The notes beneath the pieces were generated by a model that was not told the origin of the DNA, ran no database searches, and worked only from the letters and a program-made list of their open reading frames with translations. This document shows positions 1 through 64,000 of a stretch of 64,000 nucleotides of DNA, one piece after another. Position numbers and translations under genes: made by a program. This stretch comes from Thermospira aquatica (GTDB lineage Bacteria > Spirochaetota > Brevinematia > Brevinematales > Thermospiraceae): positions 2,356,001 through 2,420,000 of the forward strand of contig NZ_CP073355.1 of NCBI RefSeq assembly GCF_023525255.1. The letters run 5' to 3'. Every line of letters begins with the position of its first letter. The first letter of the stretch is position 1.

Positions 1-1344
1 AGGAATCGTTGGCAAAGTATAAGTCATATTGGGAAAAGAAATTTGATAGAGATAATAGGTGTAGGCATCGTTTAGGTAAATATTAGAAACCTCTGGATTT
101 CGCATCCGCTGATACGTCCATTGACCATTCACAGAAAACTGCGGAGACGTGATGGCAAAACGGCGATTGAGAGAGGAATAGCCTGCAGAATTGTCACTTT
201 GAGAAAAGAACTTGTTCTCCTCCGGTTGAAGAATATTCTGGATGGTAAAGGTTTCCCGTCGCTGAGCGTACTTTTTGCTAAAAAAAGGATCATTGAGGTC
301 TTCCGTATAAAAAGTCAAAGTAAAATTCTCCCTCTGGACAGCTCCCTCCAGCATATAGTGCCATCCCCATTGCCTGATTGTTGTCCACTCATTGTTGATG
401 AGGATCCACTGACTGTAGCGATCATTCACCGGATCATAAAAAAGCCTCACATCGTCTGCCGTCTCACCAAAAAATCTCAGGGTCTGAAAAGGGCCCACAC
501 CATTCTTATTTGCATAACGAACAAAACCATACTCTCCCAGGCGTTCGTAAAAATCTAATCCGAATTGCATGGTTCCAAAGGCAAAAGACCAATCCCATGT
601 ATTCATCACATACCAGCCTATCCTTTTTTCAATCCCTGCTACTGTTTTGATTCCTGTCATCTTTTCCAGACGTAAGAAAAAGGGAAAATAAAAGAGTCTC
701 TGTTGTCCCACCATATAGCTTGTGTGAAGCGCAAAAATCACCTCATCCCGAAAATACCACACCGTATCAGCATAGAGTTCATAATGAGGAATGTCCGCTG
801 GGGTAAAAGTAAGGTGAGCTTGTCTAAAGATAGCTCTTTTTTCTGAGAGAATCTCCACCTCTTCCGCACGGTAGAATAGTCCTGGAGAAGTGGTTGTTCC
901 TGTCGTATCCTTGAGGTAAGATCTCACCTGACGCATGCGTCCTGTCTTTTTTTCTGGTTCATAGAAAAAGCTCTGAGCAAGATAAATGGCATTCTCATCT
1001 CGAAATTCCACCTCATCAAAAGCTGCAATATGAAGAACATTTTTGTTGCTCTGAATAGTGACATACACACGCTGAGCCTTGAGCTTTTTCCCATCAAAGA
1101 TGATATGAACATTTCCCGAGAACATCACTTCTTGAATGGAAACCTTTTCGTAGTTTTTCACTGAAACACGGTCAAAACTCTCAAAAACAAGCGATCTCCC
1201 ACCCTCAAAACGGACACCGGGAACATCTGACGTCGTTTTTGGTGTTTGATTGGTATTGGGAAGAGGCTGCCCTTGCTCTCTCTGTCCATACATATTACCC
1301 AGGATCACCAACCAAAAGACACCCAACACCAAAATACGATTCAC
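1..1344 (-). CDS. lptD: LptD/OstA-like outer-membrane protein, 3' end outside window
   Basis: The frame is open from a GTG start at 1344 to the window edge, about 448 codons, so the C-terminus is missing. An AGGATG ribosome site precedes the GTG, and the first residues (VNRILVLGVFWLVILG) form a signal peptide. An OstA-type region follows (FSGNVHIIFDGKKLKAQRV, then FRDENAIYLAQSFFY), which in LptD/LptA proteins binds lipopolysaccharide-like lipid. Further on, LFYFPFFLRLEK resembles the LptD 'YFPYF' signature ahead of the beta-barrel. LptD inserts glycolipid into the outer membrane; many spirochaetes lack LPS but keep OstA-like proteins. It lies 15 bp behind eda, so is probably the last gene of a serA-eda-lptD unit. 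Family is fairly sure, substrate unknown. Confidence 0.7.
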   Translation of the reverse strand, partial: MNRILVLGVFWLVILGNMYGQREQGQPLPNTNQTPKTTSDVPGVRFEGGRSLVFESFDRVSVKNYEKVSIQEVMFSGNVHIIFDGKKLKAQRVYVTIQSNKNVLHIAAFDEVEFRDENAIYLAQSFFYEPEKKTGRMRQVRSYLKDTTGTTTSPGLFYRAEEVEILSEKRAIFRQAHLTFTPADIPHYELYADTVWYFRDEVIFALHTSYMVGQQRLFYFPFFLRLEKMTGIKTVAGIEKRIGWYVMNTWDWSFAFGTMQFGLDFYERLGEYGFVRYANKNGVGPFQTLRFFGETADDVRLFYDPVNDRYSQWILINNEWTTIRQWGWHYMLEGAVQRENFTLTFYTEDLNDPFFSKKYAQRRETFTIQNILQPEENKFFSQSDNSAGYSSLNRRFAITSPQFSVNGQWTYQRMRNPEVSNIYLNDAYTYYLYQISFPNMTYTLPTIP

Positions 1345-1359
1345 TTCACCATCCTATTT

Positions 1360-2004
1360 TTAGAGTTTCACCATCTTGATTCGTGTATACGCATTTTCGA
1401 TAATTTCCGTGATTTGATCAAACTTCTTCTGGACAATCAGTTCCTTTTTGTAGAGGGTACTTCCCAGACCCACGGCTACTGCTCCTGCCGCAATATACTC
1501 TATAGCCATGATAAGGGATAACCCTCCCGTGGCCAGAATCTCAAGTTCAGGAAGAGGTCCCCGGAGCTCTCGCACATACGAAGGATTCATCTCCCGTGCC
1601 GGAAAAAGCTTCACAACATCCGATCCTAACCGGTACGCCTCATAAAGCTCTGTTGGTGTTAATCCTGCAAGAACCAACATCTTATTGGCCTTTTTTACTT
1701 CATCGGCAATCTCACGATTCAAAATAGGACTCACCACAAAGTCAACCCCTAACTTTACTACTTCCTTTGCTTGTTCCTTGGTGAGTACCGTCCCTACACC
1801 AATATACATATCAGGAAAAGTTTCTTTAACCCTGGCAACCTGCCGCAAAATCCCTGGAATAGAGAGCGTAAATTCCATGATCTTGCACCCAGAGTTAAAG
1901 GTGGCTCTGGCAAGATCGAGGGCATATTCCGCTTCTATACCACGTACAATTGGTAAGATACGCTCATTTTTTAAAAGACTAACAACATCCTTTGCATTTG
2001 CCAT
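1360..2004 (-). CDS. eda: KDPG/KHG aldolase (2-dehydro-3-deoxy-phosphogluconate aldolase)
   Basis: Class I aldolase of 214 residues, the usual Eda length. The family cleaves 2-keto-3-deoxy-6-phosphogluconate to pyruvate and glyceraldehyde 3-phosphate (Entner-Doudoroff) or 4-hydroxy-2-oxoglutarate to pyruvate and glyoxylate. The Schiff-base lysine is Lys132 in VVKLFPA, the acid/base glutamate is Glu44 in KIMEFTL, and the phosphate-binding strand is GVGTVL. I chose ATG 2004 because AAAGGAGG lies at proper spacing; a GTG two codons upstream overlaps that ribosome site. It sits 18 bp downstream of serA. A glyoxylate-producing activity would fit the alanine-glyoxylate-type aminotransferase at 10759-11946, but that link is inference. 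Confidence 0.88.
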   Translation of the reverse strand: MANAKDVVSLLKNERILPIVRGIEAEYALDLARATFNSGCKIMEFTLSIPGILRQVARVKETFPDMYIGVGTVLTKEQAKEVVKLGVDFVVSPILNREIADEVKKANKMLVLAGLTPTELYEAYRLGSDVVKLFPAREMNPSYVRELRGPLPELEILATGGLSLIMAIEYIAAGAVAVGLGSTLYKKELIVQKKFDQITEIIENAYTRIKMVKL

Positions 2005-2022
2005 AGCCACCTCCTTTCTCTG

Positions 2023-3573
2023 CTATTCTACATACAAAAACTTCACTTTATTCACACCTGGAACTTTGGCAAGCTGTTCAATCACATTGGCCTCTGGTTT
2101 TTGATCAATCGCCACCAAAATCAAGGCTTTTCTCGTTTCTTTCTTCCGCCCAACATGCATACTCGCAATGTTGATATTTTTCTCTCCTAAAATGGTCCCA
2201 ACACGTCCCACAACCCCTGGAACATCATCATTGGCAATCAATAGCATGTTCCCCGATGGTGTAGCCTCAAAGAAATAGTTGTTAAAGTTGACCATCTTCC
2301 CATGCACTTGAGCATACACTGTTCCCCAGAGTTCCAATTGTTCTTTGTCACTCTTTACAATAATCTTGAGAAGATTGGTATATTCACAGGGAGTGTCATC
2401 GATCGTTTCTTCAAGCTTCACACCTCGAGCCTGAGCAGTTGGAAGAGAGTTTACATAATTCACGGTATCCCCAAGAAAAGGCATAAAAAGACCCTTCAAA
2501 AAGGATCGTGTCAACAGACAGATTGAGACGGAGTTGCCGAGAATCTGTGCTGCCACAGATCCAAGACGTTCTGCCAGTTGAACAAAAGCCTTCAATCTGT
2601 TAAACTCCTCTTTACTTACCGAAGGCATATTGACCGAATTGACGATCATACCATGAAGTAAAAAGTTCGCCACTGCCTCAGCACTTTCAATAGCCACATT
2701 GTACTGAGCCTCTGCTGTAGAAGCGCCCAGGTGAGGAGCCAAAATACAATTTGGAGCATCCAGCAAGGGATTTGCCGAATCAAAAGGGGGTTCCTTAGAG
2801 TACACATCCACAGCTGCCCCCGCAATACGCCCGGATTTCAAAGCCTCTGCCAAGGCAGCTTCATCAATGATACCACCTCGAGCACAGTTAATAATACGAA
2901 CAGATTTCTTCATCATCTCGATTTCTTTCTTGCCAATAAGACCTCTTGTGGCATCGGTAAGAGGGGTATGAACGGTAATAAAATCAGACTCTTTATAAAT
3001 TCTTTCAAGAGAAGCCAACTCAATACCAAGTTTTGTGGCCATCTCCTCAGAGAGATAGGGATCATATCCCAGAATTTTCATACCAAATGCCTGTGCCCGT
3101 TTTGCAACCTCGGTACCAATACGACCAAGCCCGATAACTCCCAGCGTTTTATTTAAAAGCTCTACACCTTTAAAGCTCTTACGATCCCATACCTTTTGTT
3201 GCATGGAAGCGTGAGCAAAGGGAATCTTTCTTGCGAGAGCAATCATCATAGCAAAGGTATATTCGGCTGTAGAGATAGTATTACCGGAGGGGGCATTCAC
3301 CACCACAATACCCTTTTTGGTCGCCGTAGGGACATCAATATTGTCTACCCCCACTCCTGCACGAGCAATAATCTTGAGACCTTCAGAAGCCTCTAAAACC
3401 TCTTTGGTAAGCTTGGTTTCACTGCGCACAATAATTGCATCGTAACCCCTGAGCTCCTGGATAAGGGCATCTCCCTTGAGAGTCTCCTTTTCTACAACAT
3501 CAAACTCTTTGTAACGCTTGAGGATCTCTACCCCTTCAGCGTCCAGTTTATCAGTGACGAGAATACGAAACAT
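2023..3573 (-). CDS. serA: D-3-phosphoglycerate dehydrogenase, long form with ACT domain
   Basis: First step of phosphorylated serine synthesis: 3-phosphoglycerate plus NAD+ to 3-phosphohydroxypyruvate. The protein is 516 residues, the long type. It has an N-terminal substrate domain, a Rossmann NAD domain with GLGRIG at 148-153, the signature NCARGGIIDE, an intervening domain, and a C-terminal ACT domain from about residue 445 (DDVPGVVGRVG). ACT domains in this family sense serine. The ATG at 3573 has AGGAG about 7 nt upstream. It is the first gene of a probable serA-eda-lptD unit. Confidence 0.96.
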   Translation of the reverse strand: MFRILVTDKLDAEGVEILKRYKEFDVVEKETLKGDALIQELRGYDAIIVRSETKLTKEVLEASEGLKIIARAGVGVDNIDVPTATKKGIVVVNAPSGNTISTAEYTFAMMIALARKIPFAHASMQQKVWDRKSFKGVELLNKTLGVIGLGRIGTEVAKRAQAFGMKILGYDPYLSEEMATKLGIELASLERIYKESDFITVHTPLTDATRGLIGKKEIEMMKKSVRIINCARGGIIDEAALAEALKSGRIAGAAVDVYSKEPPFDSANPLLDAPNCILAPHLGASTAEAQYNVAIESAEAVANFLLHGMIVNSVNMPSVSKEEFNRLKAFVQLAERLGSVAAQILGNSVSICLLTRSFLKGLFMPFLGDTVNYVNSLPTAQARGVKLEETIDDTPCEYTNLLKIIVKSDKEQLELWGTVYAQVHGKMVNFNNYFFEATPSGNMLLIANDDVPGVVGRVGTILGEKNINIASMHVGRKKETRKALILVAIDQKPEANVIEQLAKVPGVNKVKFLYVE

Positions 3574-3648
3574 ACATACTCCTTATTTTTTGTCAAAAAA
3601 ATTCCACTACCATAGACACAAGAATACTTGAAGAAAAGAAGAAACCTT

Positions 3649-3831
3649 TTACTCGACGGATATGGCTCCTACAGGACACTGATTTGCCGCATCCTGAGCA
3701 AGAGCAGCGTCGTAGTCAACACCTTCCTTGACGTGAGCCTTTCCATCGCTACGCATTTCAAAAAGATCCGCATAAATACTCTCACACACACCACAGCCAA
3801 TACAGGTGCCCTGGTCAATCTTTACTGCCAT
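3649..3831 (-). CDS. Small single-cluster [4Fe-4S] ferredoxin
   Basis: Sixty-residue protein with Cys10, Cys13, Cys16 (CIGCGVC) and Cys52 (QCPVGAI), the ligand set of a one-cluster 4Fe-4S ferredoxin like those of Thermotoga and sulfate reducers. The second cluster motif of clostridial ferredoxins is absent. The start is ATG 3831, with GGGAGG in front; an upstream in-frame Met gives a 21-residue extension that has no ribosome site and runs into the promoter. It is a soluble cytoplasmic electron carrier; partner enzymes are not visible nearby. It has its own promoter and is monocistronic. Confidence 0.93.
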   Translation of the reverse strand: MAVKIDQGTCIGCGVCESIYADLFEMRSDGKAHVKEGVDYDAALAQDAANQCPVGAISVE

Positions 3832-3865
3832 AGGTTCCTCCCTTATATAAAATTCAAGGAGTTTT

Positions 3866-3894
3866 ATTGTAACACAAAGACCAGTTTTTTTCAA
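3866..3894 (-). promoter_or_regulatory. Sigma-70 promoter of the ferredoxin gene
   Basis: On the minus strand TTGAAA (3889-3894) and TACAAT (3866-3871) are separated by 17 bp, about 35 bp upstream of the ferredoxin ATG. Confidence 0.7.
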
Positions 3895-4003
3895 GAAAGA
3901 TGAATATTATTACCAACCGAAACAAAAATTCTGGTATTTAAAAAAAATATATATCCATAAATTCTTTATCATGGTAAGACAACCGCAGGTATCTCGCAAA
4001 CCT

Positions 4004-4669
4004 CTACTTTTTCCACGCAATCTGCTTCTGAATTTCCACAAGCATCTTTTGAAGAAGGGGATCCTGCGCTTGCTGAATCATATGCTTCAACGTTGTTACA
4101 TCTTTTTGTCCACCAATCTCGATAAGTCCCCAAGCCATCACACCTCGCTTGTTCTCATCAGGCTGAATAAACCTCTCCAAAAGAAAACGAAAGAGATCTT
4201 GTTTTTTATAGTGACGTTTATAAAGATAAACAGCAGCCAAAGTTACAATCCATGAGTCCCTATGAGTCAAAAGCTTTTCAAAAAGCGTATCCACATTCTC
4301 ATCTCTATACGCTGCTAAAGCCTGAATAGCCACAGACTGTACCCAAGTATTAGAATCATGTTCGGCGATTTCCAGCAAAATCGGCAACGCTCTGGGATCA
4401 TGAATCTCCCCCAAAATTTCAACACAACTCGCACGCGTCACTGTATGGGTGGTTGTTTGAAGCGCCTCAAGAATCTTAGGAACAGCCTGAACCCCTATCT
4501 TAACCAATGCATACATGGCAAATATAGAAACATCTTCGCTATCAGAAAGTGCCCGCAAAAAAACTGGCACCATCTCTTCTGTTGGATTTTTACTGAGGGT
4601 AATAGCTGCATCACGTCTTGCATCCAAACTCTCAGCATAGAGCAACTGATCTTCCAGAGACAATGCCAT
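4004..4669 (-). CDS. HEAT-repeat protein
   Basis: Soluble 221-residue protein made almost entirely of paired helices with the HEAT/PBS-lyase pattern, for example ALVKIGVQAVPKILEAL and ILGEIHDPRALPILLEIAEH. About six repeats are visible. There is no signal peptide, membrane segment or catalytic motif. Such solenoids usually serve as protein-binding scaffolds; the partner cannot be told. It starts at ATG 4669 behind AAGGAG. Its promoter overlaps the end of surE, so it is probably transcribed separately although on the same strand. Confidence 0.8.
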   Translation of the reverse strand: MALSLEDQLLYAESLDARRDAAITLSKNPTEEMVPVFLRALSDSEDVSIFAMYALVKIGVQAVPKILEALQTTTHTVTRASCVEILGEIHDPRALPILLEIAEHDSNTWVQSVAIQALAAYRDENVDTLFEKLLTHRDSWIVTLAAVYLYKRHYKKQDLFRFLLERFIQPDENKRGVMAWGLIEIGGQKDVTTLKHMIQQAQDPLLQKMLVEIQKQIAWKK

Positions 4670-4698
4670 CCCCTACTCCTTGCGAAAAAGTGCTCTTT

Positions 4699-4726
4699 AT
4701 TATAGCATGTTTATAAAGAAAAGCAA
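4699..4726 (-). promoter_or_regulatory. Promoter of the HEAT-repeat gene
   Basis: On the minus strand TTGCTT (4721-4726) and TATAAT (4699-4704) with 16 bp between. The -35 box lies inside the last codons of surE. Confidence 0.6.
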
Positions 4727-5478
4727 GTTCTTTTTTCATATTTTTTCAAGATTTTTTCGATATGAACCAAAAACCTTTTGTCCTGCCTCTCAATAGCAAG
4801 TGGTGTCAATGAAACAAAACCTGCTTCAACCACACTCATGTCCGTCCCTTCCTCTGGAACAAACTTTGGCCATTCGCCCTCTATAGTGACACAGTTTTTC
4901 CCGTCTTGTGAAAACACACTTACCGTATCCCGGTACACTCTTTTGCCGAGGTGGGTAATTTTTATACCTCGATATACCGTCTGGTGCGGAAAGTTAATAT
5001 TGAGGAGTAAACCCGGTTGTAACACATCCTCATCAAAACAACGAAGAATACCTAGAAAAAAACGAGCGGCCTGCTCAAAATACAGAGGATGTTCCCATTC
5101 ATTGAGAGAAAGGGCAACAGAAGGTAAACCATTGAGCGTTCCTTCTCGTGCACCTGCCACTGTCCCCGAATAAAAGATATCCTCTCCCATGTTTGGTCCA
5201 TGATTGATACCCGATACCACCATATCAAACTTGACATCCTGAAAAAAATGAAGAAGTGCCACCTTCACACAATCCGCAGGCGTCCCGGCAAGTGCGTACG
5301 CTCGTTCCCCAACCTGGCGAAACTCCATCGGACGAAAAAGGCTCATTGCATGACTCGTACCGCTCTGCTGAGAGAGAGGTGCTGTAATATAAACCTCGTG
5401 TTCTTCTCCCAAAACGCGGGAAAGTACTTGAATGCCTTCAGCACTATAACCATCATCATTGGTAAGAAGTAGCCTCAT
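4711..5478 (-). CDS. surE: 5'/3'-nucleotidase SurE
   Basis: Metal-dependent nucleoside monophosphate phosphatase of 255 residues, the standard length. Metal ligands Asp8-Asp9 sit in LLLTNDDG, Ser39 in QQSGTSHAM, and Asn92 in SGINHGPNMGEDIFYSGT. The family removes 5' or 3' phosphate from nucleotides and short polyphosphate and is linked to stationary-phase survival. Its start overlaps the stop of the upstream GHKL gene by 4 bp (ATGA), placing it last in the operon that begins with proS. Confidence 0.95.
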   Translation of the reverse strand: MRLLLTNDDGYSAEGIQVLSRVLGEEHEVYITAPLSQQSGTSHAMSLFRPMEFRQVGERAYALAGTPADCVKVALLHFFQDVKFDMVVSGINHGPNMGEDIFYSGTVAGAREGTLNGLPSVALSLNEWEHPLYFEQAARFFLGILRCFDEDVLQPGLLLNINFPHQTVYRGIKITHLGKRVYRDTVSVFSQDGKNCVTIEGEWPKFVPEEGTDMSVVEAGFVSLTPLAIERQDKRFLVHIEKILKKYEKRTCFSL

Positions 5479-6164
5479 CCCTGGACCCCTTTCCGGTCTC
5501 GAAGACTATGGAAATTCTCTGTAAAGGGAATCTCAAGACGAGCAACCGTCGTATTTTGCGTGGTATTCCCTATACGAAAATAGGCAGGATCCACTTCTAT
5601 CCCTTTGAGAAGCATCACTATCAGGGCTATACCCATCCCTGCCCCCTCAAGCTCATCCCCCTGTTCAATATAATAAGAAGCAATATCTTCATATTGCATC
5701 GCTTTTTTTAGTTTCTCTCGCAATCTCTTATTCTCTAAATCTGTCATTTGCGCATGGTTAAAGATCTCAATCCTTACCCCATCCTCGCTATATTCAAAAC
5801 GAATCTCTACCCAATACCCCTTGCTCCTCAGTGCCGGAAGATGATCCGCATAAGAAGCCTCGTTAAGGTAATTACGGAACGATATCATACCCTGAATATA
5901 CGCTTCTTCATTGTTTATATCAAGATTATTCTCTTCAAAAAGGACTCGCTTAAGATTTGCCTTTGTTCCATTGATCATGAGTTCCTTAACACACGTATAG
6001 ATCACACCCACCATCTCTCCATGGCCATAGTAAGAAAACACATAATTAATTGCCTCTTCAACCCGATGCTCCACATCCTCATTAAGAACGTAAAACCGCA
6101 GTTTAAAGGGTTGTTTCTGTTCCACAATTTCGGCTATCGTATGGGAAAAAAGTTCCATTTCCAT
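5475..6164 (-). CDS. GHKL-type ATPase-like regulator, paralogue 2
   Basis: 229 residues, closely similar along its length to its upstream neighbour. An N-box-like motif CVKELMINGTKANLKR (E-x3-N-x2-KA) and a G2-like glycine segment EGAGMGIALIVMLLKG resemble the ATP-binding fold of histidine kinases and RsbW/SpoIIAB. The D-x-G-x-G box between them is not evident; the position reads IEIFNHAQ. There is no phosphoacceptor or sensor domain and no membrane segment. It may be an ATP-binding switch protein or anti-sigma-like factor, but no target is visible. ATG 6164 follows GGGGGA. It is 9 bp behind paralogue 1 and overlaps surE by 4 bp. Confidence 0.6.
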   Translation of the reverse strand: MEMELFSHTIAEIVEQKQPFKLRFYVLNEDVEHRVEEAINYVFSYYGHGEMVGVIYTCVKELMINGTKANLKRVLFEENNLDINNEEAYIQGMISFRNYLNEASYADHLPALRSKGYWVEIRFEYSEDGVRIEIFNHAQMTDLENKRLREKLKKAMQYEDIASYYIEQGDELEGAGMGIALIVMLLKGIEVDPAYFRIGNTTQNTTVARLEIPFTENFHSLRDRKGVQG

Positions 6165-6173
6165 ATCTTCCCC

Positions 6174-6842
6174 CTATTCTCGGGCATGTCTATACTGAAG
6201 AGAAAACGGCACCTCTATCCTGGCAAAGGTCTGATCATCCAGGGTCGTTCCGATACGAAAAAGCGCTGGATCAAGGCCAAGTCCCTTGAGAAGCATCACT
6301 ATCAGCGCTATACCCATACCGGCTCCTTCCATCTCGTCTCCCTGTTCCAGGTAAAACTCAGCAAGACTCTCATACTGCATGGCTTTTTTCAGTTTTTCTC
6401 GCAATCGCTTGTTTTCAATCGAAGCCATACTCGCATTATTGATTACCTCTACCTTCACCCCATCAGGAGAATGGGTAAAACGGATAGTTACCCAATAATT
6501 TTTTTCTTTCAGATGGGGAAGAAATGTTTGATAACTTCTCTCTGCCAGAAGGTTACGAAACGCGAGCATGCCCTCCAGATAGTGATTTTCGTTTGTAATG
6601 TCCAGATGATTCATCTCAAAAAGCACCCGTTTGAGGTTTGCTTTCGTCGCATTGATCATGAGTTCCTTTACACAGGTATAGATAACATCCGAATACTCCT
6701 GGCGATTGTAAAAATGAAATATGGTCTGAATTGCTGTCGCTACTTTGCTTTCTATGTCTTCATTAATCACATAAAACTTCAGCGTAAACGGTTGCTGATT
6801 CTCTATAAGATGTTGAACGGTGGCCTGAAACTCTCTATCCAT
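6174..6842 (-). CDS. GHKL-type ATPase-like regulator, paralogue 1
   Basis: 222 residues from ATG 6842; a longer frame to 6932 only reads into thpR and has no better ribosome site. It shares with the next gene the blocks YTCVKELMINATKANLKR and KRLREKLKKAMQYE and the glycine-rich EGAGMGIALIVMLLKGLG. These correspond to the N and G2 boxes of GHKL ATPases, while the central D-x-G-x-G is replaced by VEVINNAS. A tandem duplication with both copies intact suggests a heteromer or two related switches. It overlaps the end of thpR by 8 bp and is part of the proS-surE operon. Function unknown. Confidence 0.6.
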   Translation of the reverse strand: MDREFQATVQHLIENQQPFTLKFYVINEDIESKVATAIQTIFHFYNRQEYSDVIYTCVKELMINATKANLKRVLFEMNHLDITNENHYLEGMLAFRNLLAERSYQTFLPHLKEKNYWVTIRFTHSPDGVKVEVINNASMASIENKRLREKLKKAMQYESLAEFYLEQGDEMEGAGMGIALIVMLLKGLGLDPALFRIGTTLDDQTFARIEVPFSLQYRHARE

Positions 6843-7392
6843 TCTCTTTCCCCTTGAAAGGATAAGTCGCCAGTTTTGTGTATCTTGCCCCTGCTGGATG
6901 AAGTTCACTACGGTAAAAAGAAAAGGTAGCAACGGATTCCTCTAACGTTCTCAATGAAAAAGATCGAAGTGTTTCTTTTTCTTTGGTGGTGAGAGAATGT
7001 TTTATACGAGCAAGTGTGAGATGGGGATGAAAATCCCTTTCCTCTCTTGGAAACCCTTCTTTCTCCAACATTCCCCATAGTGTATCATAAAAATTTTGAA
7101 GCGTCTCTGGACAATTCACTCCAGCCCAAAACACTCTCGGAGACTCCCAGGAAGGGAAAACCCCTGTCTCTCCAATTGCAAGAGAAAAACGCTCATGAGA
7201 AAACTTTTCCAGTTCCGTACGAATACGTTCTACACGGGGAGGAGCCACTTCACCCAGAAAAGCCAGTGTCAGATGCCATTGCTCAGGAGTAGTCCAGCTA
7301 AGCTCAGGTAAACGCCGTTTCCATCCTTTGACTTCTTCAGCAATCATCTGGCGCAATTCCTCAGAGATGTCCAAGGCAATAAATACCCTCAT
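6835..7392 (-). CDS. thpR: RNA 2',3'-cyclic phosphodiesterase (2'-5' RNA ligase family)
   Basis: 185 residues, the usual size for ThpR/LigT. Two H-x-T-x motifs are present: HLTL at residue 40 and HLTLARI at residue 124, the twin catalytic histidines of the 2H phosphoesterase fold. The family opens 2',3'-cyclic phosphates and can join 2'-5' linked RNA halves in vitro. RtcB (36970-38118), which also acts on 2',3'-cyclic phosphate ends, is encoded elsewhere in this window. It overlaps the CorC-like gene by 4 bp and the next gene by 8 bp. Confidence 0.92.
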   Translation of the reverse strand: MRVFIALDISEELRQMIAEEVKGWKRRLPELSWTTPEQWHLTLAFLGEVAPPRVERIRTELEKFSHERFSLAIGETGVFPSWESPRVFWAGVNCPETLQNFYDTLWGMLEKEGFPREERDFHPHLTLARIKHSLTTKEKETLRSFSLRTLEESVATFSFYRSELHPAGARYTKLATYPFKGKENG

Positions 7393-8084
7393 TTCTTCTT
7401 CATCCCTATTTTTTGTATCCGACTCCCTTTTACATCCAGCACAGTGAATACAAGACCATTGTACTCCAGCTTCTCACCAACTGAGGGGACATATCCCTTC
7501 TCTCCCATGAGAAATCCCCCGATGGTTTCAAATTCATCCTCAGGAATTTTTTGTTTGAATATCTCATTAAACTTGCTAATAGCCATCTTGGGAGAAAGTA
7601 CTACGCTCTCATCGGGCAAAATCTCATACTCCTTTTCTTCTGCGCGCTGGTCAAACTCATCCTCGATCTCACCAACAAGCTCCTCCAGGATATCCTCCAG
7701 GGAAACAATTCCTACCATTGTTCCAAACTCATCCACAACAATCCCCAGATGGATATGCGTCTGGCGAAACTCTGCAAGAAGCTGGGATACCTTTTTATTT
7801 TCGGATACAAAGAGGGGTTTTCTTAAGATTTTTTTGAGAGAAACATCACCAGACAACATGGAAGAAAGAAGATCTTTCGCATACAGTACACCTACCACAT
7901 TATCGACGTGATTTTCATACACCGGATAGCGCGAATATCCCTCTCTCTGGATCGTTTGTATTATCTCCGAAAGAGACATCCCTATATCCAGGAGAACCAC
8001 CTCAGAACGGGGAATCATAATAAAAGACACCGTCAAATGATCAAGAAATCGGTGAATCTCCCGATTCAGCACCTCCCTGGTCAT
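7389..8084 (-). CDS. CBS-pair and CorC/HlyC-domain protein
   Basis: 231 residues: two CBS motifs (about 15-75 and 80-140; MIPRSEVVLLD, GVLYAKDLL, GIVSLEDILEELVGEI) followed by a C-terminal CorC_HlyC/transporter-associated domain (about 150-231; TIGGFLMGEKGYVP). This is the soluble CorC/TlyC architecture; the DUF21 membrane domain of HlyC/CNNM proteins is absent. Family members are linked to magnesium/cobalt efflux, and older annotations call them haemolysins. It overlaps both neighbours by 4 bp. Confidence 0.88.
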   Translation of the reverse strand: MTREVLNREIHRFLDHLTVSFIMIPRSEVVLLDIGMSLSEIIQTIQREGYSRYPVYENHVDNVVGVLYAKDLLSSMLSGDVSLKKILRKPLFVSENKKVSQLLAEFRQTHIHLGIVVDEFGTMVGIVSLEDILEELVGEIEDEFDQRAEEKEYEILPDESVVLSPKMAISKFNEIFKQKIPEDEFETIGGFLMGEKGYVPSVGEKLEYNGLVFTVLDVKGSRIQKIGMKKK

Positions 8085-8890
8085 TGGAGTGGCTCCTCCT
8101 CTAAAATAAACTTTCCCATACCCTGAAAACGAGCTGAAAGGCTTAAAAAGCCCTGTTGCAAAAACGGAACACTCCCCTGGAATTGAAAATACCCCGTCTT
8201 GGTAGCAATTCTTTTTGTTTTCCTGTTTAAGATTGTCTCCATCTGGAAATCAATATTTGCCATAGGAAAAGCTTTTTGCTTGTAGGCATTGTAGGTATAG
8301 CGTTGCTCTAAAGTATAACTCTCTGAGTTTATCGCTACAAGCCGCTGGAAAAGCGAAGTTTCTACCGTAATCTCCTGATTCTGAAACATTGCCTGGAAGT
8401 TTGTTGTTTTCTCCTCTCCCCTGCCTGTTATCTCGTCCCAATGGGAAACATCTACCAGAACCATCCCTGCCAACCACTGGAGGGGATAAATGGGAAGATC
8501 TCGATAATACACCGTCACCCGTCCCTCTGGTGTCATATACCATTCATAAAAAACGGTACTGAGATAATTCAGATAACTGTACACCGCTCCGGAGAGGTTT
8601 TTGTCTGCATTTTCAAGAGAAACATCTCTGATAAGAAGCTGAAAAAGATACTGCCCATTGGAAAATGCTAGAGGTGTCATATACAGAGATGCGGTGAGTT
8701 TTACCGTCCCCTGATATCCGACAAGCCCAGCCTCAAGAGAAAGTTGACTCTCCATACTCAGATGATAGCGATAGGTTTTCCCAACTTCAAACTGATAAAC
8801 AAAAGGCTCAACAGGACGAATAAGTCGCCCACAAGACGCAAAAAGCAGTACCAAAAGACTACAACAGGTAAGGAGCCATTTCCTTCTCAT
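8081..8890 (-). CDS. Predicted lipoprotein of unknown function
   Basis: 269 residues from ATG 8890 (GAGGAG 4-5 nt upstream; an upstream in-frame TTG lies inside that site). The N-terminus MRRKWLLTCCSLLVLLFASCG is a lipoprotein signal with lipobox FASC. The mature part is beta-rich with repeated long strands (VGKTYRYHLSMESQLSLEAG) and contains no catalytic motif I recognise. It is probably periplasmic or outer-membrane attached. The gene overlaps the 3' end of proS by 32 bp and the CorC-like gene by 4 bp, so it is translated from the same message. Confidence 0.7.
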   Translation of the reverse strand: MRRKWLLTCCSLLVLLFASCGRLIRPVEPFVYQFEVGKTYRYHLSMESQLSLEAGLVGYQGTVKLTASLYMTPLAFSNGQYLFQLLIRDVSLENADKNLSGAVYSYLNYLSTVFYEWYMTPEGRVTVYYRDLPIYPLQWLAGMVLVDVSHWDEITGRGEEKTTNFQAMFQNQEITVETSLFQRLVAINSESYTLEQRYTYNAYKQKAFPMANIDFQMETILNRKTKRIATKTGYFQFQGSVPFLQQGFLSLSARFQGMGKFILEEEPLQ

Positions 8891-10583
8891 ACCACTCCTC
8901 AAAAACTTTCTCTACCTCTTCAAGAGGCACGAGGTGTTTTTCTTCTAAACGCCGCAACTTTAATTCTACCTTTTGCTCTTCAGCAAAAGATTTACCAATG
9001 GTAATACGAATGGGAATACCAATAAGATCTGCATCCTTGAACTTTACTCCAGGACGTTCATCTCTATCATCAAGGAGAATCTCAAACCTTCTGGAAAGTT
9101 GCTGGTAAAGTTTTTCTGCTGCTTCGACTGTTCTGCTATCGGACATATTCACCGGTACAATAATCCCGTGAAAAGGTGCAATACTCATAGGCCAGATGAT
9201 GCCATTTTCATCATGATTTTGTTCGATCACACTCGCGATCGTTCTTCCCACACCAATCCCATAACACCCCATGATGGGAGTAATACTTTGACCATTTTTA
9301 TCCAGAACCCGAACATTCATCGCCTCAGTATATTTATACCCAAGCTTAAAGATATGTCCAACTTCAATCCCTTTGTAACTACGGAGGACTTCACCACAGG
9401 TTGGACACTTTTCTCCCTCCACTACTTCGTGAATGTCTGCCACCACATCCCAGACAAAATCGCGCTCAGGATTGATATTTTTGAGGTGATAGTCTTTTTT
9501 GTTTGCTCCAGAAATAGCATTGCGCATAAAAGGAATAGACTCGTCAGCAACAATTTTTATTTTTTGCTTGAGGTTTACCGGCGATACAAAGCCAATGGGT
9601 GCTCCAGTTATCTGTAAGACTTCTTCCTCCGACGCCTGTTCAAGCTCCACACACTCGAGAACATGCTTGAGTTTTGTTTCATTGACCATAAAATCTCCAC
9701 GAATAAGAACGAGAACAAATCCCTTGTCAGTCTTGTAGACAAGACTTTTGATAAAACGATCGACCGAAACCTTGAGAAACGCCACCAGTTCCTCTATTGT
9801 GCGCACGTTAGGAGTAGCTATTTCCTCAAGAGGAAGCATAGATTTTGATGAGGATGAAAACTCCCGTTTCGACTCCGCTCGTTCAACATTGGCTACATAG
9901 CCGCATGAACGACAGTGGATAATTGTTTCTTCTCCCACGGAAGAAGGCACCATAAATTCTTCTGAATTGGAACCTCCCATATTGCCCGTATCTGCCTGAA
10001 CCGGCACTACCTCTAACCCACATCGTGCAAAAATACGACGGTAAGCCTCTCGCATAGCCTGATAGTTTTTTTCAAGACCGGCCTCGTCAATATCAAATGA
10101 ATAAGCATCTTTCATGATAAATTCTCGACATCGCATTACCCCATAACGAGGGCGAATCTCATCACGAAATTTGGTGTTGATTTGATAGAGATTAAGGGGA
10201 AGATCCCTATACGACTGTACATTCTCCCGTACAATATGAGTAAAAACTTCTTCATGAGTAGGGCCAAGAACCATGTCATTCTCATGACGATCCTGGAGCC
10301 GCATCATCTCCTTGCCCATGATGTCGTATCTCCCTGATTCCCTCCAGAGAGAAGCAGGAATAAGGATTGGTGGCAAGAGTTCCTGGGCTCCTGCTCTATT
10401 CATCTCCTCACGAATGATATTGATCACCTTAAGAAGTACCCTGTGTCCAAGGGGCAAAAAAGTATAAAGACCCGCGTCAAGCTTGCGGATAATACCTGCT
10501 CGCATCATAAGAATATGCGATGCGATCTCGGCATCCTTGGGATCCTCACGAAGTGTCGGTAAAAGCATCTGGCTTCGTCTCAT
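8859..10583 (-). CDS. proS: Prolyl-tRNA synthetase, bacterial type
   Basis: 574 residues from ATG 10583, behind GGAGGA. Class II aminoacyl-tRNA synthetase: motif 1 region near GHRVLLKVINIIREEMNRAG, motif 2 around FRDEIRPRYGVMRCREFIMKD, motif 3 in GCYGIGVGRTIASVIEQ, plus the INS editing domain (about 220-380) typical of bacterial-type ProS, and a C-terminal anticodon-binding domain. It charges tRNA-Pro and edits mischarged alanyl-tRNA-Pro. It is the first gene of the seven-gene minus-strand operon ending in surE. Confidence 0.97.
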   Translation of the reverse strand: MRRSQMLLPTLREDPKDAEIASHILMMRAGIIRKLDAGLYTFLPLGHRVLLKVINIIREEMNRAGAQELLPPILIPASLWRESGRYDIMGKEMMRLQDRHENDMVLGPTHEEVFTHIVRENVQSYRDLPLNLYQINTKFRDEIRPRYGVMRCREFIMKDAYSFDIDEAGLEKNYQAMREAYRRIFARCGLEVVPVQADTGNMGGSNSEEFMVPSSVGEETIIHCRSCGYVANVERAESKREFSSSSKSMLPLEEIATPNVRTIEELVAFLKVSVDRFIKSLVYKTDKGFVLVLIRGDFMVNETKLKHVLECVELEQASEEEVLQITGAPIGFVSPVNLKQKIKIVADESIPFMRNAISGANKKDYHLKNINPERDFVWDVVADIHEVVEGEKCPTCGEVLRSYKGIEVGHIFKLGYKYTEAMNVRVLDKNGQSITPIMGCYGIGVGRTIASVIEQNHDENGIIWPMSIAPFHGIIVPVNMSDSRTVEAAEKLYQQLSRRFEILLDDRDERPGVKFKDADLIGIPIRITIGKSFAEEQKVELKLRRLEEKHLVPLEEVEKVFEEWYEKEMAPYLL

Positions 10584-10610
10584 ACCATCCTCCATAAAAA
10601 TATGCAATGT

Positions 10611-10639
10611 ATTATACCATAAATTGAATAAAAAAACAA
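10611..10639 (-). promoter_or_regulatory. Promoter of the proS operon
   Basis: Minus strand TTGTTT (10634-10639), 17 bp, TATAAT (10611-10616), ending 27 bp upstream of the proS start. Confidence 0.65.
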
Positions 10640-10718
10640 AAAAGAGCTAAAAAATATAAAAACGAGGTTTTATAACCATCAAGCCTTCTCAACATAAAAA
10701 GAATTTTTTGTTTTTCAG

Positions 10719-10748
10719 AAAAAACCCTCCCTTAACGGGAGGGTTTTT
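10719..10748 (-). terminator. Intrinsic terminator behind the aminotransferase gene
   Basis: A perfect stem ACCCTCCC/GGGAGGGT with a five-base TTAAC loop, flanked by A-run and T-run. On the minus strand it is followed by Ts, placing it directly downstream of the stop at 10759. The flanking runs could make it work in both directions. Confidence 0.85.
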
Positions 10749-10758
10749 GGTTTCGATA

Positions 10759-11946
10759 TCAGTCTCCTGCCTCAGAGACAGCTACATTTGGCACAGGAAA
10801 GTTTTTGAGAATATACTCCTGCGCAGCTGCCACAGACTTGCCAAGCTCAAACGTATACCCGAGCTCTTTCAACGCTAATTCCATCGCCTGAAGCTCAACC
10901 ACAATATCCGACTTATCCACATACCCAAGATGCCCAAGGCGAAAGATCTTCCCTTTCATCGAACCCTGGCCTCCAGCAATCGTCACACCATACTTGTCCC
11001 TCATATACGCCGGAATCTTTGCACCATCCACACCCTCAGGTACTCGAATCGCTGTCACCGAATCCGAAGGACGTACATTCGGTACATCCGCAAACAATTG
11101 AAGCCCTATCGCCTGTACAGCCTGACGAAACGTCTCCGCTACAAGATAATGCCGCTTGATCACATTCTCCATGCCTTCCTCAAGCATCATCTTCAGCGCT
11201 ACATTAAGCCCCATAAAAAGACTAATGGCAGGCGTCCACGCTGTGGTCTTCTTCTCAAGATTTTTCCTCTCTTTGGCTAAATCAAAGTAAAAACGTGGGA
11301 GCTTCGCCTCCTTCATCAGCTTCTCAGCCTTCGAAGAGTACGCAACAAACGCTAAACCCGGCGGTATCATAAACGACTTCTGCGCACCAGCAATCGCTAC
11401 ATCTACACCCCACTCGTCCATCTCAAACTCCATCGCACCAATCGCCGTAATCCCATCCACCACCATGATGGCAGACGTCTCCCTCACCACACTCGCTATA
11501 CCCTTCACATCAAAAGCAACCGCCGTCGAAGTTTCACTGTACTCCGTATACACCCCTTTCGCCTCAGGATACTTCTTCAGCGCTTCCCTCACCTCTTCCG
11601 CTTTAATGTCTTTCCCATACTCTGCCTTCAGTTCTACAACATTCAGACCATACGCTCGCCCTATCTCGGCAAACCTCTCCCCAAACTTCCCCGCAGAGAG
11701 CACTATGATGGTATCCCCAGGTGACATAAAATTCGTAATCGATGCCTCCATACCCCCCGTCCCCGATGCCGTCAACGTCAATACCGGAGACGATGTCTTG
11801 AATACCTTCTTCAGCATTTCTGCGTTCTCTGCTACAACTTCAGAGAACTGAGGGGTCCTGTGGTGCATGAGTGGTCGCGCCATTTCTACCAGCACTTCAC
11901 TGGGAACAGCCGTCGGCCCAGGCGCACACAGAAAACGCTTCATCAT
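10759..11946 (-). CDS. Class V aminotransferase, alanine/serine-glyoxylate type
   Basis: 395 residues from ATG 11946, with AGGAGG 6 nt upstream; in-frame sequence further upstream is not protein-like. PLP enzyme of fold type I, class V: the Schiff-base lysine is Lys190 in GAQKSFMIPPG, the cofactor aspartate lies in VVDGITAIG, and the N-terminus CAPGPTAVP is characteristic. The family moves amino groups from alanine or serine to glyoxylate or pyruvate; the exact pair cannot be told from sequence. It is monocistronic, ending in a strong terminator. It could consume glyoxylate made by the Eda-type aldolase (inference). Confidence 0.85.
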   Translation of the reverse strand: MMKRFLCAPGPTAVPSEVLVEMARPLMHHRTPQFSEVVAENAEMLKKVFKTSSPVLTLTASGTGGMEASITNFMSPGDTIIVLSAGKFGERFAEIGRAYGLNVVELKAEYGKDIKAEEVREALKKYPEAKGVYTEYSETSTAVAFDVKGIASVVRETSAIMVVDGITAIGAMEFEMDEWGVDVAIAGAQKSFMIPPGLAFVAYSSKAEKLMKEAKLPRFYFDLAKERKNLEKKTTAWTPAISLFMGLNVALKMMLEEGMENVIKRHYLVAETFRQAVQAIGLQLFADVPNVRPSDSVTAIRVPEGVDGAKIPAYMRDKYGVTIAGGQGSMKGKIFRLGHLGYVDKSDIVVELQAMELALKELGYTFELGKSVAAAQEYILKNFPVPNVAVSEAGD

Positions 11947-12217
11947 AGTTTTCCTCCTTGTCATTCTTTGCCCTTCAAAAAGGGAGATATAGTGTGTAGC
12001 AAAAAAGATTTTTTCGCAAATATTTAATATTTTGTTTTTATAAAAAGAAACATTACAAACGATAATGTGAAAATTTTTACAGAAACTAGCTACGTAGCTC
12101 ACTGTTTGCTTATATTTTTCTTTAATGATGTCTTTAGGGAAATCTAATTTTAGATAAAGGGGATAACATAGGAAGAGAGAATTGTATTGGTTATGAAGTG
12201 GGTTGGATGGTATGAGA
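11947..12217 (-). other. Upstream region of the aminotransferase, no gene seen
   Basis: AT-rich leader of the aminotransferase. Apart from the AGGAGG ribosome site I see no convincing promoter pair or RNA structure. No ORF here looks coding. Confidence 0.4.
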
Positions 12218-12619
12218 GCTATTACCTTTTCACAGTGTGGTTGTGGTAAAAACAAGGGATGGAATAAGGTAATACTTTTTACTTTGTTTTTTTTCTAAAA
12301 CTAGTTGAGAAGAAGAAAATGTGGAAAAAGGGATCGGGCATTTGCTCTTACTTTGTTTCAGTAGACGGTGTAGCTATTACCTTGTTGCAGTGGGAGAGAA
12401 CTGCTCTTACCCTGTCGCAGTACCAAAGGGCTTGCTCTTATCCTGTTTCAGTAAGGGTCTATCAATAAAATGACTGTGATAAGGAAAGAGCGGGGATTTT
12501 GGAGTTTTCTTTTTTCTCCAAAAGTATCGTTGAAAGATGGTATTAGAGACTTTGCTCTTAGCCTGTTTCAGTTTTTATGGTGCTTGTGAACGGCTTTTTC
12601 ACTGCAACAAGGGAAGAGC
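12218..12619. repeat. 19-bp repeat cluster, downstream flank of IS1595-like copy 1
   Basis: Degenerate copies of GCTMTTMCCTTGTTGCAGT. Six forward copies start at 12218, 12344, 12373, 12403, 12434 and 12554, and two reverse copies at 12473 and 12601. Spacing is irregular, about 10 to 110 bp, and the spacers are unrelated. Between 12491 and 12530 lies a hairpin (TTTTGGAG/CTCCAAAA) that is conserved at the other IS1595-like locus. No Cas gene and no regular spacer length are present, so this is not a CRISPR array. Confidence 0.85.
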
Positions 12620-12787
12620 ATGGGGTTTTTATCCCTTTTTCCACTTCTTTTTTGTAAGAAAAAACGCTTTTTTGCCTTTTTCGTAGAGGACAACGAAAAG
12701 TTTTCCAAAAAAACAAAATGAAACAAAAACTTTTAGTTTTCTATTTGACAGACGCAGGAAATGTGTTGAGAAAGAAAAAACGAAAAC
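12620..12787 (-). other. Conserved 3' flank of IS1595-like copy 1
   Basis: Non-coding stretch directly after the ORF that is almost identical to 60839-61005 behind copy 2, including long A/T runs and a CTGTCAAATAG block. Conservation outside the ORF marks it as part of the same mobile or duplicated unit. No terminator with a clear stem-loop was recognised. Confidence 0.6.
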
Positions 12788-13588
12788 CTACGCCCAGATG
12801 GGAAGAATAAGCGGCTCAGCCACCAGCTTTTTCCACGGGAGAAGCTGGCGACGTTTGCCAAGCCTTCTTAAAAGCTCTTCAAGCCTTGTGGCAGCATCTT
12901 CTATATTAAACCGAAAACAAAACTCATCAAGATAGCGCTGCATGTGCTTTCGACAACCATAGTGATAGACGTCTTCAAGAAGGTTTTTCAACCCATCGTT
13001 AATATGGGAAAGCCACGGCATTCTTTTTTCTACGGGCGTGTGGCGGAAAAACTTGCCAAAAAAGTCTGAAAGCCAATCACTATTCACATCATCCACAAGG
13101 TGAATATGAAGTTTAGAAGGGGTATCATCCGCATCAATTTCGACAACCTGCATGGGAGAAAAGTTTTTTCTCTGGCGGCGTTTGATGCCAGAAAGAAAGA
13201 AAAAGGTTTTTACAAGCTTTCGAAGGGATTTGGTGTGATGGCGAGTGGTAAGCCGCATGAGGCTTCGTAGCTTCTGAAGAAGAAGCCAGCTTGCCTTGTA
13301 GCTAATATGAAGAAGTTGTGAAAGCCTCACCGCGTTTATGCCACCATCCTGGCAGACAAGAAACATGGCAGAAAGCCAGATTTTTGGCGAAAGGTGACTT
13401 TTTCGCATGATGGACTGGCTTTTTAAGGAAAATTGTCTGCCACACTTGGGGCACTGATACACGAGCCGGCACGAGAGAAGATGCGCTTTTTCTTTACACC
13501 TTGGGCAAATAGGTCCCTCTGGCCAGAGGGCTTTTTCGAGGATCTGGTAGGCCCCGTTTTCTGAGAGTGTGAAAAAATCCTTTTCCAT
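12788..13588 (-). CDS. IS1595-like (ISXO2-type) transposase-derived protein, copy 1
   Basis: 266 residues, intact, ATG 13588 behind AAGGAG. The N-terminus is a zinc ribbon with Cys28-x2-Cys31 and Cys46-x2-Cys49 (CPRC, CPKC), then a helical DNA-binding region (SPKIWLSAMFLVCQDGGINAVRLSQLLHIS). The C-terminus has the IS1595 signature RKHMQRYLDEFCFRFN at 213-228. A first catalytic Asp is likely Asp152 (VVEIDADD), but only about 65 residues separate it from the C-terminal motif, far fewer than in usual IS1595 enzymes, so the middle of the DDE domain with the second Asp seems missing. About 92% identical to copy 2 at 60038-60838. Possibly a domesticated DNA-binding protein. Confidence 0.75.
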   Translation of the reverse strand: MEKDFFTLSENGAYQILEKALWPEGPICPRCKEKAHLLSCRLVYQCPKCGRQFSLKSQSIMRKSHLSPKIWLSAMFLVCQDGGINAVRLSQLLHISYKASWLLLQKLRSLMRLTTRHHTKSLRKLVKTFFFLSGIKRRQRKNFSPMQVVEIDADDTPSKLHIHLVDDVNSDWLSDFFGKFFRHTPVEKRMPWLSHINDGLKNLLEDVYHYGCRKHMQRYLDEFCFRFNIEDAATRLEELLRRLGKRRQLLPWKKLVAEPLILPIWA

Positions 13589-13717
13589 GGTTTTCTCCTT
13601 AGAGAAATTTTTTCATACTATATATATCGAAAATTTTTTGTTATAGTTGTTAAAAAAGATGTTTTATATATTTTAAAAGTAAGATCGATGGGGAGATTTT
13701 GGGGGTGTGAGAAAAAT

Positions 13718-14250
13718 GCTCTTACCTTGTTGCAGTGTGTGGGACAAGAGATTTCCTAAGGTCGGGTAAGAGAAAGTTTTTTCTTTACTACAACATGGTA
13801 AGAGCAAATCTCAAAGCACGTGAGAGCGTGAGAGGGGATATAAAGGTTAAACGTTTAACCTGGAATTTTCGACGTAAGCTCTTACCTTTTTGCAGTGTTA
13901 TTGCGAGGTTTATCACTGTGAAAAAGGAATAGCTGGAATTTTTCCCACTGTGACAAGGTAACGGCAAGAGTTTTTTCCTGCAACAAGGAAACAGCCTTCA
14001 GGTCCCACACATTTACTGCAAAATGGTAATAGCTAGCGTTTTTTGTACTGCAACAAGGGAAGAGTAAAGGCTTTTTCCCTACTGTGATAAAGTAACAGCT
14101 TTTATTTTTTCACTCTTATTGCAACAAGAAAGAGCATGGCAGTCTTTTTAACTGCGATAAGGGAATAGCCATCACACTGGTGGTTTTTAACTGCAACAGG
14201 GTAAAAGCTGGTGAGCTTTCTTTTGCTTTCCACTGTAACAAGGGAAGAGC
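13718..14250. repeat. 19-bp repeat cluster, upstream flank of IS1595-like copy 1
   Basis: Thirteen copies of the GCTMTTMCCTTGTTGCAGT family. Eleven are in reverse orientation (13787, 13915, 13947, 13977, 14015, 14047, 14081, 14117, 14151, 14190, 14232) and two forward (13718, 13878). Read along the IS1595-like gene, nearly all point towards it, the same arrangement as upstream of copy 2. Spacers run from about 10 to 70 bp. Confidence 0.85.
13844..13861. promoter_or_regulatory. 18-bp perfect palindrome inside the repeat cluster
   Basis: AGGTTAAACGTTTAACCT is a perfect inverted repeat. Shorter versions (TTAAACGTTTAA or GTGAAACGTTTAAC) occur at 32934, 40518 and 59769 in the other clusters. The central CG with AAA/TTT arms resembles LacI-family operators, but no such regulator is in the window. 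It may be a protein site belonging to the element. Confidence 0.6.
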
Positions 14251-14528
14251 AAGCCCCGTACTTTATCCCTCCGTTTTTCCCCTTCAAAAAAAGACCACTT
14301 CTTACCATAAAAAACCTTGGTGTGTGCTCTTTTAAGACCAGATCCCATTTATCATCAACTCCTCCTTTTCCCTTTCTACTACTAAAAAAGACAAAAAATT
14401 TAAAGTATAGCAAAGCTTAGTTGATCAGACTATCTAGAGCAAATAAGGCTTTCAACGTGCAATCCAGCCAACCATCCCTCTCTTTTTTGCATACAGAATA
14501 CACCGTATATTATCTTCCATTTATATTT
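14251..14528. other. Intergenic stretch, no feature seen
   Basis: AT-rich sequence between the repeat cluster and the IS end at about 14529. I see no coding frame, repeat copy or convincing promoter here. Confidence 0.4.
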
Positions 14529-14589
14529 CCCGTTGCGTCAAATAAAAAAGTACTCGAAATTCGAATCATTGCCTCATAAAAAAAAGTAC

Positions 14590-15823
14590 TCAAAAATTCC
14601 ATACAGTTTCCTCCAAATTTTTGTTTTTTACATTCTTTTTCTTTTGAAGGCTGAAAAGTTTTCTGGCAAGCCGTAATTTTTGTCTTAGGTGAAACAAATC
14701 GAGAGCCTTATAAAGCCTTGTTAGGCGTTCCTTTTGTGCCTCACTTACATAAGAGCTTTCTAAAAGCCGTTGGTAGGGAGTTTTAATATCATCATGCTTC
14801 TTTTGCACCTTGCTTCCGATTCTCTTTTTCTCTGTCATTTTCATAACCGGTTGAAAAAAGTTGGCATAAAGCCTGAGATACGCATAGAGTCGGTTCAAGT
14901 AGTAGACTTCTTCCTCGGTATCGTAGCGGAAGTATCCAACATTCTGGCGGACTATGGAATAGTTTTTCTGCTCAACGTAGCAGTTATCATTGGAACGGGA
15001 GCTTCTCCCCCTTGTAAATTTTATCTGGTGCTTCTCACACCAATCGCGTAGAGGATGATTAATAAATTCAGCACCGGTATCAGAATCAATTCCCCGTAAA
15101 TCAAAGGAAGTCTTCTTTGGACTTTTCTATGGCTTCTCTTACCCATTTTGAAGCTTTGTTTTTGATTGCCACAAGTTCTGTCCAACCGCTCCAAACATCC
15201 ACCATATTTAATGTTTGAGCAAAATCTCCCCGGCTATTTCCTCCCTCATGGGCAACCAGATCAATCTCCATAAAACCAGGGCAATTTTCATCCCACTCTG
15301 CCCACGTGCGTATAGCTATTTGTTGCTTTAACAACGTTCCAGGTTTTGTGCCTTTTCGTCCTTTTATCTCAAGCTTTTTACGCTCATGTTTCAAAAGTCG
15401 GTCAATACTTGAAGCACTTATATGGCGCAAGTTTTCTATAGCCTGTGGAGAACCGTGGAGATGTCCGTTTGCTAAGAGATTATCTAAAACTTCATTGAGA
15501 ATCGGCTTTAAACGTTTGCCACACATGTAGTTTTCAATTTCCCAGACCTTTTTTAGAAGTTTTAGTTCCTCTTCGCCGAATTTTTTCTTTCTGCCAGGTC
15601 TTTTGCCCTTCTTGGCTATGTCGGCTTTAAGGTAATTTTTCTTGCCTACATAGATGGTTTTTCCGTGCTGCCTCAAGAGCCTGGCGGCATAGTTTCGGTT
15701 TTTTAAACCTGTTATCCTCACAAAGTAATCCAGTATCTCCATTTTTTCCTTTTTGCTGGCTTTTTGATATTGTTTTGCCGTTTCCCTGTAAATAGGTCTC
15801 CTTTCAAACATCGCTAACTCCAC
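14590..15823 (-). pseudogene. Integrase-core (rve) transposase of IS copy A, frameshifted
   Basis: The N-terminal two thirds (15101-15823) read as a helix-turn-helix region and the start of the DDE core (GFMEIDLVAHEGG). A net +1 change near 15105, relative to copy B, ends the frame after EAIEKSKEDFL. The remainder continues in another frame down to 14590, including LYAYLRLYANFFQPV and a C-terminus that is intact here but lost in copy B. The probable intact protein would be about 410 residues with D, D and E catalytic residues. The start is GTG 15823 or the in-frame ATG four codons later. Confidence 0.75.
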
Positions 15824-15918
15824 CTTTTACCTCCAGTTCTTTGAACTGGATTATTTTACACAAATTTAAAGTACTTTTTTATTTTGAAGCAACGTTCCCT
15901 TTTCGAGTACTTTTATTA

Positions 15919-17186
15919 CATTGTGTCAAGAAAATTGTGTCTAGTCATAGGATAACCTCGCTGTGAATATTTTCTTTGGTGTATGAGTGTTGCTCACGAT
16001 AGAGTTGAAAGTAATACTCCCAATTTTTTAACTTTCTTTTTAAGAACTTCTCATTTTGGTATCTTAATAACAGGTAAAGATATTTCTCAGCTGAAGCCTC
16101 GCTTTGACACATTTCCATTGTTTTTAATCTCCTTTTAAGTTCTTTAAAGAGTCTTTCCAGGGCATTGTTTGTATACACCATGCTTCGTATTCCTTCAGGT
16201 AATTCCATGTAAGTGAATATATTCTCTCTTATTGTCAAGAGGTTATTCATTAAGTTGGGATAGATATTTTTCCATTTTTGTATAAATTTCATAAACAATT
16301 GTTCTGCCTCCTGTTTGTCTTTGGCATGAAATACCTCTTTTATTTCAGTGGCAATGATATTTCTGTGTTGAACTCTCACTTTAGCCAGTATGTTTCTCAT
16401 GACATGGACTACACAGGGCTGATACTTTGCGTGGGATATATCTCTGTGATGACGTTTTTCATACCACTTAAGCCATCAGAGACAATAAAATGAATCTGTT
16501 TGACACCTCTTTCTCTTATATCCAGCAAAATTTCCCGCCAGTTATAAGCACTTTCCATGCCTCCTGGCAGGTAGTATCCTAAAATCTCCCGTCTTCCCTC
16601 AGGTGTAATGCCTATAGCTACATATATTGATTCATTTTCTACCCTATCTCTTGATAGGAAACACCATAGCATCCAGAAATACCACGGCATATTCTTCCAT
16701 GAGAGGGCGACTACGCCACTTCTGAATCTCTTCTATGCCTACCTGGCTTATCCTTGAGATGTTAGCATAAGAAATCTTTATTTCATAAAGCTCTTTAAAA
16801 CTTCTGCTATCTTCCTTGTTGACATTCCTGATATCAACATAGCCCTGATTAATGCATCTAAGTCTTCTGTGATGCGTTTGCGATAGGGAAGAAGGGCACT
16901 TTTAAATCCATTATCCCTTGTTCTTGGAACACGTATGGCTGTAAGCTCGCCAAAAGCTGTCTTTAAATCCCTTTCGTAAAAGCCATTGCCTTTTGTGGGT
17001 GGATTGTTTTCCAGGTAAATCTCTCTTTCCTCTTTTAACATACTCTCTAATACTTCCTTGACAATTGGTTTGAATAGCTCTAAAATATTCTTCGTCTCAA
17101 TCATATCTGGCCTCCTGTGATAGTTTTATTTATATTATCACAGGAGGTTATCTTTTTCCTACCAGACACAATTAAGTATACACTGC
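15919..17186 (-). mobile_element. IS256-family element, copy A, nested
   Basis: 1268 bp bounded by a 9-bp direct repeat CTTTTATTA (15910-15918 and 17187-17195), a typical IS256-family target duplication. The ends share an imperfect inverted repeat including ATTGTGTCTAG/ATTGTGTCTGG. The insertion splits the left end of the surrounding integrase-type IS. The transposase is broken in three places. Confidence 0.8.
15945..17104 (-). pseudogene. IS256 (Mutator) family transposase, multiply frameshifted
   Basis: Starts at 17104 with MIETKNILELFKPIVKEVLE and the family block ENNPPTKGNGFYERDLKT. The frame breaks near 16782 (one A missing in a run compared with copy B), again near 16650 (two bases missing after FPIK), and near 16425 just before the conserved MRNILAKV segment. 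The last part (15945-16400) holds GIRSMVYTNNALERLFKELKRRLK, the region with the final catalytic glutamate of Mutator transposases. No functional enzyme can be made. Confidence 0.85.
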
Positions 17187-17212
17187 CTTTTATTATGAAG
17201 CAATTCGTATTT

Positions 17213-17241
17213 TTGCTTTTTTCATTCTGTTTCTCTATAAT
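17213..17241 (+). promoter_or_regulatory. Promoter of the PQ-loop / PTS IIA-CBS / permease operon
   Basis: TTGCTT (17213-17218), 17 bp, TATAAT (17236-17241), beginning 6 bp beyond the IS end at 17207. The IS did not destroy it, but anything upstream of the -35 box has been displaced. Confidence 0.65.
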
Positions 17242-17284
17242 TTTGTTATTCTTTTTTGGGCTATGAGTATACGGAGGACAATCT

Positions 17285-17551
17285 ATGGCAATCTTTGAAA
17301 TATTGATGCTTCTTTGCTTTGGTGCTGCGTGGCCCTTTTCTATCTACCGTTCTTACCGCTCTCGTTCAACAGCGGGCAAAAGTGTGATTTTTCTCTGGAT
17401 TGTGTGGCTTGGATATATCTTTGGAATTCTCAACAAATACGTCCATGGTTGGGATTATGTGGTTGTATTTTACTGTCTTAATCTCATGATGGTGTCGATT
17501 GACATAGCTCTGTATTATCGAAACCGATACATTACCGTCAAGGAGGAATAA
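17285..17551 (+). CDS. Small PQ-loop-like membrane protein
   Basis: 88 residues with three predicted membrane helices (about 4-20, 36-52, 58-78). The spacing and FSIYRSYRSRSTAGKS followed by WIVWLGYIFGILNKY resemble one half of a PQ-loop/SWEET repeat, as in short SemiSWEET-like proteins. SemiSWEETs work as homodimeric sugar carriers; whether this one transports anything is unknown. It starts at ATG 17285 behind CGGAGGA and its stop directly abuts the next start. Confidence 0.6.
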   Translation: MAIFEILMLLCFGAAWPFSIYRSYRSRSTAGKSVIFLWIVWLGYIFGILNKYVHGWDYVVVFYCLNLMMVSIDIALYYRNRYITVKEE

Positions 17552-18451
17552 ATGTTATTTTCAAGCTTTTTACATCCGGAGTTGTACTGGATACAAACAG
17601 AGATCAAAAATGAAGAAGAACTCTTAAACCAAATGGTCAGGGGGATATCTAGAGAATTTTCTCTTTCGATGACAGACAAGGAAATTGTTGATCGCATATT
17701 GCAGAGGGAATTAGAGAAACCAACCCTTGTGGGAGATTGCTTCTGGGTACCCCATTTCCGTATCCCCGATCTGGAGGATCTGATTATCGCGATAAGTTTT
17801 CTGAAAAAACCAATATCTATGGGAGAGCATAACGTACAAATGGTATTCTTAGTATTGACGGGTCCAACACGATCTACACTCTACCTCAACGCCCTTTCCG
17901 TAATAGCCTCTCTCGTTCAGGATAGTGATTTTTGTCAATTGATGAAAAAAACCCCGGACTTTGAACGGTTTTGTCATTTTCTTGATAGTAAAAATCTCCG
18001 TGTGGGAAAGGTTCTCACCGTCGCCGATATTATGTCAACAGATATTCATGTGTTACGAGAGAATCAAAATCTCGAAGAGGTTCTAGACATCTTTTCTAAA
18101 CATCAACTTAGTTATGCTCCAGTTGTTGATACTCAAGAGCGTTTTGTAGCAGAAATTAATCTCATCGACATCATGAAGGTGGGAATGCCTGCCTACACTG
18201 CCGCTCTTCCCAACATGAATTTTCTCTCATCTTTTGAACCCTTTGAGGAGCTTCTTAAACACGAAAAGGATATTTTGGTGAAACAGATTATGCGAAAACC
18301 CCATGTTATCCTTAAACCCGATGCCAGTCTGGTTGAGGCAATTTTTGAGTTCACAAATCATCGTAGAAGGCATCTCCCGGTGGCAAAGGATGGAAAGATC
18401 CTTGGGGTGGTGAGTTACATGGACATGCTCAACAAGGTATTGCGGAGGTAA
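17552..18451 (+). CDS. PTS EIIA (mannitol/fructose type)-CBS fusion protein
   Basis: 299 residues. The N-terminal half (about 1-140) is a PTS_EIIA type 2 domain; the phosphorylatable histidine is in CFWVPHFRIPD. The C-terminal half has two CBS domains (about 155-215 and 235-299: VADIMSTDIHVL, VKQIMRKPHVIL) joined by a linker. There is no EIIB/EIIC nearby, so the IIA domain probably regulates rather than phosphorylates a sugar. The following gene, 3 bp away, encodes an ion permease; CBS domains commonly gate transporters, so the pair likely forms a regulated uptake or exchange system (inference). Confidence 0.85.
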   Translation: MLFSSFLHPELYWIQTEIKNEEELLNQMVRGISREFSLSMTDKEIVDRILQRELEKPTLVGDCFWVPHFRIPDLEDLIIAISFLKKPISMGEHNVQMVFLVLTGPTRSTLYLNALSVIASLVQDSDFCQLMKKTPDFERFCHFLDSKNLRVGKVLTVADIMSTDIHVLRENQNLEEVLDIFSKHQLSYAPVVDTQERFVAEINLIDIMKVGMPAYTAALPNMNFLSSFEPFEELLKHEKDILVKQIMRKPHVILKPDASLVEAIFEFTNHRRRHLPVAKDGKILGVVSYMDMLNKVLRR

Positions 18452-18454
18452 ACA

Positions 18455-19744
18455 ATGACGTGGCCAATGTGGATAGCTGTTGGAATCTTTGTTGTATTAT
18501 ATATTGGGATTTCTCTGGAAAAGGTAAACAAAACAATTCTTGCTCTGTTAGGGGCAGGAATCTTTGTCCTCTTTCATTTTCTTGAAGGAGAAAAGGTATT
18601 CGCCGCTGTAGACTGGAATGTGATTTTTCTCCTCGTAAGTATGATGGTTATTGTGGCGATTACCAAACAAACCGGAATTTTCCAGTATGTAGCCATTAAG
18701 CTTGCAAAACTCTCGAGAGGGAACCCCATGACCATCATGGTCCTCCTTTCTCTGGCCACAGCGGTGTTTTCTGCCTTTTTGGACAACGTGACCACCGTAC
18801 TCATCTTTGTCCCTGTTGCTATCCTCATTGCCCAGGAGTTGGATATCTCCCCTCTTCCCTATGTCGTTGCCCTTGCTATGGCTTCCAATGTAGGAGGAAC
18901 AGCGACCCTCATCGGTGATCCACCGAACATTATGATAGCAAGTGCTGCTGGACTTTCTTTTAACAGTTTTCTCGCCCATCTCGCCCCCGTGGCATTGTTC
19001 CTCTTGATAAGTCTCTGCGGATTTCTCTGGCTTTTGTTTCACAAGCAGATGCGTGTCTCCAATGAAAAGCGTGCTCGTATTATGAATTTTGACGAAACCA
19101 AAGTTTTAACCAATCCCGCATTGATAATAAAATCACTCTCTATACTCGGGATGGTGATCTTGGGATTTTTCCTCCATGGGGTGATTGATCTTGAACCTTC
19201 CATGATTGCTTTACTTGGAGCAGCTCTTTTGATGCTTTTAGCTACTCCTCATGAGATTGAAGAACTCCTCCATGAAGTAGAATGGGCAACTATTCTCTTC
19301 TTTGTGGGGCTTTTTATCCTTATTGGAGGATTGGTAGAGATTGGTGTAATGAAGATCCTCGCCGAAAGAATAGTAAGTCTCACCAGAGGGAGTATAAATT
19401 CTACAGCCATACTCCTGGTATGGATGTCTGGAATCTTTTCTGCCGTTGTAGACAATATTCCCTATGTGGCGACCATGATCCCTCTTATCAAGGAGATGGG
19501 AGCCTCATTGGGCGGTCAAAGCCTTGATCCCCTCTGGTGGTCTTTAGCCCTGGGGGCCTGTCTTGGTGGAAATGGGACCCTTGTAGGTGCTTCTGCAAAT
19601 GTGGTAAGTGTAGGGATAGCAAAAAAAAGTGGTATTGCGATAAGTTTCTGGGATTTTACAAAGTACGGCCTTCTCTACACTCTTTTAAGCCTTCTCGTAT
19701 CATCTCTATACGTCTATTTCAGGTATTTTGTCCTTCATCTATGA
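18455..19744 (+). CDS. ArsB/NhaD-type (SLC13-like) ion transporter
   Basis: 429 residues, 10-12 hydrophobic segments in two inverted halves. The ion-transporter superfamily signature is clear: DNVTTVLIFVPVAI, NVGGTATLIGDPPNIMIA in the first half and the counterpart VVDNIPYVATMIPLI and GGNGTLVGASANVVSVG in the second. Members exchange Na+/H+, arsenite or organic anions; the substrate cannot be assigned. It is co-transcribed with the IIA-CBS protein. The gene ends convergently with the lipoprotein gene at 19751. Confidence 0.85.
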   Translation: MTWPMWIAVGIFVVLYIGISLEKVNKTILALLGAGIFVLFHFLEGEKVFAAVDWNVIFLLVSMMVIVAITKQTGIFQYVAIKLAKLSRGNPMTIMVLLSLATAVFSAFLDNVTTVLIFVPVAILIAQELDISPLPYVVALAMASNVGGTATLIGDPPNIMIASAAGLSFNSFLAHLAPVALFLLISLCGFLWLLFHKQMRVSNEKRARIMNFDETKVLTNPALIIKSLSILGMVILGFFLHGVIDLEPSMIALLGAALLMLLATPHEIEELLHEVEWATILFFVGLFILIGGLVEIGVMKILAERIVSLTRGSINSTAILLVWMSGIFSAVVDNIPYVATMIPLIKEMGASLGGQSLDPLWWSLALGACLGGNGTLVGASANVVSVGIAKKSGIAISFWDFTKYGLLYTLLSLLVSSLYVYFRYFVLHL

Positions 19745-19750
19745 GTAGAA

Positions 19751-20122
19751 TTAAGGACGGATTTCAATTACAGAGTTGAGTCCTCCTTTACCATCTGGAG
19801 AGACGAGAGGATTAAAAGGATCGTTAGTAAAGATGGTACCGTTAAGAATATATTTGTACTGGTAGGTTCCCGGTGAAAGAATGATAGAGATGCGCCATAG
19901 ATTGACATTAGAATCATAGGTAAGGGGAAATCCCTCAGCTTTCCATCCGAAGAAGTCTCCCGTGAGCGCCACATTGGTAATATTCGTGGAACGAGCCTGA
20001 TACACAAAAAGCACAATCTCTCCGAGAATAAAAACACCAGGTTTCGGACCCTGGGGAACAGGTTTTGGTGTTTTCCCACAGGTTACCAACAGCAAAAAAA
20101 AGAGAAATATCATCTTTTTCAT
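19751..20122 (-). CDS. Lipoprotein with an AMPK/CBM48-like E-set domain
   Basis: 123 residues. The signal peptide ends in lipobox LLVTCG, so the protein is probably lipidated at Cys15. The rest is one early-set immunoglobulin-like domain with the glycogen-binding-module pattern: NVALTGDFFGW near the start and LSPGTYQYKYILNGTIFTNDP later. CBM48 domains bind alpha-glucan, but bacterial lipoproteins with this fold may bind other ligands. It overlaps the stop of the 7TMR phosphatase gene by 4 bp. Confidence 0.75.
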   Translation of the reverse strand: MKKMIFLFFLLLVTCGKTPKPVPQGPKPGVFILGEIVLFVYQARSTNITNVALTGDFFGWKAEGFPLTYDSNVNLWRISIILSPGTYQYKYILNGTIFTNDPFNPLVSPDGKGGLNSVIEIRP

Positions 20123-22185
20123 GCACGCTCCTCCACAAAAGGCAAAAGGGTAGTATGGTCATCCCCTTTTTCAAAACAAACCAGGCATATATCATCACTC
20201 AACTTCTCTAGCTGAACATGTTGTTTAAAATTCTCGATAATCTCGATAACAATTTCAGGTGCAGAAAATTTACTGATTTCCTTCCAGGGAAGACTCCAGA
20301 GAATTTCTTCAAAAGGAACATGAATCTTCTCACTCACCGCTTCAATCAGACCATCCGTAAAAAGGAGAAGTTTGCCTTCTGTAAAATGATACGTATGATT
20401 CGTATACCCTTTATCAATAGCCTGAATCTCTTGGTTGCGAAGCACACCAAGTGGTATACCCCTCTTAAAAAACGGAAGAGGAACAAGCGAGCCAGAGGGA
20501 AACACAAGAAGAGGATCAAGATGCCCTGCATTCGCATAAGTAAGAGTTTGTTTTTCTTCATCGTAAATAATATAAAGAGCTGTAACAAAATTTCCCGCAA
20601 GAAAAGGAAAAAGAAACTCATTTAACCCATAAAACAAAGCTGCAGGATCATGAATCTGTGAACTTTGAAGAAGATGACTTTTGATCAGAGAAGTGATAAA
20701 AGCAGCAGGAACACCATGACCAGAAACATCACTGATAAAGACACCCCATTTGTAGGTATCGATCCGCCGAATATCGAAAAAGTCTCCCCCTATCTGAATC
20801 ATCGGGTGAAAATAAAAAGCAAAATGTCGAGAAGGTGGTTTAGAGGGAATAAATTGAAGCTGAATTTGTCTGGCTAACTCGAGCTCTTCCTCAATAAGCT
20901 GATTTTTTTCGAGAAGTTTGTTTTTTTCTTTAAGAAGTTCTATGGTTTGCCTTTCGACTTCCTTTTCCAGGTTTTGCTTAAGTCTTTCAGAGATCTGATA
21001 AGCAACAGAAAACCTCCGGGAAAGTACAAAAGCCTGAAAGAACACAAAAACAAGTTGACCAAAAGGAGTAAGATAAATTTCAAAGACATTAAACTTTTGA
21101 ATGGCATAAAAAATATCGTTCAGAGCTGTCAAGAAAAAAATTGAAAAACCTAACAACAAAAGAAAAGCATCTTTGTTAGAAAACATGTTTTTTATAAGAG
21201 CAAAAAGAATAAAAAAACCAAGAGGAAGAGTATAAAAGATAAATATCATCTGTGTATGGAAATAAACCTCTTCAGGAAAGAAAAGATCAATAGCTGTTAA
21301 AATACCATAAAAAAGTATACTGAAGCTCAGAACATTTCTATAGAAAGGATTTGTAAAAACCGTGCGCATAAACGCTACTACAAAGATAGTGATCAGATTA
21401 ACCAGAACAAAATCCATACGAACCTGTGTTTGCCATGAAAATTCATAGATATATAAGGGGAAAACACATTCATGATTCGTCAAGGTACGAAAGGCCAACA
21501 TCAGAGCTAGTAACGAAAAATACACAAGACCCCATTCTTTCCTTTGGAGGGTAAAAAGTGCTAAATGGTACAAGGCCATAATCACAAGAGCCCCAATAAT
21601 AAAAATGTCAAATGCAATATTTATATTTTTTTTTGCTACTATAGTATCCCATAAACCCATTTCAAGACTATTGTACATACCCCCTTTATTATCATAAAAG
21701 TTTGCAACATGCATAACAATCTCAAGAGGAGAAGTATTAGTAAAAGTAATATACTGAGGAAGCATACGGGGGATATAGGTTTGGCGATTTGTCCCCACCT
21801 TCCCCATAGAGGCCATCAGTTTCCCATTAATATAGATTTCATAAGAACTTGTAATAAAAGGAATACGAAGACCAAGAAGCATGGGAAGATTCGTCGTCAA
21901 GATGGTAGCCCGATACGTACCATACCCATAAGGAGAAAGGCGATGTCCCTCCCATTGGTAACGATGCCATGAGTCCGGCACACGGATAACAAGCGAAGTC
22001 TGTTCCTCCCACACTGTTTTTGTGGGATCGAGAAAACGCATAGGATAAAACAACCACTCTCCTGACAAACGCACAACCGTTGTTTGTGTCCACTCTATAT
22101 CACGAAGATCAAATACCCCCGCTTCAGCAAAAAAGAAACTAAAAGAACTCGCAAACAACAAAAAGCAAAAGAAAGCTTTTCTCAT
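20119..22185 (-). CDS. 7TMR-DISM receptor with SpoIIE/PP2C phosphatase output
   Basis: 688 residues. Signal peptide (1-20), a jelly-roll 7TMR-DISMED-like extracellular domain (about 25-180; LSGEWLFYP, LLGLRIPFITSSYEIYINGK), seven membrane helices (about 190-395), a coiled coil (about 400-450), and a C-terminal PP2C-type phosphatase with IGGDFFDIRR, FISDVSGHGVPAAF, YANAGHLDPLL and LLFTDGLIEA. Metal-binding aspartates are present. It likely dephosphorylates a STAS-domain antagonist in response to an extracellular ligand; the STAS protein at 26363-26737 is a candidate. It is co-translated with the downstream CBM48-like lipoprotein. Confidence 0.9.
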   Translation of the reverse strand: MRKAFFCFLLFASSFSFFFAEAGVFDLRDIEWTQTTVVRLSGEWLFYPMRFLDPTKTVWEEQTSLVIRVPDSWHRYQWEGHRLSPYGYGTYRATILTTNLPMLLGLRIPFITSSYEIYINGKLMASMGKVGTNRQTYIPRMLPQYITFTNTSPLEIVMHVANFYDNKGGMYNSLEMGLWDTIVAKKNINIAFDIFIIGALVIMALYHLALFTLQRKEWGLVYFSLLALMLAFRTLTNHECVFPLYIYEFSWQTQVRMDFVLVNLITIFVVAFMRTVFTNPFYRNVLSFSILFYGILTAIDLFFPEEVYFHTQMIFIFYTLPLGFFILFALIKNMFSNKDAFLLLLGFSIFFLTALNDIFYAIQKFNVFEIYLTPFGQLVFVFFQAFVLSRRFSVAYQISERLKQNLEKEVERQTIELLKEKNKLLEKNQLIEEELELARQIQLQFIPSKPPSRHFAFYFHPMIQIGGDFFDIRRIDTYKWGVFISDVSGHGVPAAFITSLIKSHLLQSSQIHDPAALFYGLNEFLFPFLAGNFVTALYIIYDEEKQTLTYANAGHLDPLLVFPSGSLVPLPFFKRGIPLGVLRNQEIQAIDKGYTNHTYHFTEGKLLLFTDGLIEAVSEKIHVPFEEILWSLPWKEISKFSAPEIVIEIIENFKQHVQLEKLSDDICLVCFEKGDDHTTLLPFVEERA

Positions 22186-22203
22186 ACTCTTCTCTTGTAT
22201 TTT

Positions 22204-22231
22204 ATTATAGCCAAAAATAGAAAAAAGTCAA
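22204..22231 (-). promoter_or_regulatory. Promoter of the 7TMR phosphatase gene
   Basis: Minus strand TTGACT (22226-22231), 16 bp, TATAAT (22204-22209), just upstream of ATG 22185. Confidence 0.75.
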
Positions 22232-22304
22232 CCATCAATCGAGATTTTTTAAGGAAATTTTTAATATTTTTTTCCCATAAGAGAAAGATAAAAGCGATAA
22301 AAGT

Positions 22305-22333
22305 TTGACGAAAATACAAGCCTGTGATATACT
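22305..22333 (+). promoter_or_regulatory. Promoter of the nitroreductase operon
   Basis: TTGACG (22305-22310), 17 bp, TATACT (22328-22333). Divergent from the 7TMR phosphatase promoter, with about 75 bp between the two -35 boxes. Confidence 0.75.
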
Positions 22334-22359
22334 CAATCAAGAAAAATCGGAGGTTTTCC

Positions 22360-22878
22360 ATGGATTTTTGGGATTTAATTCACCAAAGAGCAAGCATTCG
22401 AAGCTATGATCCACAACGTCCTGTTGAAGAGGATGTACTGTACCGGATTCTAGAAGCAGGACGTTTGGCTCCCTCGGCAGGGAATCGTCAGCCGTGGCGA
22501 TTTGTGGTAGTATCTTCTCCCGAGAAGCTTTCGATCCTTCGACATGCTTATGTGAGAGATTGGTTCTATGATGCCCCCCATATACTCGTTGTTGTTGGTG
22601 ACAGGAACGAGGCATGGCGCCGACTCCAGGATGGGTATTGCTCCCTCGAGACAGATCTGGCCATAGCTATGACGTTTTTGATTCTTGCTGCAGCTAACGA
22701 AGGGGTAGCAACATGCTGGATTGCCGCCTTTCAGCCTGAGGTAGTAAGAGAGGTATTAGGTCTGGAAGCCCATGAAGAGGTGTATGGACTCACTCCTCTC
22801 GGGTATCCAAAATCAGGTTATCCGAATCCAGGACCCAAAAAACGTAAAGACCTCAAAGATATCGTGCGTTTTCTTTAA
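22360..22878 (+). CDS. Nitroreductase-family flavoprotein
   Basis: 172 residues from ATG 22360 behind CGGAGG. FMN-binding nitroreductase fold: HQRASIRSYDP near the N-terminus, RLAPSAGNRQPWRFVVV, and a C-terminal TPLGYPKSG loop. These enzymes reduce nitro groups, quinones or flavins with NAD(P)H; some are deiodinases or dehydrogenases. No specific substrate can be named. First gene of a tight operon (10 bp, then 2 bp, then 2 bp gaps) with a HAD phosphatase, G1P dehydrogenase and a SpoIIE phosphatase. Confidence 0.85.
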   Translation: MDFWDLIHQRASIRSYDPQRPVEEDVLYRILEAGRLAPSAGNRQPWRFVVVSSPEKLSILRHAYVRDWFYDAPHILVVVGDRNEAWRRLQDGYCSLETDLAIAMTFLILAAANEGVATCWIAAFQPEVVREVLGLEAHEEVYGLTPLGYPKSGYPNPGPKKRKDLKDIVRFL

Positions 22879-22888
22879 GGAGCAGATA

Positions 22889-23665
22889 ATGATTCGTGCA
22901 GTCATTTCGGATATGGATGGGGTTTTGTATAGGGGCAAAAATTTGATTCCCGGGGCAAAAGATTTTGTGACCCGTCTCTTGGAGAGAAAAACCCCTTTTC
23001 TCTTTCTCACCAATAACTCTGAACAAACCCCCATTGATCTCAAACGAAAGTTAGAGAGCTTGGGTATCGAGGGAGTAAGAGAAGAAAACTTCATCACCTC
23101 TGCCATGGCAACCGCGGAGTTTCTTCGTTCTCAGAAACCTGGTGCAACCATCTATGTGATTGGTGGCGGTGGACTCGCCAGTGAAATGTATAGAGCTGGA
23201 TTTTCTTTAAGTGACTCACATGCCGATTATGTGGTGGTAGGTAAAACATCGACTTTTAATTTTGAAATGCTCAAAAAGGCAGTTCGTCTGATTGAAAAAG
23301 GGGCGAAATTTATAGGAACAAATCCTGATGTTATTGACCCCGCTGAGGAAGGCATAGAACCAGCGTGTGGAACTCTCCTTGCTGCTATCGAAGCTGCTAC
23401 CGGGAAAAAACCTTACATCGTGGGTAAACCCAATCCCATGATGATGCTGGTAGCCAAACGTCACCTCGGCTGTCATGCGGCAGAAACCTTGATGGTCGGC
23501 GATAGAATGGACACGGATATTGTAGGAGGGATGGAAGCAGGCATGAAAACCGCCCTTGTTCTCTCGGGAGTGACCACAAAAGAGATGATAAACGATTTCC
23601 CCTATCTACCAAACTATGTTTTCAATCATGTTGGCGAAATAGATATCGAAAAACTGGGAGAATAA
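22889..23665 (+). CDS. HAD-superfamily phosphatase, NagD (IIA) subfamily
   Basis: 258 residues from ATG 22889 (AAGGAG 8 nt upstream). Nucleophile motif DMDGV with Asp8 and Asp10; motif II in FLTNNSEQTP; a C2-type cap; and the terminal acidic motif GDRMDTDIVGGMEAG. Family members dephosphorylate nucleotide or sugar phosphates, and glycerol phosphate in some lineages. The gene ends 2 bp before a glycerol-1-phosphate dehydrogenase, so a role with glycerol phosphates is attractive but only inferred. Confidence 0.88.
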   Translation: MIRAVISDMDGVLYRGKNLIPGAKDFVTRLLERKTPFLFLTNNSEQTPIDLKRKLESLGIEGVREENFITSAMATAEFLRSQKPGATIYVIGGGGLASEMYRAGFSLSDSHADYVVVGKTSTFNFEMLKKAVRLIEKGAKFIGTNPDVIDPAEEGIEPACGTLLAAIEAATGKKPYIVGKPNPMMMLVAKRHLGCHAAETLMVGDRMDTDIVGGMEAGMKTALVLSGVTTKEMINDFPYLPNYVFNHVGEIDIEKLGE

Positions 23666-23667
23666 AG

Positions 23668-24720
23668 ATGGAGATTTCTGTTCCTTCACTTGTTCGTATC
23701 AAACCAAAGGCGCTTTATAAAATAGGAAAATACCTCCGGGATGAAGATCACAGGCGAGTTGTACTTCTCTGGGGAGAAGGGATCGCAGAACTCTTGAAAC
23801 CTATCGTGGAGGTAAGCCTTCTTTCCGCTGAGATAGAGGTGCTTTTTGAAACCACCGTGACGGACACAGAGGTAGAATCCATTTTCCACATGGCGGTAGA
23901 ACTTCCCTCACAGGTAGAAGCTATTGTTGCTATCGGAGGTGGAAAAGCGATTGATATTGGAAAATACCTTGCTTTTCTCAAGAGGCTGCCCCTTTTCTCT
24001 GTTCCCACGGCTGTGTCTAACGATGGTTTTTGCTCTCCCATGGCCTCTCTCACAGTTCGGGGCAAAAAGACGAGTTTTCGTGTAGAACTGCCTCAAGCAG
24101 TGATTGTCGATACGGAGGTACTTCAAAAAGCTCCTGTCCGTTTTCTCTATTCGGGGATGGGTGATCTTTTTTGCAAAATCACCTCTGTCTATGATTGGAA
24201 ACTCGCCTACCGTAAGGTACGCGAACCCGTGAATGACTTCGCAGCAAATATGGCCAGAAGTGCCGCTGATACCTTTCTCTACTATGATGACAAAAGTCTG
24301 GAAAATCCAGATTTTTTGCGGGTCATTGCGACGTCTCTCATGATGTCCGGGATAGCTATGGAGGTCGCCCGTTCCAGTCGTCCCGCAAGCGGGAGTGAAC
24401 ATCTCATTTCTCACGCGTATGATAGACTTTCCGAAAAACCCAACCTTCATGGACTCCAGGTGGGTGTAGCAAGCTATGCGGTGAGTCTTCTCCAGGAGAA
24501 AACAGAGCCTTTGATTCGGAAAGCCATAGAAGAATCAGGGTTTCTTGCCTTTATGCAAGAACATCCTCTCTCTCTCAGAACATTTGAGGAAGCGGTAAAA
24601 CTTGCACCCCAGATGAAGGAAAATTACTATACTATCCTTTCCGAAAAAGGAAGTGTGGAAAAGCTTCTCGAGCTCATTCGAGAAAATACCATACTACGCT
24701 CTATGGTAGCGGAGGACTAA
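23668..24720 (+). CDS. sn-Glycerol-1-phosphate dehydrogenase (AraM/EgsA-like)
   Basis: 350 residues of the iron-containing-alcohol-dehydrogenase/DHQ-synthase fold. The NAD-binding segment is VAIGGGKAIDIGKYLA, followed by SVPTAVSNDGFCSPMASL. Metal ligands are likely in SGMGDLFCK (Asp), GSEHLISHAYD (His) and LHGLQVGVAS (His). In archaea and Bacillus AraM this enzyme reduces dihydroxyacetone phosphate to sn-glycerol-1-phosphate, the archaeal lipid stereoisomer. It is uncommon in bacteria. No geranylgeranylglyceryl phosphate synthase is in the window. Translation is coupled to the HAD gene. Confidence 0.8.
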   Translation: MEISVPSLVRIKPKALYKIGKYLRDEDHRRVVLLWGEGIAELLKPIVEVSLLSAEIEVLFETTVTDTEVESIFHMAVELPSQVEAIVAIGGGKAIDIGKYLAFLKRLPLFSVPTAVSNDGFCSPMASLTVRGKKTSFRVELPQAVIVDTEVLQKAPVRFLYSGMGDLFCKITSVYDWKLAYRKVREPVNDFAANMARSAADTFLYYDDKSLENPDFLRVIATSLMMSGIAMEVARSSRPASGSEHLISHAYDRLSEKPNLHGLQVGVASYAVSLLQEKTEPLIRKAIEESGFLAFMQEHPLSLRTFEEAVKLAPQMKENYYTILSEKGSVEKLLELIRENTILRSMVAED

Positions 24721-24722
24721 AT

Positions 24723-25820
24723 ATGAGAGTTTGTGGGGTATGTGGAACAGCCGCCTTCTTGTTCTTAGTAGGGATAGGAGTCATTCTATTCGTGGATAAA
24801 CAACAAGCCCTCCCATGGTTGGTTGGTTTACTGGCATTGAATATAACACTTGGAGGAATATCGATCTGGCAAGAAAAAGCAAAAGAAAAAGACTCAGAGG
24901 AATCTTTTGAATACCGAAGATTTCTTAAAACTCTTCGGAACTATCTCTCCCATCATCAGGTGGCTGACCAAAAGCTCCAACAATACTACCAAGAACTCAA
25001 AGATCTCCTTGAGCAAAAAGAGAAAGAAACAGCTTCTTTGCTAGCCTCTATTAATCTTAATCTCACGGAACAACTCGAAATGGCTCGAAAAGTCCAAATC
25101 TCCTTTATGCCCTTGTCAAAATCAATGATCCAACGCTCGGAATTTCGTTGGGCATTCTGGTATCAGCCAGCAGAAACCATAGGGGGAGATTTATTGGACA
25201 TCATCCGAGTGGGAAGAAACGGGTATGCTTTTGTAGTAGCGGATGTTTCAGGTCATGGTATTCCCTCTGCGCTTCTTACCTCGATGACAAAAGTGGCATT
25301 TATCAATCATTCTGCCTGGGGAAAAGATACGACACAGGTATGTTCTGATGTCAATAAAAATTTTCTTAAAACGTTACTCGATGTGGGATTTTACGTAACA
25401 GCCTTTTATGCTTTTCTTAATCTTGAGAAAGGCATCCTGCAGTATACCTCAGCAGGACATATGCCCCTTCTTTATTATCGTGCCAAAAACCATACCATCG
25501 AACAACTCCATACAAAAGGCACCATTCTTGGCATTTTTCCTGATGCAGTTTTTGAAAGCAAAATCATCCACCTCGAACCACATGACAAACTCTTTCTCTT
25601 TACCGATGGACTGGTCGAAATCCAAAACAAAGAAGGCCAGTGGTTTGGGGTTGAAAATCTGGAAAAGGTTATTCTCCACCATGCCCATCTTTCTCCCGAT
25701 CGTTGTGTAGATGCCATTCGTCAGGAGGTCATACGTTTCGGATGGGGAGAGAAACCCATAGATGATCAAGCCTTGCTTTGTGTTGAGTTTTTACACAAAA
25801 CAAAAGAAATTCATATTTAA
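24723..25820 (+). CDS. Membrane-anchored SpoIIE/RsbU-type PP2C phosphatase
   Basis: 365 residues: two N-terminal membrane helices (about 5-22 and 30-48), a coiled coil (about 55-120), and a PP2C-like phosphatase domain with QISFMPL, ETIGGDLLDIIRV, FVVADVSGHGIPSALLTS, YTSAGHMPLL and LFLFTDGLVEI. It likely dephosphorylates an anti-sigma antagonist. It lies just before the RsbW-like kinase and the STAS protein, making a complete partner-switching set with an independent promoter between phosphatase and kinase. ATG 24723 follows GGAGG. Confidence 0.9.
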   Translation: MRVCGVCGTAAFLFLVGIGVILFVDKQQALPWLVGLLALNITLGGISIWQEKAKEKDSEESFEYRRFLKTLRNYLSHHQVADQKLQQYYQELKDLLEQKEKETASLLASINLNLTEQLEMARKVQISFMPLSKSMIQRSEFRWAFWYQPAETIGGDLLDIIRVGRNGYAFVVADVSGHGIPSALLTSMTKVAFINHSAWGKDTTQVCSDVNKNFLKTLLDVGFYVTAFYAFLNLEKGILQYTSAGHMPLLYYRAKNHTIEQLHTKGTILGIFPDAVFESKIIHLEPHDKLFLFTDGLVEIQNKEGQWFGVENLEKVILHHAHLSPDRCVDAIRQEVIRFGWGEKPIDDQALLCVEFLHKTKEIHI

Positions 25821-25831
25821 TTTAAAAATAC

Positions 25832-25859
25832 TTGATTTTTTTTATTTTTTGCCTATAAT
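25832..25859 (+). promoter_or_regulatory. Promoter of the RsbW-like/STAS genes
   Basis: TTGATT (25832-25837), 16 bp, TATAAT (25854-25859), in the gap after the SpoIIE phosphatase gene. Confidence 0.6.
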
Positions 25860-25886
25860 AAATCATATCCTTACATGGAGTGTGTG

Positions 25887-26324
25887 ATGATATTCCAGTT
25901 TAATGTACCCTGCACAGAAAGCGAAATTCTCGCTTTTGAGAAAGAAGTCATGGATGTCTCATCTCGCGTTGTAGGAACAACACCCGATGGGATGATGGAA
26001 ATTCACGAATTCCACTTTTGTATTCACGAAGCTATTCTTAATATTCTTCAGCATACCTATAAATGGGATATGAATCAAAAACTTGAGATTCGTCTTGTTC
26101 TCTCAGAAGAAAAAGATGGCTGGCTCTGCGAAGTCACTATTAAAGATTTTGGTCCTCCCATTCCCAAAAAAATTACTCCCCCCCAAACAGTAGACAAGTT
26201 TCAAATGCGCAAACGAGGGCTTTACATGATGAGCAAGATATTAGATGATTTTTCTCTTACTCCTTTAGAGGATGGCAATGTTACCTATTTAAAAAAGAAA
26301 TTTACGGAGAGACCCCGTGAATAA
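25887..26324 (+). CDS. RsbW/SpoIIAB-like serine kinase (anti-sigma factor)
   Basis: 145 residues from ATG 25887; the ATG 12 bp upstream lies in the ribosome site (GGAGTGTG). HATPase_c_2 fold: N-box HEAILNILQHTY, G1-like DFGPPIP, G2-like KRGLYMMSKILDDF. The family binds a sigma factor or other target, or phosphorylates a STAS-domain antagonist at serine. The STAS protein is encoded 38 bp downstream and PP2C phosphatases flank the locus. The target regulator is not encoded here. Confidence 0.85.
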   Translation: MIFQFNVPCTESEILAFEKEVMDVSSRVVGTTPDGMMEIHEFHFCIHEAILNILQHTYKWDMNQKLEIRLVLSEEKDGWLCEVTIKDFGPPIPKKITPPQTVDKFQMRKRGLYMMSKILDDFSLTPLEDGNVTYLKKKFTERPRE

Positions 26325-26362
26325 ACAATATCGATTAAGGATTGTAAAAAGAGAGGTGCAAT

Positions 26363-26737
26363 GTGTCTTCAGGGGCATTGAAGGTTAAGGTATCGATCGC
26401 TGAGGATGATATTGTCCTCATCAAGATCGACGGTGAACTCACCATATTTACAGAAGAGTATGACATGCTTCATAAGGAAATCGGGGCATACATAAAGATG
26501 GGACTTTATAAATTTATTGTTGACCTGAGAGGAGTAACCTATATCGATTCGTCCGGGTTAGGTTTGATTATCCGTTTGGCCACTCATGCCTTTAAGCAAA
26601 ATTCTCGTGTGTGTATTATGTATGATGGACCTCAGGTCGAAAAACTCCTTTTTGTTTCTAATATTGATAAAATTGTACAAATTGTCCCCTCACCAGAGGA
26701 AGGCTACAAATTTTTTCGTGAGTCAGGGCAAGAGTAA
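26363..26737 (+). CDS. STAS-domain anti-anti-sigma factor
   Basis: 124 residues, GTG start at 26363 behind GAGGTG. A single STAS domain with the conserved phosphorylation segment VTYIDSSGLGLIIRL; the serine pair is the expected kinase target. It would bind the RsbW-like kinase when unphosphorylated. The last 15 bp overlap convergently with the carboxypeptidase gene on the other strand. Confidence 0.9.
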   Translation: MSSGALKVKVSIAEDDIVLIKIDGELTIFTEEYDMLHKEIGAYIKMGLYKFIVDLRGVTYIDSSGLGLIIRLATHAFKQNSRVCIMYDGPQVEKLLFVSNIDKIVQIVPSPEEGYKFFRESGQE

Positions 26738-27403
26738 AGGATTAATACCAAGAACATATTCCCATAGATCAATTTCTTTAAGTACTTCACTCCCTGCAAA
26801 ATCGGTAATATCCTCATTTTGGATCGAATTCGTGTAAAGCGCCAGATACCCTTTTGCAAGAGGCGCGTAAGACCAATGCCAAGGCTCTTCCTGGTATCCC
26901 TTTTTCCTTTCTATCAGACTCGTATACGGCCTCTCAAATCCATAGCGAGAAGCGTTTTTTTCCAACCAGGAGAGGATTTTTTTTCCACGAGAGGTCTGAA
27001 AAAAAGCCGGATCAACGGAAACAAGATCAACATCCGTCCCCCAGTGATGACGAGATGTTCCAGGAGCAGAGGAGTAGCGAAGGATCCACAGGCATCGGTT
27101 TTTTGGCTCAGGATGGGAAAGAGCAAAACGCTGCCACTTCGATTCCCAGATATTTTTCTGATCGTTAAAGCTGCGAAAGGCAGAAACGACAAAAAGAGAT
27201 ATACCATCTTTTCGCGCATCCTGTATCATCATCTGAAGTGCCTCATAGACCTCTTTCCTGAGGTATAACTGTCGTCCATCTGAATAAAACCGTACAAAAT
27301 CCGGATGCACCGAAGGATCAATTTTTCCCAACAGCTCTTCTTTTGATAGAGAGAATATCAGACCTGTGACTAGAAAAAAACTCCAAAAGGCAACGTTTCT
27401 CAT
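26723..27403 (-). CDS. D-alanyl-D-alanine carboxypeptidase, VanY/LdcB family
   Basis: 226 residues with an N-terminal signal peptide. The zinc-peptidase M15B motif S-x2-H-x2-G-x3-D is in SRHHWGTDVDLV, and the second part EPWHWSY supplies the catalytic Glu and third ligand. VSAFRSFNDQ is the substrate-binding block. The enzyme trims the stem-peptide end of peptidoglycan in the periplasm. Its start overlaps the marC-like gene by 4 bp. Confidence 0.9.
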   Translation of the reverse strand: MRNVAFWSFFLVTGLIFSLSKEELLGKIDPSVHPDFVRFYSDGRQLYLRKEVYEALQMMIQDARKDGISLFVVSAFRSFNDQKNIWESKWQRFALSHPEPKNRCLWILRYSSAPGTSRHHWGTDVDLVSVDPAFFQTSRGKKILSWLEKNASRYGFERPYTSLIERKKGYQEEPWHWSYAPLAKGYLALYTNSIQNEDITDFAGSEVLKEIDLWEYVLGINPLLLP

Positions 27404-27987
27404 GAGAGATGCCCTAAAAGGAGAAGTAATCCCTCTCTCATAAGCATTACCGCAATAGCCGCAAGGAGAAGGTTGGCTATCTTTGAAACAATCTGGGCAC
27501 CGTTTTTACCAATAATTTCAAAAAGTCTCTGAGAAAAGGTAAACATAAGCCAGGTAATTGTCAGAGCGAGAAACAAGGCTCCGATTGTCATGGAAGCCCC
27601 ATACTTCTCACGGGTGAGAAGAACCGTCGTGAGAAGAGCAGGACCAGCTACCAGAGGGACACCGATAGGGAAAGCGCCAAGTGTCTCTTCATCAAGTGTC
27701 TGTCCCTGGGTGGAAGAAGAGAGAAGATCCTTCAGAGAGATAACAAAAAGCACACTTCCCCCGGCAATCATAAAATCCCCCACACTCACCCCAAGATAGC
27801 GAAGGAGCGGTTTCCCACCAAAGATAAAAACAATTGTCACAAGAAAAGCAGTAAAAACAGACTGCCAGGCGATAGAACGTTTCTTTGTATATGAAAAAGA
27901 ATAGGTAAAACTCTGATAAAAAGGCAGGATACCAATGGGATCAATGGCCACAAAAATAGGAATAAAACAAAACCAAAAGTTTTCCAT
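27400..27987 (-). CDS. MarC-family integral membrane protein
   Basis: 195 residues, six membrane helices. The family block VAIDPIGILPFY is at the N-terminus, FMIAGGSVLFVISLKDLL in the middle, and AFPIGVPLVAGPALLTTVLL after it. MarC proteins have no established transport substrate. It is co-translated with the downstream carboxypeptidase. The start ATG at 27987 is 9 bp after the stop of the upstream secreted protein gene. Confidence 0.88.
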   Translation of the reverse strand: MENFWFCFIPIFVAIDPIGILPFYQSFTYSFSYTKKRSIAWQSVFTAFLVTIVFIFGGKPLLRYLGVSVGDFMIAGGSVLFVISLKDLLSSSTQGQTLDEETLGAFPIGVPLVAGPALLTTVLLTREKYGASMTIGALFLALTITWLMFTFSQRLFEIIGKNGAQIVSKIANLLLAAIAVMLMREGLLLLLGHLS

Positions 27988-27996
27988 GTATACCCT

Positions 27997-28917
27997 CTAC
28001 TGATAAATAATAAGAAAAGGAGTTGGTTTTAAATTTACCACTTCTTCTGGTTTCATAAGAGGTTGATCATACCCTGCCCCTTTGTAGCCTGAATAAAAGA
28101 AAAGCTTAAAACCTTTATAGGGCATATTCGTTGCCTGAGCGTTGTAAGCATAGGTGCTTTTTTTGAGATCAGGTGAACCAAAACCATCAGCCGTATGGAC
28201 GAGATAAACATAGGGATAATGAGTCTTCACACGTTGTCTTTCTCTGATCATTTTCCAGTTAAACTGGTGAACCACAAATATTTTGGGTAACAAAATATTT
28301 TCTTTCACCAAATAATCACTCAGTATCTTTTGGGCGTTGTTGAGTTCATCAGCAGTGATACTTCCTATCTCCTTCATTGGTCGAAGGGTTCTCCATTCAG
28401 GATCAATAGCGGGATGAACATGAGGATATTTCATAAAAGGAAGAAGACGAGTCACAGCATGCTCAACCGAGTATTTTCCTATCTGGTGATCAAGAAAAAG
28501 AAGAAAACCATTGGTCTCTGTAAAAGTGATATACTCCTGAACAAGCTGAGAAGACATGATACCGATCTCCCCACCAGGTTGACAGGTACCGTAGATCAGA
28601 TAGACAGCGGGAATAGCAGGTTTACCACTTGCTTTTTCATACTCCTGAGCATATTTTCTCAGTTCGATAGCAAGCTCATCTCTTGATAGACGACCTACAA
28701 TCCCCATAATACGGGATTTTGGATGACCGTAAAAAGCGACTATATGGGTATTCGTAACGTCCCACTCCAACACAGCAGGACGCATAACATGAACAAAAGG
28801 ATTATTCATCTCTTCTTGAAGGTTTCTCGAGAAGATAACCGCATTCGTCGCCTCACTTCCTGAAAAAATCATATTTGTAGACATCATGGCAAAGAAAAAA
28901 AAACAATCCATCCGCAT
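27997..28917 (-). CDS. Secreted protein of unknown function
   Basis: 306 residues with an N-terminal signal peptide (MRMDCFFFFAMMSTNMIFSG). The core alternates strands and helices: WDVTNTHIVAFYGHPKSRIMG, AIPAVYLIYGTCQPGGEIG, GFLLFLDHQIG, KIFVVHQFNW, VYLVHTADGFGSPD. This looks like a TIM-barrel-like fold, as in some glycoside-hydrolase-like secreted proteins. I cannot name a family. ATG 28917 has GGGG 5 nt upstream. It heads a unit with marC-like and carboxypeptidase genes. Confidence 0.6.
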   Translation of the reverse strand: MRMDCFFFFAMMSTNMIFSGSEATNAVIFSRNLQEEMNNPFVHVMRPAVLEWDVTNTHIVAFYGHPKSRIMGIVGRLSRDELAIELRKYAQEYEKASGKPAIPAVYLIYGTCQPGGEIGIMSSQLVQEYITFTETNGFLLFLDHQIGKYSVEHAVTRLLPFMKYPHVHPAIDPEWRTLRPMKEIGSITADELNNAQKILSDYLVKENILLPKIFVVHQFNWKMIRERQRVKTHYPYVYLVHTADGFGSPDLKKSTYAYNAQATNMPYKGFKLFFYSGYKGAGYDQPLMKPEEVVNLKPTPFLIIYQ

Positions 28918-28983
28918 ATCAACCCCATTTTAATGAAAGACTGTTGTTTTTAACGGAAATTTTTGAAAAAAGTTAAGACAAAA

Positions 28984-29059
28984 CGGAGAGGGCGGGATTC
29001 GAACCCGCGGTACGGGCTTTAGACCCGTACAACTCCTTAACGAGAGCCACCTTCGACCC
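28984..29059 (-). pseudogene. tRNA-Ser remnant, 5' part missing
   Basis: On the minus strand the last ~75 nt of a class II tRNA are clear: T arm GCGGGTTCGAATCCCGC, a long variable arm GTACGGG/CCCGTAC, and an acceptor 3' strand CCTCTCCG with discriminator G, as in tRNA-Ser; no CCA is encoded. The D-arm start and 5' acceptor strand are replaced by an IS end at about 29060. The anticodon region CTCTCGTTAAGGAG does not give a normal 7-base loop. It is therefore probably dead; the serine identity is inferred from the variable arm and discriminator. Confidence 0.7.
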
Positions 29060-29140
29060 GGAGGAAACTGTATGGAATTTTTGAGTACTTTTTATGAGGC
29101 AATGATTCAATTTCAGTACTTTTTATTTGGAAACAACGGG
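29060..29140 (-). mobile_element. Solo right end of the integrase-type IS
   Basis: About 80 bp matching, with small gaps, the right end of IS copies A and B: GGAGGAAACTGTATGG, then two AGTACTTTTT motifs, ending in ACAACGGG near 29140. It directly abuts the truncated tRNA and contains the stop codon of the next gene, so it is the scar of an insertion followed by deletion. Confidence 0.75.
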
Positions 29141-30852
29141 TGCTCTGAAGATTTTTCTGGGAAAAGGAGTTGAAAATCCTTGTCCCCCAGCGGACGTATC
29201 TTTAATATGTCACGTTGAGGAAAAAAGATACTATCGCTCTCGAGCATATTCAAAAAACGATGAAGGTGTTTAATATGATGTTCGAGAGAATTCGGATAAG
29301 GAAAAATCTTTTTTTGAAGAAAGTTAATATTCTCCTTAAATGAAATATCATTTTGAACACAAAAGCTCTTGACCTGTTCATAGGTAGTTTCGTCAAAAAA
29401 GAGAAAGGTATGAGGTTCGATCTCTATGCTCTCCCTGGAAAAATGATCGGCTATAAGATTTGATTTTGTAGAAGCAAATTGGAGAATATGGAGATGCTCC
29501 TCCGACGGGTGAATATAGTGTTCTGCATAATATCGAATATTCTGAATAACCTGTTGAGGAAGTTCATGCCGAGAATGACTCTTAAGAAAAGCCTCAATTG
29601 CTTCAACAGTATAGCCATAAGCCAAGGCTTTGTAAATAGACTTTTTCGTAATCTGGTAGATAGCGATCGTATGAATTTCTTTTGGTTCTGCCATAAAGAT
29701 AAGTTCAAGATGAGTAGCAGGATGGAGATCCGGTTCAACAATAATTTCACCATTGGACTCCACAATAAAATCCTGTTTCACAAAGAAAGAAGAAAGCTCA
29801 GTATTGGTAAGAAGCGCCTGATAAAACGAATTCAATGTGAGAGTATCCTGTCGCGATATCTGAAGAGGATGATTTCTATGAATAGTAACAATATTCTGCT
29901 TCTCGAGAAGCTTAAGCAAATGAATAAAGTTCTGCTCCTCTCGCTGGAGAAACAATTTAAAAGATTTTATGGTATTACGAGAAAGGGTGGCCAGAATATG
30001 CTGACAGAAAAAGAAAAACAACTCTCGAAGAGAAATAGATTCATGTCGAGTATATGCCAACCATTGCAAGGTAAGAAACGTGCTTTTCTGAAATTCAAGT
30101 TTCTCTAGTGTTTCATAGAGAAAAGTCAGCGAAAAAAGAGAAGAGACGGGTAAACTCCGTAGATGTTCAACAATATTTTTCTGTACAAGAATACGGTTGT
30201 TATACTTTTGAACAAGACCTATATGGGAGAAACTTTTTATAAGGTTTTCAAGACGCTGAGGGGGGATGGAGTGCTCAAAAAATCCTGCAAATTTCTGAAA
30301 GTCTATACGATGGATTTCATTTGCTTCTGAACTCCGTGGGGTATACGCGACAAGATAAGCCAAAACTCCAATGAGTTGAGGAATAAGTGTGTAGAGCGTT
30401 TCTTCAAGATTTTCATTTGAAGGTTTTTCAGGTAGTTGAAGTTCAATAAAGGGAGAAAGAAAAAGAAAAGAAAAATAGGTAAGCGGTTCATAGTTGAAAA
30501 GAATCCTCTTCTTCCCCAACTCTTCAAAACCCTGGCGAAGATTTTCTTTGTCTATGAAAAAGACCGAGCTTATAAAACGAATCAGATTATCAAGAGAATC
30601 ATAAGCAAGCCAGCCAAAATTCTTCATAACAATATCCAAGACTAATCTTGCGTTTTCCGAAAGAGAAGACAAAACCTCAGAAAAGTGTTCTTTCCACCAC
30701 CCGTAGATACGAGAAATTCTCTCTTGATTTGTAGGCGTATCAAAAGAAGGATCAACTTTTTCACCAGTAACTTCATAGTAAAGATTGGCAATAAACTCTG
30801 GTTCGTTTTCTAAACACTTGAGAGCTACCTCTCTATACATTGTTCTCATCAT
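29113..30852 (-). CDS. XPB-associated protein with Helicase_C_3-like domain
   Basis: 579 residues. The N-terminal and middle parts are helical, winged-helix-like (about 1-360). Residues from about 360 (FIVESNGEIIVEPDLHPATHLELI... AIYQITKKSIYKALAYGYTVEAIEAFL) match the XPB/Ssl2-like domain often called Helicase_C_3. It overlaps the XPB helicase gene by 4 bp, so the two are translated together and probably act together in DNA repair or transcription-coupled processes. The last codons and stop lie in the IS scar (PLFPNKKY), so the natural C-terminus was probably replaced. ATG is at 30852, followed by a second Met. Confidence 0.75.
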   Translation of the reverse strand: MMRTMYREVALKCLENEPEFIANLYYEVTGEKVDPSFDTPTNQERISRIYGWWKEHFSEVLSSLSENARLVLDIVMKNFGWLAYDSLDNLIRFISSVFFIDKENLRQGFEELGKKRILFNYEPLTYFSFLFLSPFIELQLPEKPSNENLEETLYTLIPQLIGVLAYLVAYTPRSSEANEIHRIDFQKFAGFFEHSIPPQRLENLIKSFSHIGLVQKYNNRILVQKNIVEHLRSLPVSSLFSLTFLYETLEKLEFQKSTFLTLQWLAYTRHESISLRELFFFFCQHILATLSRNTIKSFKLFLQREEQNFIHLLKLLEKQNIVTIHRNHPLQISRQDTLTLNSFYQALLTNTELSSFFVKQDFIVESNGEIIVEPDLHPATHLELIFMAEPKEIHTIAIYQITKKSIYKALAYGYTVEAIEAFLKSHSRHELPQQVIQNIRYYAEHYIHPSEEHLHILQFASTKSNLIADHFSRESIEIEPHTFLFFDETTYEQVKSFCVQNDISFKENINFLQKKIFPYPNSLEHHIKHLHRFLNMLESDSIFFPQRDILKIRPLGDKDFQLLFPEKSSEHPLFPNKKY

Positions 30853-32525
30853 GGCAAAGTAACCTCTTGGATAAGAGTCTTTGATTTTGGTGTAAAATAG
30901 AGTACTTCATAGGTATACCCTTTCTCTATCAAAAACATTTGGCGTCTTTTAGCAAATTCTTCTTCGATAGTATTTTGAGAAACAATTGTAAAAAAGTGGA
31001 CATCCTGTGCTTGTGGCCTGAGGATTCTTCCGAGTCTCTGCGCCTCTTCTTGACGCGATCCAAATATCCCTGAAACCTGGATAGCAACATTTGCCCCAGG
31101 AAGATCAATAGAAAAATTCCCAACACGTGAAATAATGAGAGCGGTAAGCTCCCGTCTCCTGAATGCGTCATAAAGCCTCTCACGCTCTTCCGATGGCGTC
31201 TGACCTGTGATCAGTGGTATAGAAAAAAACTCTGATATCGCTTGCAGCTGATCAAGAAAATGTCCAATAATAAGAATACTTTGATCAGAAAAACGTGTAA
31301 GAAGGTGAGATAGAACATCGAGTTTATTTTTGTTTTCAGACGCTATACGAAAACGCAATCGGTGAGAAGAGTTGAGATAGGTTTCAAAATCCTCGTTAGA
31401 AAGAGGAACGCGTATTTCATAACATCGGGCTGTGGCAATCCATCCTTCTTGCTCGAGGGTTTTCCACCCGTATTCATAGATCTTAGGACCAATGAGGGAA
31501 AACACTTCCCCCTCCCGGTTATCTTCCCTCACAAGAGTGGCTGTGAGACCAAGTCTTCTCTTGCTCTGAATGGCGGTGGTCATTCGAAAAATAGGTGCGG
31601 GAAGAATATGAACCTCATCATAGATAATGAGCCCCCATTGATGCTGGGTAAGAATATCGATATGTCTTTCCTCACTATTGGATTTTCGATGAATAAGCAT
31701 GTAGTATGTTGTAAGGGTAATTGGTTTTATTGTTTTTGTCTGAGCAGTGTATTCACCAATATCATCCTCAGTGAGAGTTGTTTTATCAAGAAGTTCACGC
31801 TTCCATTGATGAAGAGCTTCCAGATTCGTTGCAATAATTAGCGTATTTTCCTGGATGTCACTCATTACCGCCATGCCTACGATAGTTTTTCCTGCCCCAC
31901 AGGGGAGAACAATTACCCCACTACCCTCCTTCCATTGGGAAAAAAGATACGCTGCTTCTGCCTGATAAAAACGCAGAGCAAACTCAGATCCACTACGAGT
32001 AACCTTTCTCAAAGTAAAAGGAATCTTCTCTCCCCTTTCATAACCGGCAAGGTCCTGAACAGGGATCAGATGTTTGATCAAAGTAGCCTTAATAAGGCCA
32101 CGATCCGAAAAAGAAGCTAGAAACCCACCTTCTCTCTCGTTAAGTTGAAAATCCTTGAGATAACGAATCAAATCTTCCTTGAGACCGGCATTTTTCACCT
32201 CAATGAAAAGTTGATCCTGCCATCTATGAAAAATCACCTCTCCATACCGATTATAATGTTGTTGAATAAATTCCATAACAGGCTTGGGTACAGGATAACG
32301 GGAGAAATCTTCGAGAGTATGAATGATTTGCGAAAGAGGAAATTTGTTAGCAGCAGCATTCCAGAGAGAGATAGGAGTAATACGATAAAAATGAACATGT
32401 TCGAGGGTTTTTGTAAGTTCAGCAAAAGCAAAAAGGTATTTTTGAACCATCTCAAAATCTTTGTGATGAGTATCAAGAAGAATGGTTCCGTTTGTCTGTA
32501 TGGTCAGTGCACCTGTGCGCATCAT
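30849..32525 (-). CDS. XPB/Ssl2-family DNA helicase
   Basis: 558 residues, superfamily 2. An N-terminal damage-recognition-like domain is followed by helicase motifs: Walker A LPCGAGKT (207-214), DEVH at 302-305, the XPB-specific RED motif at 332-334 (VREDNRE), and motif VI QRLGRILRP. Bacterial XPB homologues are 3'-5' helicases, sometimes working with a partner nuclease; here the partner is the Helicase_C_3 protein encoded next. The start is one of two adjacent ATGs (32525 or 32522); AGGAGG lies unusually far, about 14 nt upstream. Confidence 0.93.
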   Translation of the reverse strand: MMRTGALTIQTNGTILLDTHHKDFEMVQKYLFAFAELTKTLEHVHFYRITPISLWNAAANKFPLSQIIHTLEDFSRYPVPKPVMEFIQQHYNRYGEVIFHRWQDQLFIEVKNAGLKEDLIRYLKDFQLNEREGGFLASFSDRGLIKATLIKHLIPVQDLAGYERGEKIPFTLRKVTRSGSEFALRFYQAEAAYLFSQWKEGSGVIVLPCGAGKTIVGMAVMSDIQENTLIIATNLEALHQWKRELLDKTTLTEDDIGEYTAQTKTIKPITLTTYYMLIHRKSNSEERHIDILTQHQWGLIIYDEVHILPAPIFRMTTAIQSKRRLGLTATLVREDNREGEVFSLIGPKIYEYGWKTLEQEGWIATARCYEIRVPLSNEDFETYLNSSHRLRFRIASENKNKLDVLSHLLTRFSDQSILIIGHFLDQLQAISEFFSIPLITGQTPSEERERLYDAFRRRELTALIISRVGNFSIDLPGANVAIQVSGIFGSRQEEAQRLGRILRPQAQDVHFFTIVSQNTIEEEFAKRRQMFLIEKGYTYEVLYFTPKSKTLIQEVTLP

Positions 32526-32581
32526 GTTTTCTAACTTTTCCTCCTATGCTCTTACACCTCTAGCTTCTTAAAAAGTTTATT

Positions 32582-32610
32582 ATTTTAGTGGAAAAAATTT
32601 TTTTTGTCAA
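32582..32610 (-). promoter_or_regulatory. Promoter of the XPB operon
   Basis: Minus strand TTGACA (32605-32610), 17 bp, TAAAAT (32582-32587), about 55 bp upstream of the XPB start. Confidence 0.7.
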
Positions 32611-32722
32611 ATAGTCAGAATTTTTCAAAAACAATCTATGTGACATTTTTTTGTCTATAACCACTGCAAACGGTCATTTTGCGTGAAACGTTAAGGGGTG
32701 TTTTAAACTTGCGGTATGTGCA

Positions 32723-33233
32723 GCTCTTACCCTGTTGCAGCTGCCTCTCTCATAGGTGCTATTACCTTTTTGCAGTGAGCGTGAAAAAACAAAAGCTATT
32801 CCCTTATCGCAGTAATAAAAACCCTTGCTCTTCCCTTGTTACAGTGGAAAAAATTCCAAGCTATGACTTTTTCACAGTGTTAAACCATCCGATAACACTG
32901 TGAAAGGGTAAGAGCTTACGTGGAGAATTTCCGGTGAAACGTTTAACTCATATATCTCTTTTCACATTCACACGTGCTTTGAGAGTTGCTCTTCCCTGGT
33001 TACTGTTATCTCTTATTCTGAGCTTATTGCAGTTATTCCTCTCAAGGTTATTCTCATTTTACAGTTAGCACAATAGCTCTATAGCTATTCCCTTGTTGCA
33101 GTGGAAAACGGCAAATTTCTAGCTCTTCCCTTGTTACAGTGAAAAAATTTCCCCCACGAGTTTGCCCGTTCTCTCGTACTTCCTCAAAACTGCAACAAGG
33201 TAATAGCATCCCCCACTGCAACAAGGGAAGAGC
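32723..33233. repeat. Stand-alone 19-bp repeat cluster between xpb and sigma gene
   Basis: Eight forward copies (32723, 32758, 32795, 32827, 32860, 32988, 33084, 33122) and three reverse (32897, 33189, 33215) of GCTMTTMCCTTGTTGCAGT. The central part (32845-33006) follows the order and spacers of the cores at 13787-13965 and 59662-59840, including GAATTTCCGG, the GTGAAACGTTTAAC palindrome and a CACGTGCTTTGAGA block. There is no transposase ORF; short frames here translate the repeats and are not genes. Confidence 0.85.
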
Positions 33234-33290
33234 AAGTCCCCAAGGCAAACCACCAGAAAACCGACAAACGTGGTAGTAAGAGGAATACGC

Positions 33291-33322
33291 AAAAAAAATC
33301 CCCACACTTTATTGTGGGGATA
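33291..33322 (-). terminator. Intrinsic terminator of the sigma factor gene
   Basis: On the minus strand the stem ATCCCCACA/TGTGGGGAT is followed by eight Ts, about 100 bp beyond the stop codon at 33419. Confidence 0.85.
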
Positions 33323-33418
33323 TCGTATTCCCTTTGAGGAAGCAAAAAAGTGGTAATATTTTCTTACTGAAGGGACATCAGACCCTTCACAACATGCACA
33401 CACATCAGCATCTAACAA

Positions 33419-34321
33419 TTACTGCAAATAAGCATAAAGCCCCTTCATGTCTGAATCCTGGCTCATCATGACCATCATGTTTTTCTCTATCTGACGAATC
33501 CGTTCTTTCGTCAGATTAAGCTTTTTCCCTACTTCAGAAAGAGAATGAGGTTCCTCTCCATTGAGACCATAACGATATTCTATAACCTTTTTTTCTCTCT
33601 CAGGAAATTTATCCAACACCTCATTGATCTTTTCTCTTAAAACGTCTTGCAAAACAGCTTCATCAGGACTATTGGCAGCATCATTCAAGTAGGACTTCTC
33701 CAGCATCTCATCGAGTGTTACCTCGGTATCTTCGGATATCATTTGATCCAGTCCTATACCACTGGTAGACATATCAAGCATCTTGCTAATCTCACTTTTC
33801 TGAATTTTGGTAGCCTCAGCAATTAAATCCAGAGAAGGTTGTCTTCCATTTTTTTGAACGTATTCATTAATGTATTTCCATACCTGGAGGAGCTGATTAT
33901 TTCTATTCATAGGTAAACGGACCATACGACTTTTTTCGGATATAGCCTTCAAAATAGACTGACGTATCCACCAAACTGCATAAGAAATAAAATGAAATCC
34001 ACGACGATAATCAAATCGTGTTGCAGCCTGGATAAGCCCAATATTCCCCTCACTGATAAGATCAGTCATAGAAAGACCCAGGCCCTGATAATGCTTTGCT
34101 ACAGAGACAACAAACCTTAAATTAGCCAAAACAAGTTTATCACGAGCCTCTTTGTCTCCTTCCAGGACACGTTTACCAAGCTCTTGTTCTTCTTCACGTG
34201 TGAGGAGAGGAATTTTCTCTATCTCACGAATATAGAGTGCTAATGTATCAGAATGATATATCATCTGGGAAAGCTCTTTCAAAGTGGAAGCAGTTTTTTT
34301 GTCTTCTTTTGTCTTTACCAT
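33419..34321 (-). CDS. Sigma-70 family factor, probably group 2 (RpoS-like)
   Basis: 300 residues, too short for a housekeeping RpoD with region 1.1. Region 1.2 (DTLALYIREIEKIPLLTREEE), region 2 (LVLANLRFVVSVAKHYQGLGLSM, then RRGFHFISYAVWWIRQSI), region 3, and region 4.2 helix-turn-helix (LSEVGKKLNLTKERIRQIE) are all present. The protein directs RNA polymerase to an alternative or stationary-phase regulon. ATG 34321 follows GGAGG. A sigma-54 promoter sits about 40 bp upstream, the arrangement known for Borrelia rpoS, which supports an RpoS-like role. Confidence 0.88.
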   Translation of the reverse strand: MVKTKEDKKTASTLKELSQMIYHSDTLALYIREIEKIPLLTREEEQELGKRVLEGDKEARDKLVLANLRFVVSVAKHYQGLGLSMTDLISEGNIGLIQAATRFDYRRGFHFISYAVWWIRQSILKAISEKSRMVRLPMNRNNQLLQVWKYINEYVQKNGRQPSLDLIAEATKIQKSEISKMLDMSTSGIGLDQMISEDTEVTLDEMLEKSYLNDAANSPDEAVLQDVLREKINEVLDKFPEREKKVIEYRYGLNGEEPHSLSEVGKKLNLTKERIRQIEKNMMVMMSQDSDMKGLYAYLQ

Positions 34322-34362
34322 AAAAGACCTCCTTGATCCCTCGTCTTATGTATTATTTTAAT

Positions 34363-34378
34363 TGCAAAAATCGTGCCA
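34363..34378 (-). promoter_or_regulatory. Sigma-54 (RpoN) promoter upstream of the sigma factor
   Basis: On the minus strand TGGCACG-ATTT-TTGCA matches the -24/-12 consensus TGGCACG-N4-TTGC without mismatch. It lies about 42 bp before the ATG, placing the transcript start near 34350. An RpoN enhancer-binding activator would be needed; none is in this window. Confidence 0.8.
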
Positions 34379-34557
34379 TTTTTTAGCATTCTTTATTTTC
34401 ATGAAAAATAAGGAAATAGAAAATTTGAAACGAAAGCGAGTAAGGTTTATGGATTCTTTTTCTCAAAAGAGAGAAAAGTATTCAAAAATTGTATCACAAT
34501 GACACACTGCAGATCTTTTTTCTTTGAAAAATGTATCGTTTTGAAAAATTCCTTTTT

Positions 34558-35337
34558 TTATTTCGAGAGAGACTTCCACTCTCTCAGAAGAGAGATTCGA
34601 TGAGGATTTTTGACAAGGGTTGTCCCCACCAGGATGCCATCATAACCAGCATCAATAACGTGAGTGATCTCGTCGGTCTGAGAAAATGCTGAGAGGCTAA
34701 GTTTATAACTTTCCTTTGGAAGAAGTTCGGCTACCTGAAGACTATACTGCCAATCTTCTTTAAGGGTACGCAGATCACGATTGTTGATCCCTATAATGGG
34801 GTAGTTTTTGTCCCGTAGGGCAAGGATATTGTTCGGGTCATGAACCTCAACAAGAACATCCAGTCCAAGGCTACGGGCATAGTCAAAAAGTTCATCAAGA
34901 CGCTCGAGATGGTCAAAAGCTTCAGCAATAAGAAGAATCATATCGGCTTTATAAAAACTTGCCATATCGATCTGGCTTTCATCAATAATAAAGTCTTTAC
35001 AAAGAACAGGGAGCCCCGTAGTTTCTTTGATCTCCTGAAGAAAAGCAAAACTCCCACCAAAAAAATGTTCGTCTGTCAGAACGGAAATAGCATCCGCTCC
35101 CCCTTCTTTATACTCAAGAGCGATGGAGATGGGATCGCTTTCCATAGCCATAGCCCCCTGAGAGGGGGATTTCCTTTTGACCTCGGCGATGACAAAAATC
35201 CCTCTGGTTTCCGAAAGCTTGTTTTGAAAGAGAAAACCCTCCGAGGTTTTTTTTGCCAGAGGGCGAATTGCCATCTGGCGAAAATTTTCTATTTCTTTTT
35301 TTTTGTATTCTAAGATTTCTTTAAGAATATTCATCAT
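34558..35337 (-). CDS. trpC: Indole-3-glycerol phosphate synthase
   Basis: 259 residues, TIM barrel, converting carboxyphenylamino-deoxyribulose phosphate to indole glycerol phosphate. Family blocks: EVKRKSPSQGAM, VLTDEHFFGGS, LPVLCKDFIIDESQI, IIGINNRDLRTL, and the C-terminal DGILVGTTLVK. The start is ATG 35337, overlapping the trpGD stop by 4 bp, with GGGAG upstream; longer in-frame sequence reads into trpGD. TrpF is not fused. This is the last trp gene in the window; trpF, trpB and trpA must lie elsewhere. Confidence 0.95.
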   Translation of the reverse strand: MMNILKEILEYKKKEIENFRQMAIRPLAKKTSEGFLFQNKLSETRGIFVIAEVKRKSPSQGAMAMESDPISIALEYKEGGADAISVLTDEHFFGGSFAFLQEIKETTGLPVLCKDFIIDESQIDMASFYKADMILLIAEAFDHLERLDELFDYARSLGLDVLVEVHDPNNILALRDKNYPIIGINNRDLRTLKEDWQYSLQVAELLPKESYKLSLSAFSQTDEITHVIDAGYDGILVGTTLVKNPHRISLLREWKSLSK

Positions 35338-36956
35338 GCTTTCTCCCAGGAGAGTTCTCGCGCCTGGAGGAGGGTTTGCCATGCCCGGCCGTTTTCAATA
35401 GCTTGTCTTGCCTTTGTGAAAGCTTGATCGAGGGATATATCATCGAGAATATAGATAGCAAGACCCGCGTTAAGGATAACAGCTTTAGAAGGATCTCCTG
35501 TTTCTTTTCGCTGGAGAATGTTCTCAATGATGGTTTTACTTTCCTCTGGAGAGGAAATACGGCAGTTTTCAAGTTTACCAGCCAGGTTGAAATCAGCAGG
35601 GTCTAAAATCATCTCTTTTGTGGTTGATTCTTTGATCTCTGTAATGAGGGTCTTGCCCTCGATGGTTGCCTCATCGAGTCCACCTTCTCCATGGAGAACA
35701 AGGGCTCTTTTGTACCCAAGCCTTACAAATACCTCGGGTAAAAGCTCGTAAAGTTCTCTTGAAAAAACCCCCATAACATGATACTTCACATGAGCGGGAT
35801 TAACGAGTGGTCCAAGGATATTAAAAAGGGTACGGAAACCAAGCTCTTTTCGAACGGGCATAACATATTTAAGGCCGGGATGATACTGCGGTGCAAAAAT
35901 AAAACCAAAATTGGTTTTTTCTATACAGCGTTTTACCACATCAGGGCCTGCAGTTACACAGAATCCAAGTTTTTCTAAAACATCAGCTGATCCACTCTGC
36001 GAGGTAATCGAGCGGTTACCATGTTTGGCTACTTTGTAGCCAGCCCCGGCAACCACAAAGGCTGCCGCTGTCGAGATATTGAAGGTGTTTGACTTATCCC
36101 CTCCTGACCCACACGTGTCCACAACCTTTTCGTCTGAAAGATTAACGGAAACACAGTGTCGTGCCATGGAACGAGCACTTCCTGCGATTTCAGCAGCGGT
36201 TTCTCCTTTCATGCGAAGAAGGGACAAATATGCTGCTATCTGAGAAGGCGTAGTGTGGCCCTCGAGCATCAGATCAGTAAATGCTTCAGTTTCTTCTTCG
36301 CTGAGGTTTTCTCTCATGGAGAGACGTTGAAAAATATTCTTTGAAAGAGAGGACACTTTTCCAACGAGTTTTTCCTGTTGTTTCTGATGAACAATACGGA
36401 CAAAATTGGCAATCATCTGTTTACCATAGTCAGTGAGGATAGATTCTGGATGAAACTGAACGCCGTAGATAGGTTTGTCCTTGTAGGCGAGTCCCATGAT
36501 CTCCCCATCATCACTCTCGGCAGTAATTTCAAGTGTTTCGGGAAGAGAGGCTCTCACCGCCACCAGGGAGTGATAACGAATAGCGGTAAAGGGGGATGGA
36601 ATACCCTCAAATACGCCCTTCCCATTGTGGGTGATGGATGAAGCCTTGCCGTGCATGATGTGGGTAGCTCCACTTACCTGTCCTCCCACAACAATCGTAA
36701 GAGCCTGATGCCCCAGACATACCCCAAGTAATGGAATGTTTTCATCTATAGCATAACGGATCATGTCAAGAGAAACCCCGGATTCTTCTGGTCTTCCTGG
36801 ACCGGGGGAAATTACAATGCCGTCTATTTTCATGTTTAAGGCTTCATCAAGGGAAATGGCATCATTTCTATACACCTGGATCTCTTTTTCGTATTCTCCA
36901 AGGTACTGAACAATGTTGTAAATAAACGAATCATAATTGTCGATAACGAGAATCAT
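35334..36956 (-). CDS. trpGD: Anthranilate synthase glutaminase-phosphoribosyltransferase fusion
   Basis: 540 residues. Residues 1-190 are a class I glutamine amidotransferase with nucleophile motif GVCLGHQAL and the HPESILT end of the triad. Residues about 200-540 are anthranilate phosphoribosyltransferase with VDTCGSGGDKSNTFNIST and KHGNRSITSQSGSADVLE. It supplies ammonia to TrpE and adds the phosphoribosyl group to anthranilate. The fused TrpGD is known in E. coli and some other bacteria. It lies between rtcB and trpC. Confidence 0.95.
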   Translation of the reverse strand: MILVIDNYDSFIYNIVQYLGEYEKEIQVYRNDAISLDEALNMKIDGIVISPGPGRPEESGVSLDMIRYAIDENIPLLGVCLGHQALTIVVGGQVSGATHIMHGKASSITHNGKGVFEGIPSPFTAIRYHSLVAVRASLPETLEITAESDDGEIMGLAYKDKPIYGVQFHPESILTDYGKQMIANFVRIVHQKQQEKLVGKVSSLSKNIFQRLSMRENLSEEETEAFTDLMLEGHTTPSQIAAYLSLLRMKGETAAEIAGSARSMARHCVSVNLSDEKVVDTCGSGGDKSNTFNISTAAAFVVAGAGYKVAKHGNRSITSQSGSADVLEKLGFCVTAGPDVVKRCIEKTNFGFIFAPQYHPGLKYVMPVRKELGFRTLFNILGPLVNPAHVKYHVMGVFSRELYELLPEVFVRLGYKRALVLHGEGGLDEATIEGKTLITEIKESTTKEMILDPADFNLAGKLENCRISSPEESKTIIENILQRKETGDPSKAVILNAGLAIYILDDISLDQAFTKARQAIENGRAWQTLLQARELSWEKA

Positions 36957-36969
36957 ATATCCTCCGTCA

Positions 36970-38118
36970 TTATTCTACTGCTTTAAAGTTGTAAACAGGT
37001 TTGATGATCTGTTCGATGTCCACATTTTCAGAAAGACTCTCAAGTATGAGCTTACTTGGTTTGTAGGCCATAGGAGCCTCATCAATTGTGTGAACGTTTA
37101 CTGTTGATGACCATATGCCTTCCATACTTTTGCGAAATTCCTCCAGAGAAAGCTGTTTTTTCGCCTGGTGGCGAGACATTCTCCTCCCTGCTCCGTGGGG
37201 AGCAGAGAGATTCCAGTCTTTTCTTCCCTTGCCGCGCCCGATGACTACCCCATCCCTCATGTTGAGAGGAACAACCAAACGTTCTCCATCATGGGCACGT
37301 ATGGCTCCTTTGCGAATAATACCATCATCAAAGTCGATATAGTTATGCACACTTTTAATACTTTCGGTCTCGTTAATATCCTGATGGAAAAACTCCTCGA
37401 GAAGGATTCTCGTCATGGTTCGACGATTAATCTCGGCATATTTTTGAGCAACCCGCATATCTTCGAGGTATTCTTCTCCACCCTGTCCAAGAGGAAGATA
37501 CTCAAGATCGCGAAAATGCCACCCCTTTTCGTGTTGAGAGATCCATTGACGGGCTCTCTTTTGGTGATAGGCGGCAATCTGAAGACCAAAGTGTCGGCTT
37601 CCACTGTGGAGAGAAAGCCAAAACCCTCCCCTCTCGTCCTGATCAATCTCTAGAAAATGGTTCCCCCCTCCCAGGGTTCCGATGGAAAAAAAGGCCACCG
37701 ATGGATCTAATCCTATCTTGTTGCAGATCTTTTCGATCTGTTTTTCGAGTTTGGAGGTGTAATAATTTTCTTCATAACTTCCCGCAAGAGGGTTGTGATT
37801 TCGTCTCTCAAACCCGCTTGGGATTCTATGGCGAATAAAACGGTCAAGTTTTTCAAAATCTATGTGGTCAGTCTTAATCCGATAGATCTCTATCCCACAC
37901 CCTATATCTACTCCAATAATGTTGGGAATTACAAGATCCCCTAGCTTCATGGTAAAGCCTATGACACTTCCCTTGCCAGAGTGACAGTCTGGCATAATGA
38001 TGATCTTGTTCCCAGCGAAGGCAGGACAATCCACCAGTGTCTTGATCTGCGCCCTGGTTGCATCATCAATATCGCGAATCAGAATATCTGCATCGGTAAA
38101 TTGTCCTCTCAATTTCAT
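36970..38118 (-). CDS. rtcB: RtcB family RNA ligase
   Basis: 382 residues. RtcB joins 2',3'-cyclic phosphate or 3'-phosphate ends to 5'-OH RNA ends with GTP and Mn2+. Metal-binding Asp71/Cys74 sit in GVDIGCG, then GTLGGGNHFLE, HSGSRHFG, KGAIRAHDGE and the nucleotidyl-histidine segment APHGAGRRMSR. The gene is inserted between trpE (18 bp gap) and trpGD (13 bp gap) and is probably on the tryptophan transcript. No archease or RtcR/RtcA is adjacent. Confidence 0.95.
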   Translation of the reverse strand: MKLRGQFTDADILIRDIDDATRAQIKTLVDCPAFAGNKIIIMPDCHSGKGSVIGFTMKLGDLVIPNIIGVDIGCGIEIYRIKTDHIDFEKLDRFIRHRIPSGFERRNHNPLAGSYEENYYTSKLEKQIEKICNKIGLDPSVAFFSIGTLGGGNHFLEIDQDERGGFWLSLHSGSRHFGLQIAAYHQKRARQWISQHEKGWHFRDLEYLPLGQGGEEYLEDMRVAQKYAEINRRTMTRILLEEFFHQDINETESIKSVHNYIDFDDGIIRKGAIRAHDGERLVVPLNMRDGVVIGRGKGRKDWNLSAPHGAGRRMSRHQAKKQLSLEEFRKSMEGIWSSTVNVHTIDEAPMAYKPSKLILESLSENVDIEQIIKPVYNFKAVE

Positions 38119-38136
38119 CTCTTTCTCCCTTAAAAG

Positions 38137-39552
38137 TTAGAGAAGGGCTGTCATCAAAGCTCTTGCTTTGTTTATAGTTTCTTCGTATTCTCTTTCGGGA
38201 ATAGAATCATAAACAATACCGGCGCCCGCTTGAAAGTATGCCATGCCATCCCGACAGACAATTGTACGGATAGTGATTCCTGTATCAAGATTCCCCCGAA
38301 AGTCAATATACCCAACCGCTCCGGCATAGATCCCGCGTTTTTCAGGTTCAAGCTCCTCGATAATCTCCATAGCCCGGATCTTTGGGGCACCGCTTACTGT
38401 TCCCGCTGGAAAAGTCGCTGAAAGAATATCCAGGGGATGAATGTTGTCCCGGGGGGTAGCAATCACATCCGAGACAATATGCATCACATGAGAGTACCGT
38501 TCGATATGAAAAGGTCGTTCAACACGAACCCCACCATACTGGGCAATTCTTCCCAAATCGTTGCGCCCCAGATCAAGAAGCATGGTATGCTCTGCACGCT
38601 CTTTGATGTCCGATAACAGATCCTGTTCTTGTTTTTCGTCCTCTTCGCGAGTCTTACCACGGGGACGAGTGCCAGCAATAGGACGAAGAAGGACTTCATC
38701 GATACCGTTTCTTTTGGTACGCTTCACCATCACCTCTGGTGATGAACCAACAATCTGAAAATCTCCAAACTCCATGTAAAACATGTATGGGGAAGGGTTA
38801 ATCATACGAAGCTTTCGGTAAATAGAAAAGGAGGGTTCCTGGAGAGCCATACGGAATCGCTGAGAAAGCACCAGTTGAAAGATATCACCTGCAACAATGT
38901 ACTCTTTAGCCTTCTGTACAGCCTGAAGAAAATCCTCTCGTTTAAAATTGGAGAGGAGTTTTTGCTCCCCAGGCCGTTGCGAAGAAAGTTTCGGGAGAGA
39001 ATGAGATTGATAAAGCCGCTCTTCGTAACGTTTGAGTTTTTCATTGGGATCAATACTTTCATTATCAAAACGATAGGTGATGAGAGAGATCTTCTGTCTG
39101 ATATGATCAAAAACCACAAGAACTCTCGGAAGAACAAAATAAATATCAGGCACACGGAAACGATAGGGTTTTATGTCGGGGAGACGTTCCATATAGCGAA
39201 CAGCATCATAACTCAGGTAGCCTACCAACCCAGCGGTAAAGGGAATCTGAGTGGCCTCGCCCTCTTCTGAAAATGAAGAAATAAACTCTTTCAAAAGTCC
39301 CAACACATTATCGGGGGTAAAATGTTGAACCTCCCCTCTGGTAATAATCTCTACCGCGTTCCCTGTTGCCCGAAAGATGTAGGCCGGCTCAAAACCAAGA
39401 AATGAATACCTTCCAAGCATTTCACCCATTTCTACACTTTCAAGCAAAAAAGCCTGCGTAGAGTTTTCCCTGAGGGCATGAAAGGCAACAACAGGGGTAA
39501 GCATATCCGAGGGAATCTCCCTCACAAAGCGTTGTAATTGTACGTGCTTCAT
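38137..39552 (-). CDS. trpE: Anthranilate synthase component I
   Basis: 471 residues from ATG 39552 (GGAGA 6 nt upstream; the upstream in-frame stretch covers the promoter). Chorismate-binding enzyme: YMFYMEFGDFQIVGSSPE, LLRPIAGTRPRGKTREED, ATFPAGTVSGAPKIRAMEII and the end segment QAGAGIVYDSIPEREYEE. The N-terminal LLESVEMGEMLGRYSFLG carries the feedback-site region for tryptophan. It converts chorismate to anthranilate with the TrpG part of TrpGD. First gene of the operon. Confidence 0.95.
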   Translation of the reverse strand: MKHVQLQRFVREIPSDMLTPVVAFHALRENSTQAFLLESVEMGEMLGRYSFLGFEPAYIFRATGNAVEIITRGEVQHFTPDNVLGLLKEFISSFSEEGEATQIPFTAGLVGYLSYDAVRYMERLPDIKPYRFRVPDIYFVLPRVLVVFDHIRQKISLITYRFDNESIDPNEKLKRYEERLYQSHSLPKLSSQRPGEQKLLSNFKREDFLQAVQKAKEYIVAGDIFQLVLSQRFRMALQEPSFSIYRKLRMINPSPYMFYMEFGDFQIVGSSPEVMVKRTKRNGIDEVLLRPIAGTRPRGKTREEDEKQEQDLLSDIKERAEHTMLLDLGRNDLGRIAQYGGVRVERPFHIERYSHVMHIVSDVIATPRDNIHPLDILSATFPAGTVSGAPKIRAMEIIEELEPEKRGIYAGAVGYIDFRGNLDTGITIRTIVCRDGMAYFQAGAGIVYDSIPEREYEETINKARALMTALL

Positions 39553-39561
39553 GTTTTCTCC

Positions 39562-39585
39562 AATGTTTCTATATATAGAAACATT
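39562..39585 (-). promoter_or_regulatory. Operator-like palindrome at the trp transcription start
   Basis: The perfect inverted repeat TGTTTCTATATATAGAAACA, with flanking AA/TT pairs, spans the -10 edge and predicted start of the trpE promoter. A repressor bound here would block initiation. No gene for a TrpR-like repressor is in the window; no leader peptide rich in Trp was seen. Confidence 0.6.
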
Positions 39586-39611
39586 ATACGGCAAAAATTT
39601 TTTTTCGTCAA
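39583..39611 (-). promoter_or_regulatory. Promoter of the trpE-rtcB-trpGD-trpC operon
   Basis: Minus strand TTGACG (39606-39611), 17 bp, TATAAT (39583-39588). The predicted start lies near 39576, giving a very short 5' leader. Confidence 0.85.
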
Positions 39612-39659
39612 GAAAAAAGAGAAAAAAAGATACATTTTTCAACTATGAAAGGTATGATG

Positions 39660-40070
39660 TTATTCCTCTTGCATAACGTTAAGGAGCTCTTTGACGTATT
39701 GAAGATGTCCATAGGTTTTGAGATACGCATCTTTCATCTGGTCAACCCGTTTGGCCATGATCATGATCATCTTGAGGGCAAATTGAGGATGAATCTCGAG
39801 ATAATCCGCTAACATGTCGAGGCTTGAGATGGGATAAACATTTACCGGTGTTATAGCAATCACACTCGCATTTCGTGGTTGATTCAAGAGAAGGGCTATT
39901 TCTCCAAAGAAATCTTTTGGACCGAGTTCTGTAAGGACAATGGGTTGTTGAGAGGCAGGATCTTTGGTTTCTACCCGTACCTTTCCCTCTATAATAATAT
40001 ACATGGTTTTATCGGTATCATCCTCTCGGATGATATATTCCCCTGCCTGAAAATGCTTTGATGGTACCAT
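39660..40070 (-). CDS. Single-domain cyclic-nucleotide-binding-fold protein
   Basis: 136 residues from ATG 40070 (GGAGGAGAT upstream). One cNMP-binding beta-roll of the CRP family: FQAGEYIIREDDTDKTMYIIIEGKVRVE, then the phosphate-binding cassette FFGEIALLLNQPRNASVIA, which keeps GE and RNA. The C-terminal helix-turn-helix of CRP is absent; only a helical tail follows. It likely senses cAMP/c-di-GMP or another ligand and acts through protein contact. It lies between the trp promoter and a repeat cluster, with its own promoter. Confidence 0.82.
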   Translation of the reverse strand: MVPSKHFQAGEYIIREDDTDKTMYIIIEGKVRVETKDPASQQPIVLTELGPKDFFGEIALLLNQPRNASVIAITPVNVYPISSLDMLADYLEIHPQFALKMIMIMAKRVDQMKDAYLKTYGHLQYVKELLNVMQEE

Positions 40071-40106
40071 ATCTCCTCCTTGCAAGTTGCTCTTATTACC
40101 GTAATT

Positions 40107-40135
40107 ATTGTAGCAAGGGTTAAAGAAAAAATCAA
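40107..40135 (-). promoter_or_regulatory. Promoter of the cNMP-fold gene
   Basis: Minus strand TTGATT (40130-40135), 17 bp, TACAAT (40107-40112). Confidence 0.6.
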
Positions 40136-40212
40136 ATATCAAAAAAGCTGTTCGGTATCGTTTATTATCATGGAAACGCCGGTATGAAAAAAGTCTTTTT
40201 GTGAGAAACAAA

Positions 40213-40624
40213 GCTGTTAACTTTTCGCAGTTTTGGTCTTTTCCCCTTTTCTATATGCTATTACCTTTTCGCAGCTAGAAAAAGTCTGCCATGCTATTCC
40301 CTTATCACAGCGAAAACAATAGTGCTTTTTGAAGCCGTTACCATGCTTAGAAAAAGCAAGAAATATTTGCTCTTAACCTGGTGCAACAGACCATTACGCT
40401 CAAAAGCTTTTATACTCCCTCTTTAAAATCAAAGAGAGCTGGCTATCACTTTGTCCCTGTGCATTTTCAAGATTTCAAAAGCTAAAAAAAGAGAATAGCG
40501 CACCCTAAACATTTCAGGTTAAACGTTTAACTCAATCGATAGTAATCTGGTCTGACTTTTAAAAACGTGTTATTACCTTATCGCAGCTCAAATTTACGAA
40601 CCCAAACTGCAAAAAGGGAATAGC
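40213..40624. repeat. Degenerate 19-bp repeat cluster with palindrome
   Basis: Five forward copies (40213, 40257, 40293, 40379, 40569) and one reverse (40606), more diverged than in the other clusters. The palindrome GTTAAACGTTTAAC lies at 40518-40531. No ORF in 40071-40693 looks real. It appears to be an old or partly eroded member of the same family, between the cNMP-fold gene and the end of the V-ATPase operon. Confidence 0.7.
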
Positions 40625-40693
40625 AGACTCCTCACCATTCCTTCCCTCTTCTTTACCCTGAGAGACTCTCTTCCAAATCCACCTTTCACCAGA

Positions 40694-42631
40694 TTATTCT
40701 TCTCGATTCTTGTACAAACTTAAACCATCAAAGGGCTGACCTGTGCCCCGGAAAAACTTGACATAAAGTTCATAATACTCAAGACGCAGTGCTTGAATTC
40801 CCACCACAAATCCCTCAAAACCAATGATAAACAAATTTCCAAAGAGAAGAATAAACCATTTCAAAAAAGGATTCGTGACCATATTGTCTACCAGAAACAC
40901 AACCCCCATCAACGCCGTGTGGTTAAGGGCAAAAGCCCCTATACGCATAAAAGAAATCGTATTACTTAAAAAGGTAATCGCTGTTTCAAAGAGATCAAAG
41001 ACTCCCATGGCAGGATTGGGGAAACTTTTGCCATGATGAAACAAGACATAGGCAAGCGGTCTCTCCAGAAAAATAAGGAGAATCCCCACACCTGCCATGG
41101 GAATAAAAAACTGTGACCACGGTTGTTTTAAAAAACCAGATACCACCGCTCCTAGCACTCCCCAGTAAAAAAGAATTCCCGCCACTCCATAAGAGGAAAA
41201 AAGCATTTTAGCATAATCTTTTTCAAGAAAGCTATTGACAACATTCAATATCATGGCGATTGAAATCAACACCACCCCCATCCCAATCGCCACCAGAAGG
41301 ATTTGAGACACGTTTTCTCGTGGTGAAAACCACAATGCCCGGATAATATCCTCTTTCCCAAAAACCTCCCCATACACAAACCCAAACAAAACTGAAGACA
41401 TCCCAACCCACATGATAATCTGCATCAGGCTCTTCAGCTTACGAAAAGCCTTCAAAAAACTTCCTACAAATCCAATACCAAACAACACCAAACCCTGTCC
41501 CACATCACCAAACATCGCCCCATACATGAGAACATAGGTAATCGCCGAAAAAAGCGTCGGATCAATCTCCTGATAGCGTGGCATCCCATACGTTTTCACC
41601 AGTGTTTCAAACGGCCTCAAAACCTCGGGATGCTGAAAAAGTGTCGGAGGCTCCAATCCCTCTTCAACCATAGCCCGGGAAGCATCCTTTGTCTCTATAG
41701 TGCAACGCTTCGCTGTTATCTTTTCTATATTAAATCGTATGACTGCCTCATCTTTTGCCGGTATCCATCCTGCAAGAAGACTTGTTGTCTGAGAACTCAC
41801 CATCTGCTCACGAATATCCAAAAGCCGCTTCCTGTACGCCAGAATCTCTTGAAACATCAAAAGATCCGGCAAAAAGAGATTTTCCAGTTTTGTTTTCTGG
41901 CGTTCAAGCCACTCCTCTTCATCCTGGGTTGCCGTTAAATCAAACGAATATTGAAGCAGTTTCTGTCTTGGATTATCAGCAGACTCAAAGGGTAATCCAT
42001 ATTCCTTGTAAAAAACAGCTTTAAGAACCTTTTCCACACTCTCACGGTATTTCACATCACAAAAGAAAAACACAACTACATCTTTGCCGATTTTGTCTAC
42101 ATAACGGATTTCGACAGGAAGCTGCGCCATAGCCTGTACAAAACCATCATACTGATCCTCAGAAATAGCCCCAAAACCAACATAAAAAAGCGCTGTATTC
42201 TTCAACTTTTGCCAGGGAATATCCAGATTTGCAAAAAATTGGAGTCTCGCAACCCGAATCTCAATATCAACTTTGCGTCTCTGGACCTCCGCCATCTCCT
42301 CAAGGATCTTTTGGTAGCGTTTCTCAATCTCAGTGAGACTCTGTTCAATCTCATAAACCGTCTTGTGCCAATCCTGGCTAAGTTCAGCATGAGAAGGGAT
42401 AACACCCCCTGTCATCCGCATAAGAAGATCTTCAGTACGATGCGTCAGATTCGCTATTTTGTGGGCAAGATCAACATCTTTCTCATGCTGAAGATGGTAT
42501 TCTTTGGCTCGCTTCTCGTCAATCATAATTGGCTCAAATCGCCCATAGTGGGCAAGCCAGTCCATTACCTTCTCTACATCCTCTTTACGAACCAAAAGAT
42601 CCATCTTTTTCAAGCGTTCAGAAAACAACAT
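40694..42631 (-). CDS. atpI: V/A-type ATPase membrane subunit I (a)
   Basis: 645 residues from ATG 42631 (GGAGGTGGGC upstream). The N-terminal half (about 1-340) is the cytoplasmic stator arm with coiled coils. The C-terminal half has about eight membrane helices starting at YVLMYGAMFGDVGQGLVLF. The essential channel arginine is in SNTISFMRIGAFALNH. It forms the ion half-channels facing the K ring. Last gene of the 11-gene ATPase operon; it overlaps atpC by 14 bp. Confidence 0.95.
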   Translation of the reverse strand: MLFSERLKKMDLLVRKEDVEKVMDWLAHYGRFEPIMIDEKRAKEYHLQHEKDVDLAHKIANLTHRTEDLLMRMTGGVIPSHAELSQDWHKTVYEIEQSLTEIEKRYQKILEEMAEVQRRKVDIEIRVARLQFFANLDIPWQKLKNTALFYVGFGAISEDQYDGFVQAMAQLPVEIRYVDKIGKDVVVFFFCDVKYRESVEKVLKAVFYKEYGLPFESADNPRQKLLQYSFDLTATQDEEEWLERQKTKLENLFLPDLLMFQEILAYRKRLLDIREQMVSSQTTSLLAGWIPAKDEAVIRFNIEKITAKRCTIETKDASRAMVEEGLEPPTLFQHPEVLRPFETLVKTYGMPRYQEIDPTLFSAITYVLMYGAMFGDVGQGLVLFGIGFVGSFLKAFRKLKSLMQIIMWVGMSSVLFGFVYGEVFGKEDIIRALWFSPRENVSQILLVAIGMGVVLISIAMILNVVNSFLEKDYAKMLFSSYGVAGILFYWGVLGAVVSGFLKQPWSQFFIPMAGVGILLIFLERPLAYVLFHHGKSFPNPAMGVFDLFETAITFLSNTISFMRIGAFALNHTALMGVVFLVDNMVTNPFLKWFILLFGNLFIIGFEGFVVGIQALRLEYYELYVKFFRGTGQPFDGLSLYKNREE

Positions 42632-43625
42632 GCCCACCTCCCTCCACAATAAATGGTGACACCTCTTCCCAGGGAAGTTTATAGCGTTGCGCTTCTAAAG
42701 CAATCTGCCAGTTTTGCGTCATTATCTCCTGAATCACAAGAAACGCTCCCAGAAAACGAGCAGACCCTGCTCTTCTCACCATAGGCCAAAGAAGTGTCAC
42801 CACTCTTTGTTGAATTATTTGAGAAAGTTTTTGAAGATTCTCACCGCCAGTTAAACCCAGGGAAGAAGGCAGAAGACGTATAAATTCCTCGAGACTCTCG
42901 CTATTCAAAAGTCTCCTCCAATAACCTCTCTCCTCAAAAACCGCCGGAAAATACGCCAAAACCTCTTCAGCACTCCGTCGATATCCAAACTTCATACGAG
43001 CCACAAACATGATTCGTTCCATTTCTATTCCAAAGAGAAGTGTCTCTCTCCAGGCATCCCATTCACCACTTCTTCTTACAGCCTCAACAAGTGACTCAAG
43101 AAACATCTCATATAACCTCACCTCCAACCCAAAACTCTCACCTGTTTTTTCGATCTCTGGAAAAATCTGCTGAGCCAGGCGATAGTATGGCGTACCGAGG
43201 AGAAACGACTGTAGTTCCTTGAGATCCTTAAGATCATTAACAAAAGGCGGTTGAACACGGAACCCTTTTCCCAATTCATAGAGTATACTTCCTGGACGAT
43301 GATAGACAAAGGAGAGCACAAGATTCACCAGATTTTTTATTTCATAACGAGAAAGATACACCCTCAAGACATCCTGGGTAACTTTTGACTCATAACGCAT
43401 CAAACTACGAATCAAAAGAATCTTTTCCTGATGAATTGCTTTCTCTACATCAAGAATACCCTCTTTCCCGATTCTTCCAGAACGAGGCAACTCAAGCCTC
43501 TGCAGCATCTCAGAAAGAGAAGTTCTCCAAACATCTTCGAGTCTCTTTTTCCCCTCAAAAAAGCTAAGCCAACGCATAACTTTGGGATAGGTTGCTCCAT
43601 GATACGCCAATCCTATTCCTCCCAT
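42618..43625 (-). CDS. atpC: V/A-type ATPase subunit C (d)
   Basis: Up to 335 residues, all helical, of the V-type AC39 family: LAYHGATYPKVMRWLSFFEG at the N-terminus and repeated Y-x3-R segments such as RLYEMFLESLVEAVRRSGEWDAW. It is the socket joining the central stalk to the K ring. The start is uncertain: ATG 43625 has no good ribosome site, while an in-frame TTG five codons later follows GGGAGGA. It overlaps the G/H-like gene by 13 bp. Confidence 0.85.
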   Translation of the reverse strand: MGGIGLAYHGATYPKVMRWLSFFEGKKRLEDVWRTSLSEMLQRLELPRSGRIGKEGILDVEKAIHQEKILLIRSLMRYESKVTQDVLRVYLSRYEIKNLVNLVLSFVYHRPGSILYELGKGFRVQPPFVNDLKDLKELQSFLLGTPYYRLAQQIFPEIEKTGESFGLEVRLYEMFLESLVEAVRRSGEWDAWRETLLFGIEMERIMFVARMKFGYRRSAEEVLAYFPAVFEERGYWRRLLNSESLEEFIRLLPSSLGLTGGENLQKLSQIIQQRVVTLLWPMVRRAGSARFLGAFLVIQEIMTQNWQIALEAQRYKLPWEEVSPFIVEGGGHVVF

Positions 43626-43924
43626 AAACGATTTTCAATCTCTTTTTTTACAGCTTCTCGCAGAGAAGCAAAAAACCTCTGGTATTCGTCTATCTCTTTT
43701 TCTCTTGCCTCTCGTTTTTTCTGTTCATAAGCCTTTATATCCTTCAGGAGAGTCTCTTGGTCGGCTTTCTTTTTTTCTTCAAAAGCGCGACGATATAAAT
43801 CCTCCATCTCCTGAGCCTCTTTCTTCGCCTGAGCAATGATGGCATCAGCCTTCTGACGTGCCTCCTCCATATCCTGTTGAAACTTGCCTTCAAGTTCGAG
43901 GATCTTTTCAATGGCTTCTTTCAT
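43613..43924 (-). CDS. V/A-type ATPase peripheral-stalk subunit (G/H-like)
   Basis: 103 residues, one long charged helix (KFQQDMEEARQKADAIIAQAKKEAQEMEDLYRRAFEEKKK is coiled-coil throughout). This matches the small stalk subunit (AtpH/G) that pairs with subunit E. It overlaps the UspA-like gene by 17 bp and atpC by 13 bp. Confidence 0.75.
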   Translation of the reverse strand: MKEAIEKILELEGKFQQDMEEARQKADAIIAQAKKEAQEMEDLYRRAFEEKKKADQETLLKDIKAYEQKKREAREKEIDEYQRFFASLREAVKKEIENRLWEE

Positions 43925-44378
43925 GGTCTTGTACTCCTACCACAAAAACATCATACGGTGTCTCAAGAAGGATTTGTCTGGAAAGGGGATCAAAAATATC
44001 TCGAAACATCGCTCCACATCCCCTTCGGACAACTCCTATGAGCTTCTCCTCACAGGGATCCTCTGTGACATAGCGGAGAAAATCATGAAGTGGTTCTCCT
44101 TCCAGAATGATGGTATACATCTTTATTCCTCGTTCTTCACAGAGGTTTTGAAGCTTTTGACAGCGTTTTTCTCCCTCTTGAGAGAGACTTTCAGACAGAT
44201 GAGCAACCTCATCACTTACAAAAATCTTGTAGCGTTCAAGCTTCAAAAGAGATTCTTTATCCACAACAAAAACGGCAACAATCTCAGCCCCAAAACTCTC
44301 CGCTAAAGAGACAAAGGAAGGTAACCCTCGATAGAGCCTGCTCTCTGTTTGATTCATGGAGATATAGAGACGCTTCAT
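43908..44378 (-). CDS. UspA-like protein inside the ATPase operon
   Basis: 156 residues. An alternating strand-helix fold, with ESFGAEIVAVFVVDKESLLK near the start and LLETPYDVFVVGVQDH at the end, resembles the universal stress protein family; the ATP-binding G-x2-G-x9-G motif is not clear, so nucleotide binding is doubtful. It is co-translated between atpD (4 bp overlap) and the G/H-like subunit. It is not a standard ATPase subunit; a regulatory or assembly role is inferred from position only. Confidence 0.6.
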   Translation of the reverse strand: MKRLYISMNQTESRLYRGLPSFVSLAESFGAEIVAVFVVDKESLLKLERYKIFVSDEVAHLSESLSQEGEKRCQKLQNLCEERGIKMYTIILEGEPLHDFLRYVTEDPCEEKLIGVVRRGCGAMFRDIFDPLSRQILLETPYDVFVVGVQDHERSH

Positions 44379-45004
44379 CGTTTACCTCCCTGAGATTTTT
44401 TCACCTTTTTCATTTGAAAAAGGGTTTCCCTATCCCTTTCTTCCAAAGTGTCTGCAATAAACTTCACAATTTCCTTAAACTCAGGGATAAAAATATTCTC
44501 TAACGCGTTCACCTTTCGCTGGGTTTTCCGTATCTCATTTGCTAATCTCCATACGGCCGATTCAAGCTGGGCTACTTCCAGTAAAAGACTAAAAAGATCT
44601 TGAAATTGCAAATACAGTTCATCATAAAAAACGTTCGTTGCTAAAAAGTTTTTCACGGGAATTTGCCCTGTCCGTAAAGATTTCAATGACGGAAGCACCA
44701 CACCCATAATAGCTTTTTCTGTCATTTCCACCGAGGAAAGAGGATGACTCAAATCAACACACGTCATTTCAGCAACACTTTCCTCTCCAGAAAGTGCCTT
44801 AAGGAACAAAAACTCCTGGTAAAAATGCGTCCACTTTTCCTCAAGTTGATGACGAGCATGTTTGTATTTTTGGAGGATGCCCAAAAGCTGCATCACCAAA
44901 ACCTCACGTTTTTCCTCCAAGAGATTACGACCCTCTTGAGAAAAAGACAACTGATCCTTGTAATCAAACAAGGCTGTTTTGGTTGGTGCTATATCATAGC
45001 GCAC
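44375..45004 (-). CDS. atpD: V/A-type ATPase central-stalk subunit D
   Basis: 209 residues. Begins with GTG 45004 (GAGGAAG upstream): the conserved [29 protein letters not shown] and, near the C-terminus, RRKVNALE-like [17 protein letters not shown] are family signatures. It forms the rotating coiled-coil shaft in the A3B3 head. It overlaps atpB by 11 bp and the next gene by 4 bp. Confidence 0.95.
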
Positions 45005-46427
45005 GGTCTTCCTCCATCAACCGTTCTTGAGAATTTTCCTCTGCGGGAGGCTTGTAGTATGTTTCAATCTCTTCCGGTTTCATGCTCGTGAGTTCCGACC
45101 TCGGAAGAAGTGAAAGAATTTCCCAGGCTTTAGCAAGGCTTTGTTCCATACTGCGATCCTCAAAATTACTCTGCCCGATAAACTCTCGTTCAAACACCTC
45201 TCCAAACTTGAGATATGCCTTATCAATAGGAGAAAGCTCTTCTTCTCCTACAATGAAAGCGATTGATCTCACTTCCTTAACACGAGCATAACTCGCGTAA
45301 AGCTGCATAAAAAGATGAGGATGATCATCACGGGTATATCCCTTTCCAATACTATCTTTCATCAAACGAGAAAGCGATGGCAAAATATCAATCGGAGGAT
45401 AAATCCCTTTGGCATGAAGCTCACGACTCAGTACAATCTGGCCCTCGGTAATATATCCTGTCAGATCCGGTACTGGATGGGTAATATCATCATTGGGCAT
45501 GGTGAGAATTGGCACCTGCGTAATCGAACCTTGCCGTCCCTTTACACGTCCTGCTCGTTCATAAAGTGTAGCCAGATCGCTGTACATATATCCCGGGAAG
45601 CCTTTTCTCGCGGGCACCTCACCACGCGCATTCGCAATCTCACGAAGAGCCTCACAGTAGTTTGTCATATCCGTCATAACAACAAGAACGTGTTTCCCCT
45701 TTTCATAGGCAAGGTACTCTGCTACTGTGAGAGCCACCCGAGGCGTAATAATACGTTCGATGGGGGGATCACTTGCCAAATTGAGAAAAAGGATAACATT
45801 CCCCTTGGCTCCTGATTCTTCAAACCTCTGGATAAAAAACGAGGCATCATCATACTTAATCCCCATAGCGGCAAAAACCACGACAAAATTGCCTGCTTCT
45901 TCACCAGGAAGTTTTGCCTGAGCCGCAATTTGAGCAGCCAAAAGGTTATGAGGAAGACCAGCTGCCGAAAAAATAGGGAGTTTCTGCCCACGGATAAGGG
46001 TATTCATGAGATCAATGGCAGAAATACCTGTCTGGATGTATTCCCTGGGATAAGCACGAACCACAGGGTTTAAGGGTTCTCCATTCACATTTCTTTCTAC
46101 TTCCGGGACAACCTCTCCCATCCCATCAATAGGTTTTCCAACACCGTTGAATACCCTTCCAAGCATCGACTCGGAAAGTGGAATCTCGAGAGGTTTTCCA
46201 AAAAAACGGACACGCGTTTGCTTTGGATTGATTCCTGTACTTCCCTCAAAGATCTGAACTAAAATCGCTTCATGGGAAACCTCCAAAACCTTCCCATGGC
46301 GAAGAGAACCATCCTGTGCCCGAATCTCGACAAGTTCATCGTAGCCAACCCCAGGCACACCTCTGACCACCATGAGGGGACCATTCATCTCCTCTACACC
46401 CAAAAACTCTCTTCTCGCTTCTTTCAT
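44994..46427 (-). CDS. atpB: V/A-type ATPase non-catalytic subunit B
   Basis: 477 residues, the regulatory B subunit. Blocks typical of the family: [34 protein letters not shown] (in place of a Walker A), [35 protein letters not shown]-type segment, and [13 protein letters not shown]. It alternates with subunit A in the hexamer. It starts 11 bp after atpA. Confidence 0.97.
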
Positions 46428-46438
46428 AATGCTCCCCT

Positions 46439-48211
46439 CTACAGATACTCAGTCTCAATATCAGCAAACTCCTGCTCCATAGCCTCTCTGAGACGATCAA
46501 GTCCGGAGAGATCCTCATTTGGAACAGTGAGTTTTGCCCGCATAATATCCGCAAAACTCTGCATCTCTCGTATCTCAAACAACGGCACACCCGCTTTTAC
46601 CAGCTCTTCTGCCTTTCTCTTGAACTGGAGAATAAGCCGCAGCAGATTTACCTGCTTTTCAGGGGTAGAGTAGGTATCCACCGGATCATATGCCGACTGC
46701 TGGAGAAACCCTATCTTGATAAGACGAGCAATATCCAGATACAGCCTTTCACTATCCGGAAGAGCATCCGGTCCAATAAGTTTCACTATTTTCTGGAGCT
46801 TATCCTCCTTTTGAAGGATGCTATACGCTTCAAGACGAATCGAACGGTATTCGGGATCGACATTTGCAACCCACCACTGTTCACATTCATCGGCATACTC
46901 ACTATAACTCCTCATCCAGTTGATAGAAGGATAGTGGCGACTCGATGCCAGAGCCTTATCAAGTTCCCAAAAACAACGAACAAAACGTTTGGTGTTCTGG
47001 GTCACTGGCTCAGAAAAATCTCCCCCCGGAGGAGAGACAGCCCCAATCGCACTTATTGAAGCCTCTTCACCACTCAGGGTCACAAAGTTTCCTGCCCTCT
47101 CATAAAACGCTGCAAGCTTTGACCCAAGATAAGCAGGAAAACCCTCTTCAGCCGGCATCTCTTCCAATCGACCAGAAAGCTCACGAAGTGCCTCCGCCCA
47201 TCTCGAAGAGGAATCAGCCATCAGAGCCACATCATATCCCATATCCCGATAATATTCCGCAAGCGTGATCCCTGTATAAATCGATGCCTCACGGGCCGTT
47301 ACTGGCATATTTGAGGTATTGGCAATCAGGATCGTACGCTCCATCAGAGGACGGTTCGTTTTTGGGTCGATAAGCTTAGGAAAATCCTCAAGCACCTCGG
47401 TGATCTCGTTTCCCCGTTCCCCACATCCAATATAAACAATAATATCTGCATCTGCCCACTTGGCAAGTTGATGCTGGGTTATAGTCTTCCCCGTGCCAAA
47501 TCCGCCGGGTACAGCAGCTGTTCCTCCTCTCGACAGAGGGAAAAACATGTCAATAATCCTTTGCCCCGTCAAAAGAGGTTCCTTTGTATCCAATCGCTTC
47601 TTCACCGGCCTGGGAAACTTCACTGGCCAGCGATGGTAAAGAGACAACTTTTCTCTTTCACCTGTAGAAAGCTTTATCTCGGCAATGGTGTCCTCCACCG
47701 TATAGGATCCTGCTGATGCCACCCAGACAACCTCTCCTTCTACACGTGGAGGAACAAGAATCCTGTGCTCAACAAGAGGCGTCTCAGGTACATTTCCCAG
47801 AACCATCCCCCCTGAAACACGCATGCCTGCTTTCACCTTGGGGACGAACTCCCATTTCTTCTCTCGAGAGAGGGCAGGTATGTTAATCCCACGACCAATA
47901 TAAATACCAGAAATCTTTGCAATCTCCTCAAGAGGACGCTGGATACCATCAAAAACGTTTCCAATAATACCTGGACCCAGCTCCACAGAAAGTGGTAGCC
48001 CTGATTGAAAGACATCATCCCCCGGTTTCACCCCTGATGTATCCTCATAAACCTGAACAACCGCCTCATCTCCAGAGATATGCAATACCTCACCTATTAG
48101 TTGAAGGTGGGAAACATACACCACCTCCATCATCTGGGGACCTGTTTCCAGAGACACCGTCACCAGGGGTCCATTGACCTTCTTGACCTTTCCACAGTAG
48201 GTATTTCCCAT
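46439..48211 (-). CDS. atpA: V/A-type ATPase catalytic subunit A
   Basis: 590 residues. Walker A GGFGTGKT at about 236-243, a V-type-specific non-homologous insertion before it, the catalytic-glutamate segment [11 protein letters not shown], and [13 protein letters not shown]-type sequence. The [16 protein letters not shown] block is typical of A/V subunits. It hydrolyses or makes ATP in the head. It follows the CofE-like gene by 11 bp, and its ATG at 48211 is preceded by GGAAGG. Confidence 0.97.
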
Positions 48212-48222
48212 ACGCTACCTTC

Positions 48223-48924
48223 CTATTTTACAAGTCTTATAATCCCCAGAGGTGTCTGTTCCCGACTCTGTCCAAGGGGATTATCTTTCAGAATAGTATA
48301 ATACAAATCTCTGTCTAAATTTTTACCAGAAACCCCTAGAATTTTCCCCCCTAAATCATTAAGATCCACAATCAAAACAGGAACACCTAGAGCCTCACTC
48401 ACCTCTCGAGCCACTTTATTGGGTTTATCAGGCCCAAGTACCACATACTCATTATAAGGAGGTATCGTATTCGGAGTCGGCCCATCAATTGAAGAAGCCT
48501 TATATCCCGCAATGCGATAAAAATCACCCTTTCTTCCAAATGCTTTGGTAATGGCAGCAACCCCGGCTGCCAACAGGATCCTCCAAACCCCACACTCTCG
48601 AAGTGCCATCTCCATCGTTTCCGGGATACCCAGTCCTATCCCATGCTTTGTTTTTGTCACAAAACGGGAAAGAAAGGTGGCTAGTTTTCTTGGTTTGATT
48701 TCTTTGACAGGATATGCCCGATGCTGGCTTACTGCCACGATCTTTTCGGTAATAAAAAGCACATCCCCTGCCTGTAAAAGGCCCCCAGTATATTTTTTTA
48801 CCACTTCTATGAGGTTTTCTCCAGGCATGACCACATGAGTCTTCACTGGTATTCTTTTGTATACTTTCCCATTCACTGTCACACGAAGTGTTTTACCAGG
48901 ATTAACCATTATTTCTCGATTCAT
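48223..48924 (-). CDS. F420:gamma-glutamyl ligase (CofE)-like protein
   Basis: 233 residues from ATG 48924 (GGAGA upstream). It resembles the CofE family: VMPGENLIEVVKKYTGG, GDVLFITEKIVAVSQHRA, and GIPETMEMALRECGVWRILLAAGVAA, then SSIDGPTPNTIPPYNEYVV. Coenzyme F420 genes are not otherwise seen and F420 is not expected in a spirochaete, so the true substrate is unknown. The gene is embedded between atpE and atpA (23 bp overlap with atpE), suggesting a function tied to the ATPase or just co-expression. Confidence 0.7.
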   Translation of the reverse strand: MNREIMVNPGKTLRVTVNGKVYKRIPVKTHVVMPGENLIEVVKKYTGGLLQAGDVLFITEKIVAVSQHRAYPVKEIKPRKLATFLSRFVTKTKHGIGLGIPETMEMALRECGVWRILLAAGVAAITKAFGRKGDFYRIAGYKASSIDGPTPNTIPPYNEYVVLGPDKPNKVAREVSEALGVPVLIVDLNDLGGKILGVSGKNLDRDLYYTILKDNPLGQSREQTPLGIIRLVK

Positions 48925-49507
48925 GAGTTTCTCCTACTTTTTGGTAGATCCATTGTATCATAGGGTTTCGCATCATTTCTCGAATCTCCTCAAAAGAAAA
49001 ATTGATTTCCTCCTGGTGATAACGACAAATCACTCCACCCAAAAGACCAGGCAATGTTTCTAAAGAGAGTTTCAAGGGTATCTTTTTCTTGATGTCTTCA
49101 AAAAGATTGGCCTCTTTTTCAGCAAGGACAATCGTCATCTCTTGAGTTGTCCACTCTCTTGCAGCACGCTGAATACACATTGTCAAAAAACGAAGATAGT
49201 TTGATTTTTCCTTATGAAGATCTTCAAGAACAGTCTGAATTGATTCTTCGTAGAGAGCGAGCGCCCCCTCATAAAAAGCCCTTTTCTTTTCCTGTTCGAG
49301 AAGAATATCGACATGCTGTCGCCTAGAGTTTGATTCCCGTTCTATTTTTTCCTTCCAGAGACGTTCTTCCTTTTGTTTCCATTCCTCAAGCTGAGCCTTT
49401 TTTTGCGAAAGAATCTGTCCAGCTTGATACTCAGCCTGGGAAAGCAGATGTGCTTTTGTAACATCGTGAGTCTCGCGAATAGAAGCCAGAATATCCTCAA
49501 GTGCCAT
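48902..49507 (-). CDS. atpE: V/A-type ATPase peripheral-stalk subunit E
   Basis: 201 residues: a long N-terminal coiled coil (about 1-95, QAEYQAGQILSQKKAQLEEWKQKEERLW) and a C-terminal globular domain that contacts the head (GLLGGVICRYHQEEINFSFEEI). This is the E subunit of the stator. ATG 49507 follows GGAGG. It lies 8 bp behind atpF. Confidence 0.88.
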   Translation of the reverse strand: MALEDILASIRETHDVTKAHLLSQAEYQAGQILSQKKAQLEEWKQKEERLWKEKIERESNSRRQHVDILLEQEKKRAFYEGALALYEESIQTVLEDLHKEKSNYLRFLTMCIQRAAREWTTQEMTIVLAEKEANLFEDIKKKIPLKLSLETLPGLLGGVICRYHQEEINFSFEEIREMMRNPMIQWIYQKVGETHESRNNG

Positions 49508-49515
49508 ATAACCTC

Positions 49516-49833
49516 CTAAATCTTCACCCCAAGACTGGTACGGATATATTCAGAAATTGTCGTAATAACCTCTCCCGCTTCTCCCGAAAAAGGATCAGGA
49601 AGAGAAAGAACAAGCGGAGGTTGGCGAGATATCTTCTGCGAAAGAATCTCTTGTTCAAGGATTTTTTCTATCCATAGGGGGATAATCACAAGCGCAATCC
49701 CCTGACGCCGAAGTAGCTGTTTCCACTCCCGTTGAATTTCTTCAGCCGAAGAAACCTCCCACCCCCGCAAACCTCCAAGAGCCAGTGCCTGTACAAACTC
49801 ACGATGCCCCAGAACCACCACTTCGGCTTTCAT
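49516..49833 (-). CDS. atpF: V/A-type ATPase subunit F
   Basis: 105 residues, Rossmann-like small subunit: VVVLGHREFVQALALGGLRGW at the start, IALVIIPLWIEKIL in the middle. It binds the central stalk subunit D. No good ribosome site precedes ATG 49833, which lies 9 bp after the atpK stop, so translation is probably coupled to atpK. Confidence 0.85.
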   Translation of the reverse strand: MKAEVVVLGHREFVQALALGGLRGWEVSSAEEIQREWKQLLRRQGIALVIIPLWIEKILEQEILSQKISRQPPLVLSLPDPFSGEAGEVITTISEYIRTSLGVKI

Positions 49834-49842
49834 AGTATTTGA

Positions 49843-50298
49843 CTAAAGTTTTTGAAGAATAAAAAGTGCGACCACAAGACCATAAATAGCAATACCCTCG
49901 GCCAAACCTACAAAAATCAAAATATTTCCAAAAAGCTTCGGGTTTTCAGAGAGTGCGCCCATACCAGCCGAAGCCGCCATTCCCACGGCAATACCTCCTC
50001 CCAGGGCCCCAACAGCCACTGCGATAGCTGCCGCCAAAAGCCCCATACCGTAGCCAGGTGTTGTTTTTTCCACCGCGATGATATGGGTATCAGCTTCGCC
50101 CACCGATTTTTCCTGTGCATACAGTGTCTGGGTGGTAAGAAATCCTACCACAATCAGTGCATTCACAACCATCAGAACACGAGAAACAACCTGGAGAAGG
50201 ACACGAGAAACCTTGCTCTCCCAAACATAACGACTAGAAACAACACCTGCCACCAGGAGCATCCCTACCAAAATGATCATCATTCCCAAAAAAGCCAT
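49843..50298 (-). CDS. atpK: V/A-type ATPase proteolipid subunit K, N-terminally extended
   Basis: 151 residues from ATG 50298 (GGAGG upstream). The C-terminal half is an ordinary c-type hairpin: GALGGGIAVGMAASAGMGAL then LIFVGLAEGIAIYGLVVALFIL with the ion-binding glutamate in AEGIA. The N-terminal half has two further hydrophobic segments (about 3-22 and 37-56) that do not repeat the glycine-rich hairpin, followed by a polar stretch. So it is not the usual duplicated V-type K. First gene of the operon. Confidence 0.85.
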   Translation of the reverse strand: MAFLGMMIILVGMLLVAGVVSSRYVWESKVSRVLLQVVSRVLMVVNALIVVGFLTTQTLYAQEKSVGEADTHIIAVEKTTPGYGMGLLAAAIAVAVGALGGGIAVGMAASAGMGALSENPKLFGNILIFVGLAEGIAIYGLVVALFILQKL

Positions 50299-50326
50299 AT
50301 GGCCTCCTTTTGCTTCTTTATTGAGT

Positions 50327-50355
50327 AGTATAATGAAAGTAGAGGTTTCTTTCAA
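50327..50355 (-). promoter_or_regulatory. Promoter of the V-ATPase operon
   Basis: Minus strand TTGAAA (50350-50355), 17 bp, TATACT (50327-50332), ending 28 bp upstream of atpK. Confidence 0.75.
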
Positions 50356-50372
50356 CTTTTTGATAGCTTTTC

Positions 50373-51551
50373 TTAAAGAATCCCTTCTGCCTGAACAAGC
50401 CGCTGATACAACGCCTGCAAAAAAGAAGCATACCCCTGAGAGGGAGAAACCTTTCTCCGGCGCATCATGGTGGTGAGATCCCGCCAGAATTTTTCCCATT
50501 CGTAGGTTGCTTCACTCCCCCATGCAAAGGCCGGCACGTACTTGGGAGGTTGTACCTGTCCCTTCTCTAAAAAGATGTTCGCCCCTGGTTCAATCACTGT
50601 TCCCGTGTTGATCATGACACCTATCCCAATCTTCACAAAATCTCCTATCAGAGAACCAAACTTGTTGGTTCGTGTATCAAGCTTTCCCTCCCGACGTTGA
50701 AGAGTAATAGGACGGTAATTGTTTTTAAGGTCACTCGTCGTTGCCATGGCTCCAATATTTACCCAGCTTCCCACATAGCTGTGTCCCAGAAACCCCTCAT
50801 GGTGTTTGTTGGAGTACGATTCTACCACACTCCACTCCACTTCACCCCCTATTTTACAGTGGGAGCGAATCACTGTCCCCTCACGAAGACGTCCACTATC
50901 CACAAGAGAAGACTCTCCAATATAAGAAGGCCCATCAATGATACTAAAGGCACGCACCCTGGCATCCCTTTCCACCACAATCATCCCTTCTTCTGCATGC
51001 CACACCACATACGGATCAATACGTGCCGTCTTATGGATATAGACCCCTTCCTGAGGGGATGTGTATTCACTACTTTCTGCAAAATAAGGTTCAAAGAGCT
51101 GGATACTCTTTTCAAGTTGGTTGACGAGATCAGCCACATCCCGGTAGTACACTCCCTCGGTTACCTCCCTCGTGGGAAACCGCTGCGCCAGCCAATTCAC
51201 ATTCTGCCCCTCTAAAGCAACCAGCTCCTCCTCCGAAAGCCTGTCTGTCACAAGATACACCCACTGCCCTGCTGGTGTTATCCCCAAACCCTTTTCAAAA
51301 GAAAAACCGACAGGATACACAAATTGAGAATTGAGAACCAGAAAAATTTCTTCTCCCTTCCATGTGAATTCATAACCTAAAAGAGCATACACCTCATCCC
51401 GAAACCGTGGCGACCAGCACCTAACATCCCCGAACTCCCTTTTCGCACGTTCAAAAGGAGTCATAACACCGAGAGTAATATCCCATACAAAACGCGTATA
51501 ACTTACAGGAGAAAAATGTACATGTTCGTGTGTTTCTAAGAGTAAAACCAA
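50373..51551 (-). CDS. GlmU-like putative sugar nucleotidyltransferase/acyltransferase
   Basis: 392 residues from TTG 51551, which is 6 nt behind GGAGG. The N-terminus (FSPVSYTRFVWDITLGVMTPFERAK) matches the alternative GlmU-like proteins known from Bacteroidetes. The C-terminal half is a left-handed beta helix with hexapeptide repeats (GVYIHKTARIDPYVV, GGEVEWSVVESYSNKHH, GHSYVGSWVNIGAMATTSDLKNNY). It probably makes UDP-N-acetylglucosamine or a related activated sugar for the cell wall; the exact reaction is inferred. It stands between the TPR gene and the ATPase operon. Confidence 0.78.
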   Translation of the reverse strand: MVLLLETHEHVHFSPVSYTRFVWDITLGVMTPFERAKREFGDVRCWSPRFRDEVYALLGYEFTWKGEEIFLVLNSQFVYPVGFSFEKGLGITPAGQWVYLVTDRLSEEELVALEGQNVNWLAQRFPTREVTEGVYYRDVADLVNQLEKSIQLFEPYFAESSEYTSPQEGVYIHKTARIDPYVVWHAEEGMIVVERDARVRAFSIIDGPSYIGESSLVDSGRLREGTVIRSHCKIGGEVEWSVVESYSNKHHEGFLGHSYVGSWVNIGAMATTSDLKNNYRPITLQRREGKLDTRTNKFGSLIGDFVKIGIGVMINTGTVIEPGANIFLEKGQVQPPKYVPAFAWGSEATYEWEKFWRDLTTMMRRRKVSPSQGYASFLQALYQRLVQAEGIL

Positions 51552-51560
51552 TATATCCTC

Positions 51561-52610
51561 CTAAAACTTTAACATCATTCCACCCGATGAATACACAGCT
51601 TTAAGAAGAACCCTCTGACCTACCGGTTCAAAAATCATGTATCCCTTCTCGTTCTTTTGTGTTTGAAACTCTACCACAATCGTTTTTGTTCCTACCATAG
51701 ATCCAAAGATCTTTTGGAGCTGAGAACGTGAAGCCATATTGGAAGCCTCTTCGACCCCAATTACTTTGGAACCTTTTAAAACAAAAGCAACTGTCTCTAG
51801 TGGAACCAAAAAACCTTTTCCTTCTGTTCCCTTGCTTTTTTCAGTAACCATATAGATAGTTTCTGCTATCTCGTCACTATATCTTTGAGCTTGATCTCGA
51901 AAAATCCCCGTGGCAACCTGATAAGAACGAATAAAGAGAGGTTTTTTCTTGTTTGCTTGAAAGAAACGAATGTCCTCTCTATACATCTCTACCATCTCTC
52001 GCTGTTCGTTTTCAAGAGGAAGCCTAAGGATCGTTTCAGAGACATTCATGGCTTCATCATAACGCTCTGTCGTCATAGCGGAAAAAAGTAAAGCCACCCA
52101 TAAACTTTGTCCGAGTTCGGATGACATCTCCTCTTTCGAGAGAAGCGATGTCCCTTTTTTTGCCATCGCATATGCCTTTTCCCCTTGTTCCATTCGAAGC
52201 CAGATATCTGCTGCATTGAAAAGAATGGCTGGATTCTCAGCATCAAGAGCTAAAGCCTTCTGCAACGCTGGCTCAATTTCATCGTATCGTTTTCTCTCTA
52301 AGGCAATATGAGCCGCAAGAGTATACGCTTGAGGTTCATTGTCTCTAAGTTTAATAAACTCTTTAAGGTAAAAATCTGCCTGTTCGTAGTCCTCCATCCA
52401 AAAAGAAAGAAGGGCAATATTGAAATAGGGAGGAGCAAAACTTTTGTCAAGCTCAATACATTTTTTGAAAGAAGCAATTGCTTTATCAAACTCTTCCTGG
52501 TTAGCATATTGCTGCCCCTCTTCGAGATACTTCCGCACCTCACTTGACACGGCAGAAAGACTATTTACAAGAAAAAATACACTTAAACAAACCATGAAAA
52601 ACTTTTTCAT
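51561..52610 (-). CDS. Secreted TPR-repeat protein
   Basis: 349 residues from ATG 52610 (GGAGGAG upstream). Signal peptide of about 20 residues (MKKFFMVCLSVFFLVNSLSA), then four to five TPR units (YLEEGQQYANQEEFDKAIASFKKCIELD, APPYFNIALLSFWMEDYEQADFYL, ...). The C-terminal 150 residues are beta-rich and unrecognised. It is probably a periplasmic protein-interaction module. Its promoter overlaps the ZIP pseudogene end; it lies 9 bp upstream of the GlmU-like gene. Confidence 0.78.
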   Translation of the reverse strand: MKKFFMVCLSVFFLVNSLSAVSSEVRKYLEEGQQYANQEEFDKAIASFKKCIELDKSFAPPYFNIALLSFWMEDYEQADFYLKEFIKLRDNEPQAYTLAAHIALERKRYDEIEPALQKALALDAENPAILFNAADIWLRMEQGEKAYAMAKKGTSLLSKEEMSSELGQSLWVALLFSAMTTERYDEAMNVSETILRLPLENEQREMVEMYREDIRFFQANKKKPLFIRSYQVATGIFRDQAQRYSDEIAETIYMVTEKSKGTEGKGFLVPLETVAFVLKGSKVIGVEEASNMASRSQLQKIFGSMVGTKTIVVEFQTQKNEKGYMIFEPVGQRVLLKAVYSSGGMMLKF

Positions 52611-52641
52611 ACTCTCCTCCTTTGTACCATCAGGCATTTTT

Positions 52642-52670
52642 ATTGTACAAACAAAAATTCTTTTTTGCAA
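52642..52670 (-). promoter_or_regulatory. Promoter of the TPR gene
   Basis: Minus strand TTGCAA (52665-52670), 17 bp, TACAAT (52642-52647). Confidence 0.65.
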
Positions 52671-52676
52671 TTTTTT

Positions 52677-53214
52677 TTATGATAAAGCAACATCGAGAAC
52701 CATCATCACCAGAAACCCCAGCATCGTACCCATCGTTGCAATATCCGAATTTCCCTTTTGCTGAGACTCTTGGCTATACGAATCCCCAGAAAGATCCCGA
52801 AGCACCCTCCTACTACTACCAGTCCCTCAGGAAATATTATTGCCAGGAATTGAACCTTATACACCAAGAAGCGTTGGTTTTCCAGTGAGTGGGAAAACCC
52901 TCTTTCTCACTTTCAGGGAGCCCAATATGAAGATGCGGAAGAAAATTATCAGCAAGCCGTAAAAAAACACCCCCAAGGACAAAGCCCATCCCCGCCACCA
53001 ACCAGGGGATCTGACCACTTTCCTCAGCAAGCTCAAGGGCTGGCAAAAGAAGCGACCAGAAACTCGCCGCGATCATCACACCCGCAGCAAATCCCAGCAT
53101 GGCATCAAGAAACTTCTGACTCATCCGTGGAGTTACCAGCACAAGGCCTGCTCCCAGAGCAGTCATCCCCCACGTAAACAAGGTCGCCAGCAAAGCAAGA
53201 AAAAGCGGATGCAT
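52677..53214 (-). pseudogene. ZIP-family metal transporter, frameshifted and internally deleted
   Basis: The first 110 residues or so are a good ZIP N-terminus (LLATLFTWGMTALGAGLVLV, GFAAGVMIAASFWSLLLPALELAEE with the metal-binding pattern). The frame then ends at 52837. Later frames still carry FPEGLVVVGG (from the NxPEG motif) and the usual C-terminus GTMLGFLVMMVLDVALS, ending at 52677, but about 100 residues between are gone. ZIP proteins import Zn2+ or other divalent metals. The promoter and leader upstream are intact. Confidence 0.8.
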
Positions 53215-53357
53215 ACTCCCTCCTAAAAAAAACGGCTTACCCTCACGGATAAGCCAGAATGAGATCTCTCCAACTCCATCAAGGCCCCTTCACATTGCCG
53301 AGGCACTACCTACCGAGCTAGCGGTCCAGCCTCTTCACGGAACGTACTCCATGAAGG
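53215..53357 (-). promoter_or_regulatory. Structured, riboswitch-like 5' leader of the ZIP gene
   Basis: About 140 nt between a strong promoter and the ribosome site. Visible structure: hairpin GTACT/AGTAC, a stem GAGGC/GCCTC enclosing a smaller ACCG/CGGT hairpin, two similar GTGAAG-rGGC segments, and a terminator stem immediately before GGAGGG. Such a leader with a terminator ahead of a metal transporter suggests a metal- or ligand-sensing riboswitch. It did not match a class I could name with confidence. Confidence 0.55.
53225..53255 (-). terminator. Leader terminator before the ZIP start
   Basis: Minus strand stem GGCTTA/TAAGCC with a 10-base loop and then eight Ts, directly in front of the AGGAGGG ribosome site. 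Confidence 0.7.
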
Positions 53358-53363
53358 AAGTAC

Positions 53364-53392
53364 AGTATACACTATTTTGCATCATTTGTCAA
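53364..53392 (-). promoter_or_regulatory. Promoter of the ZIP leader
   Basis: Minus strand TTGACA (53387-53392), 17 bp, TATACT (53364-53369). The IS copy B begins only about 5 bp upstream of the -35 box. Confidence 0.8.
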
Positions 53393-53397
53393 GAGAT

Positions 53398-54795
53398 CGA
53401 ATTGCTTCATAATAAAAGTACTCGAAAAGGGAACGTTGCTTCAAAATAAAAAAGTACTTTAAATTTGTGTAAAATAATCCAGTTCAAAGAACTGGAGGTA
53501 CAAGGTGGAGTTAGCGATGTTTGAAAGGAGACCTATTTACAGGGAAACGGCGAAAGAGTATCAAAAAGCCAGCAAAAAGGAAAAAATGGAGATACTGGAT
53601 TATTTTGTGAGGATAACAGGCCTAAAAAATCGAAACTATGCCGCCAGGCTCTTGAGGCAGCACGGAAAAACCATCTATGTAGGCAAGAAAAATTACCTTA
53701 AAGCCGACATAGCCAAGAAGGGCAAAAGACCTGGCAGAAAGAAAAAATTCGGCGAAGAGGAACTAAAACTTCTAAAAAGGTCTGGGAAATTGAAAAACAT
53801 GTGTGGCAAACGTTTAAAGCCAATTTTAAATGAAGTTTTAGATAATCTCTTAGCAAACGGACATCTCCACGGTTCTCCACAGGCTATAGAACACTTGCGC
53901 CATATAAGTGCCTCAAGTATTGACCGACTTTTGAAACATGAGCGTAAAAAGCTTGAGATAAAAGGACGAAAAGGTACAAAGCCTGGAACGCTATTAAAGC
54001 AACAAATAGCTATACGCACGTGGGCAGAGTGGGATGAAAATTGCCCTGGTTTTATGGAGATTGATCTGGTTGCCCATGAGGGAGGAAATAGCCGGGGAGA
54101 TTTTGCTCAAACATTAAATATGGTGGATGTTTGGAGCGGTTGGACAGAACTTGTGGCAATCAAAAACAAAGCTTCAAAATGGGTAAGAGAAGCCATAGAA
54201 AAAGTCAAAAGACTTCCTTTTGATTTACGGGGAATTGATTCTGATACCGGTGCTGAATTTATTAATCATCCTCTGCGTGATTGGTGTGAGAAGAACCAGA
54301 TAAAATTTACAAGGGGGAGAAGCTCCCGTTCCAATGATAACTGCTACGTTGAGCAGAAAAACTATTCCATAGTCCGCCAGAATGTTGGATACTTCCGCTA
54401 CGATACCGAGGAAGAAGTCTACTACTTGAACCAACTCTATGCCTATCTTCGACTGTATACCAACTTTTTTCAACCGGTTATGAAAATGACAGAGAAAAAG
54501 AGAATCGGAAGCAAGGTGCAAAAGAAGCATGATGATATTAAAACTCCCTACCAGCGGCTTTTAGAAAGCTCTTATGTAAGTGAGGCACAAAAGGAGCCTA
54601 ACAAGGCTTTATAAGGCTCTCGATTTGTTTCACCTAAGACAAAAAATTACGGCTTGCCAGAGAAAACTTTTCAGCCTTCAAAAGAAAAAGAATGTAAAAA
54701 ACAAAAATTTGGAGGAAACTGTATGGAATTTTTGAGTACTTTTTTTTATGAGGCAATGATTCGAATTTCGAGTACTTTTTTATTTGACGCAACGG
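53398..54795 (+). mobile_element. Integrase-type IS, copy B
   Basis: About 1.4 kb, same ends as copy A (CGAATTGCTTCATAATAAAAG at 53398 and TTGACGCAACGGG near 54795). The right end directly joins a 5'-truncated IS256 copy, so this element either inserted into it or a deletion joined the two. I see no matching target duplication, which supports later rearrangement. Confidence 0.75.
53505..54614 (+). pseudogene. Integrase-core (rve) transposase of IS copy B, C-terminus lost
   Basis: 369 residues in one frame, with DDE residues visible: GFMEIDLVAHEGG, LRGIDSDTGAEFINHPL and SNDNCYVEQKNYS. An N-terminal helix-turn-helix region precedes them. Compared with copy A, two compensating small deletions alter the segment LKRSGKLKNMCG, and a 2-bp deletion near 54595 cuts off the last ~45 residues (ends EPNKAL). 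The family is IS481/IS3-like integrase transposases; I cannot name a subgroup. Probably inactive. Confidence 0.75.
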
Positions 54796-55923
54796 GAAGT
54801 ATTAGAGTATGTTAAAAGAGGAAGAGATTTACCTGGAAAACAATCCTCCCACAAAAGGCAATGGCTTTTACGAAAGGGATTTAAAGACAGCTTTTGGCGA
54901 GCTTACAGCCATACGTGTTCCAAGAACAAGGGATAATGGATTTAAAAGTGCCCTTCTTCCCTATCGCAAGCGCATCACAGAAGACTTAGATGCATTAATC
55001 AGGGCTATGTTGATATCAGGAATGTCAACAAGGAAGCAGAAGTTTTAAAAGAGCTTTATGAAATAAAGATTTCTTATGCTAACATCTCAAGGATAAGCCA
55101 GGTAGGCATAGAAGAGATTCAGAAGTGGCGTAGTCGCCCTCTCATGGAAGAATATGCCGTGGTATTTCTGGATGCTATGGTGTTTCCTATCAAGAGAGAC
55201 AGGGTAGAAAATGAATCAATATATGTAGCTATAGGCATTACACCTGAGGGAAGACGGAGATTTTAGGATACTACCTGCCAGGAGGCATGGAAAGTGCTTA
55301 TAACTGGCGGGAAATTTTGCTTAGATATAAGAGAAAGAGGTGTCAAACAGATTCATTTTATTGTCTCTGATGGCTTAAGTGGTATGAAAACGTCATAACA
55401 GAAATATATCCCCAAAGTATCAGCCCTGTGTAGTCCATGTCATGAGAAACATACTGGCTAAAGTGAGAGTTCAACACAGAAATATCATTGCCACTGAAAT
55501 AAAAGAGGTATTTCATGCCAAAGACAAACAGGAGGCAGAACAATTGTTTATGAAATTTACACAAAAATGGAAAAATATCTATCCCAACTTAATGAATAAC
55601 CTCTTGACAATAAGAGAGAATATATTCACTTACATGGAATTACCTGAAGGAATACGAAGCATGGTGTATACAAACAATGCCCTGGAAAGACTCTTTAAAG
55701 AACTTAAAAGGAGATTAAAAACAATGGAAATGTGTCAAAGCGAGGCTTCAGCTGAGAAATATCTTTACCTGTTATTAAGATACCAAAATGAGAAGTTCTT
55801 AAAAAGAAAGTTAAAAAATTGGGAGTATTACTTTCAACTCTATCGTGAGCAACACTCATACACCAAAGAAAATATTCACAGCGAGGTTATCCTATGACTA
55901 GACACAATTTTCTTGACACAATG
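54796..55923 (+). mobile_element. IS256-family element, copy B, 5'-truncated
   Basis: Matches IS256 copy A from about codon 16 of the transposase to the right terminal end (ATTTTCTTGACACAATG at 55923). The start of the gene and the left end are missing where the integrase-type IS joins. Confidence 0.75.
54809..55897 (+). pseudogene. IS256-family transposase remnant
   Basis: Fragments of the Mutator-type transposase: ENNPPTKGNGFYERDLKT near the start, then frameshifts at about 55035, 55255 and 55390, and a last open part (55442-55897) with MVYTNNALERLFKELKRRLK. Homologous to the copy at 15945-17104 but broken at partly different places. Confidence 0.8.
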
Positions 55924-55993
55924 TAACCTAGACGATTTTCTCTTTTCTCCTAACCATAAACCTTTTAAGATTTATAAAAAATATTCTCTTTAC

Positions 55994-57309
55994 TGTCGAA
56001 AACAATTTAAAATGTCACACTTTGTGCAAATAGAAATGTCACCTTTTAAAATACTGCAACTAAAAAAACGAGAGGTTGCAGATGAGAGAGGTGATAACGA
56101 TGACACTTAAAGCACAGAAGAGGGCAAAAATACTGGAGATGGTAAAGAACAAGAAAATCAAGCAGAAAGATGCTGCAATAATACTGGGGATTTGCAGAAG
56201 GCAACTTATTCGAATTTTTAAAGAATATTTATCAAAGGGTGATGAAGCCCTCAATCACAAATTAATAGGCAAACCGGGGAATCACAGAATTAGCAGTGAT
56301 ATCAAAGAGAAAATTATGCAGATAGTACGGAATAATTATAAAGGTTTTAAGCCGACATTTATAGCTGAAAAGCTTTATGAGGAACATCATATAAAATAGG
56401 AGCATCAACGCTTCGTTTATGGATGATGGAAACAGGATTGTGGAAGAAAATAAGAAAAACTGCGAAACACCGTACCAGAAGGCCGAGAAAAGAGCATTTT
56501 GGAGAAATGATTCAAATGGACGGCAGCATTCACGACTGGTTTGGGACAGGCAAAGAAGTCTGTCTGATGAATATGGTGGATGATGCTACAGGCACATCTT
56601 ACGGTCTTTTCGACACAGGAGAAACGACACAAGTAGCGCTGCAATGTTTGTTTGACTGGATAATGAAATACGGTATTCCTTATTCTATCTATTGTGATTA
56701 TAAAAGCCTGTTCTATACGAAACGGGAAGCGACCATAGAAGAACAGCTTGCAGGGAAATTGCCTCTAACAAAGTTTGGAGAGGTCTGCCATAGGCTGGGG
56801 ATAGAAATGATATATGCCCATAGTCCCCAGGCAAAAGGACGCGTAGAGAGATGGAATGGGATCCATCAGGACAGGTTAATAGCAGAAATGAAACTAAAAA
56901 ACATAAAGGATATTGACAGTGCCAATTGTTTTTTGAAAGAATATTACTGGGAAAAGAATAACCGAAAATTTAGTAAAAAACCTCTGTCGGATGAAGATTT
57001 TCATATTGCATTAATGCCTGATCAGGACTTAAGGAACTATGTTTGTTATACGGCCGAGTGCAAAGTCTATAGAGATTATACAATAAAGTTTTCTAAAAGA
57101 ATATACCAGATTGAAAAGAAACAACCTATAGCCATAAAACCCGGGGACAATGTTATCTTAAAAACCTGGCTTGATGGAAGTATACATATTTTTAAGAAAA
57201 ATATCGAATTGAACTTTTTTGAAATAGATGATTATGGTCGTAGAGTTTCGGCATAAAAAAGTGACATTTCTATTTCAATAAAAAGGTGACATTTTAATTT
57301 ATTTGACAG
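55994..57309 (+). mobile_element. ISNCY/IS1202-type element with a 17-bp target duplication
   Basis: About 1.3 kb. The ends are TGTCGAAAACAATTTAAAAT and, as reverse complement, CTGTCAAATAAATTAAAAT; both are followed inside by two ATGTCAC motifs, forming long imperfect inverted repeats. AAAAATATTCTCTTTAC flanks it on both sides (55977-55993 and 57310-57326). From memory, unusually long target duplications are a mark of IS1202-type elements, which include a Treponema member. Confidence 0.8.
56076..57256 (+). pseudogene. ISNCY/IS1202-type transposase with one frameshift
   Basis: The first frame (56076-56399) has a helix-turn-helix domain (KKIKQKDAAIILGICRRQLIRIFKEY). It ends after EEHHIK in an A-rich run (ATAAAATAGG). 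The second frame (56423-57256, continuous upstream to the shift) has the DDE core: EMIQMDGSIHDWFG, YSIYCDYKSLF and SPQAKGRVERWNG. One added base would restore a protein of about 390 residues. The site could also be a programmed slip, but no slippery heptamer is evident, so I treat it as a pseudogene. Confidence 0.75.
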
Positions 57310-57326
57310 AAAAATATTCTCTTTAC

Positions 57327-57355
57327 TTGTAAAAAAAACATTTTTATCGTATAAT
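57327..57355 (+). promoter_or_regulatory. Promoter of the cutA operon
   Basis: TTGTAA (57327-57332), 17 bp, TATAAT (57350-57355), starting exactly after the right-hand IS target duplication. Confidence 0.7.
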
Positions 57356-57371
57356 CAATAAAGGAGAACCT

Positions 57372-57695
57372 ATGAAATACGCTATCGTCATGGCAAGTAT
57401 AGATACCGAAGAAAACGCAAAAAACATCGCCAACCTCCTCCTTGAAAAAAAACTTGCCGCCTGCATTCAGCTTTTTCCCATTACTTCATACTACATCTGG
57501 CAGGGGAAGAAAGAAACGGCAAAAGAAATACTCATGCTTATAAAGACCCAGAAAAAATACTATTCCCGCATTGAAAATCTCATCCGAAATAATCATCCTT
57601 ATGAAATACCAGAGATTCTTCTCATACCTGTAGATAAGGCCTTTCCCCTCTATGGTAAGTGGATAGACAATACTCTCAAAGGAAAAAACGTATGA
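57372..57695 (+). CDS. cutA: Divalent-cation tolerance protein CutA
   Basis: 107 residues, the usual CutA size: trimeric ferredoxin-like fold with KKLAACIQLFPITSYYIWQGKKETAKEILMLIKT and HPYEIPEILLIPVD. The family was named from copper tolerance, but its biochemical role is unsettled. ATG 57372 follows AAGGAG. It overlaps the next gene by 4 bp. The insertion upstream stops just before its promoter. Confidence 0.92.
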   Translation: MKYAIVMASIDTEENAKNIANLLLEKKLAACIQLFPITSYYIWQGKKETAKEILMLIKTQKKYYSRIENLIRNNHPYEIPEILLIPVDKAFPLYGKWIDNTLKGKNV

Positions 57696-58561
57696 GCTGG
57701 AGTTCTTTCACCAAAGAAGACAAAATCCTTTTTGATAGATGGTTTCGTCAGATGCAGCCAAAGATTTCAGAGTTTACGTTTACCAATCTCTTCATCTGGC
57801 AAAAAGCTCAAAATATTCGCTGGCAACCATACAAAGAGGGAGCCCTTCTCATTCGTGAAGAAAACGGAGAAACCGTTCTTCTTCCTCCCGTAGGTTTTCA
57901 AGACTGTGAACAAATCTTCAAGGAAGTGATAGAGATAGCTCATTCAGAGAACATCATGGCTATTGTTCGTATTCCCGAATGGGCAAAACGTTTTCTTCCC
58001 CATCATGGTGTACTTCATCCCCAACGAGAACATTTTGATTATATTTATAAGGCCTCCCAACTGGCTGAACTTAAAGGATGGAGACTTGATGGAAAACGTG
58101 CCTTTGTCCGTAAATTTATCCAAAATTATCCCAACTGGAAATTTATTCCCTTCACGGCGAATTATCTTGAAGGTTGCAAAAAACTTCTTGACCACTGGCT
58201 TGCAGAAAAGCAAGAAATACCAGGTGTCAGAGAAGAATACGAGGCTACCCTTCTTCTTCTTGATTGTGCCAGAGATTTTCACCTAGAGGGGGGAGTGCTT
58301 CTTGTAGAAGACAAGGTTGTTGCGTTTAGTTTTGGAGAAAAACTTAACGAAACGACCTTTGTGACCCACTGTGAAAAAGCAGACACTTCTTATATTGGCG
58401 TCTATCAGATGATTAATCAACAAATGGCACAGCATATTATCGCACCATCCTATCTTTTTGTAAATCGTGAGCAGGACCTCGGTCTTGAAGGCTTAAGAAA
58501 AGCGAAAAAGAGTTATGCCCCTTTAAAAATGATAAAAAAATATCGTTATGAGATACCCTAA
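57692..58561 (+). CDS. DUF2156-like GNAT-fold protein
   Basis: 289 residues from ATG 57692, overlapping the cutA stop. The pattern FDRWFRQMQPKISEFTFTNLFIW, GKRAFVRKFIQNYPNW, GGVLLVEDKVVAFSFGEKLNETTFVTHCEKAD and LFVNREQDLGLEGLRKAKKSYAPLKMIKKY fits the phosphatidylglycerol lysyltransferase C-terminal-like DUF2156 group. These transfer an acyl or aminoacyl group in related MprF proteins; there is no membrane domain here. Its stop overlaps convergently with the nitroreductase gene by 4 bp. Confidence 0.75.
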   Translation: MSWSSFTKEDKILFDRWFRQMQPKISEFTFTNLFIWQKAQNIRWQPYKEGALLIREENGETVLLPPVGFQDCEQIFKEVIEIAHSENIMAIVRIPEWAKRFLPHHGVLHPQREHFDYIYKASQLAELKGWRLDGKRAFVRKFIQNYPNWKFIPFTANYLEGCKKLLDHWLAEKQEIPGVREEYEATLLLLDCARDFHLEGGVLLVEDKVVAFSFGEKLNETTFVTHCEKADTSYIGVYQMINQQMAQHIIAPSYLFVNREQDLGLEGLRKAKKSYAPLKMIKKYRYEIP

Positions 58562-59118
58562 AGGGGATTGCCCCACCTGTCACCAAAGGCAAATTCTTCA
58601 AGCGGTTTACGGATAGGCCTCTCTTGCTCCGCCTTTATTTGATGTTCCAGAAGCTCGGGATGAATCGTAGGACTCTTTTTGCCGCAAATAATAAGAGTAA
58701 TCAACGTCATGTCCTCCGGAATACCGAGAAGCTCCTTTGCTTTCGCAGTATCAAATCCTGCTATAGGATGAAATACATACCCCATTTCTGTAGCAAGGAG
58801 AAGCATCGCTCCCACAGCCATTCCTGTGTCAAATTCAGCGTAGTTTTTCCCTTGAAGTTGACAATCATCTTTGTTGCGAGTAACCACTGCAACCACCATC
58901 GAAGCTCTATATGCCCACTCATTTCCTTTGCTATAAACCGATTTGAGACCTTCAAGAAGCTTTTTTGATCGTATAAAAATAAAGCGCCATGGTTGATTAT
59001 TGAAACACGAGGGCATAAGAGATGCGGCATGCGCTAATCTTTTGACATCTTCATCTGAAAAAGAGACAGCGTCAAGTGAACGATAGGAACGGCGTTTTTC
59101 GAGAATTTCGGACACCAT
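58558..59118 (-). CDS. Nitroreductase-family flavoprotein, second copy type
   Basis: 186 residues from ATG 59118 (GGAGG upstream). FMN-binding motifs RRSYRSLDAVSF, SLMPSCFNNQPWRFIFI and the middle block AEFDTGMAVGAMLLLATEMGYVFHPIAGFD are typical. The upstream in-frame extension runs across the promoter. Substrate unknown. It is not a close paralogue of the protein at 22360-22878. Confidence 0.85.
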   Translation of the reverse strand: MVSEILEKRRSYRSLDAVSFSDEDVKRLAHAASLMPSCFNNQPWRFIFIRSKKLLEGLKSVYSKGNEWAYRASMVVAVVTRNKDDCQLQGKNYAEFDTGMAVGAMLLLATEMGYVFHPIAGFDTAKAKELLGIPEDMTLITLIICGKKSPTIHPELLEHQIKAEQERPIRKPLEEFAFGDRWGNPL

Positions 59119-59148
59119 ACAAACCTCCAGGATTATACAGTTAGGATC

Positions 59149-59177
59149 ATAATAGAAAGATTTTTTGAAAAAGTCAA
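59149..59177 (-). promoter_or_regulatory. Promoter of the nitroreductase at 58558-59118
   Basis: Minus strand TTGACT (59172-59177), 17 bp, TATTAT (59149-59154). Confidence 0.75.
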
Positions 59178-59184
59178 GAAAACT

Positions 59185-59267
59185 CTTAAAATACCAACGG
59201 GCGGCCCTCAAAAGGTGCCGCCCGTTAGCGGAGGTGCGATATACTATTACTTATTGACGTTTGGTGC
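59185..59267 (-). ncRNA. Candidate small RNA or attenuator ending in a strong hairpin
   Basis: Between a good promoter (59274-59302) and the nitroreductase promoter, the minus strand contains no ORF but a perfect 10-bp stem AACGGGCGGC/GCCGCCCGTT (59196-59205 with 59217-59226) whose loop can add a CCT/AGG stem. A short TTTT follows six bases later. A transcript of about 80 nt could end here. It may equally be a terminator-type barrier upstream of the nitroreductase. No known RNA family was recognised. Confidence 0.4.
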
Positions 59268-59273
59268 ACAAAT

Positions 59274-59302
59274 ATATTACGCAATTTTTTGAAAAAAGTC
59301 AA
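59274..59302 (-). promoter_or_regulatory. Promoter reading into the 59185-59267 hairpin region
   Basis: Minus strand TTGACT (59297-59302), 17 bp, TAATAT (59274-59279). The box and downstream TTTTTTCAAAAAA resemble the nitroreductase promoter closely. Confidence 0.65.
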
Positions 59303-59423
59303 GCGATTTGAGCCATTTTGCATAAAAAATTTTTTTCAAAAGAACGATGCTACTTTCTTCCCTTTTCAATGGCTGCTGTTTAAATTTTTTAAATGTCCTA
59401 TGGGTGGTGGGAAAGTAGGGAAA

Positions 59424-59909
59424 GCTATGACGATGTTGCAGTGGTGTGTTGGGAAGGTGTATTGCTCTTACCATGTTGCAGTGTGTCTGTTATGGGAGCT
59501 ATTACCTTGTTGCAGTGGGAAGAGGGAGCTATAGCTATTACCTTGTCGCAGTGTCCCTCCCATGTAGGCTATTACCTTGTTGCAGTCTAGAAACCGTGCT
59601 AGCTCTTACCATATCACAGTAAGGATCCTAAGCTATTCCCTTGTTGCAGGAAAAAACTCTTGCCGTTACCTTGTCACAGTGGGAAAAATTCCAGCTATTA
59701 CTTTTTCACAGTGGTAAACCTCGCGATAATACTGCAAAAAGGGAAGAGCTTATGTCGAAAACTCCAGCTTAAACGTTTAATCTTTATATGCCCTCTTACA
59801 ATCTCACTTACTTTGAGATTTGCTCTTACCATGTTGCAGTAAAGAAAAAACTTTCTCTTACCCGACCTTAGGAAATCTCTTGTCCCACACACTGCAACAA
59901 GGTAAGAGC
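59424..59909. repeat. 19-bp repeat cluster, upstream flank of IS1595-like copy 2
   Basis: Ten forward copies (59424, 59464, 59498, 59534, 59568, 59602, 59632, 59662, 59694, 59822) and two reverse (59731, 59891) of GCTMTTMCCTTGTTGCAGT. The forward copies point towards the ORF. The part 59632-59909 is nearly the reverse complement of 13718-13995, including the palindrome TTAAACGTTTAA at 59769-59780. Confidence 0.87.
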
Positions 59910-60037
59910 ATTTTTCTCTCAACTAATAACTTTTCTTACAATCTCCTTTTTTAAAAAAACAAAACATTTTTCTTGACAAATATAACTAAAAATTTTCGAT
60001 ATATATAGTATGAAAAAATTCCTCTAAGGAGAAAACC

Positions 60038-60838
60038 ATGGAAAAGGATTTTTTCACACTCTCAGAAAAAGAATCTTACCAGATTCTCGAAAAAACCCTC
60101 TGGCCAGAGGGACCTATTTGCCCACGGTGTAAGGCAAAGGCGCATCTTCTCTCGTGCCGGCTCGTGTATCAGTGCCCCAAGTGTGGCAGACAATTTTCCT
60201 TAAAAAGCCAGTCCATCATGCGAAAAAGTCACCTTTCGCCAAAAATCTGGCTTTCTGCCATGTTTCTTGTCTGCCAGGATGGTGGCATAAACGCCGTCAA
60301 ACTCTCGAAACTTCTTCATATCAGCTACAAGGCAAGCTGGCTTCTTCTTCAAAAACTGCGAAGCCTTATGCGGCTTACCACTCGCCATCACACGAAATCC
60401 CTCCGAAAGCTTGTCAAAACCTTTTTCTTTCTCTCCGGCATCAAACGCCGCCAAAGAAAAAACTTTTCCCCCATGCAGGTTGTCGAAATTGATGCGGATG
60501 ATACCCCTTCTAAACTTCACATCCATCTTGTAGATGATGTAAGTCATCACTGGATTTCAGACTTTTTTGGCAAGCTTTTCCGCCACACCTCGGTGGAAAA
60601 AAGAACACCCTGGCTTTCCCACCTTAACGATGGGTTGAAAAACCTTCTTGAAGACGTCTATCACTATGGTTGTCGAAAGCACATGCAGCGCTATCTTGAT
60701 GAGTTTTGCTTTCGGTTTAACATCGAGGGGGTTTCTTCCAGGCTTGAGGAGCTTTTAAGAAGGCTTGGCAAACGTCGCCAGCTTCTCCCGTGGAAAAAAC
60801 TCGTCACCGAGCCGCTTATTCTTCCCATCTGGGCGTAG
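60038..60838 (+). CDS. IS1595-like (ISXO2-type) transposase-derived protein, copy 2
   Basis: 266 residues, intact, ATG 60038 behind AAGGAG. Domain layout as in copy 1: zinc ribbon with CPRC and CPKC, helical DNA-binding region, Asp152 in VVEIDADD, a short remaining middle part, and RKHMQRYLDEFCFRFN. About 20 substitutions separate the copies, clustered around residues 11-13, 169-172 and 231-235, while the zinc ribbon and C-terminal motif are nearly unchanged. No stop or frameshift has accumulated, unlike every other transposase here. Either recent movement or selection could explain this. Confidence 0.75.
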   Translation: MEKDFFTLSEKESYQILEKTLWPEGPICPRCKAKAHLLSCRLVYQCPKCGRQFSLKSQSIMRKSHLSPKIWLSAMFLVCQDGGINAVKLSKLLHISYKASWLLLQKLRSLMRLTTRHHTKSLRKLVKTFFFLSGIKRRQRKNFSPMQVVEIDADDTPSKLHIHLVDDVSHHWISDFFGKLFRHTSVEKRTPWLSHLNDGLKNLLEDVYHYGCRKHMQRYLDEFCFRFNIEGVSSRLEELLRRLGKRRQLLPWKKLVTEPLILPIWA

Positions 60839-61005
60839 GTTTTCGTTTTTTCTTTCTCAACACATTTCCTGCGTCTGTCAAATAGAAAACTAAAAGTTTT
60901 TGTTTCCTTTTGTTTTTTTGGAAAACTTTTCGTTGTCCTCTACGAAAAAGGCAAAAAAGTGTTTTTCTTAAAAAAAAGAAGTGGAAAAAGGGATAAAAAA
61001 CCTCT

Positions 61006-61371
61006 GCTCTTTCCTTGTTGCAGTGAAAAAAACGTTCTTGCTATTCCTTTTTCACAGTTTTTCCTCTGATCCAAGACTGTAAAAGAGTAATAGCATCTTT
61101 TTTCTCAGGTGAAACCTTTCACCAATTTCCTCTTCGTGTTTTTTTTTGAGAGTAGCTATTACCTTTTCACAGTCTCCAGAATTATAAAAACTGAAACAAG
61201 GTAAGAGCAGCGTCTATACTACCATCCCCCGACGATACTTTTGGAGAAAAAAGAAAACTCCAAAATCCCCGCTCTTTCCTTATCACAGTCACCTTATTGG
61301 AAAATCTCACTGCAACAAAGTAATAGCTGTCCCCCAAATCCCCTTGTCCCCCACTGCAACAAGGAAAGAGC
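61006..61371. repeat. 19-bp repeat cluster, downstream flank of IS1595-like copy 2
   Basis: Four forward copies (61006, 61040, 61155, 61271) and four reverse (61076, 61190, 61309, 61353). The hairpin TTTTGGAG/CTCCAAAA at 61239-61265 and the adjoining repeat at 61271 are shared with copy 1 (12473-12523), but several units in between differ, so whole repeat-spacer units have been gained or lost. Confidence 0.85.
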
Positions 61372-61414
61372 AAGGCCCCAAAATCCCCTACCATCCCCCA
61401 GCCTCTTTTTAACA

Positions 61415-62989
61415 TCAATAATTCAACGTACTTGATCCCCCCTTCATCAACCTCACCTCTTCATGAGCAAGAAGCTCCTTCAATCTCGAAAGAGACTGTT
61501 CCATCTGCTGAATATGAGAAAGATATTTCGATTGAAGAGAAACCGAAGAAAAAATTCGTCTCACATTAAACCGGAACTGGGCAAAAGTCCCGTATTTGCG
61601 AATCTCATTATACTCTTCACTCGAGGTAGTAAACAGCCCTTCAAGCTCCTCAATAAAATGTTTTCCCATCTCCCCCCTCACACCAGACTGAGAAAAAACA
61701 TACCTCTCTAGAAGATCGTGGATCCTGTCATACAACCAGTGCGTTGACTTAATAACCAGCTCATCTTTTTCTGCTAACTCCAGAGGAGAGAGCCCCCTAA
61801 TCTTCCCTTTAAGGATGAAACGTTCCCTCTCAAGTCGACGCATCAGTGGGGGAACATCAAACTGGTCAAAACGATGCTTGCTTTCAACCAGTTCCCCCAC
61901 TGCATTATAGTGAGGAGAAAGATCTGCCACCATCATTGTCACAAAATCCTTAAGAAGCTGCCTCATCCTGACAAACTCTTTCGCCTCAAAAACAACCAAA
62001 TCCCAATTGAGTTCTTCAGAGGATGGACGATTTGCTACCTCTTCCACAACCTCTTCCAGCCTTTTTTGAGGAAGTTCTGGAGTTTTATTCCCATGTTTTA
62101 CCGTAGCAATACGCGGCAATACCGCCATAGGAAAAAGCCTGTCCATCAGCTTTGAAATCCACGTGGTGGGAAGTGGAGAAATATCCCGAATACTTATTTC
62201 TTCCCCTTCGAGAACAATCCTTAACGCCCGATCAAGGAATACCGGCCCATACATATCCACCAGAACCCCGAGACGAAATCGCCGCATCTTCTCAAGCCAG
62301 CTCTGAAAAACCGCATACAACGTCTGATTTCCTACAGAAACAGCCAGTATCCCCTCGCGCTTCAGAATCTCGTAGATATTCGTTCCTAAAAGATAACTCT
62401 GCTCAACCCACCAAAAAACATGCCCCGACCGAAGAAAACTCTTTTTATTCTGAGATGCATACTGCCACAATTGACCAAGATACACCAAAAGATCATAACA
62501 ATACGCGAAATCTATACTAAGATTTTCCAGATCCCCCAACCACGAAGGCTTCTTTGCCAACCTTTGAAACGCTCCAATCACATCATTGAGTGCCTGTTTG
62601 AGAGGCAGCCACTCCACCATAAGAGGCGTAGGTGATGTTCCCAGCTCAGGTGGAAAATTTGAAGAAATATCACAAATATACCCCAACAGATCCGTCTGTG
62701 AGAGAAGATTCCCTGGAACAAGCTCTCCCAGATTCTCAAGCCTCAAATGATCCCACTGAATAATCTGAGGAAAATCCTGGGGATGCTTTTTCTTTGCCCG
62801 ACGATAAAAAAACTCTCTTCCCCATGGCCATCGAAAATTCCGCACAAAACAGTACCAGTAAAACTGATCCTCGATTTTTGCCGCGAGTCTCGCCATCTCA
62901 AGCGTCGGCCATTGCTGATCTAAAAGATGGGTCTCCCATTCTACCTTTGCACAACCGTTGCGAAAGAGTTCCGCAACTGAGGTCATCAT
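61415..62989 (-). CDS. Unrecognised 524-residue protein co-transcribed with tmk
   Basis: 524 residues, largely helical, soluble, no signal peptide. Aromatic-rich N-terminus (IEDQFYWYCFVRNFRWPWGREFFYRRAKK), a mixed middle (RFRLGVLVDMYGPVFLDRALRIVLEG), and a C-terminal coiled coil (LSHIQQMEQSLSRLKELLAHEE). No known motif was found. The start is probably the first or second ATG at 62989/62986, overlapping the tmk stop by 4 bp, so the two are co-translated. Confidence 0.65.
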   Translation of the reverse strand: MMTSVAELFRNGCAKVEWETHLLDQQWPTLEMARLAAKIEDQFYWYCFVRNFRWPWGREFFYRRAKKKHPQDFPQIIQWDHLRLENLGELVPGNLLSQTDLLGYICDISSNFPPELGTSPTPLMVEWLPLKQALNDVIGAFQRLAKKPSWLGDLENLSIDFAYCYDLLVYLGQLWQYASQNKKSFLRSGHVFWWVEQSYLLGTNIYEILKREGILAVSVGNQTLYAVFQSWLEKMRRFRLGVLVDMYGPVFLDRALRIVLEGEEISIRDISPLPTTWISKLMDRLFPMAVLPRIATVKHGNKTPELPQKRLEEVVEEVANRPSSEELNWDLVVFEAKEFVRMRQLLKDFVTMMVADLSPHYNAVGELVESKHRFDQFDVPPLMRRLERERFILKGKIRGLSPLELAEKDELVIKSTHWLYDRIHDLLERYVFSQSGVRGEMGKHFIEELEGLFTTSSEEYNEIRKYGTFAQFRFNVRRIFSSVSLQSKYLSHIQQMEQSLSRLKELLAHEEVRLMKGGSSTLNY

Positions 62990-63588
62990 TTCTCCTCCTT
63001 TAAAAACCTATGGAAATCCCCCCAGATTTTTTCATGGAGAGTTTCAACTTGCTCTTTCCCATCCAGCACACAGAACACAGGATCCCTTCTCGCCATATCT
63101 AGGAATCCTTCCCTCACACGCTGGTGAAACGCAAGCGATTCCTGTTCGATCCTATCCAGCGTTCCCTTTTTTCGCCGAAATGCCTCCTCAACATCAATAT
63201 CCAGCAGATACACCCGCCGGGGAAAAATATTCCCTACTATTTCAGTGTGAAGCTCATCTACGAACTCTTTTCTCAACCCACGCCCATACATCTGGTAGGC
63301 AACCGTCGAATAGAGATAACGGTCGCACAAAACCACCTTCCCTTCATGAAGTGCCGGAGCAATGACCCTCATCACATGCTCCCTCCTATCAGCAAGAAAA
63401 AGTAAAAGTTCAGTAAGTCTATCCATTGGCTCAGAAAGGACAATCTCCCGCAGTTTTTTCCCCACAGGAGTATCCCCAGGCTCATGCGTCAGAATGGCAC
63501 CCCATCCCTCCCGGATAAGCCTCTCATACAAGAGTTTTGCCTGGGTAGACTTTCCCGAGGCTTCAATCCCCTCAAAAACAACAAACAC
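62986..63588 (-). CDS. tmk: Thymidylate kinase
   Basis: 200 residues. Phosphorylates dTMP to dTDP. P-loop EGIEASGKSTQ (7-17), the DR-Y motif CDRYLYSTVAYQ, and the LID region with RRKKGTLDRIEQE. The length is normal. It starts with GTG 63588; AAGGA lies upstream and no in-frame ATG is better. It leads a two-gene unit with the unknown 524-residue protein. Confidence 0.95.
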   Translation of the reverse strand: MFVVFEGIEASGKSTQAKLLYERLIREGWGAILTHEPGDTPVGKKLREIVLSEPMDRLTELLLFLADRREHVMRVIAPALHEGKVVLCDRYLYSTVAYQMYGRGLRKEFVDELHTEIVGNIFPRRVYLLDIDVEEAFRRKKGTLDRIEQESLAFHQRVREGFLDMARRDPVFCVLDGKEQVETLHEKIWGDFHRFLKEEK

Positions 63589-63620
63589 TTTCCTTCATCC
63601 TTAAAAAAATATGGTCCTAT

Positions 63621-63649
63621 ATTATAGATTGGGTTGCAATTTTTCTCAA
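63621..63649 (-). promoter_or_regulatory. Promoter of tmk
   Basis: Minus strand TTGAGA (63644-63649), 17 bp, TATAAT (63621-63626). The -35 box touches the T-run of the preceding terminator. Confidence 0.65.
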
Positions 63650-63682
63650 AAAAATCGGGGTATCCTTTACTGGATACCCCGA
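63650..63682 (-). terminator. Intrinsic terminator of the GH13 gene
   Basis: Minus strand stem CGGGGTATCC/GGATACCCCG with a 6-base loop, followed by seven Ts, 15 bp after the stop at 63697. Confidence 0.9.
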
Positions 63683-63696
63683 AAACCCACACATTC

Positions 63697-64000
63697 TTAC
63701 TGAGGAACCTCCTGCAAAACAACAATACTCCAGGGATTAACCCCATAAATACCCGTAATTTGCGTGGCATTCGATACATCCCAGTAGTTATTGTTTGGTT
63801 CAGCCCAGGAATCGGTATCAATGATCCGAACCCATTTCCTCCCAACAGAAGCAGAAGGTACGGTGTAGTTTACCAGACTCGTCCACATATTGATAAACAC
63901 AAGAAAATCACTATCCCCCACACTACTTCCATGAATCCGCAGCCACACACAACGGTCTCCCCATGAGAGGGCGGCAGCTCCATCCTCCTTTTTAAACTCA
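63697..64000 (-). CDS. GH13 glycoside hydrolase (pullulanase/debranching type), C-terminal end
   Basis: Only the last ~100 residues are in the window; the frame is open to its edge. The end shows FLVFINMWTSLVNYTVP, KWVRIIDTDSWAEP and YGVNPWSIVVLQEV, the beta-sandwich C-domain of isoamylase/pullulanase-type alpha-amylase family enzymes. It probably hydrolyses alpha-1,6 branches of glycogen or pullulan; the exact class needs the missing part. Confidence 0.7.
   Translation of the reverse strand, partial: EFKKEDGAAALSWGDRCVWLRIHGSSVGDSDFLVFINMWTSLVNYTVPSASVGRKWVRIIDTDSWAEPNNNYWDVSNATQITGIYGVNPWSIVVLQEVPQ

Follow-up and report, generated by a model that had tools for sequence, protein, structure and literature searches.

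Closest described systems

REP and REPIN sequences with their RAYT (TnpA-REP) proteins are defined by a high-copy intergenic repeat, with inverted doublets as the main unit, that flanks a single-copy transposase-derived gene for an HUH/Y1 (IS200/IS605-like) protein with an intact catalytic tyrosine (PMC3116915; PMC8266576). In PMC8266576, REP-RAYT is described as the first case in prokaryotes of a domesticated transposase linked to a population of repeats. Neisserial intergenic mosaic elements (dRS3/RS) contain a 20-bp repeat, present about 700 times, whose intergenic arrays span 200-2700 bp (PMC3898611). IS1595 insertion sequences (ISXO2/IS1016-like) are marked by terminal inverted repeats, an 8-bp target-site duplication and a transposase with a DDE/DDN catalytic triad. 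The ends of Tn7-type and Mu-type elements carry several transposase sites each, which run in one direction within an end and are inverted between ends.

The window analysed here, a 64-kb stretch of the Thermospira aquatica genome, contains arrays of a 19-mer repeat around two copies of a gene for an IS1595-derived protein, of which we found no prior description in the open-licence literature. We consider it probable that the system is REPIN-RAYT-like, with the 19-mers being fossil IS1595 ends that would now serve a domesticated IS1595 transposase, itself catalytically dead, as putative binding sites.

The 19-mer repeat in the window

At up to three mismatches, GCTMTTMCCTTGTTGCAGT matches 41 sites in the window, all of them within four loci (12.2-14.3, 32.7-33.2, 40.2-40.6 and 59.4-61.4 kb), whereas 100 dinucleotide shuffles of the window average 0.03 matches and never exceed 1. 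A weight matrix at a score of at least 15 gives 55 copies (20, 10, 5 and 20 per locus) and a looser matrix cut about 60 in the same loci, while beyond them there are only three weak matrix matches, close to noise level. The first-pass annotation had counted about 58 copies restricted to these four loci, and had described a same-direction run before the ORF with mixed copies after it at both gene loci; all of this holds. It had also confined variation to positions 4, 7, 12 and 14, which do vary, but the variation is slightly wider, covering positions 4 (A/C), 7 (A/C/T), 9 (C/T), 10, 12 (G/A/T), 14 (T/C) and 15 (G/A), with the other positions nearly invariant. The features of the window are:

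12218..12619, no strand assigned: array 3′ of copy 1, 8 copies
12601..12619, minus strand: inner 19-mer, 3′ bound of the copy-1 core; gene-locus homology breaks at its outer edge
12788..13588, minus strand: IS1595-derived protein, copy 1, 266 aa; PF12760 E 3e-10, PF12762 positions 114-153 only
13589..13717, minus strand: 5′ leader of copy 1, with promoter-like and ribosome-binding sequences (promoter judged by eye)
13718..13736, plus strand: inner 19-mer, 5′ bound of the copy-1 core; gene-locus homology begins here
13718..14250, no strand assigned: 12-copy array 5′ of copy 1, including a run of nine consecutive minus-strand copies
32723..33233, no strand assigned: gene-free array of 10 copies, flanked by a helicase gene and a sigma-70-type gene
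40213..40624, no strand assigned: gene-free array of 5 copies, flanked by genes for a cNMP-binding protein and V-ATPase subunit I
59424..59909, no strand assigned: array 5′ of copy 2, nine plus-strand copies, then minus, plus, minus
59891..59909, minus strand: inner 19-mer, 5′ bound of the copy-2 core (repeat scan and gene-locus homology)
60038..60838, plus strand: IS1595-derived protein, copy 2, 266 aa, 92% identical to copy 1
61006..61371, no strand assigned: array 3′ of copy 2, 8 mixed copies; 61006-61024 is the core bound

Distribution and architecture in the genome

The genome of the window (G000) is a single contig of 2,515,453 bases, in which the window occupies bases 2,356,001-2,420,000. 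Searched as a whole, it yields 659 pattern matches, almost all intergenic, compared with 6 for the reversed pattern, and all 16 of its IS1595-like loci lie within arrays. In stretches totalling 1.50 of 2.52 Mb, only 26 of 657 good-score repeats fall inside ORFs of at least 200 aa, leaving 96% outside, although such ORFs make up 76% of this sample; the repeat is therefore high-copy and intergenic, as in REPIN-RAYT systems. The earlier expectation that clusters would be tied to the ORF or intergenic is borne out in that almost all are intergenic, but 34 of the 50 clusters with at least two copies hold no gene and 16 hold one. The arrays are polar: 37/50 clusters open with a plus copy and close with a minus copy, with GCT outward, and none shows the reverse, where chance would give a quarter for an arrangement. 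Most copies lie in same-direction runs, and doublets sit within longer arrays.

Three other identities were considered for the repeat and rejected. CRISPR was set aside on account of the spacers, which are 10-21 nt long, irregular and fall into ~106 families in 325, many of them common to several arrays. Convergent-gene terminators were set aside given the lack of enrichment at convergent gene ends, and an ori/ter landmark given that repeat density, although uneven, tracks neither arm. Separately, a palindrome, TTAAACGTTTAA, lies inside long spacers between a minus and a plus repeat, at about 13840-13870 of the window and in units U62, U68 and U72.

The IS1595-derived protein

The gene is present in G000 as 13 intact copies, copy 1 among them, and 3 broken ones. 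Repeat arrays flank it at 16/16 G000 loci, at the 3 intact loci of the congeneric genome G002 and at both loci of a second congener, G001, so that, as with RAYTs, the repeat flanks a transposase-derived gene, here one that is not single-copy. The core common to all gene copies is ~1.13 kb long and runs ACTGCAACAAGGTAAGAGC - leader - ORF - tail - GCTCTTCCCTTGTTGCAGT. Outside the core, the flanks belong to a few families that are variously combined among gene units, giving a mosaic. Units U62 (1343 kb) and U74 (435 kb) belong to a 5.4-kb duplication that includes the gene unit and is 97.8% identical, the gene copy at 435 kb being broken, and in unit U61 (1558.6-1560.7 kb) the upstream array is parted from the gene by ~2 kb of other DNA.

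Homology to IS1595 is seen in the PF12760 zinc ribbon, found in 8/8 members, and in NF033547, which matches below its cut-off within the genus. Both window ORFs carry the IS1595 zinc ribbon, and of the 153 positions of the IS1595 DDE domain they match only the final 40; copy 1 keeps the zinc ribbon and the helical DNA-binding part, and its DDE centre is lost. When aligned with intact relatives, all members, including those of both congeners, have K, R, H or T in place of the first aspartate (D1), lack the segment carrying the second (D2) and have G, Q, E or N as the third residue, so the catalytic triad of IS1595 is absent. An alternative alignment of the D1 region through VEID (G000) was rejected, since members of the genus have D, N, T or G there. 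Glu222 is the only invariant acidic residue in the eight-sequence alignment, and is also conserved in the active family. A first structure model, made from 8 sequences, was poor (pLDDT 58); a better model (pLDDT 86.8, pTM 0.86) has three strands followed by helices, with no later strands to carry D2. A fold search with the better model gave only weak integrase and mariner matches among solved structures (E >= 0.06), which we set aside as evidence.

Despite this loss, the protein is under purifying selection, with dN 0.029, dS 0.256 and dN/dS 0.11 among 11 intact G000 copies. As read from its residues and codons, it is dead as a DDE enzyme yet selected. The dead centre is common to the congeneric lineages, which implies that copy number rose after the loss of catalysis. 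A PF12762 profile search found no complete IS1595 DDE domain in G000, G001 or G002, and thus no IS1595-family helper.

Co-divergence of repeat and protein

The two congeners, G002 (Ch60) and G001 (SKW221), are metagenome assemblies of Brevinematales (Spirochaetota), and with G000 make up the three genomes of the genus that were compared. In G002, where gene copies are 40-45% identical, the repeat has the consensus GCTATTACCTTGTTTCAGC; a looser pattern finds 357 matches, and the control none. Its repeats are mostly 54-bp doublets of a plus copy, 15-17 nt and a minus copy; bare doublets form 12/34 clusters, and 27/29 multi-copy clusters run from plus to minus. Inverted doublets are thus the main unit in G002, as in REPINs, whereas in G000 they form parts of longer arrays. 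G001 carries a single gene of the G000/G002 type with few repeats, together with a second paralogue (35% identity) that is flanked by its own word, GTTCTCTCCTTTTCTCA, in plus/minus doublets with ~51 nt between the arms. Some 30 copies of GTTCTCTCCTTTTCTCA lie within about 50 kb of this gene (contig C29, 73-124 kb), as if spread were local. Degenerate copies of the GTTCTCTCCTTTTCTCA word are also found in G002, one of them adjoined by a gene fragment.

Comparison of these words and proteins has shown that repeat and protein co-diverge, as judged from sequence, both between species and between paralogues, and the congeners and second paralogue offer ready-made specificity swaps. Presence beyond the one genome, for which the first-pass annotation had looked to several strains, is borne out inasmuch as repeats lie beside the gene in both congeners, with the words shifted; in the other relatives searched, counts of the 19-mer are background-like, and a distant copy of the gene occurs in one of them, G007.

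Origin of the repeat

IS1595 relatives were taken from other phyla for comparison, several with an intact DDN triad, such as L201 (SAR324) and L204 (Solidesulfovibrio). The L204 element, 995 bp in length, is bounded by the terminal inverted repeats CGTGGCTATTGCCTTCACTCAG / CGTGGCTATCCCCTTAACTCAG, with CAAAAATA as an exact 8-bp target duplication. Matrices trained solely on Brevinematales repeats, one from G000 and one from G002, rank the two L204 ends 1 and 3 (G000 matrix) and 2 and 1 (G002 matrix) of 21,440 positions, and the L201 ends 1 and 4 and 2 and 1, respectively, of 21,488 positions. The distant elements L222 and L224 are missed by the G000 matrix, while the G002 matrix recovers L224. 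The high ranks of the L204 and L201 ends indicate that the 19-mer is derived from an IS1595 end. It corresponds to the inner, presumably transposase-binding, part of the canonical terminal inverted repeat, with its polarity kept (GCT outward). It follows that the repeat is not unrelated to a known IS; the first-pass annotation had named such a match as refuting its reading, and while the 19-mer does derive from an IS1595 terminal inverted repeat, the REP/RAYT analogy still stands.

This homology, with the same polarity, raises the question of whether the 19-mers are the ends of an ordinary, active or recently active, IS1595 element and of its internally deleted copies (MITEs). The gene is multi-copy, 19-mers bound the gene cores and the 54-bp inverted doublets resemble minimal MITEs, all of which fit such an element. 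However, the catalytic residues are missing in every copy and in both congeners, no intact IS1595 transposase was found in the three genomes, and the outer CGTG of canonical IS ends is not kept in the repeats. Target duplications of 5-10 bp at G000 repeat pairs, at all offsets, and duplications at 28 G002 doublets do not rise above the control, although old insertions could have lost theirs. Same-direction arrays of up to ~14 ends with differing spacers are also not the structure of a MITE. An ordinary IS with MITEs is therefore unlikely. The fossil-end reading shares with IS1595 elements the protein homology, the zinc-ribbon domain, the terminal-repeat homology and the polarity, and differs from them in the loss of the triad and of the element tip, in the lack of target duplications among those sought and in the many extra ends in arrays; by these sequence features the system is also not a working IS1595 insertion sequence. 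Multiple same-direction site repeats at each end, inverted between ends, recall Tn7-type and Mu-type elements, which differ from the present case in its up to ~14 copies per side, its arrays without a gene and its dead enzyme.

Protein site or folded element

The first-pass annotation had left open whether the pattern of variation reflects a protein site or a structured RNA/DNA element. REP sequences with HUH transposases, and transcription terminators, act as single-stranded DNA or RNA hairpins, and the doublets here can form hairpins that are stable (z -4 to -11). The single 19-mer has no fold, though, and most G000 copies lie in same-direction runs. Doublet arms show no covariation in G000 or G002, and in fact mismatch more with their true than with shuffled partners (3.0 against 2.62 in G002; 4.68 against 4.27 in G000). 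The repeat has no match in Rfam, which, with the lack of arm covariation, led us to reject a structured RNA, and the absence of enrichment at convergent gene ends speaks against terminators. A hairpin function is thus very improbable. Since arms do not covary, single repeats do not fold and G000 copies run in the same direction, duplex binding sites are preferred; variation without arm-to-arm covariation favours a protein site, the first of the two options, over a folded nucleic acid.

Recombination between arrays and synteny

Three homologous arrays, at 31, 39 and 424 kb of G000, differ by complete repeat-plus-spacer modules, with junctions within repeats, and about 106 spacer families account for 325 spacers and recur across different arrays. 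These whole-module differences, the position of the junctions and the recurring spacers point to recombination within repeats. Synteny (REARRANGEMENT) between G002 and G000 breaks at 9/13 repeat-bearing gene junctions compared with 1/37 without repeats (Fisher p 2.6e-6), where orthologues are best tblastn matches of at least 58% identity, intergenic length is unmatched and some breakpoints could be misassemblies at repeats, as G002 is metagenome-assembled. At three collinear sites, a repeat is present in G002 and the site is empty in G000. At one gene locus (G000 640475, L080 7136), the neighbour on one side is the same in the two species, which implies that at least this location is old. The repeats offer a way to account for changes of gene order in this lineage of spirochaetes.

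The layout is reminiscent of the neisserial mosaic elements, which likewise have intergenic repeat arrays, shuffled modules and a link to rearrangements (PMC3898611). dRS3, in contrast, is a short inverted repeat tied to a phage integrase target and not to an embedded transposase-derived gene family, and its ATTCCC(N8)GGGAAT motif is unrelated in sequence to the 19-mer. By extension of this parallel, the arrays could be neutral recombination substrates in which the protein has no role and the gene hitch-hikes. Modules exchanged between arrays, the mosaic homology of gene units, the association with synteny breakpoints and the many arrays without a gene are what such a substrate would produce; it leaves unexplained the purifying selection on the protein, the co-divergence of repeat and protein and the nearly fixed consensus across scattered copies, and we regard it as quite unlikely.

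Comparison with REPIN-RAYT systems and proposed mechanism

The likeness to REP/REPIN-RAYT systems that the first-pass annotation had proposed, on an unrelated transposase fold, is supported by the intergenic clusters, the 16/16 loci in arrays, the congener doublets and the co-divergence. Both have hundreds of copies of a short intergenic repeat, which pair as inverted doublets around short spacers, build up higher-order mosaic arrays and also flank a gene of transposase origin, and in both the repeat and the protein change together. Many clusters here hold no gene, and unlike RAYTs the transposase has lost its catalysis and is encoded in many copies. The protein belongs to the DDE (IS1595) lineage and not to HUH/Y1 (IS200/IS605-like) proteins with their catalytic tyrosine; its catalytic centre is lost where RAYTs keep theirs; its gene is multi-copy where theirs is single-copy; and the 19-mer is not itself a palindrome and has no GTAG tag. 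On the sequence evidence, then, the system is REPIN-RAYT-like in layout and co-evolution and is not a member, being of another enzyme family with its centre lost and its gene in many copies.

With fossil IS1595 ends as the preferred reading, the zinc ribbon and helical N-terminal domain are predicted to bind the 19-mer as duplex DNA. The arrays and the enclosed gene would spread mainly through homologous recombination or gene conversion between repeats, rather than through DDE transposition, and recombination between repeats would also break synteny. The protein may be kept because occupancy of the sites is useful to the host, through chromosome organisation, local regulation or control of recombination, or alternatively because it is useful to the element itself.

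Two observations count against this explanation. The rise to 16 loci with a dead centre is only loosely explained by recombination alone, since most units lie among different neighbours. In addition, the 126-bp leader is almost identical in 10/11 copies, with a p-distance of 0.025 without unit U69, compared with 0.142 at third codon positions and 0.21 in the 3′ tail; the diverged leader is that of window copy 2 (59910-60037). A leader more conserved than synonymous sites could mean recent copying. It is conceivable, though rather unlikely, that the dead protein still promotes copying of the gene and repeat without RNase-H-type catalysis, perhaps by bringing arrays together and steering recombination or gene conversion. 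If true, this would be a self-spreading DNA-binding protein without transposase chemistry.

A second, independent case on an unrelated enzyme would separate the possible reasons for the persistence of REP-RAYT systems. With cutting activity gone, persistence here cannot depend on DDE cutting, so that binding, recombination or a host function must suffice.

Dead IS1595-family proteins in other lineages

Triad-less IS1595-family proteins also occur in Desulfobulbaceae/Desulfocapsa (L227, L231, L235 and others), where no repeats were seen nearby. Dead IS1595-family proteins in Paenibacillus (L211, L212, L214, L217 and L228) have a local tandem array 3′ of the gene, at about 5.8-6.7 kb, with periods of 42, 42, 53, about 10 and 9 bp, respectively. 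Dispersed repeats beside these proteins were considered and rejected, as the 42-bp word is local only and its genome counts equal the control. The Paenibacillus arrays are possibly an independent parallel.

Follow-up and report, generated by a model that had tools for sequence, protein, structure and literature searches.

The window, by which we mean the whole 64-kb stretch of DNA analysed, carries on its minus strand a gene for a sigma-70-family protein of 300 amino acids, termed gene A, which is preceded by a regulatory intergenic region of 236 bp that is bounded by the end of a probable trpC gene (Table 1). According to Pfam, the protein comprises sigma-70 regions 1.2, 2, 3 and 4, with region 1.1 being absent. 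Proteobacterial RpoS is of similar architecture and its model, rpoS_proteo (TIGR02394), is the best-scoring NCBIfam model for A, yet the 249.8 bits obtained do not reach the equivalog cut-off of 378.7 and E. coli RpoS lies outside family A in the phylogenetic tree. Four sigma-70-family genes are present in the source genome, namely A, rpoD, a second short sigma gene termed B, and a probable fliA. The full-length primary sigma factor of the genome, the housekeeping RpoD, is encoded by a separate gene (593 aa, at C1:2083779) and is distinct from A. Region 2.4 of sigma A reads IRQSIL, as in SigA of the Bacteroidota, and that of RpoD reads IRQAIT; the IRQSIL motif hints at a changed -10 element.

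The terminator-like hairpin that follows gene A suggests a monocistronic unit. An Rfam search of the window gave no match. Elsewhere in the window, two overlapping minus-strand genes (29113-30852 and 30849-32525) encode an XPB/RAD25-type helicase and a partner protein; a Helicase_C_3 domain was assigned to each.

Table 1. Positions of gene A and of the elements surrounding it in the window.
Feature	Position	Strand	Basis and remarks
Sigma-70-family gene A, 300 aa	33419..34321	-	Pfam; NCBIfam; family A clade
-24 element TGGCACG	34372..34378	-	Sequence; conserved upstream of orthologues
-12 element TTGCA	34363..34367	-	Sequence
Ribosome-binding site AAGGAGG	34328..34334	-	Sequence; inside the 41-nt gap between site and ATG
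Enhancer-like dyad TGTGTCATTGTGATACA	34490..34506		111 bp upstream of the -24 element; sole perfect TGTRTCANNNTGAYACA match in the genome
Second dyad-like copy, one mismatch	34244..34260		Within the first part of the sigma reading frame; possibly fortuitous
Terminator-like hairpin and T run	33298..33321	-	Consensus scan only; about 97 nt past the stop of A
Upstream gene, probably trpC (read from sequence)	34558..35382	-	ORF list; same strand as A

Sigma-54 site of gene A and its distribution

In agreement with the initial annotation, which had placed a perfect sigma-54 site about 42 bp in front of the sigma gene, TGGCACG-ATTT-TTGCA (TGGCACGATTTTTGCA) is found at 34378-34363 on the minus strand, the exact distance to the ATG at 34321 being 41 nt. 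The site features GG at -25/-24, GC at -13/-12 and the standard sigma-54 spacing; when C34364 is taken as -12, this spacing predicts a transcription start near 34352, close to the 34350 expected in the initial annotation. It is the only sigma-54 match without mismatches in the window, while matches with up to two mismatches occur there at chance level (3 vs. 2.9 expected). In the 2.515-Mb genome, four perfect and 14 one-mismatch occurrences of TGGCACGNNNNTTGCW were counted, i.e., 18 with at most one mismatch, compared to four for the reversed control. Further sigma-54 sites were noticed 41 nt before an Hsp20 gene (L011, C1:1600068, minus strand), 156 nt before a possible gene for the omega subunit of RNA polymerase (L010, C1:1090440, plus strand) and, for a probable alpha-amylase gene (L022, C1:1157209, plus strand), 8 nt ahead of the closest in-frame start codon; the three genes are candidate members of the RpoN regulon.

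As rarity of the motif alone is no proof, the function of the site was argued from its conservation upstream of orthologous genes. To this end, 69 A genes were drawn from 198 spirochaete genomes so as to represent families across the phylum, and about 350 bp upstream of each were searched with an approximate weight matrix for sigma-54 sites at a cut-off of at least 12. A site was present in 37 of the 69 cases, far above the 0.43 expected from dinucleotide shuffles, and the antisense strand yielded one. The distance to the start codon has a median of 30 nt (range 16–99). None of six RpoD control genes possesses such a site, whereas it precedes 12 of 13 B genes (0.1 expected). Named spirochaete records, e.g., that of Breznakiella homolactica, also contain the site upstream of A. 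A chance match, with A being transcribed by the housekeeping sigma-70, would agree with the chance-level frequency of two-mismatch matches in the window and with a weak sigma-70-like hexamer pair that overlaps the site, although the region holds fewer such pairs than chance would give; against conservation of this extent, in which both strand and distance fit and which is accompanied by conservation of an upstream dyad (see below), we attach a negligible probability to this explanation.

Phylogenetic analysis placed the A proteins in a clade of their own (support 97/90), the closest relatives of which are short primary SigA proteins of the Bacteroidota, Gemmatimonadota and Calditrichota (97/94) that share the IRQSIL motif. 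These differ from family A in that the latter coexists with a full-length RpoD (593 aa in the source genome), and their genes almost never exhibit a sigma-54 site. Within family A, the site is absent from a large clade of mostly longer proteins (families f12, f20, f23, f30 and others), from f14, which is probably Brachyspira, from f4 and f43, and from a few more. On the other hand, the A gene of a Treponema pallidum-like genome, which we take to be TP1012-like, has retained it (TGGCATGATATTTGCT), while no B match was found in this genome. In total, a sigma-factor gene preceded by a sigma-54 promoter and by a conserved candidate site for an activator was encountered in roughly half of the families of spirochaetes studied. 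With regard to the alternatives of ancestral or convergent wiring that had been put forward for the phylum, the wide occurrence of short sigma-70 genes under sigma-54 control argues for old inheritance and against one-off convergence. However, the wiring need not predate the whole phylum, because the Brachyspira-like lineages, which do not possess it, form the first branches within family A.

Upstream dyad and candidate activators

Alignment of the upstream DNA of the source genome with that of its sister species revealed the dyad TGTGTCATTGTGATACA. With up to two mismatches to TGTRTCANNNTGAYACA allowed and a score of at least 10 taken to define an A gene with site, such genes had the dyad in their upstream DNA in 26 of 40 cases, compared to one of 29 for A genes without site; in the former it usually resides 70–165 bp before the -24 element. 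At the same tolerance, no match was obtained for 19 B and RpoD genes or for 64 loci from other phyla or without assignment, which also distinguishes the short SigA proteins from family A. In genomes G148 and G008 a perfect dyad occurs once per genome, each time upstream of A. No recognizable dyad is present at the A gene of the T. pallidum-like genome, though the sigma-54 site is kept. Two other occurrences, a copy at C1:479067 and a perfect dyad at the start of murG in a Treponema denticola-like genome, do not adjoin a sigma-54 site.

The prerequisites named in the initial annotation, i.e., rpoN and an Rrp2-like AAA+ regulator, are both encoded in the source genome. RpoN is represented by an ORF of 451 aa (PF04552, E 1.9e-57) with the RpoN-box-like sequence SRRTVAKYR, and rpoN was found in 190 of the 198 spirochaete genomes. 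Two Borrelia-like genomes (G076 and G106) each gave two partial rpoN matches, as if the gene were split or frameshifted. AAA+ activators of the GAFTGA class number four in the source genome: a REC-less AAA+-HTH protein of 346 aa encoded two genes from rpoN, a REC-AAA+-HTH protein at 920 kb beside a histidine kinase, a REC-AAA+-Fis HTH protein (C1:923.4-924.8 kb) and a GAF-GAF-AAA+-HTH protein. The third groups with Rrp2 of Borrelia and with TP0519-like and T. denticola-like regulators and is thus the Rrp2 orthologue among the four. AtcR of T. denticola was rejected as an Rrp2 orthologue, being a LytTR regulator (PMC7586716).

Both the dyad and the sigma-54 site track Rrp2-like activators with the recognition helix IGRKTLxRKL. 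Helix and A site are both present in 15 genomes and both absent in 22, with three discordant genomes (Fisher p 5e-8); when kinship is taken into account, the association amounts to 4–5 changes on the tree and at most four independent pairs, too few to be informative, and is not significant (sign test p ~0.5). The discordant genomes are G035, which has the helix and no site, the T. denticola-like genome, which has the helix but whose site is weak, and G052, where a site goes with an altered helix. Families f14 and f43 carry an IERATL helix and no A site. In the small genomes of family f4 (L204, L242 and L243), the Rrp2-like activators lack a DNA-binding HTH and the sigma-54 site of A is lost as well.

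Two further lines of evidence come from gene content and gene order. G148 encodes a single activator, which is Rrp2-like, and combines it with a perfect dyad and a 20.2-bit sigma-54 site at A. In G003, G047 and G008 the gene for the Rrp2-like protein is located directly upstream of A, the dyad and the site being situated in the 3' end of the activator gene or in the gap that separates it from A. Taken together, the lone activator, the adjacency and the association of helix and site point to the Rrp2 orthologue as the protein that most likely activates A. A genuine A promoter whose dyad is bound by another activator, be it the REC protein at 920 kb, the REC-less protein near rpoN or the GAF-type protein, appears unlikely to us: the source genome does offer four candidates, and G037, a genome of the same genus without an A gene, retains all four including the Rrp2 orthologue, but the other three carry recognition helices unlike that of the Rrp2-like protein, and both the sole activator of G148 and the adjacency in three genomes speak against it. 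What G037 does imply is that A cannot be the only target of the Rrp2 orthologue. We thus hold it to be highly probable that the site in the window functions as a sigma-54 promoter, from which the probably monocistronic gene for the alternative sigma factor A is transcribed and which is activated by the Rrp2 orthologue via the dyad.

Gene B and the relationship of A to RpoS

A sigma-54 site, TGGCATGTTTCTTGCA, is likewise found upstream of gene B of the source genome (C1:990945-991742), in the stretch C1:990748-990945 (G000; L184:1349-1546), with 35 nt separating it from the ATG. Three copies of ATTTTTGTATACAW lie upstream of B and are conserved in the genus, only four perfect copies being present genome-wide. 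These repeats of its own suggest that A and B may be served by different activators.

The initial annotation had transferred the wiring of Borrelia, in which RpoN and Rrp2 transcribe rpoS, to the gene in the window. That A is the rpoS orthologue and the system a plain Borrelia cascade in a distant spirochaete could be read from the shared promoter type, the similar protein length and the best NCBIfam model being RpoS, as well as from the finding that the genes for Rrp2 and RpoS are less than 8 kb apart in a Borrelia-like genome and those for Rrp2-like proteins and A are neighbors elsewhere. Phylogeny and gene order contradict this. Borrelia RpoS and B of the source genome fall into one clade with a support of 100/97, both forming long branches, and a grouping of RpoS with A was rejected by the AU test (p-AU 0.003). 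Moreover, in the Borrelia-like genome, G091 and G193 the neighbors of rpoS/B are c7 and tsaD, and in G006 the neighbor is c7 alone, an order common to B and Borrelia rpoS, and the source genome possesses B as a separate gene. Gene order and the AU test also dispose of positional orthology of RpoS with A as deduced from the proximity of rrp2 and rpoS. An orthologous relationship of A and RpoS is therefore very improbable; judged by these analyses, A is a sister of RpoS and not RpoS itself, and B is the true orthologue of Borrelia rpoS. Of the proposed wiring, rpoN, the Rrp2 orthologue and the sigma-54 site stand, while the putative target is A instead of RpoS and an enhancer-like dyad lies upstream of it. 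Borrelia-like genomes searched contain B and no A gene. In one Borrelia-like locus (L179, G187:C1:819100-821700) the -24/-12 site of rpoS is degenerate (TGACATAATTGTTGTA) despite the presence of rpoN.

Proposed relay and related systems

In the mechanism that we propose, RNA polymerase with RpoN would wait at the -24/-12 site of A and the Rrp2-orthologous REC-AAA+-Fis HTH regulator would bind the dyad TGTRTCA-N3-TGAYACA, some 110 bp further upstream. Upon presumed phosphorylation, the regulator would open the promoter through ATP hydrolysis, and sigma A would then redirect polymerase to a second tier of genes, whereas B would be controlled from a separate sigma-54 promoter that is preceded by different repeats.

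The Rrp2-RpoN-RpoS cascade of Borrelia burgdorferi resembles this arrangement in that an RpoN promoter resides directly before a short sigma-70-family gene and the REC-AAA+-HTH activator is orthologous, and the source genome additionally has the RpoS orthologue B with a sigma-54 site. It differs in the target sigma factor, RpoS belonging to family B and the gene in the window to family A, and in that no dyad was seen at rpoS of Borrelia-like genomes whereas a conserved dyad is located upstream of A. Activation of Borrelia rpoS by Rrp2 is reported to be enhancer-independent, according to the title of Blevins (2009) as cited in PMC3037356. Sigma-54 regulation via an activator also connects A with the EbpA-RpoN system of Leptospira. 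In family f9, which we take to be Leptospira, there is no clear A gene and the best activator match lies outside the Rrp2 clade. A review reports RpoS to be absent from L. interrogans (PMC12655853). The RpoN-RpoS cascade is treated as a pathway of Borrelia (PMC11109971, PMC3037356, PMC12655853), a broad sigma-54 survey names control of sigma-S only in this genus (PMC3162934), and a description of family A or its wiring was not found in the open-licence literature.

As far as sequence comparison can tell, the initial annotation was thus right about the promoter, claimed less importance for it than it has and was wrong about orthology: A is a second, putatively enhancer-equipped arm from sigma-54 to sigma-70 beside the RpoS arm. 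The distribution described above suggests an old origin within the phylum for a sigma relay that had been known from no bacterium other than the Lyme disease agent. For the course of its evolution we consider a scenario to which we give even chances. The Spirochaetota would have inherited a two-armed relay, in which an Rrp2-type activator and RpoN act on A via a dyad enhancer and RpoN acts on RpoS/B, and this relay would then have been pruned: Borrelia would have lost A and the enhancer and kept an enhancer-less rpoS, the T. pallidum-like genome would have kept only A, and Brachyspira and Leptospira would have lost the wiring. If true, this would explain why Rrp2 of Borrelia acts free of an enhancer despite having kept the IGRKTL helix, and the RpoN-RpoS cascade would be one branch of an old spirochaete relay. 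Treponemes, including the T. pallidum-like genome, and free-living lineages would possess a second sigma factor. The dyad would supply a defined operator, and it, the named activator and the target would all be testable in culturable species.

Follow-up and report, generated by a model that had tools for sequence, protein, structure and literature searches.

The 64,000-nucleotide stretch of the Thermospira aquatica contig NZ_CP073355.1 analysed here (hereafter the window) belongs to G000, a complete genome of 2,515,453 bp, and carries two copies of an IS1595-like gene, W60 and W12, on opposite strands, each flanked by arrays of short repeats (Table 1). An initial annotation had described two inverted, frameshift-free 266-aa copies of about 92% identity, and both ORFs were recovered without internal stops, their proteins 92% identical. 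Both loci are real, but they represent only two of the 16 gene copies in the genome, 13 of them intact and three broken.

Table 1. Coordinates of the gene copies, bounded units, repeat arrays and upstream stretch within the window.
Feature	Position	Strand	Remarks
W60, DDE-lost IS1595-like protein, 266 aa	60038..60838	+	zinc ribbon 9-52, HTH-like ~67-119, RNase H-fold remnant 127-228
Unit of W60, 1,134 bp	59891..61024	+	21-bp ends ACTGCAACAAGGKAAGAGCAT, no target-site duplication
Conserved upstream stretch, TTGACA + TTTTCGAT	59973..60000	+	homologues examined, three genomes
Upstream array of W60	59424..59909		12 repeats of GCTMTTNCCTTGTTGCAGT
Downstream array of W60	61006..61371		8 repeats
W12, second copy in the window	12788..13588	-	intact, 92% identical to W60
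Unit of W12, 1,136 bp	12601..13736	-	inverted-repeat-bounded
Upstream array of W12	13718..14250		12 repeats
Downstream array of W12	12218..12619		8 repeats
Array without gene	32723..33233		12 repeats; part-homologous to left arrays of gene-bearing loci
Array without gene	40213..40624		5-7 repeats

Inverted-repeat-bounded units and repeat arrays

Across the genome, the gene occupies a unit of 1,125–1,150 bp whose ends are 21-bp inverted repeats. A minus-strand repeat lies 128–130 bp 5' of the ATG in 15 of the 16 copies, and a plus-strand repeat lies 158–182 bp 3' of the stop codon in all of them. At the sixteenth locus, L076 (G000:C1:1554890-1567687), another IS with a transposase-like ORF of ~459 aa is inserted in the left bounding repeat. 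Terminal inverted repeats of the ACTGCAACAAGGKAAGAGCAT type were found on 15 units, and target-site duplications were absent from all 15 units checked. Of 109 pairwise comparisons between copies, 50 lose homology no more than 6 bp from the left tip and 31 no more than 6 bp from the right tip. Left and right contexts occur in varied combinations among units, as expected from recombination at the repeats. Loci L074 and L084 have in common a 5.4-kb stretch around the gene (97.8%), a segmental duplication in which one gene copy is intact and the other frameshifted. Upstream of all Brevinematales homologues read, in G000 and in G001 and G002 (congeners of G000 by kinship), a TTTTCGAT motif is conserved, usually near TTGACA, and may represent a promoter or operator.

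The repeat itself, ~19 bp in length (GCTMTTNCCTTGTTGCAGT), yielded 461 matches in a genome pattern search allowing at most two mismatches, against none for a reversed-pattern control, and 528 repeats were counted in the retrieved genome stretches, in arrays of up to 28. Repeats are degenerate, occur on both strands and form CRISPR-like arrays and inverted pairs, with spacers of variable length, mostly 5–23 bp. Within the window, all 43 matches at three or fewer mismatches fall inside arrays and none outside, a distribution that does not arise by chance. Adjacent repeats on opposite strands are arranged tail-to-tail far more often than head-to-head (76 versus 5), so the inverted pair is taken as a basic unit. 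Arrays at separate loci have runs of spacers in common and differ by whole repeat–spacer units. One array without a gene, L088 (G000:C1:114000-122000), resembles a left and a right array fused, and is possibly an empty or deleted form of a gene-bearing locus.

The remaining transposases of the window, which the initial annotation had called broken, indeed look so, comprising two truncated Transposase_mut fragments and two frameshifted rve-type copies. These lie side by side at both places where they occur (rve-type, 53505-54614 and 14728-15823; Transposase_mut, 15945-16400 and 55442-55897). The fragments measure 151 aa each and are 99% identical to each other; one rve-type copy is frameshifted internally and the other near its C-terminus. 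In both families the ends are unlike the repeat.

Domains, fold and loss of the catalytic triad

Both window copies retain the zinc ribbon, as had been proposed (Pfam Zn_ribbon_IS1595, 3e-9 and 3e-10, above cut-off). The C-terminal motif is likewise kept as a RKHMQRYLDEFCFRFN block, and the DDE_Tnp_IS1595 match is limited to this C-terminal end (profile 111–153 of 153, below cut-off). The NCBIfam IS1595 transposase model scores 63 and 62 bits, under its cut-off of 75.

Profile–profile alignment with hhalign of seven Brevinematales proteins against eleven catalytically intact IS1595 proteins gave a probability of 99.9 (E 5e-37). In the nearest intact relatives, D129, D196 and the third-site H229 (L050 numbering) are all invariant; in the Brevinematales proteins all three of these active-site residues (D, D, H) are absent. 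According to the profile alignment and the structural model, D1 aligns to strand 127–132 (KTFFFL), where no Asp is left. A gap takes the place of the D2 stretch. S194 stands opposite H229, the third site being S, F or Y here and invariably H in the intact set.

From ~65 residues between the first Asp and the C-terminal motif, the initial annotation had concluded that the second catalytic Asp region appeared to be deleted. D152 and the RKHMQRYLDEFCFRFN block are 61 residues apart. A central deletion does exist, but the loss is wider, since D1 and the third residue are gone as well. Its identification of the first Asp as catalytic does not hold: in the model, D152 closes the strand that follows (144–151), and some relatives have N, T or G in its place. 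The comparison with IS1595 transposases that it had proposed finds the DDE residues missing. The Brevinematales clade has no invariant Asp; E150, H163, H209, H215 and E222 are invariant, which leaves room for unusual chemistry.

In the AlphaFold model (pLDDT 71, pTM 0.73), the strands and helices of an RNase H-type fold are preserved, with no strand at residues 166–190; pLDDT falls below 50 at 117–130 and 136–140, and few close sequences stand behind the model. The top VIA-align match was the ISCth4 transposase, with a Z of 8.3 over 149 residues that is near the level its own notes call common, followed by Hermes and retroviral integrases; Foldseek against the PDB returned no match at E ≤ 0.001. 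Because the Z score is near the common level, the fold assignment rests on VIA-align together with sequence homology.

Selection on the protein and divergence of gene and repeat

The 78 pairs formed by the 13 intact copies give a median dN/dS of 0.11 and a mean dS of 0.25; as copies recombine, the pairs are not independent samples. This median, well below 1, supports the selection for which the initial annotation had proposed a test across genomic copies, 13 of which are open and 3 broken. Between W60 and W12, 22 of 68 differences are nonsynonymous (P 6e-16 under neutrality), and changes private to a single copy give a dN/dS of 0.15. By region, the block at residues 190–230 is lowest (0.03) and the tail beyond 230 highest (0.41). 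Purifying selection on the protein is strong, as would also be expected for an element that is still moving.

In G002, ~54-bp hairpins of GCTATTNCCTTGTTTCAGC enclose the homologues (41–45% identity), and 274 matches to the GCTATTNCCTTGTTKCAG / GCTATTNCCTTGTTTCAGC repeat occur genome-wide, many in hairpins of this length. The subfamily A homologue of G001 has its own divergent repeat variant in bounding hairpins, and the subfamily B homologue of that genome, L027, is bounded by TGTTCTCTCCTTTTCTCA pairs ~87 bp long. TGTTCTCTCCTTTTCTCA matches number 26 in G001, 10 in G002, which contains a partial L027-like gene (L031), and one in G000; 19 of the 26 in G001 lie on the contig of the subfamily B gene (L134 / G001:C29; P 5e-18). 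At the sequence level, gene and repeat change together, and a cognate repeat accompanies the gene in each of three genomes and in both subfamilies. The triad loss is older than the split of these genomes and subfamilies. The site equivalent to W60 carries one solo hairpin in G002 and none in G001, and no target-site duplication was evident on inspection of 18 G002 hairpins and six G001 units.

Candidates for another enzyme acting on the repeats were sought in the same genomes. The Y1 (RAYT) profile PF01797 gave no match in G000, G001, G002 or G007 and was positive in five control genomes. No PF12762 match in these genomes begins before profile position 99, so that neither a full-length DDE domain nor a DDE-intact IS1595 gene was found, in G000 or in the others. 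Around intact IS1595 relatives, inverted ends were detected at a few loci (L042, L043, L044, L046 and L056), and none resembled the repeat convincingly. Since these ends are unlike the repeat, its origin from IS ends is argued from its position round the gene and not from its sequence.

A putative repeat-binding system and its alternatives

With moderate confidence, we interpret the locus as part of a REPtron-like system, in which a dead DDE-fold protein is paired with cognate repeats that would descend from transposon ends. The gene would derive from an IS1595-family transposase, retaining the DNA-recognition parts (zinc ribbon and helical region) on an RNase H-type scaffold, and selection would persist through recognition of the ~19-bp repeat family. 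Together with its two bounding repeats, the array repeats and the solitary hairpins, the gene would make up a single system, whose resident protein does not cut but most likely binds and bridges its cognate sites, hundreds in number. Copies and arrays could spread and be reshuffled when repeats recombine with one another, or through a nuclease from elsewhere in the cell. Repeat binding, bridging, repeat origin, manner of spread and any host benefit are inferred.

Comparison with known systems places this arrangement close to TnpA-REP/RAYT, which it resembles in working without being a member. Both combine a transposase-derived gene lying between inverted cognate repeats with hundreds of extragenic palindromes (here 461 and 274 in G000 and G002), often as inverted pairs and also beside the gene, and in both the protein and repeat diverge in step. 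The protein here, however, is a dead DDE fold and not an HUH Y1 nuclease, occurs in 16 copies where theirs is usually single copy, and is accompanied by long head-to-tail arrays. In addition, the GTAG that most often precedes the REP palindrome (PMC8266576) is missing from the repeat consensus. With insertion sequences of the zinc-ribbon groups of the IS1595 family, the system has in common the zinc ribbon, the RNase H-type scaffold, the C-terminal YHG...LQxYLDEFCFRFN block and a single gene flanked by inverted repeats, whereas here the triad is gone, the central stretch is deleted and the ends are repeated hundreds of times. Target-site duplications, usually 8 bp in the IS1595 family (PMC8101967, PMC12561309), are found in none of the units. 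MITEs are similar in their short units and in inverted ends in common with a gene-bearing element, and differ in that no target-site duplication is evident here and a competent transposase was not found. The arrays recall CRISPR in their short repeats, short unique spacers and unit-wise gain or loss between arrays, although these repeats are degenerate and in both orientations and the spacers are not uniform. No earlier description of such a system was found in the open-licence literature.

An insertion sequence that is still mobile, moved through an unrecognised active site or by a transposase acting in trans, with arrays representing piled-up ends or mini-elements, is an unlikely alternative. 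It would account for an IS-like unit with 21-bp inverted repeats at 16 loci, for homology that stops at the tips, for a W60 site that is a solo hairpin in G002 and empty in G001, and for the conservation of E150, H163 and E222. Against it stand the missing target-site duplications, in the 15 units as at the G002 and G001 hairpins, the age of the copies implied by their mean dS, the failure to find an intact IS1595 partner, and the dissimilar ends of the other window IS.

Somewhat less probable again is a host-domesticated nucleoid or regulatory protein, for which the repeats would be sites of chromosome organisation or gene control. The initial annotation had proposed a domesticated DNA-binding protein acting on the flanking repeats, and of this proposal the lost catalysis, the selection and a specific tie between protein and flanking repeats are supported. 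The strong selection, the hundreds of extragenic repeats and the conserved TTTTCGAT stretch speak for a host role. A single host gene is not what was found, however: the gene forms a multicopy inverted-repeat-bounded unit of 16 copies, three of them decaying, no conserved locus was found, loci vary between species at the sites checked, and the subfamily B repeats of G001 cluster on the contig of their gene instead of spreading genome-wide. Given the multicopy unit, the species-variable loci and the mosaic arrays, a host function and a selfish or REP-like system are equally likely.

That the copies are relics of a degenerating IS family, their low dN/dS reflecting past activity only, would agree with three broken copies and the lost triad, but is largely refuted and very improbable, because the triad was lost before the three genomes and two subfamilies split, yet 13 copies remain open under constraint that extends to private changes.

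In bacteria, the domesticated transposases known to be associated with REPs are HUH nucleases, and the spread of REPs has yet to be explained. If the preferred reading of a dead DDE-fold protein with cognate repeats is true, such repeats would be able to endure in large numbers, and perhaps to spread, even though their own protein does not cut, and two natural protein–repeat pairs in one genus would allow specificity to be compared directly. More tentatively, and with some doubt, we suggest that REPtron-like systems arose a second time, independently, from dead DDE-fold proteins that maintain and spread their own binding sites without cutting, paralleled in Paenibacillus by a LexA-controlled expansion of dead IS1595-like paralogues beside tandem repeats.

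In phylogenetic trees, the Brevinematales proteins form one clade (support 100) and the large Paenibacillus dead group another (100); a joint clade of the two did not appear in the trees, nor did the AU test reject it (p 0.31). The G007 protein L022 groups with the Brevinematales clade (88/93). Its D1 is missing, its D2 region is shortened and its third site is N, a placement and residue pattern that would fit stepwise loss of the triad. DDE-lost IS1595-like paralogues form a large group in Paenibacillus and Cohnella (L032-L038, L048, L049 and L099-L128). Six Paenibacillus-type genomes were searched and gave 2–12 matches each, with several DDE-intact in G065. Tandem repeats lie near many, though not all, of the Paenibacillus-type dead genes; they are local, without dispersal in the genome, unlike those of G000. 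The existence of this dead clade suggests that the theme is wider than Brevinematales. Of 21 open dead-type genes read, 19 have a LexA-type box (GAACN4GTTC or a near form) upstream, as, in one genome, do all four DDE-intact genes read.
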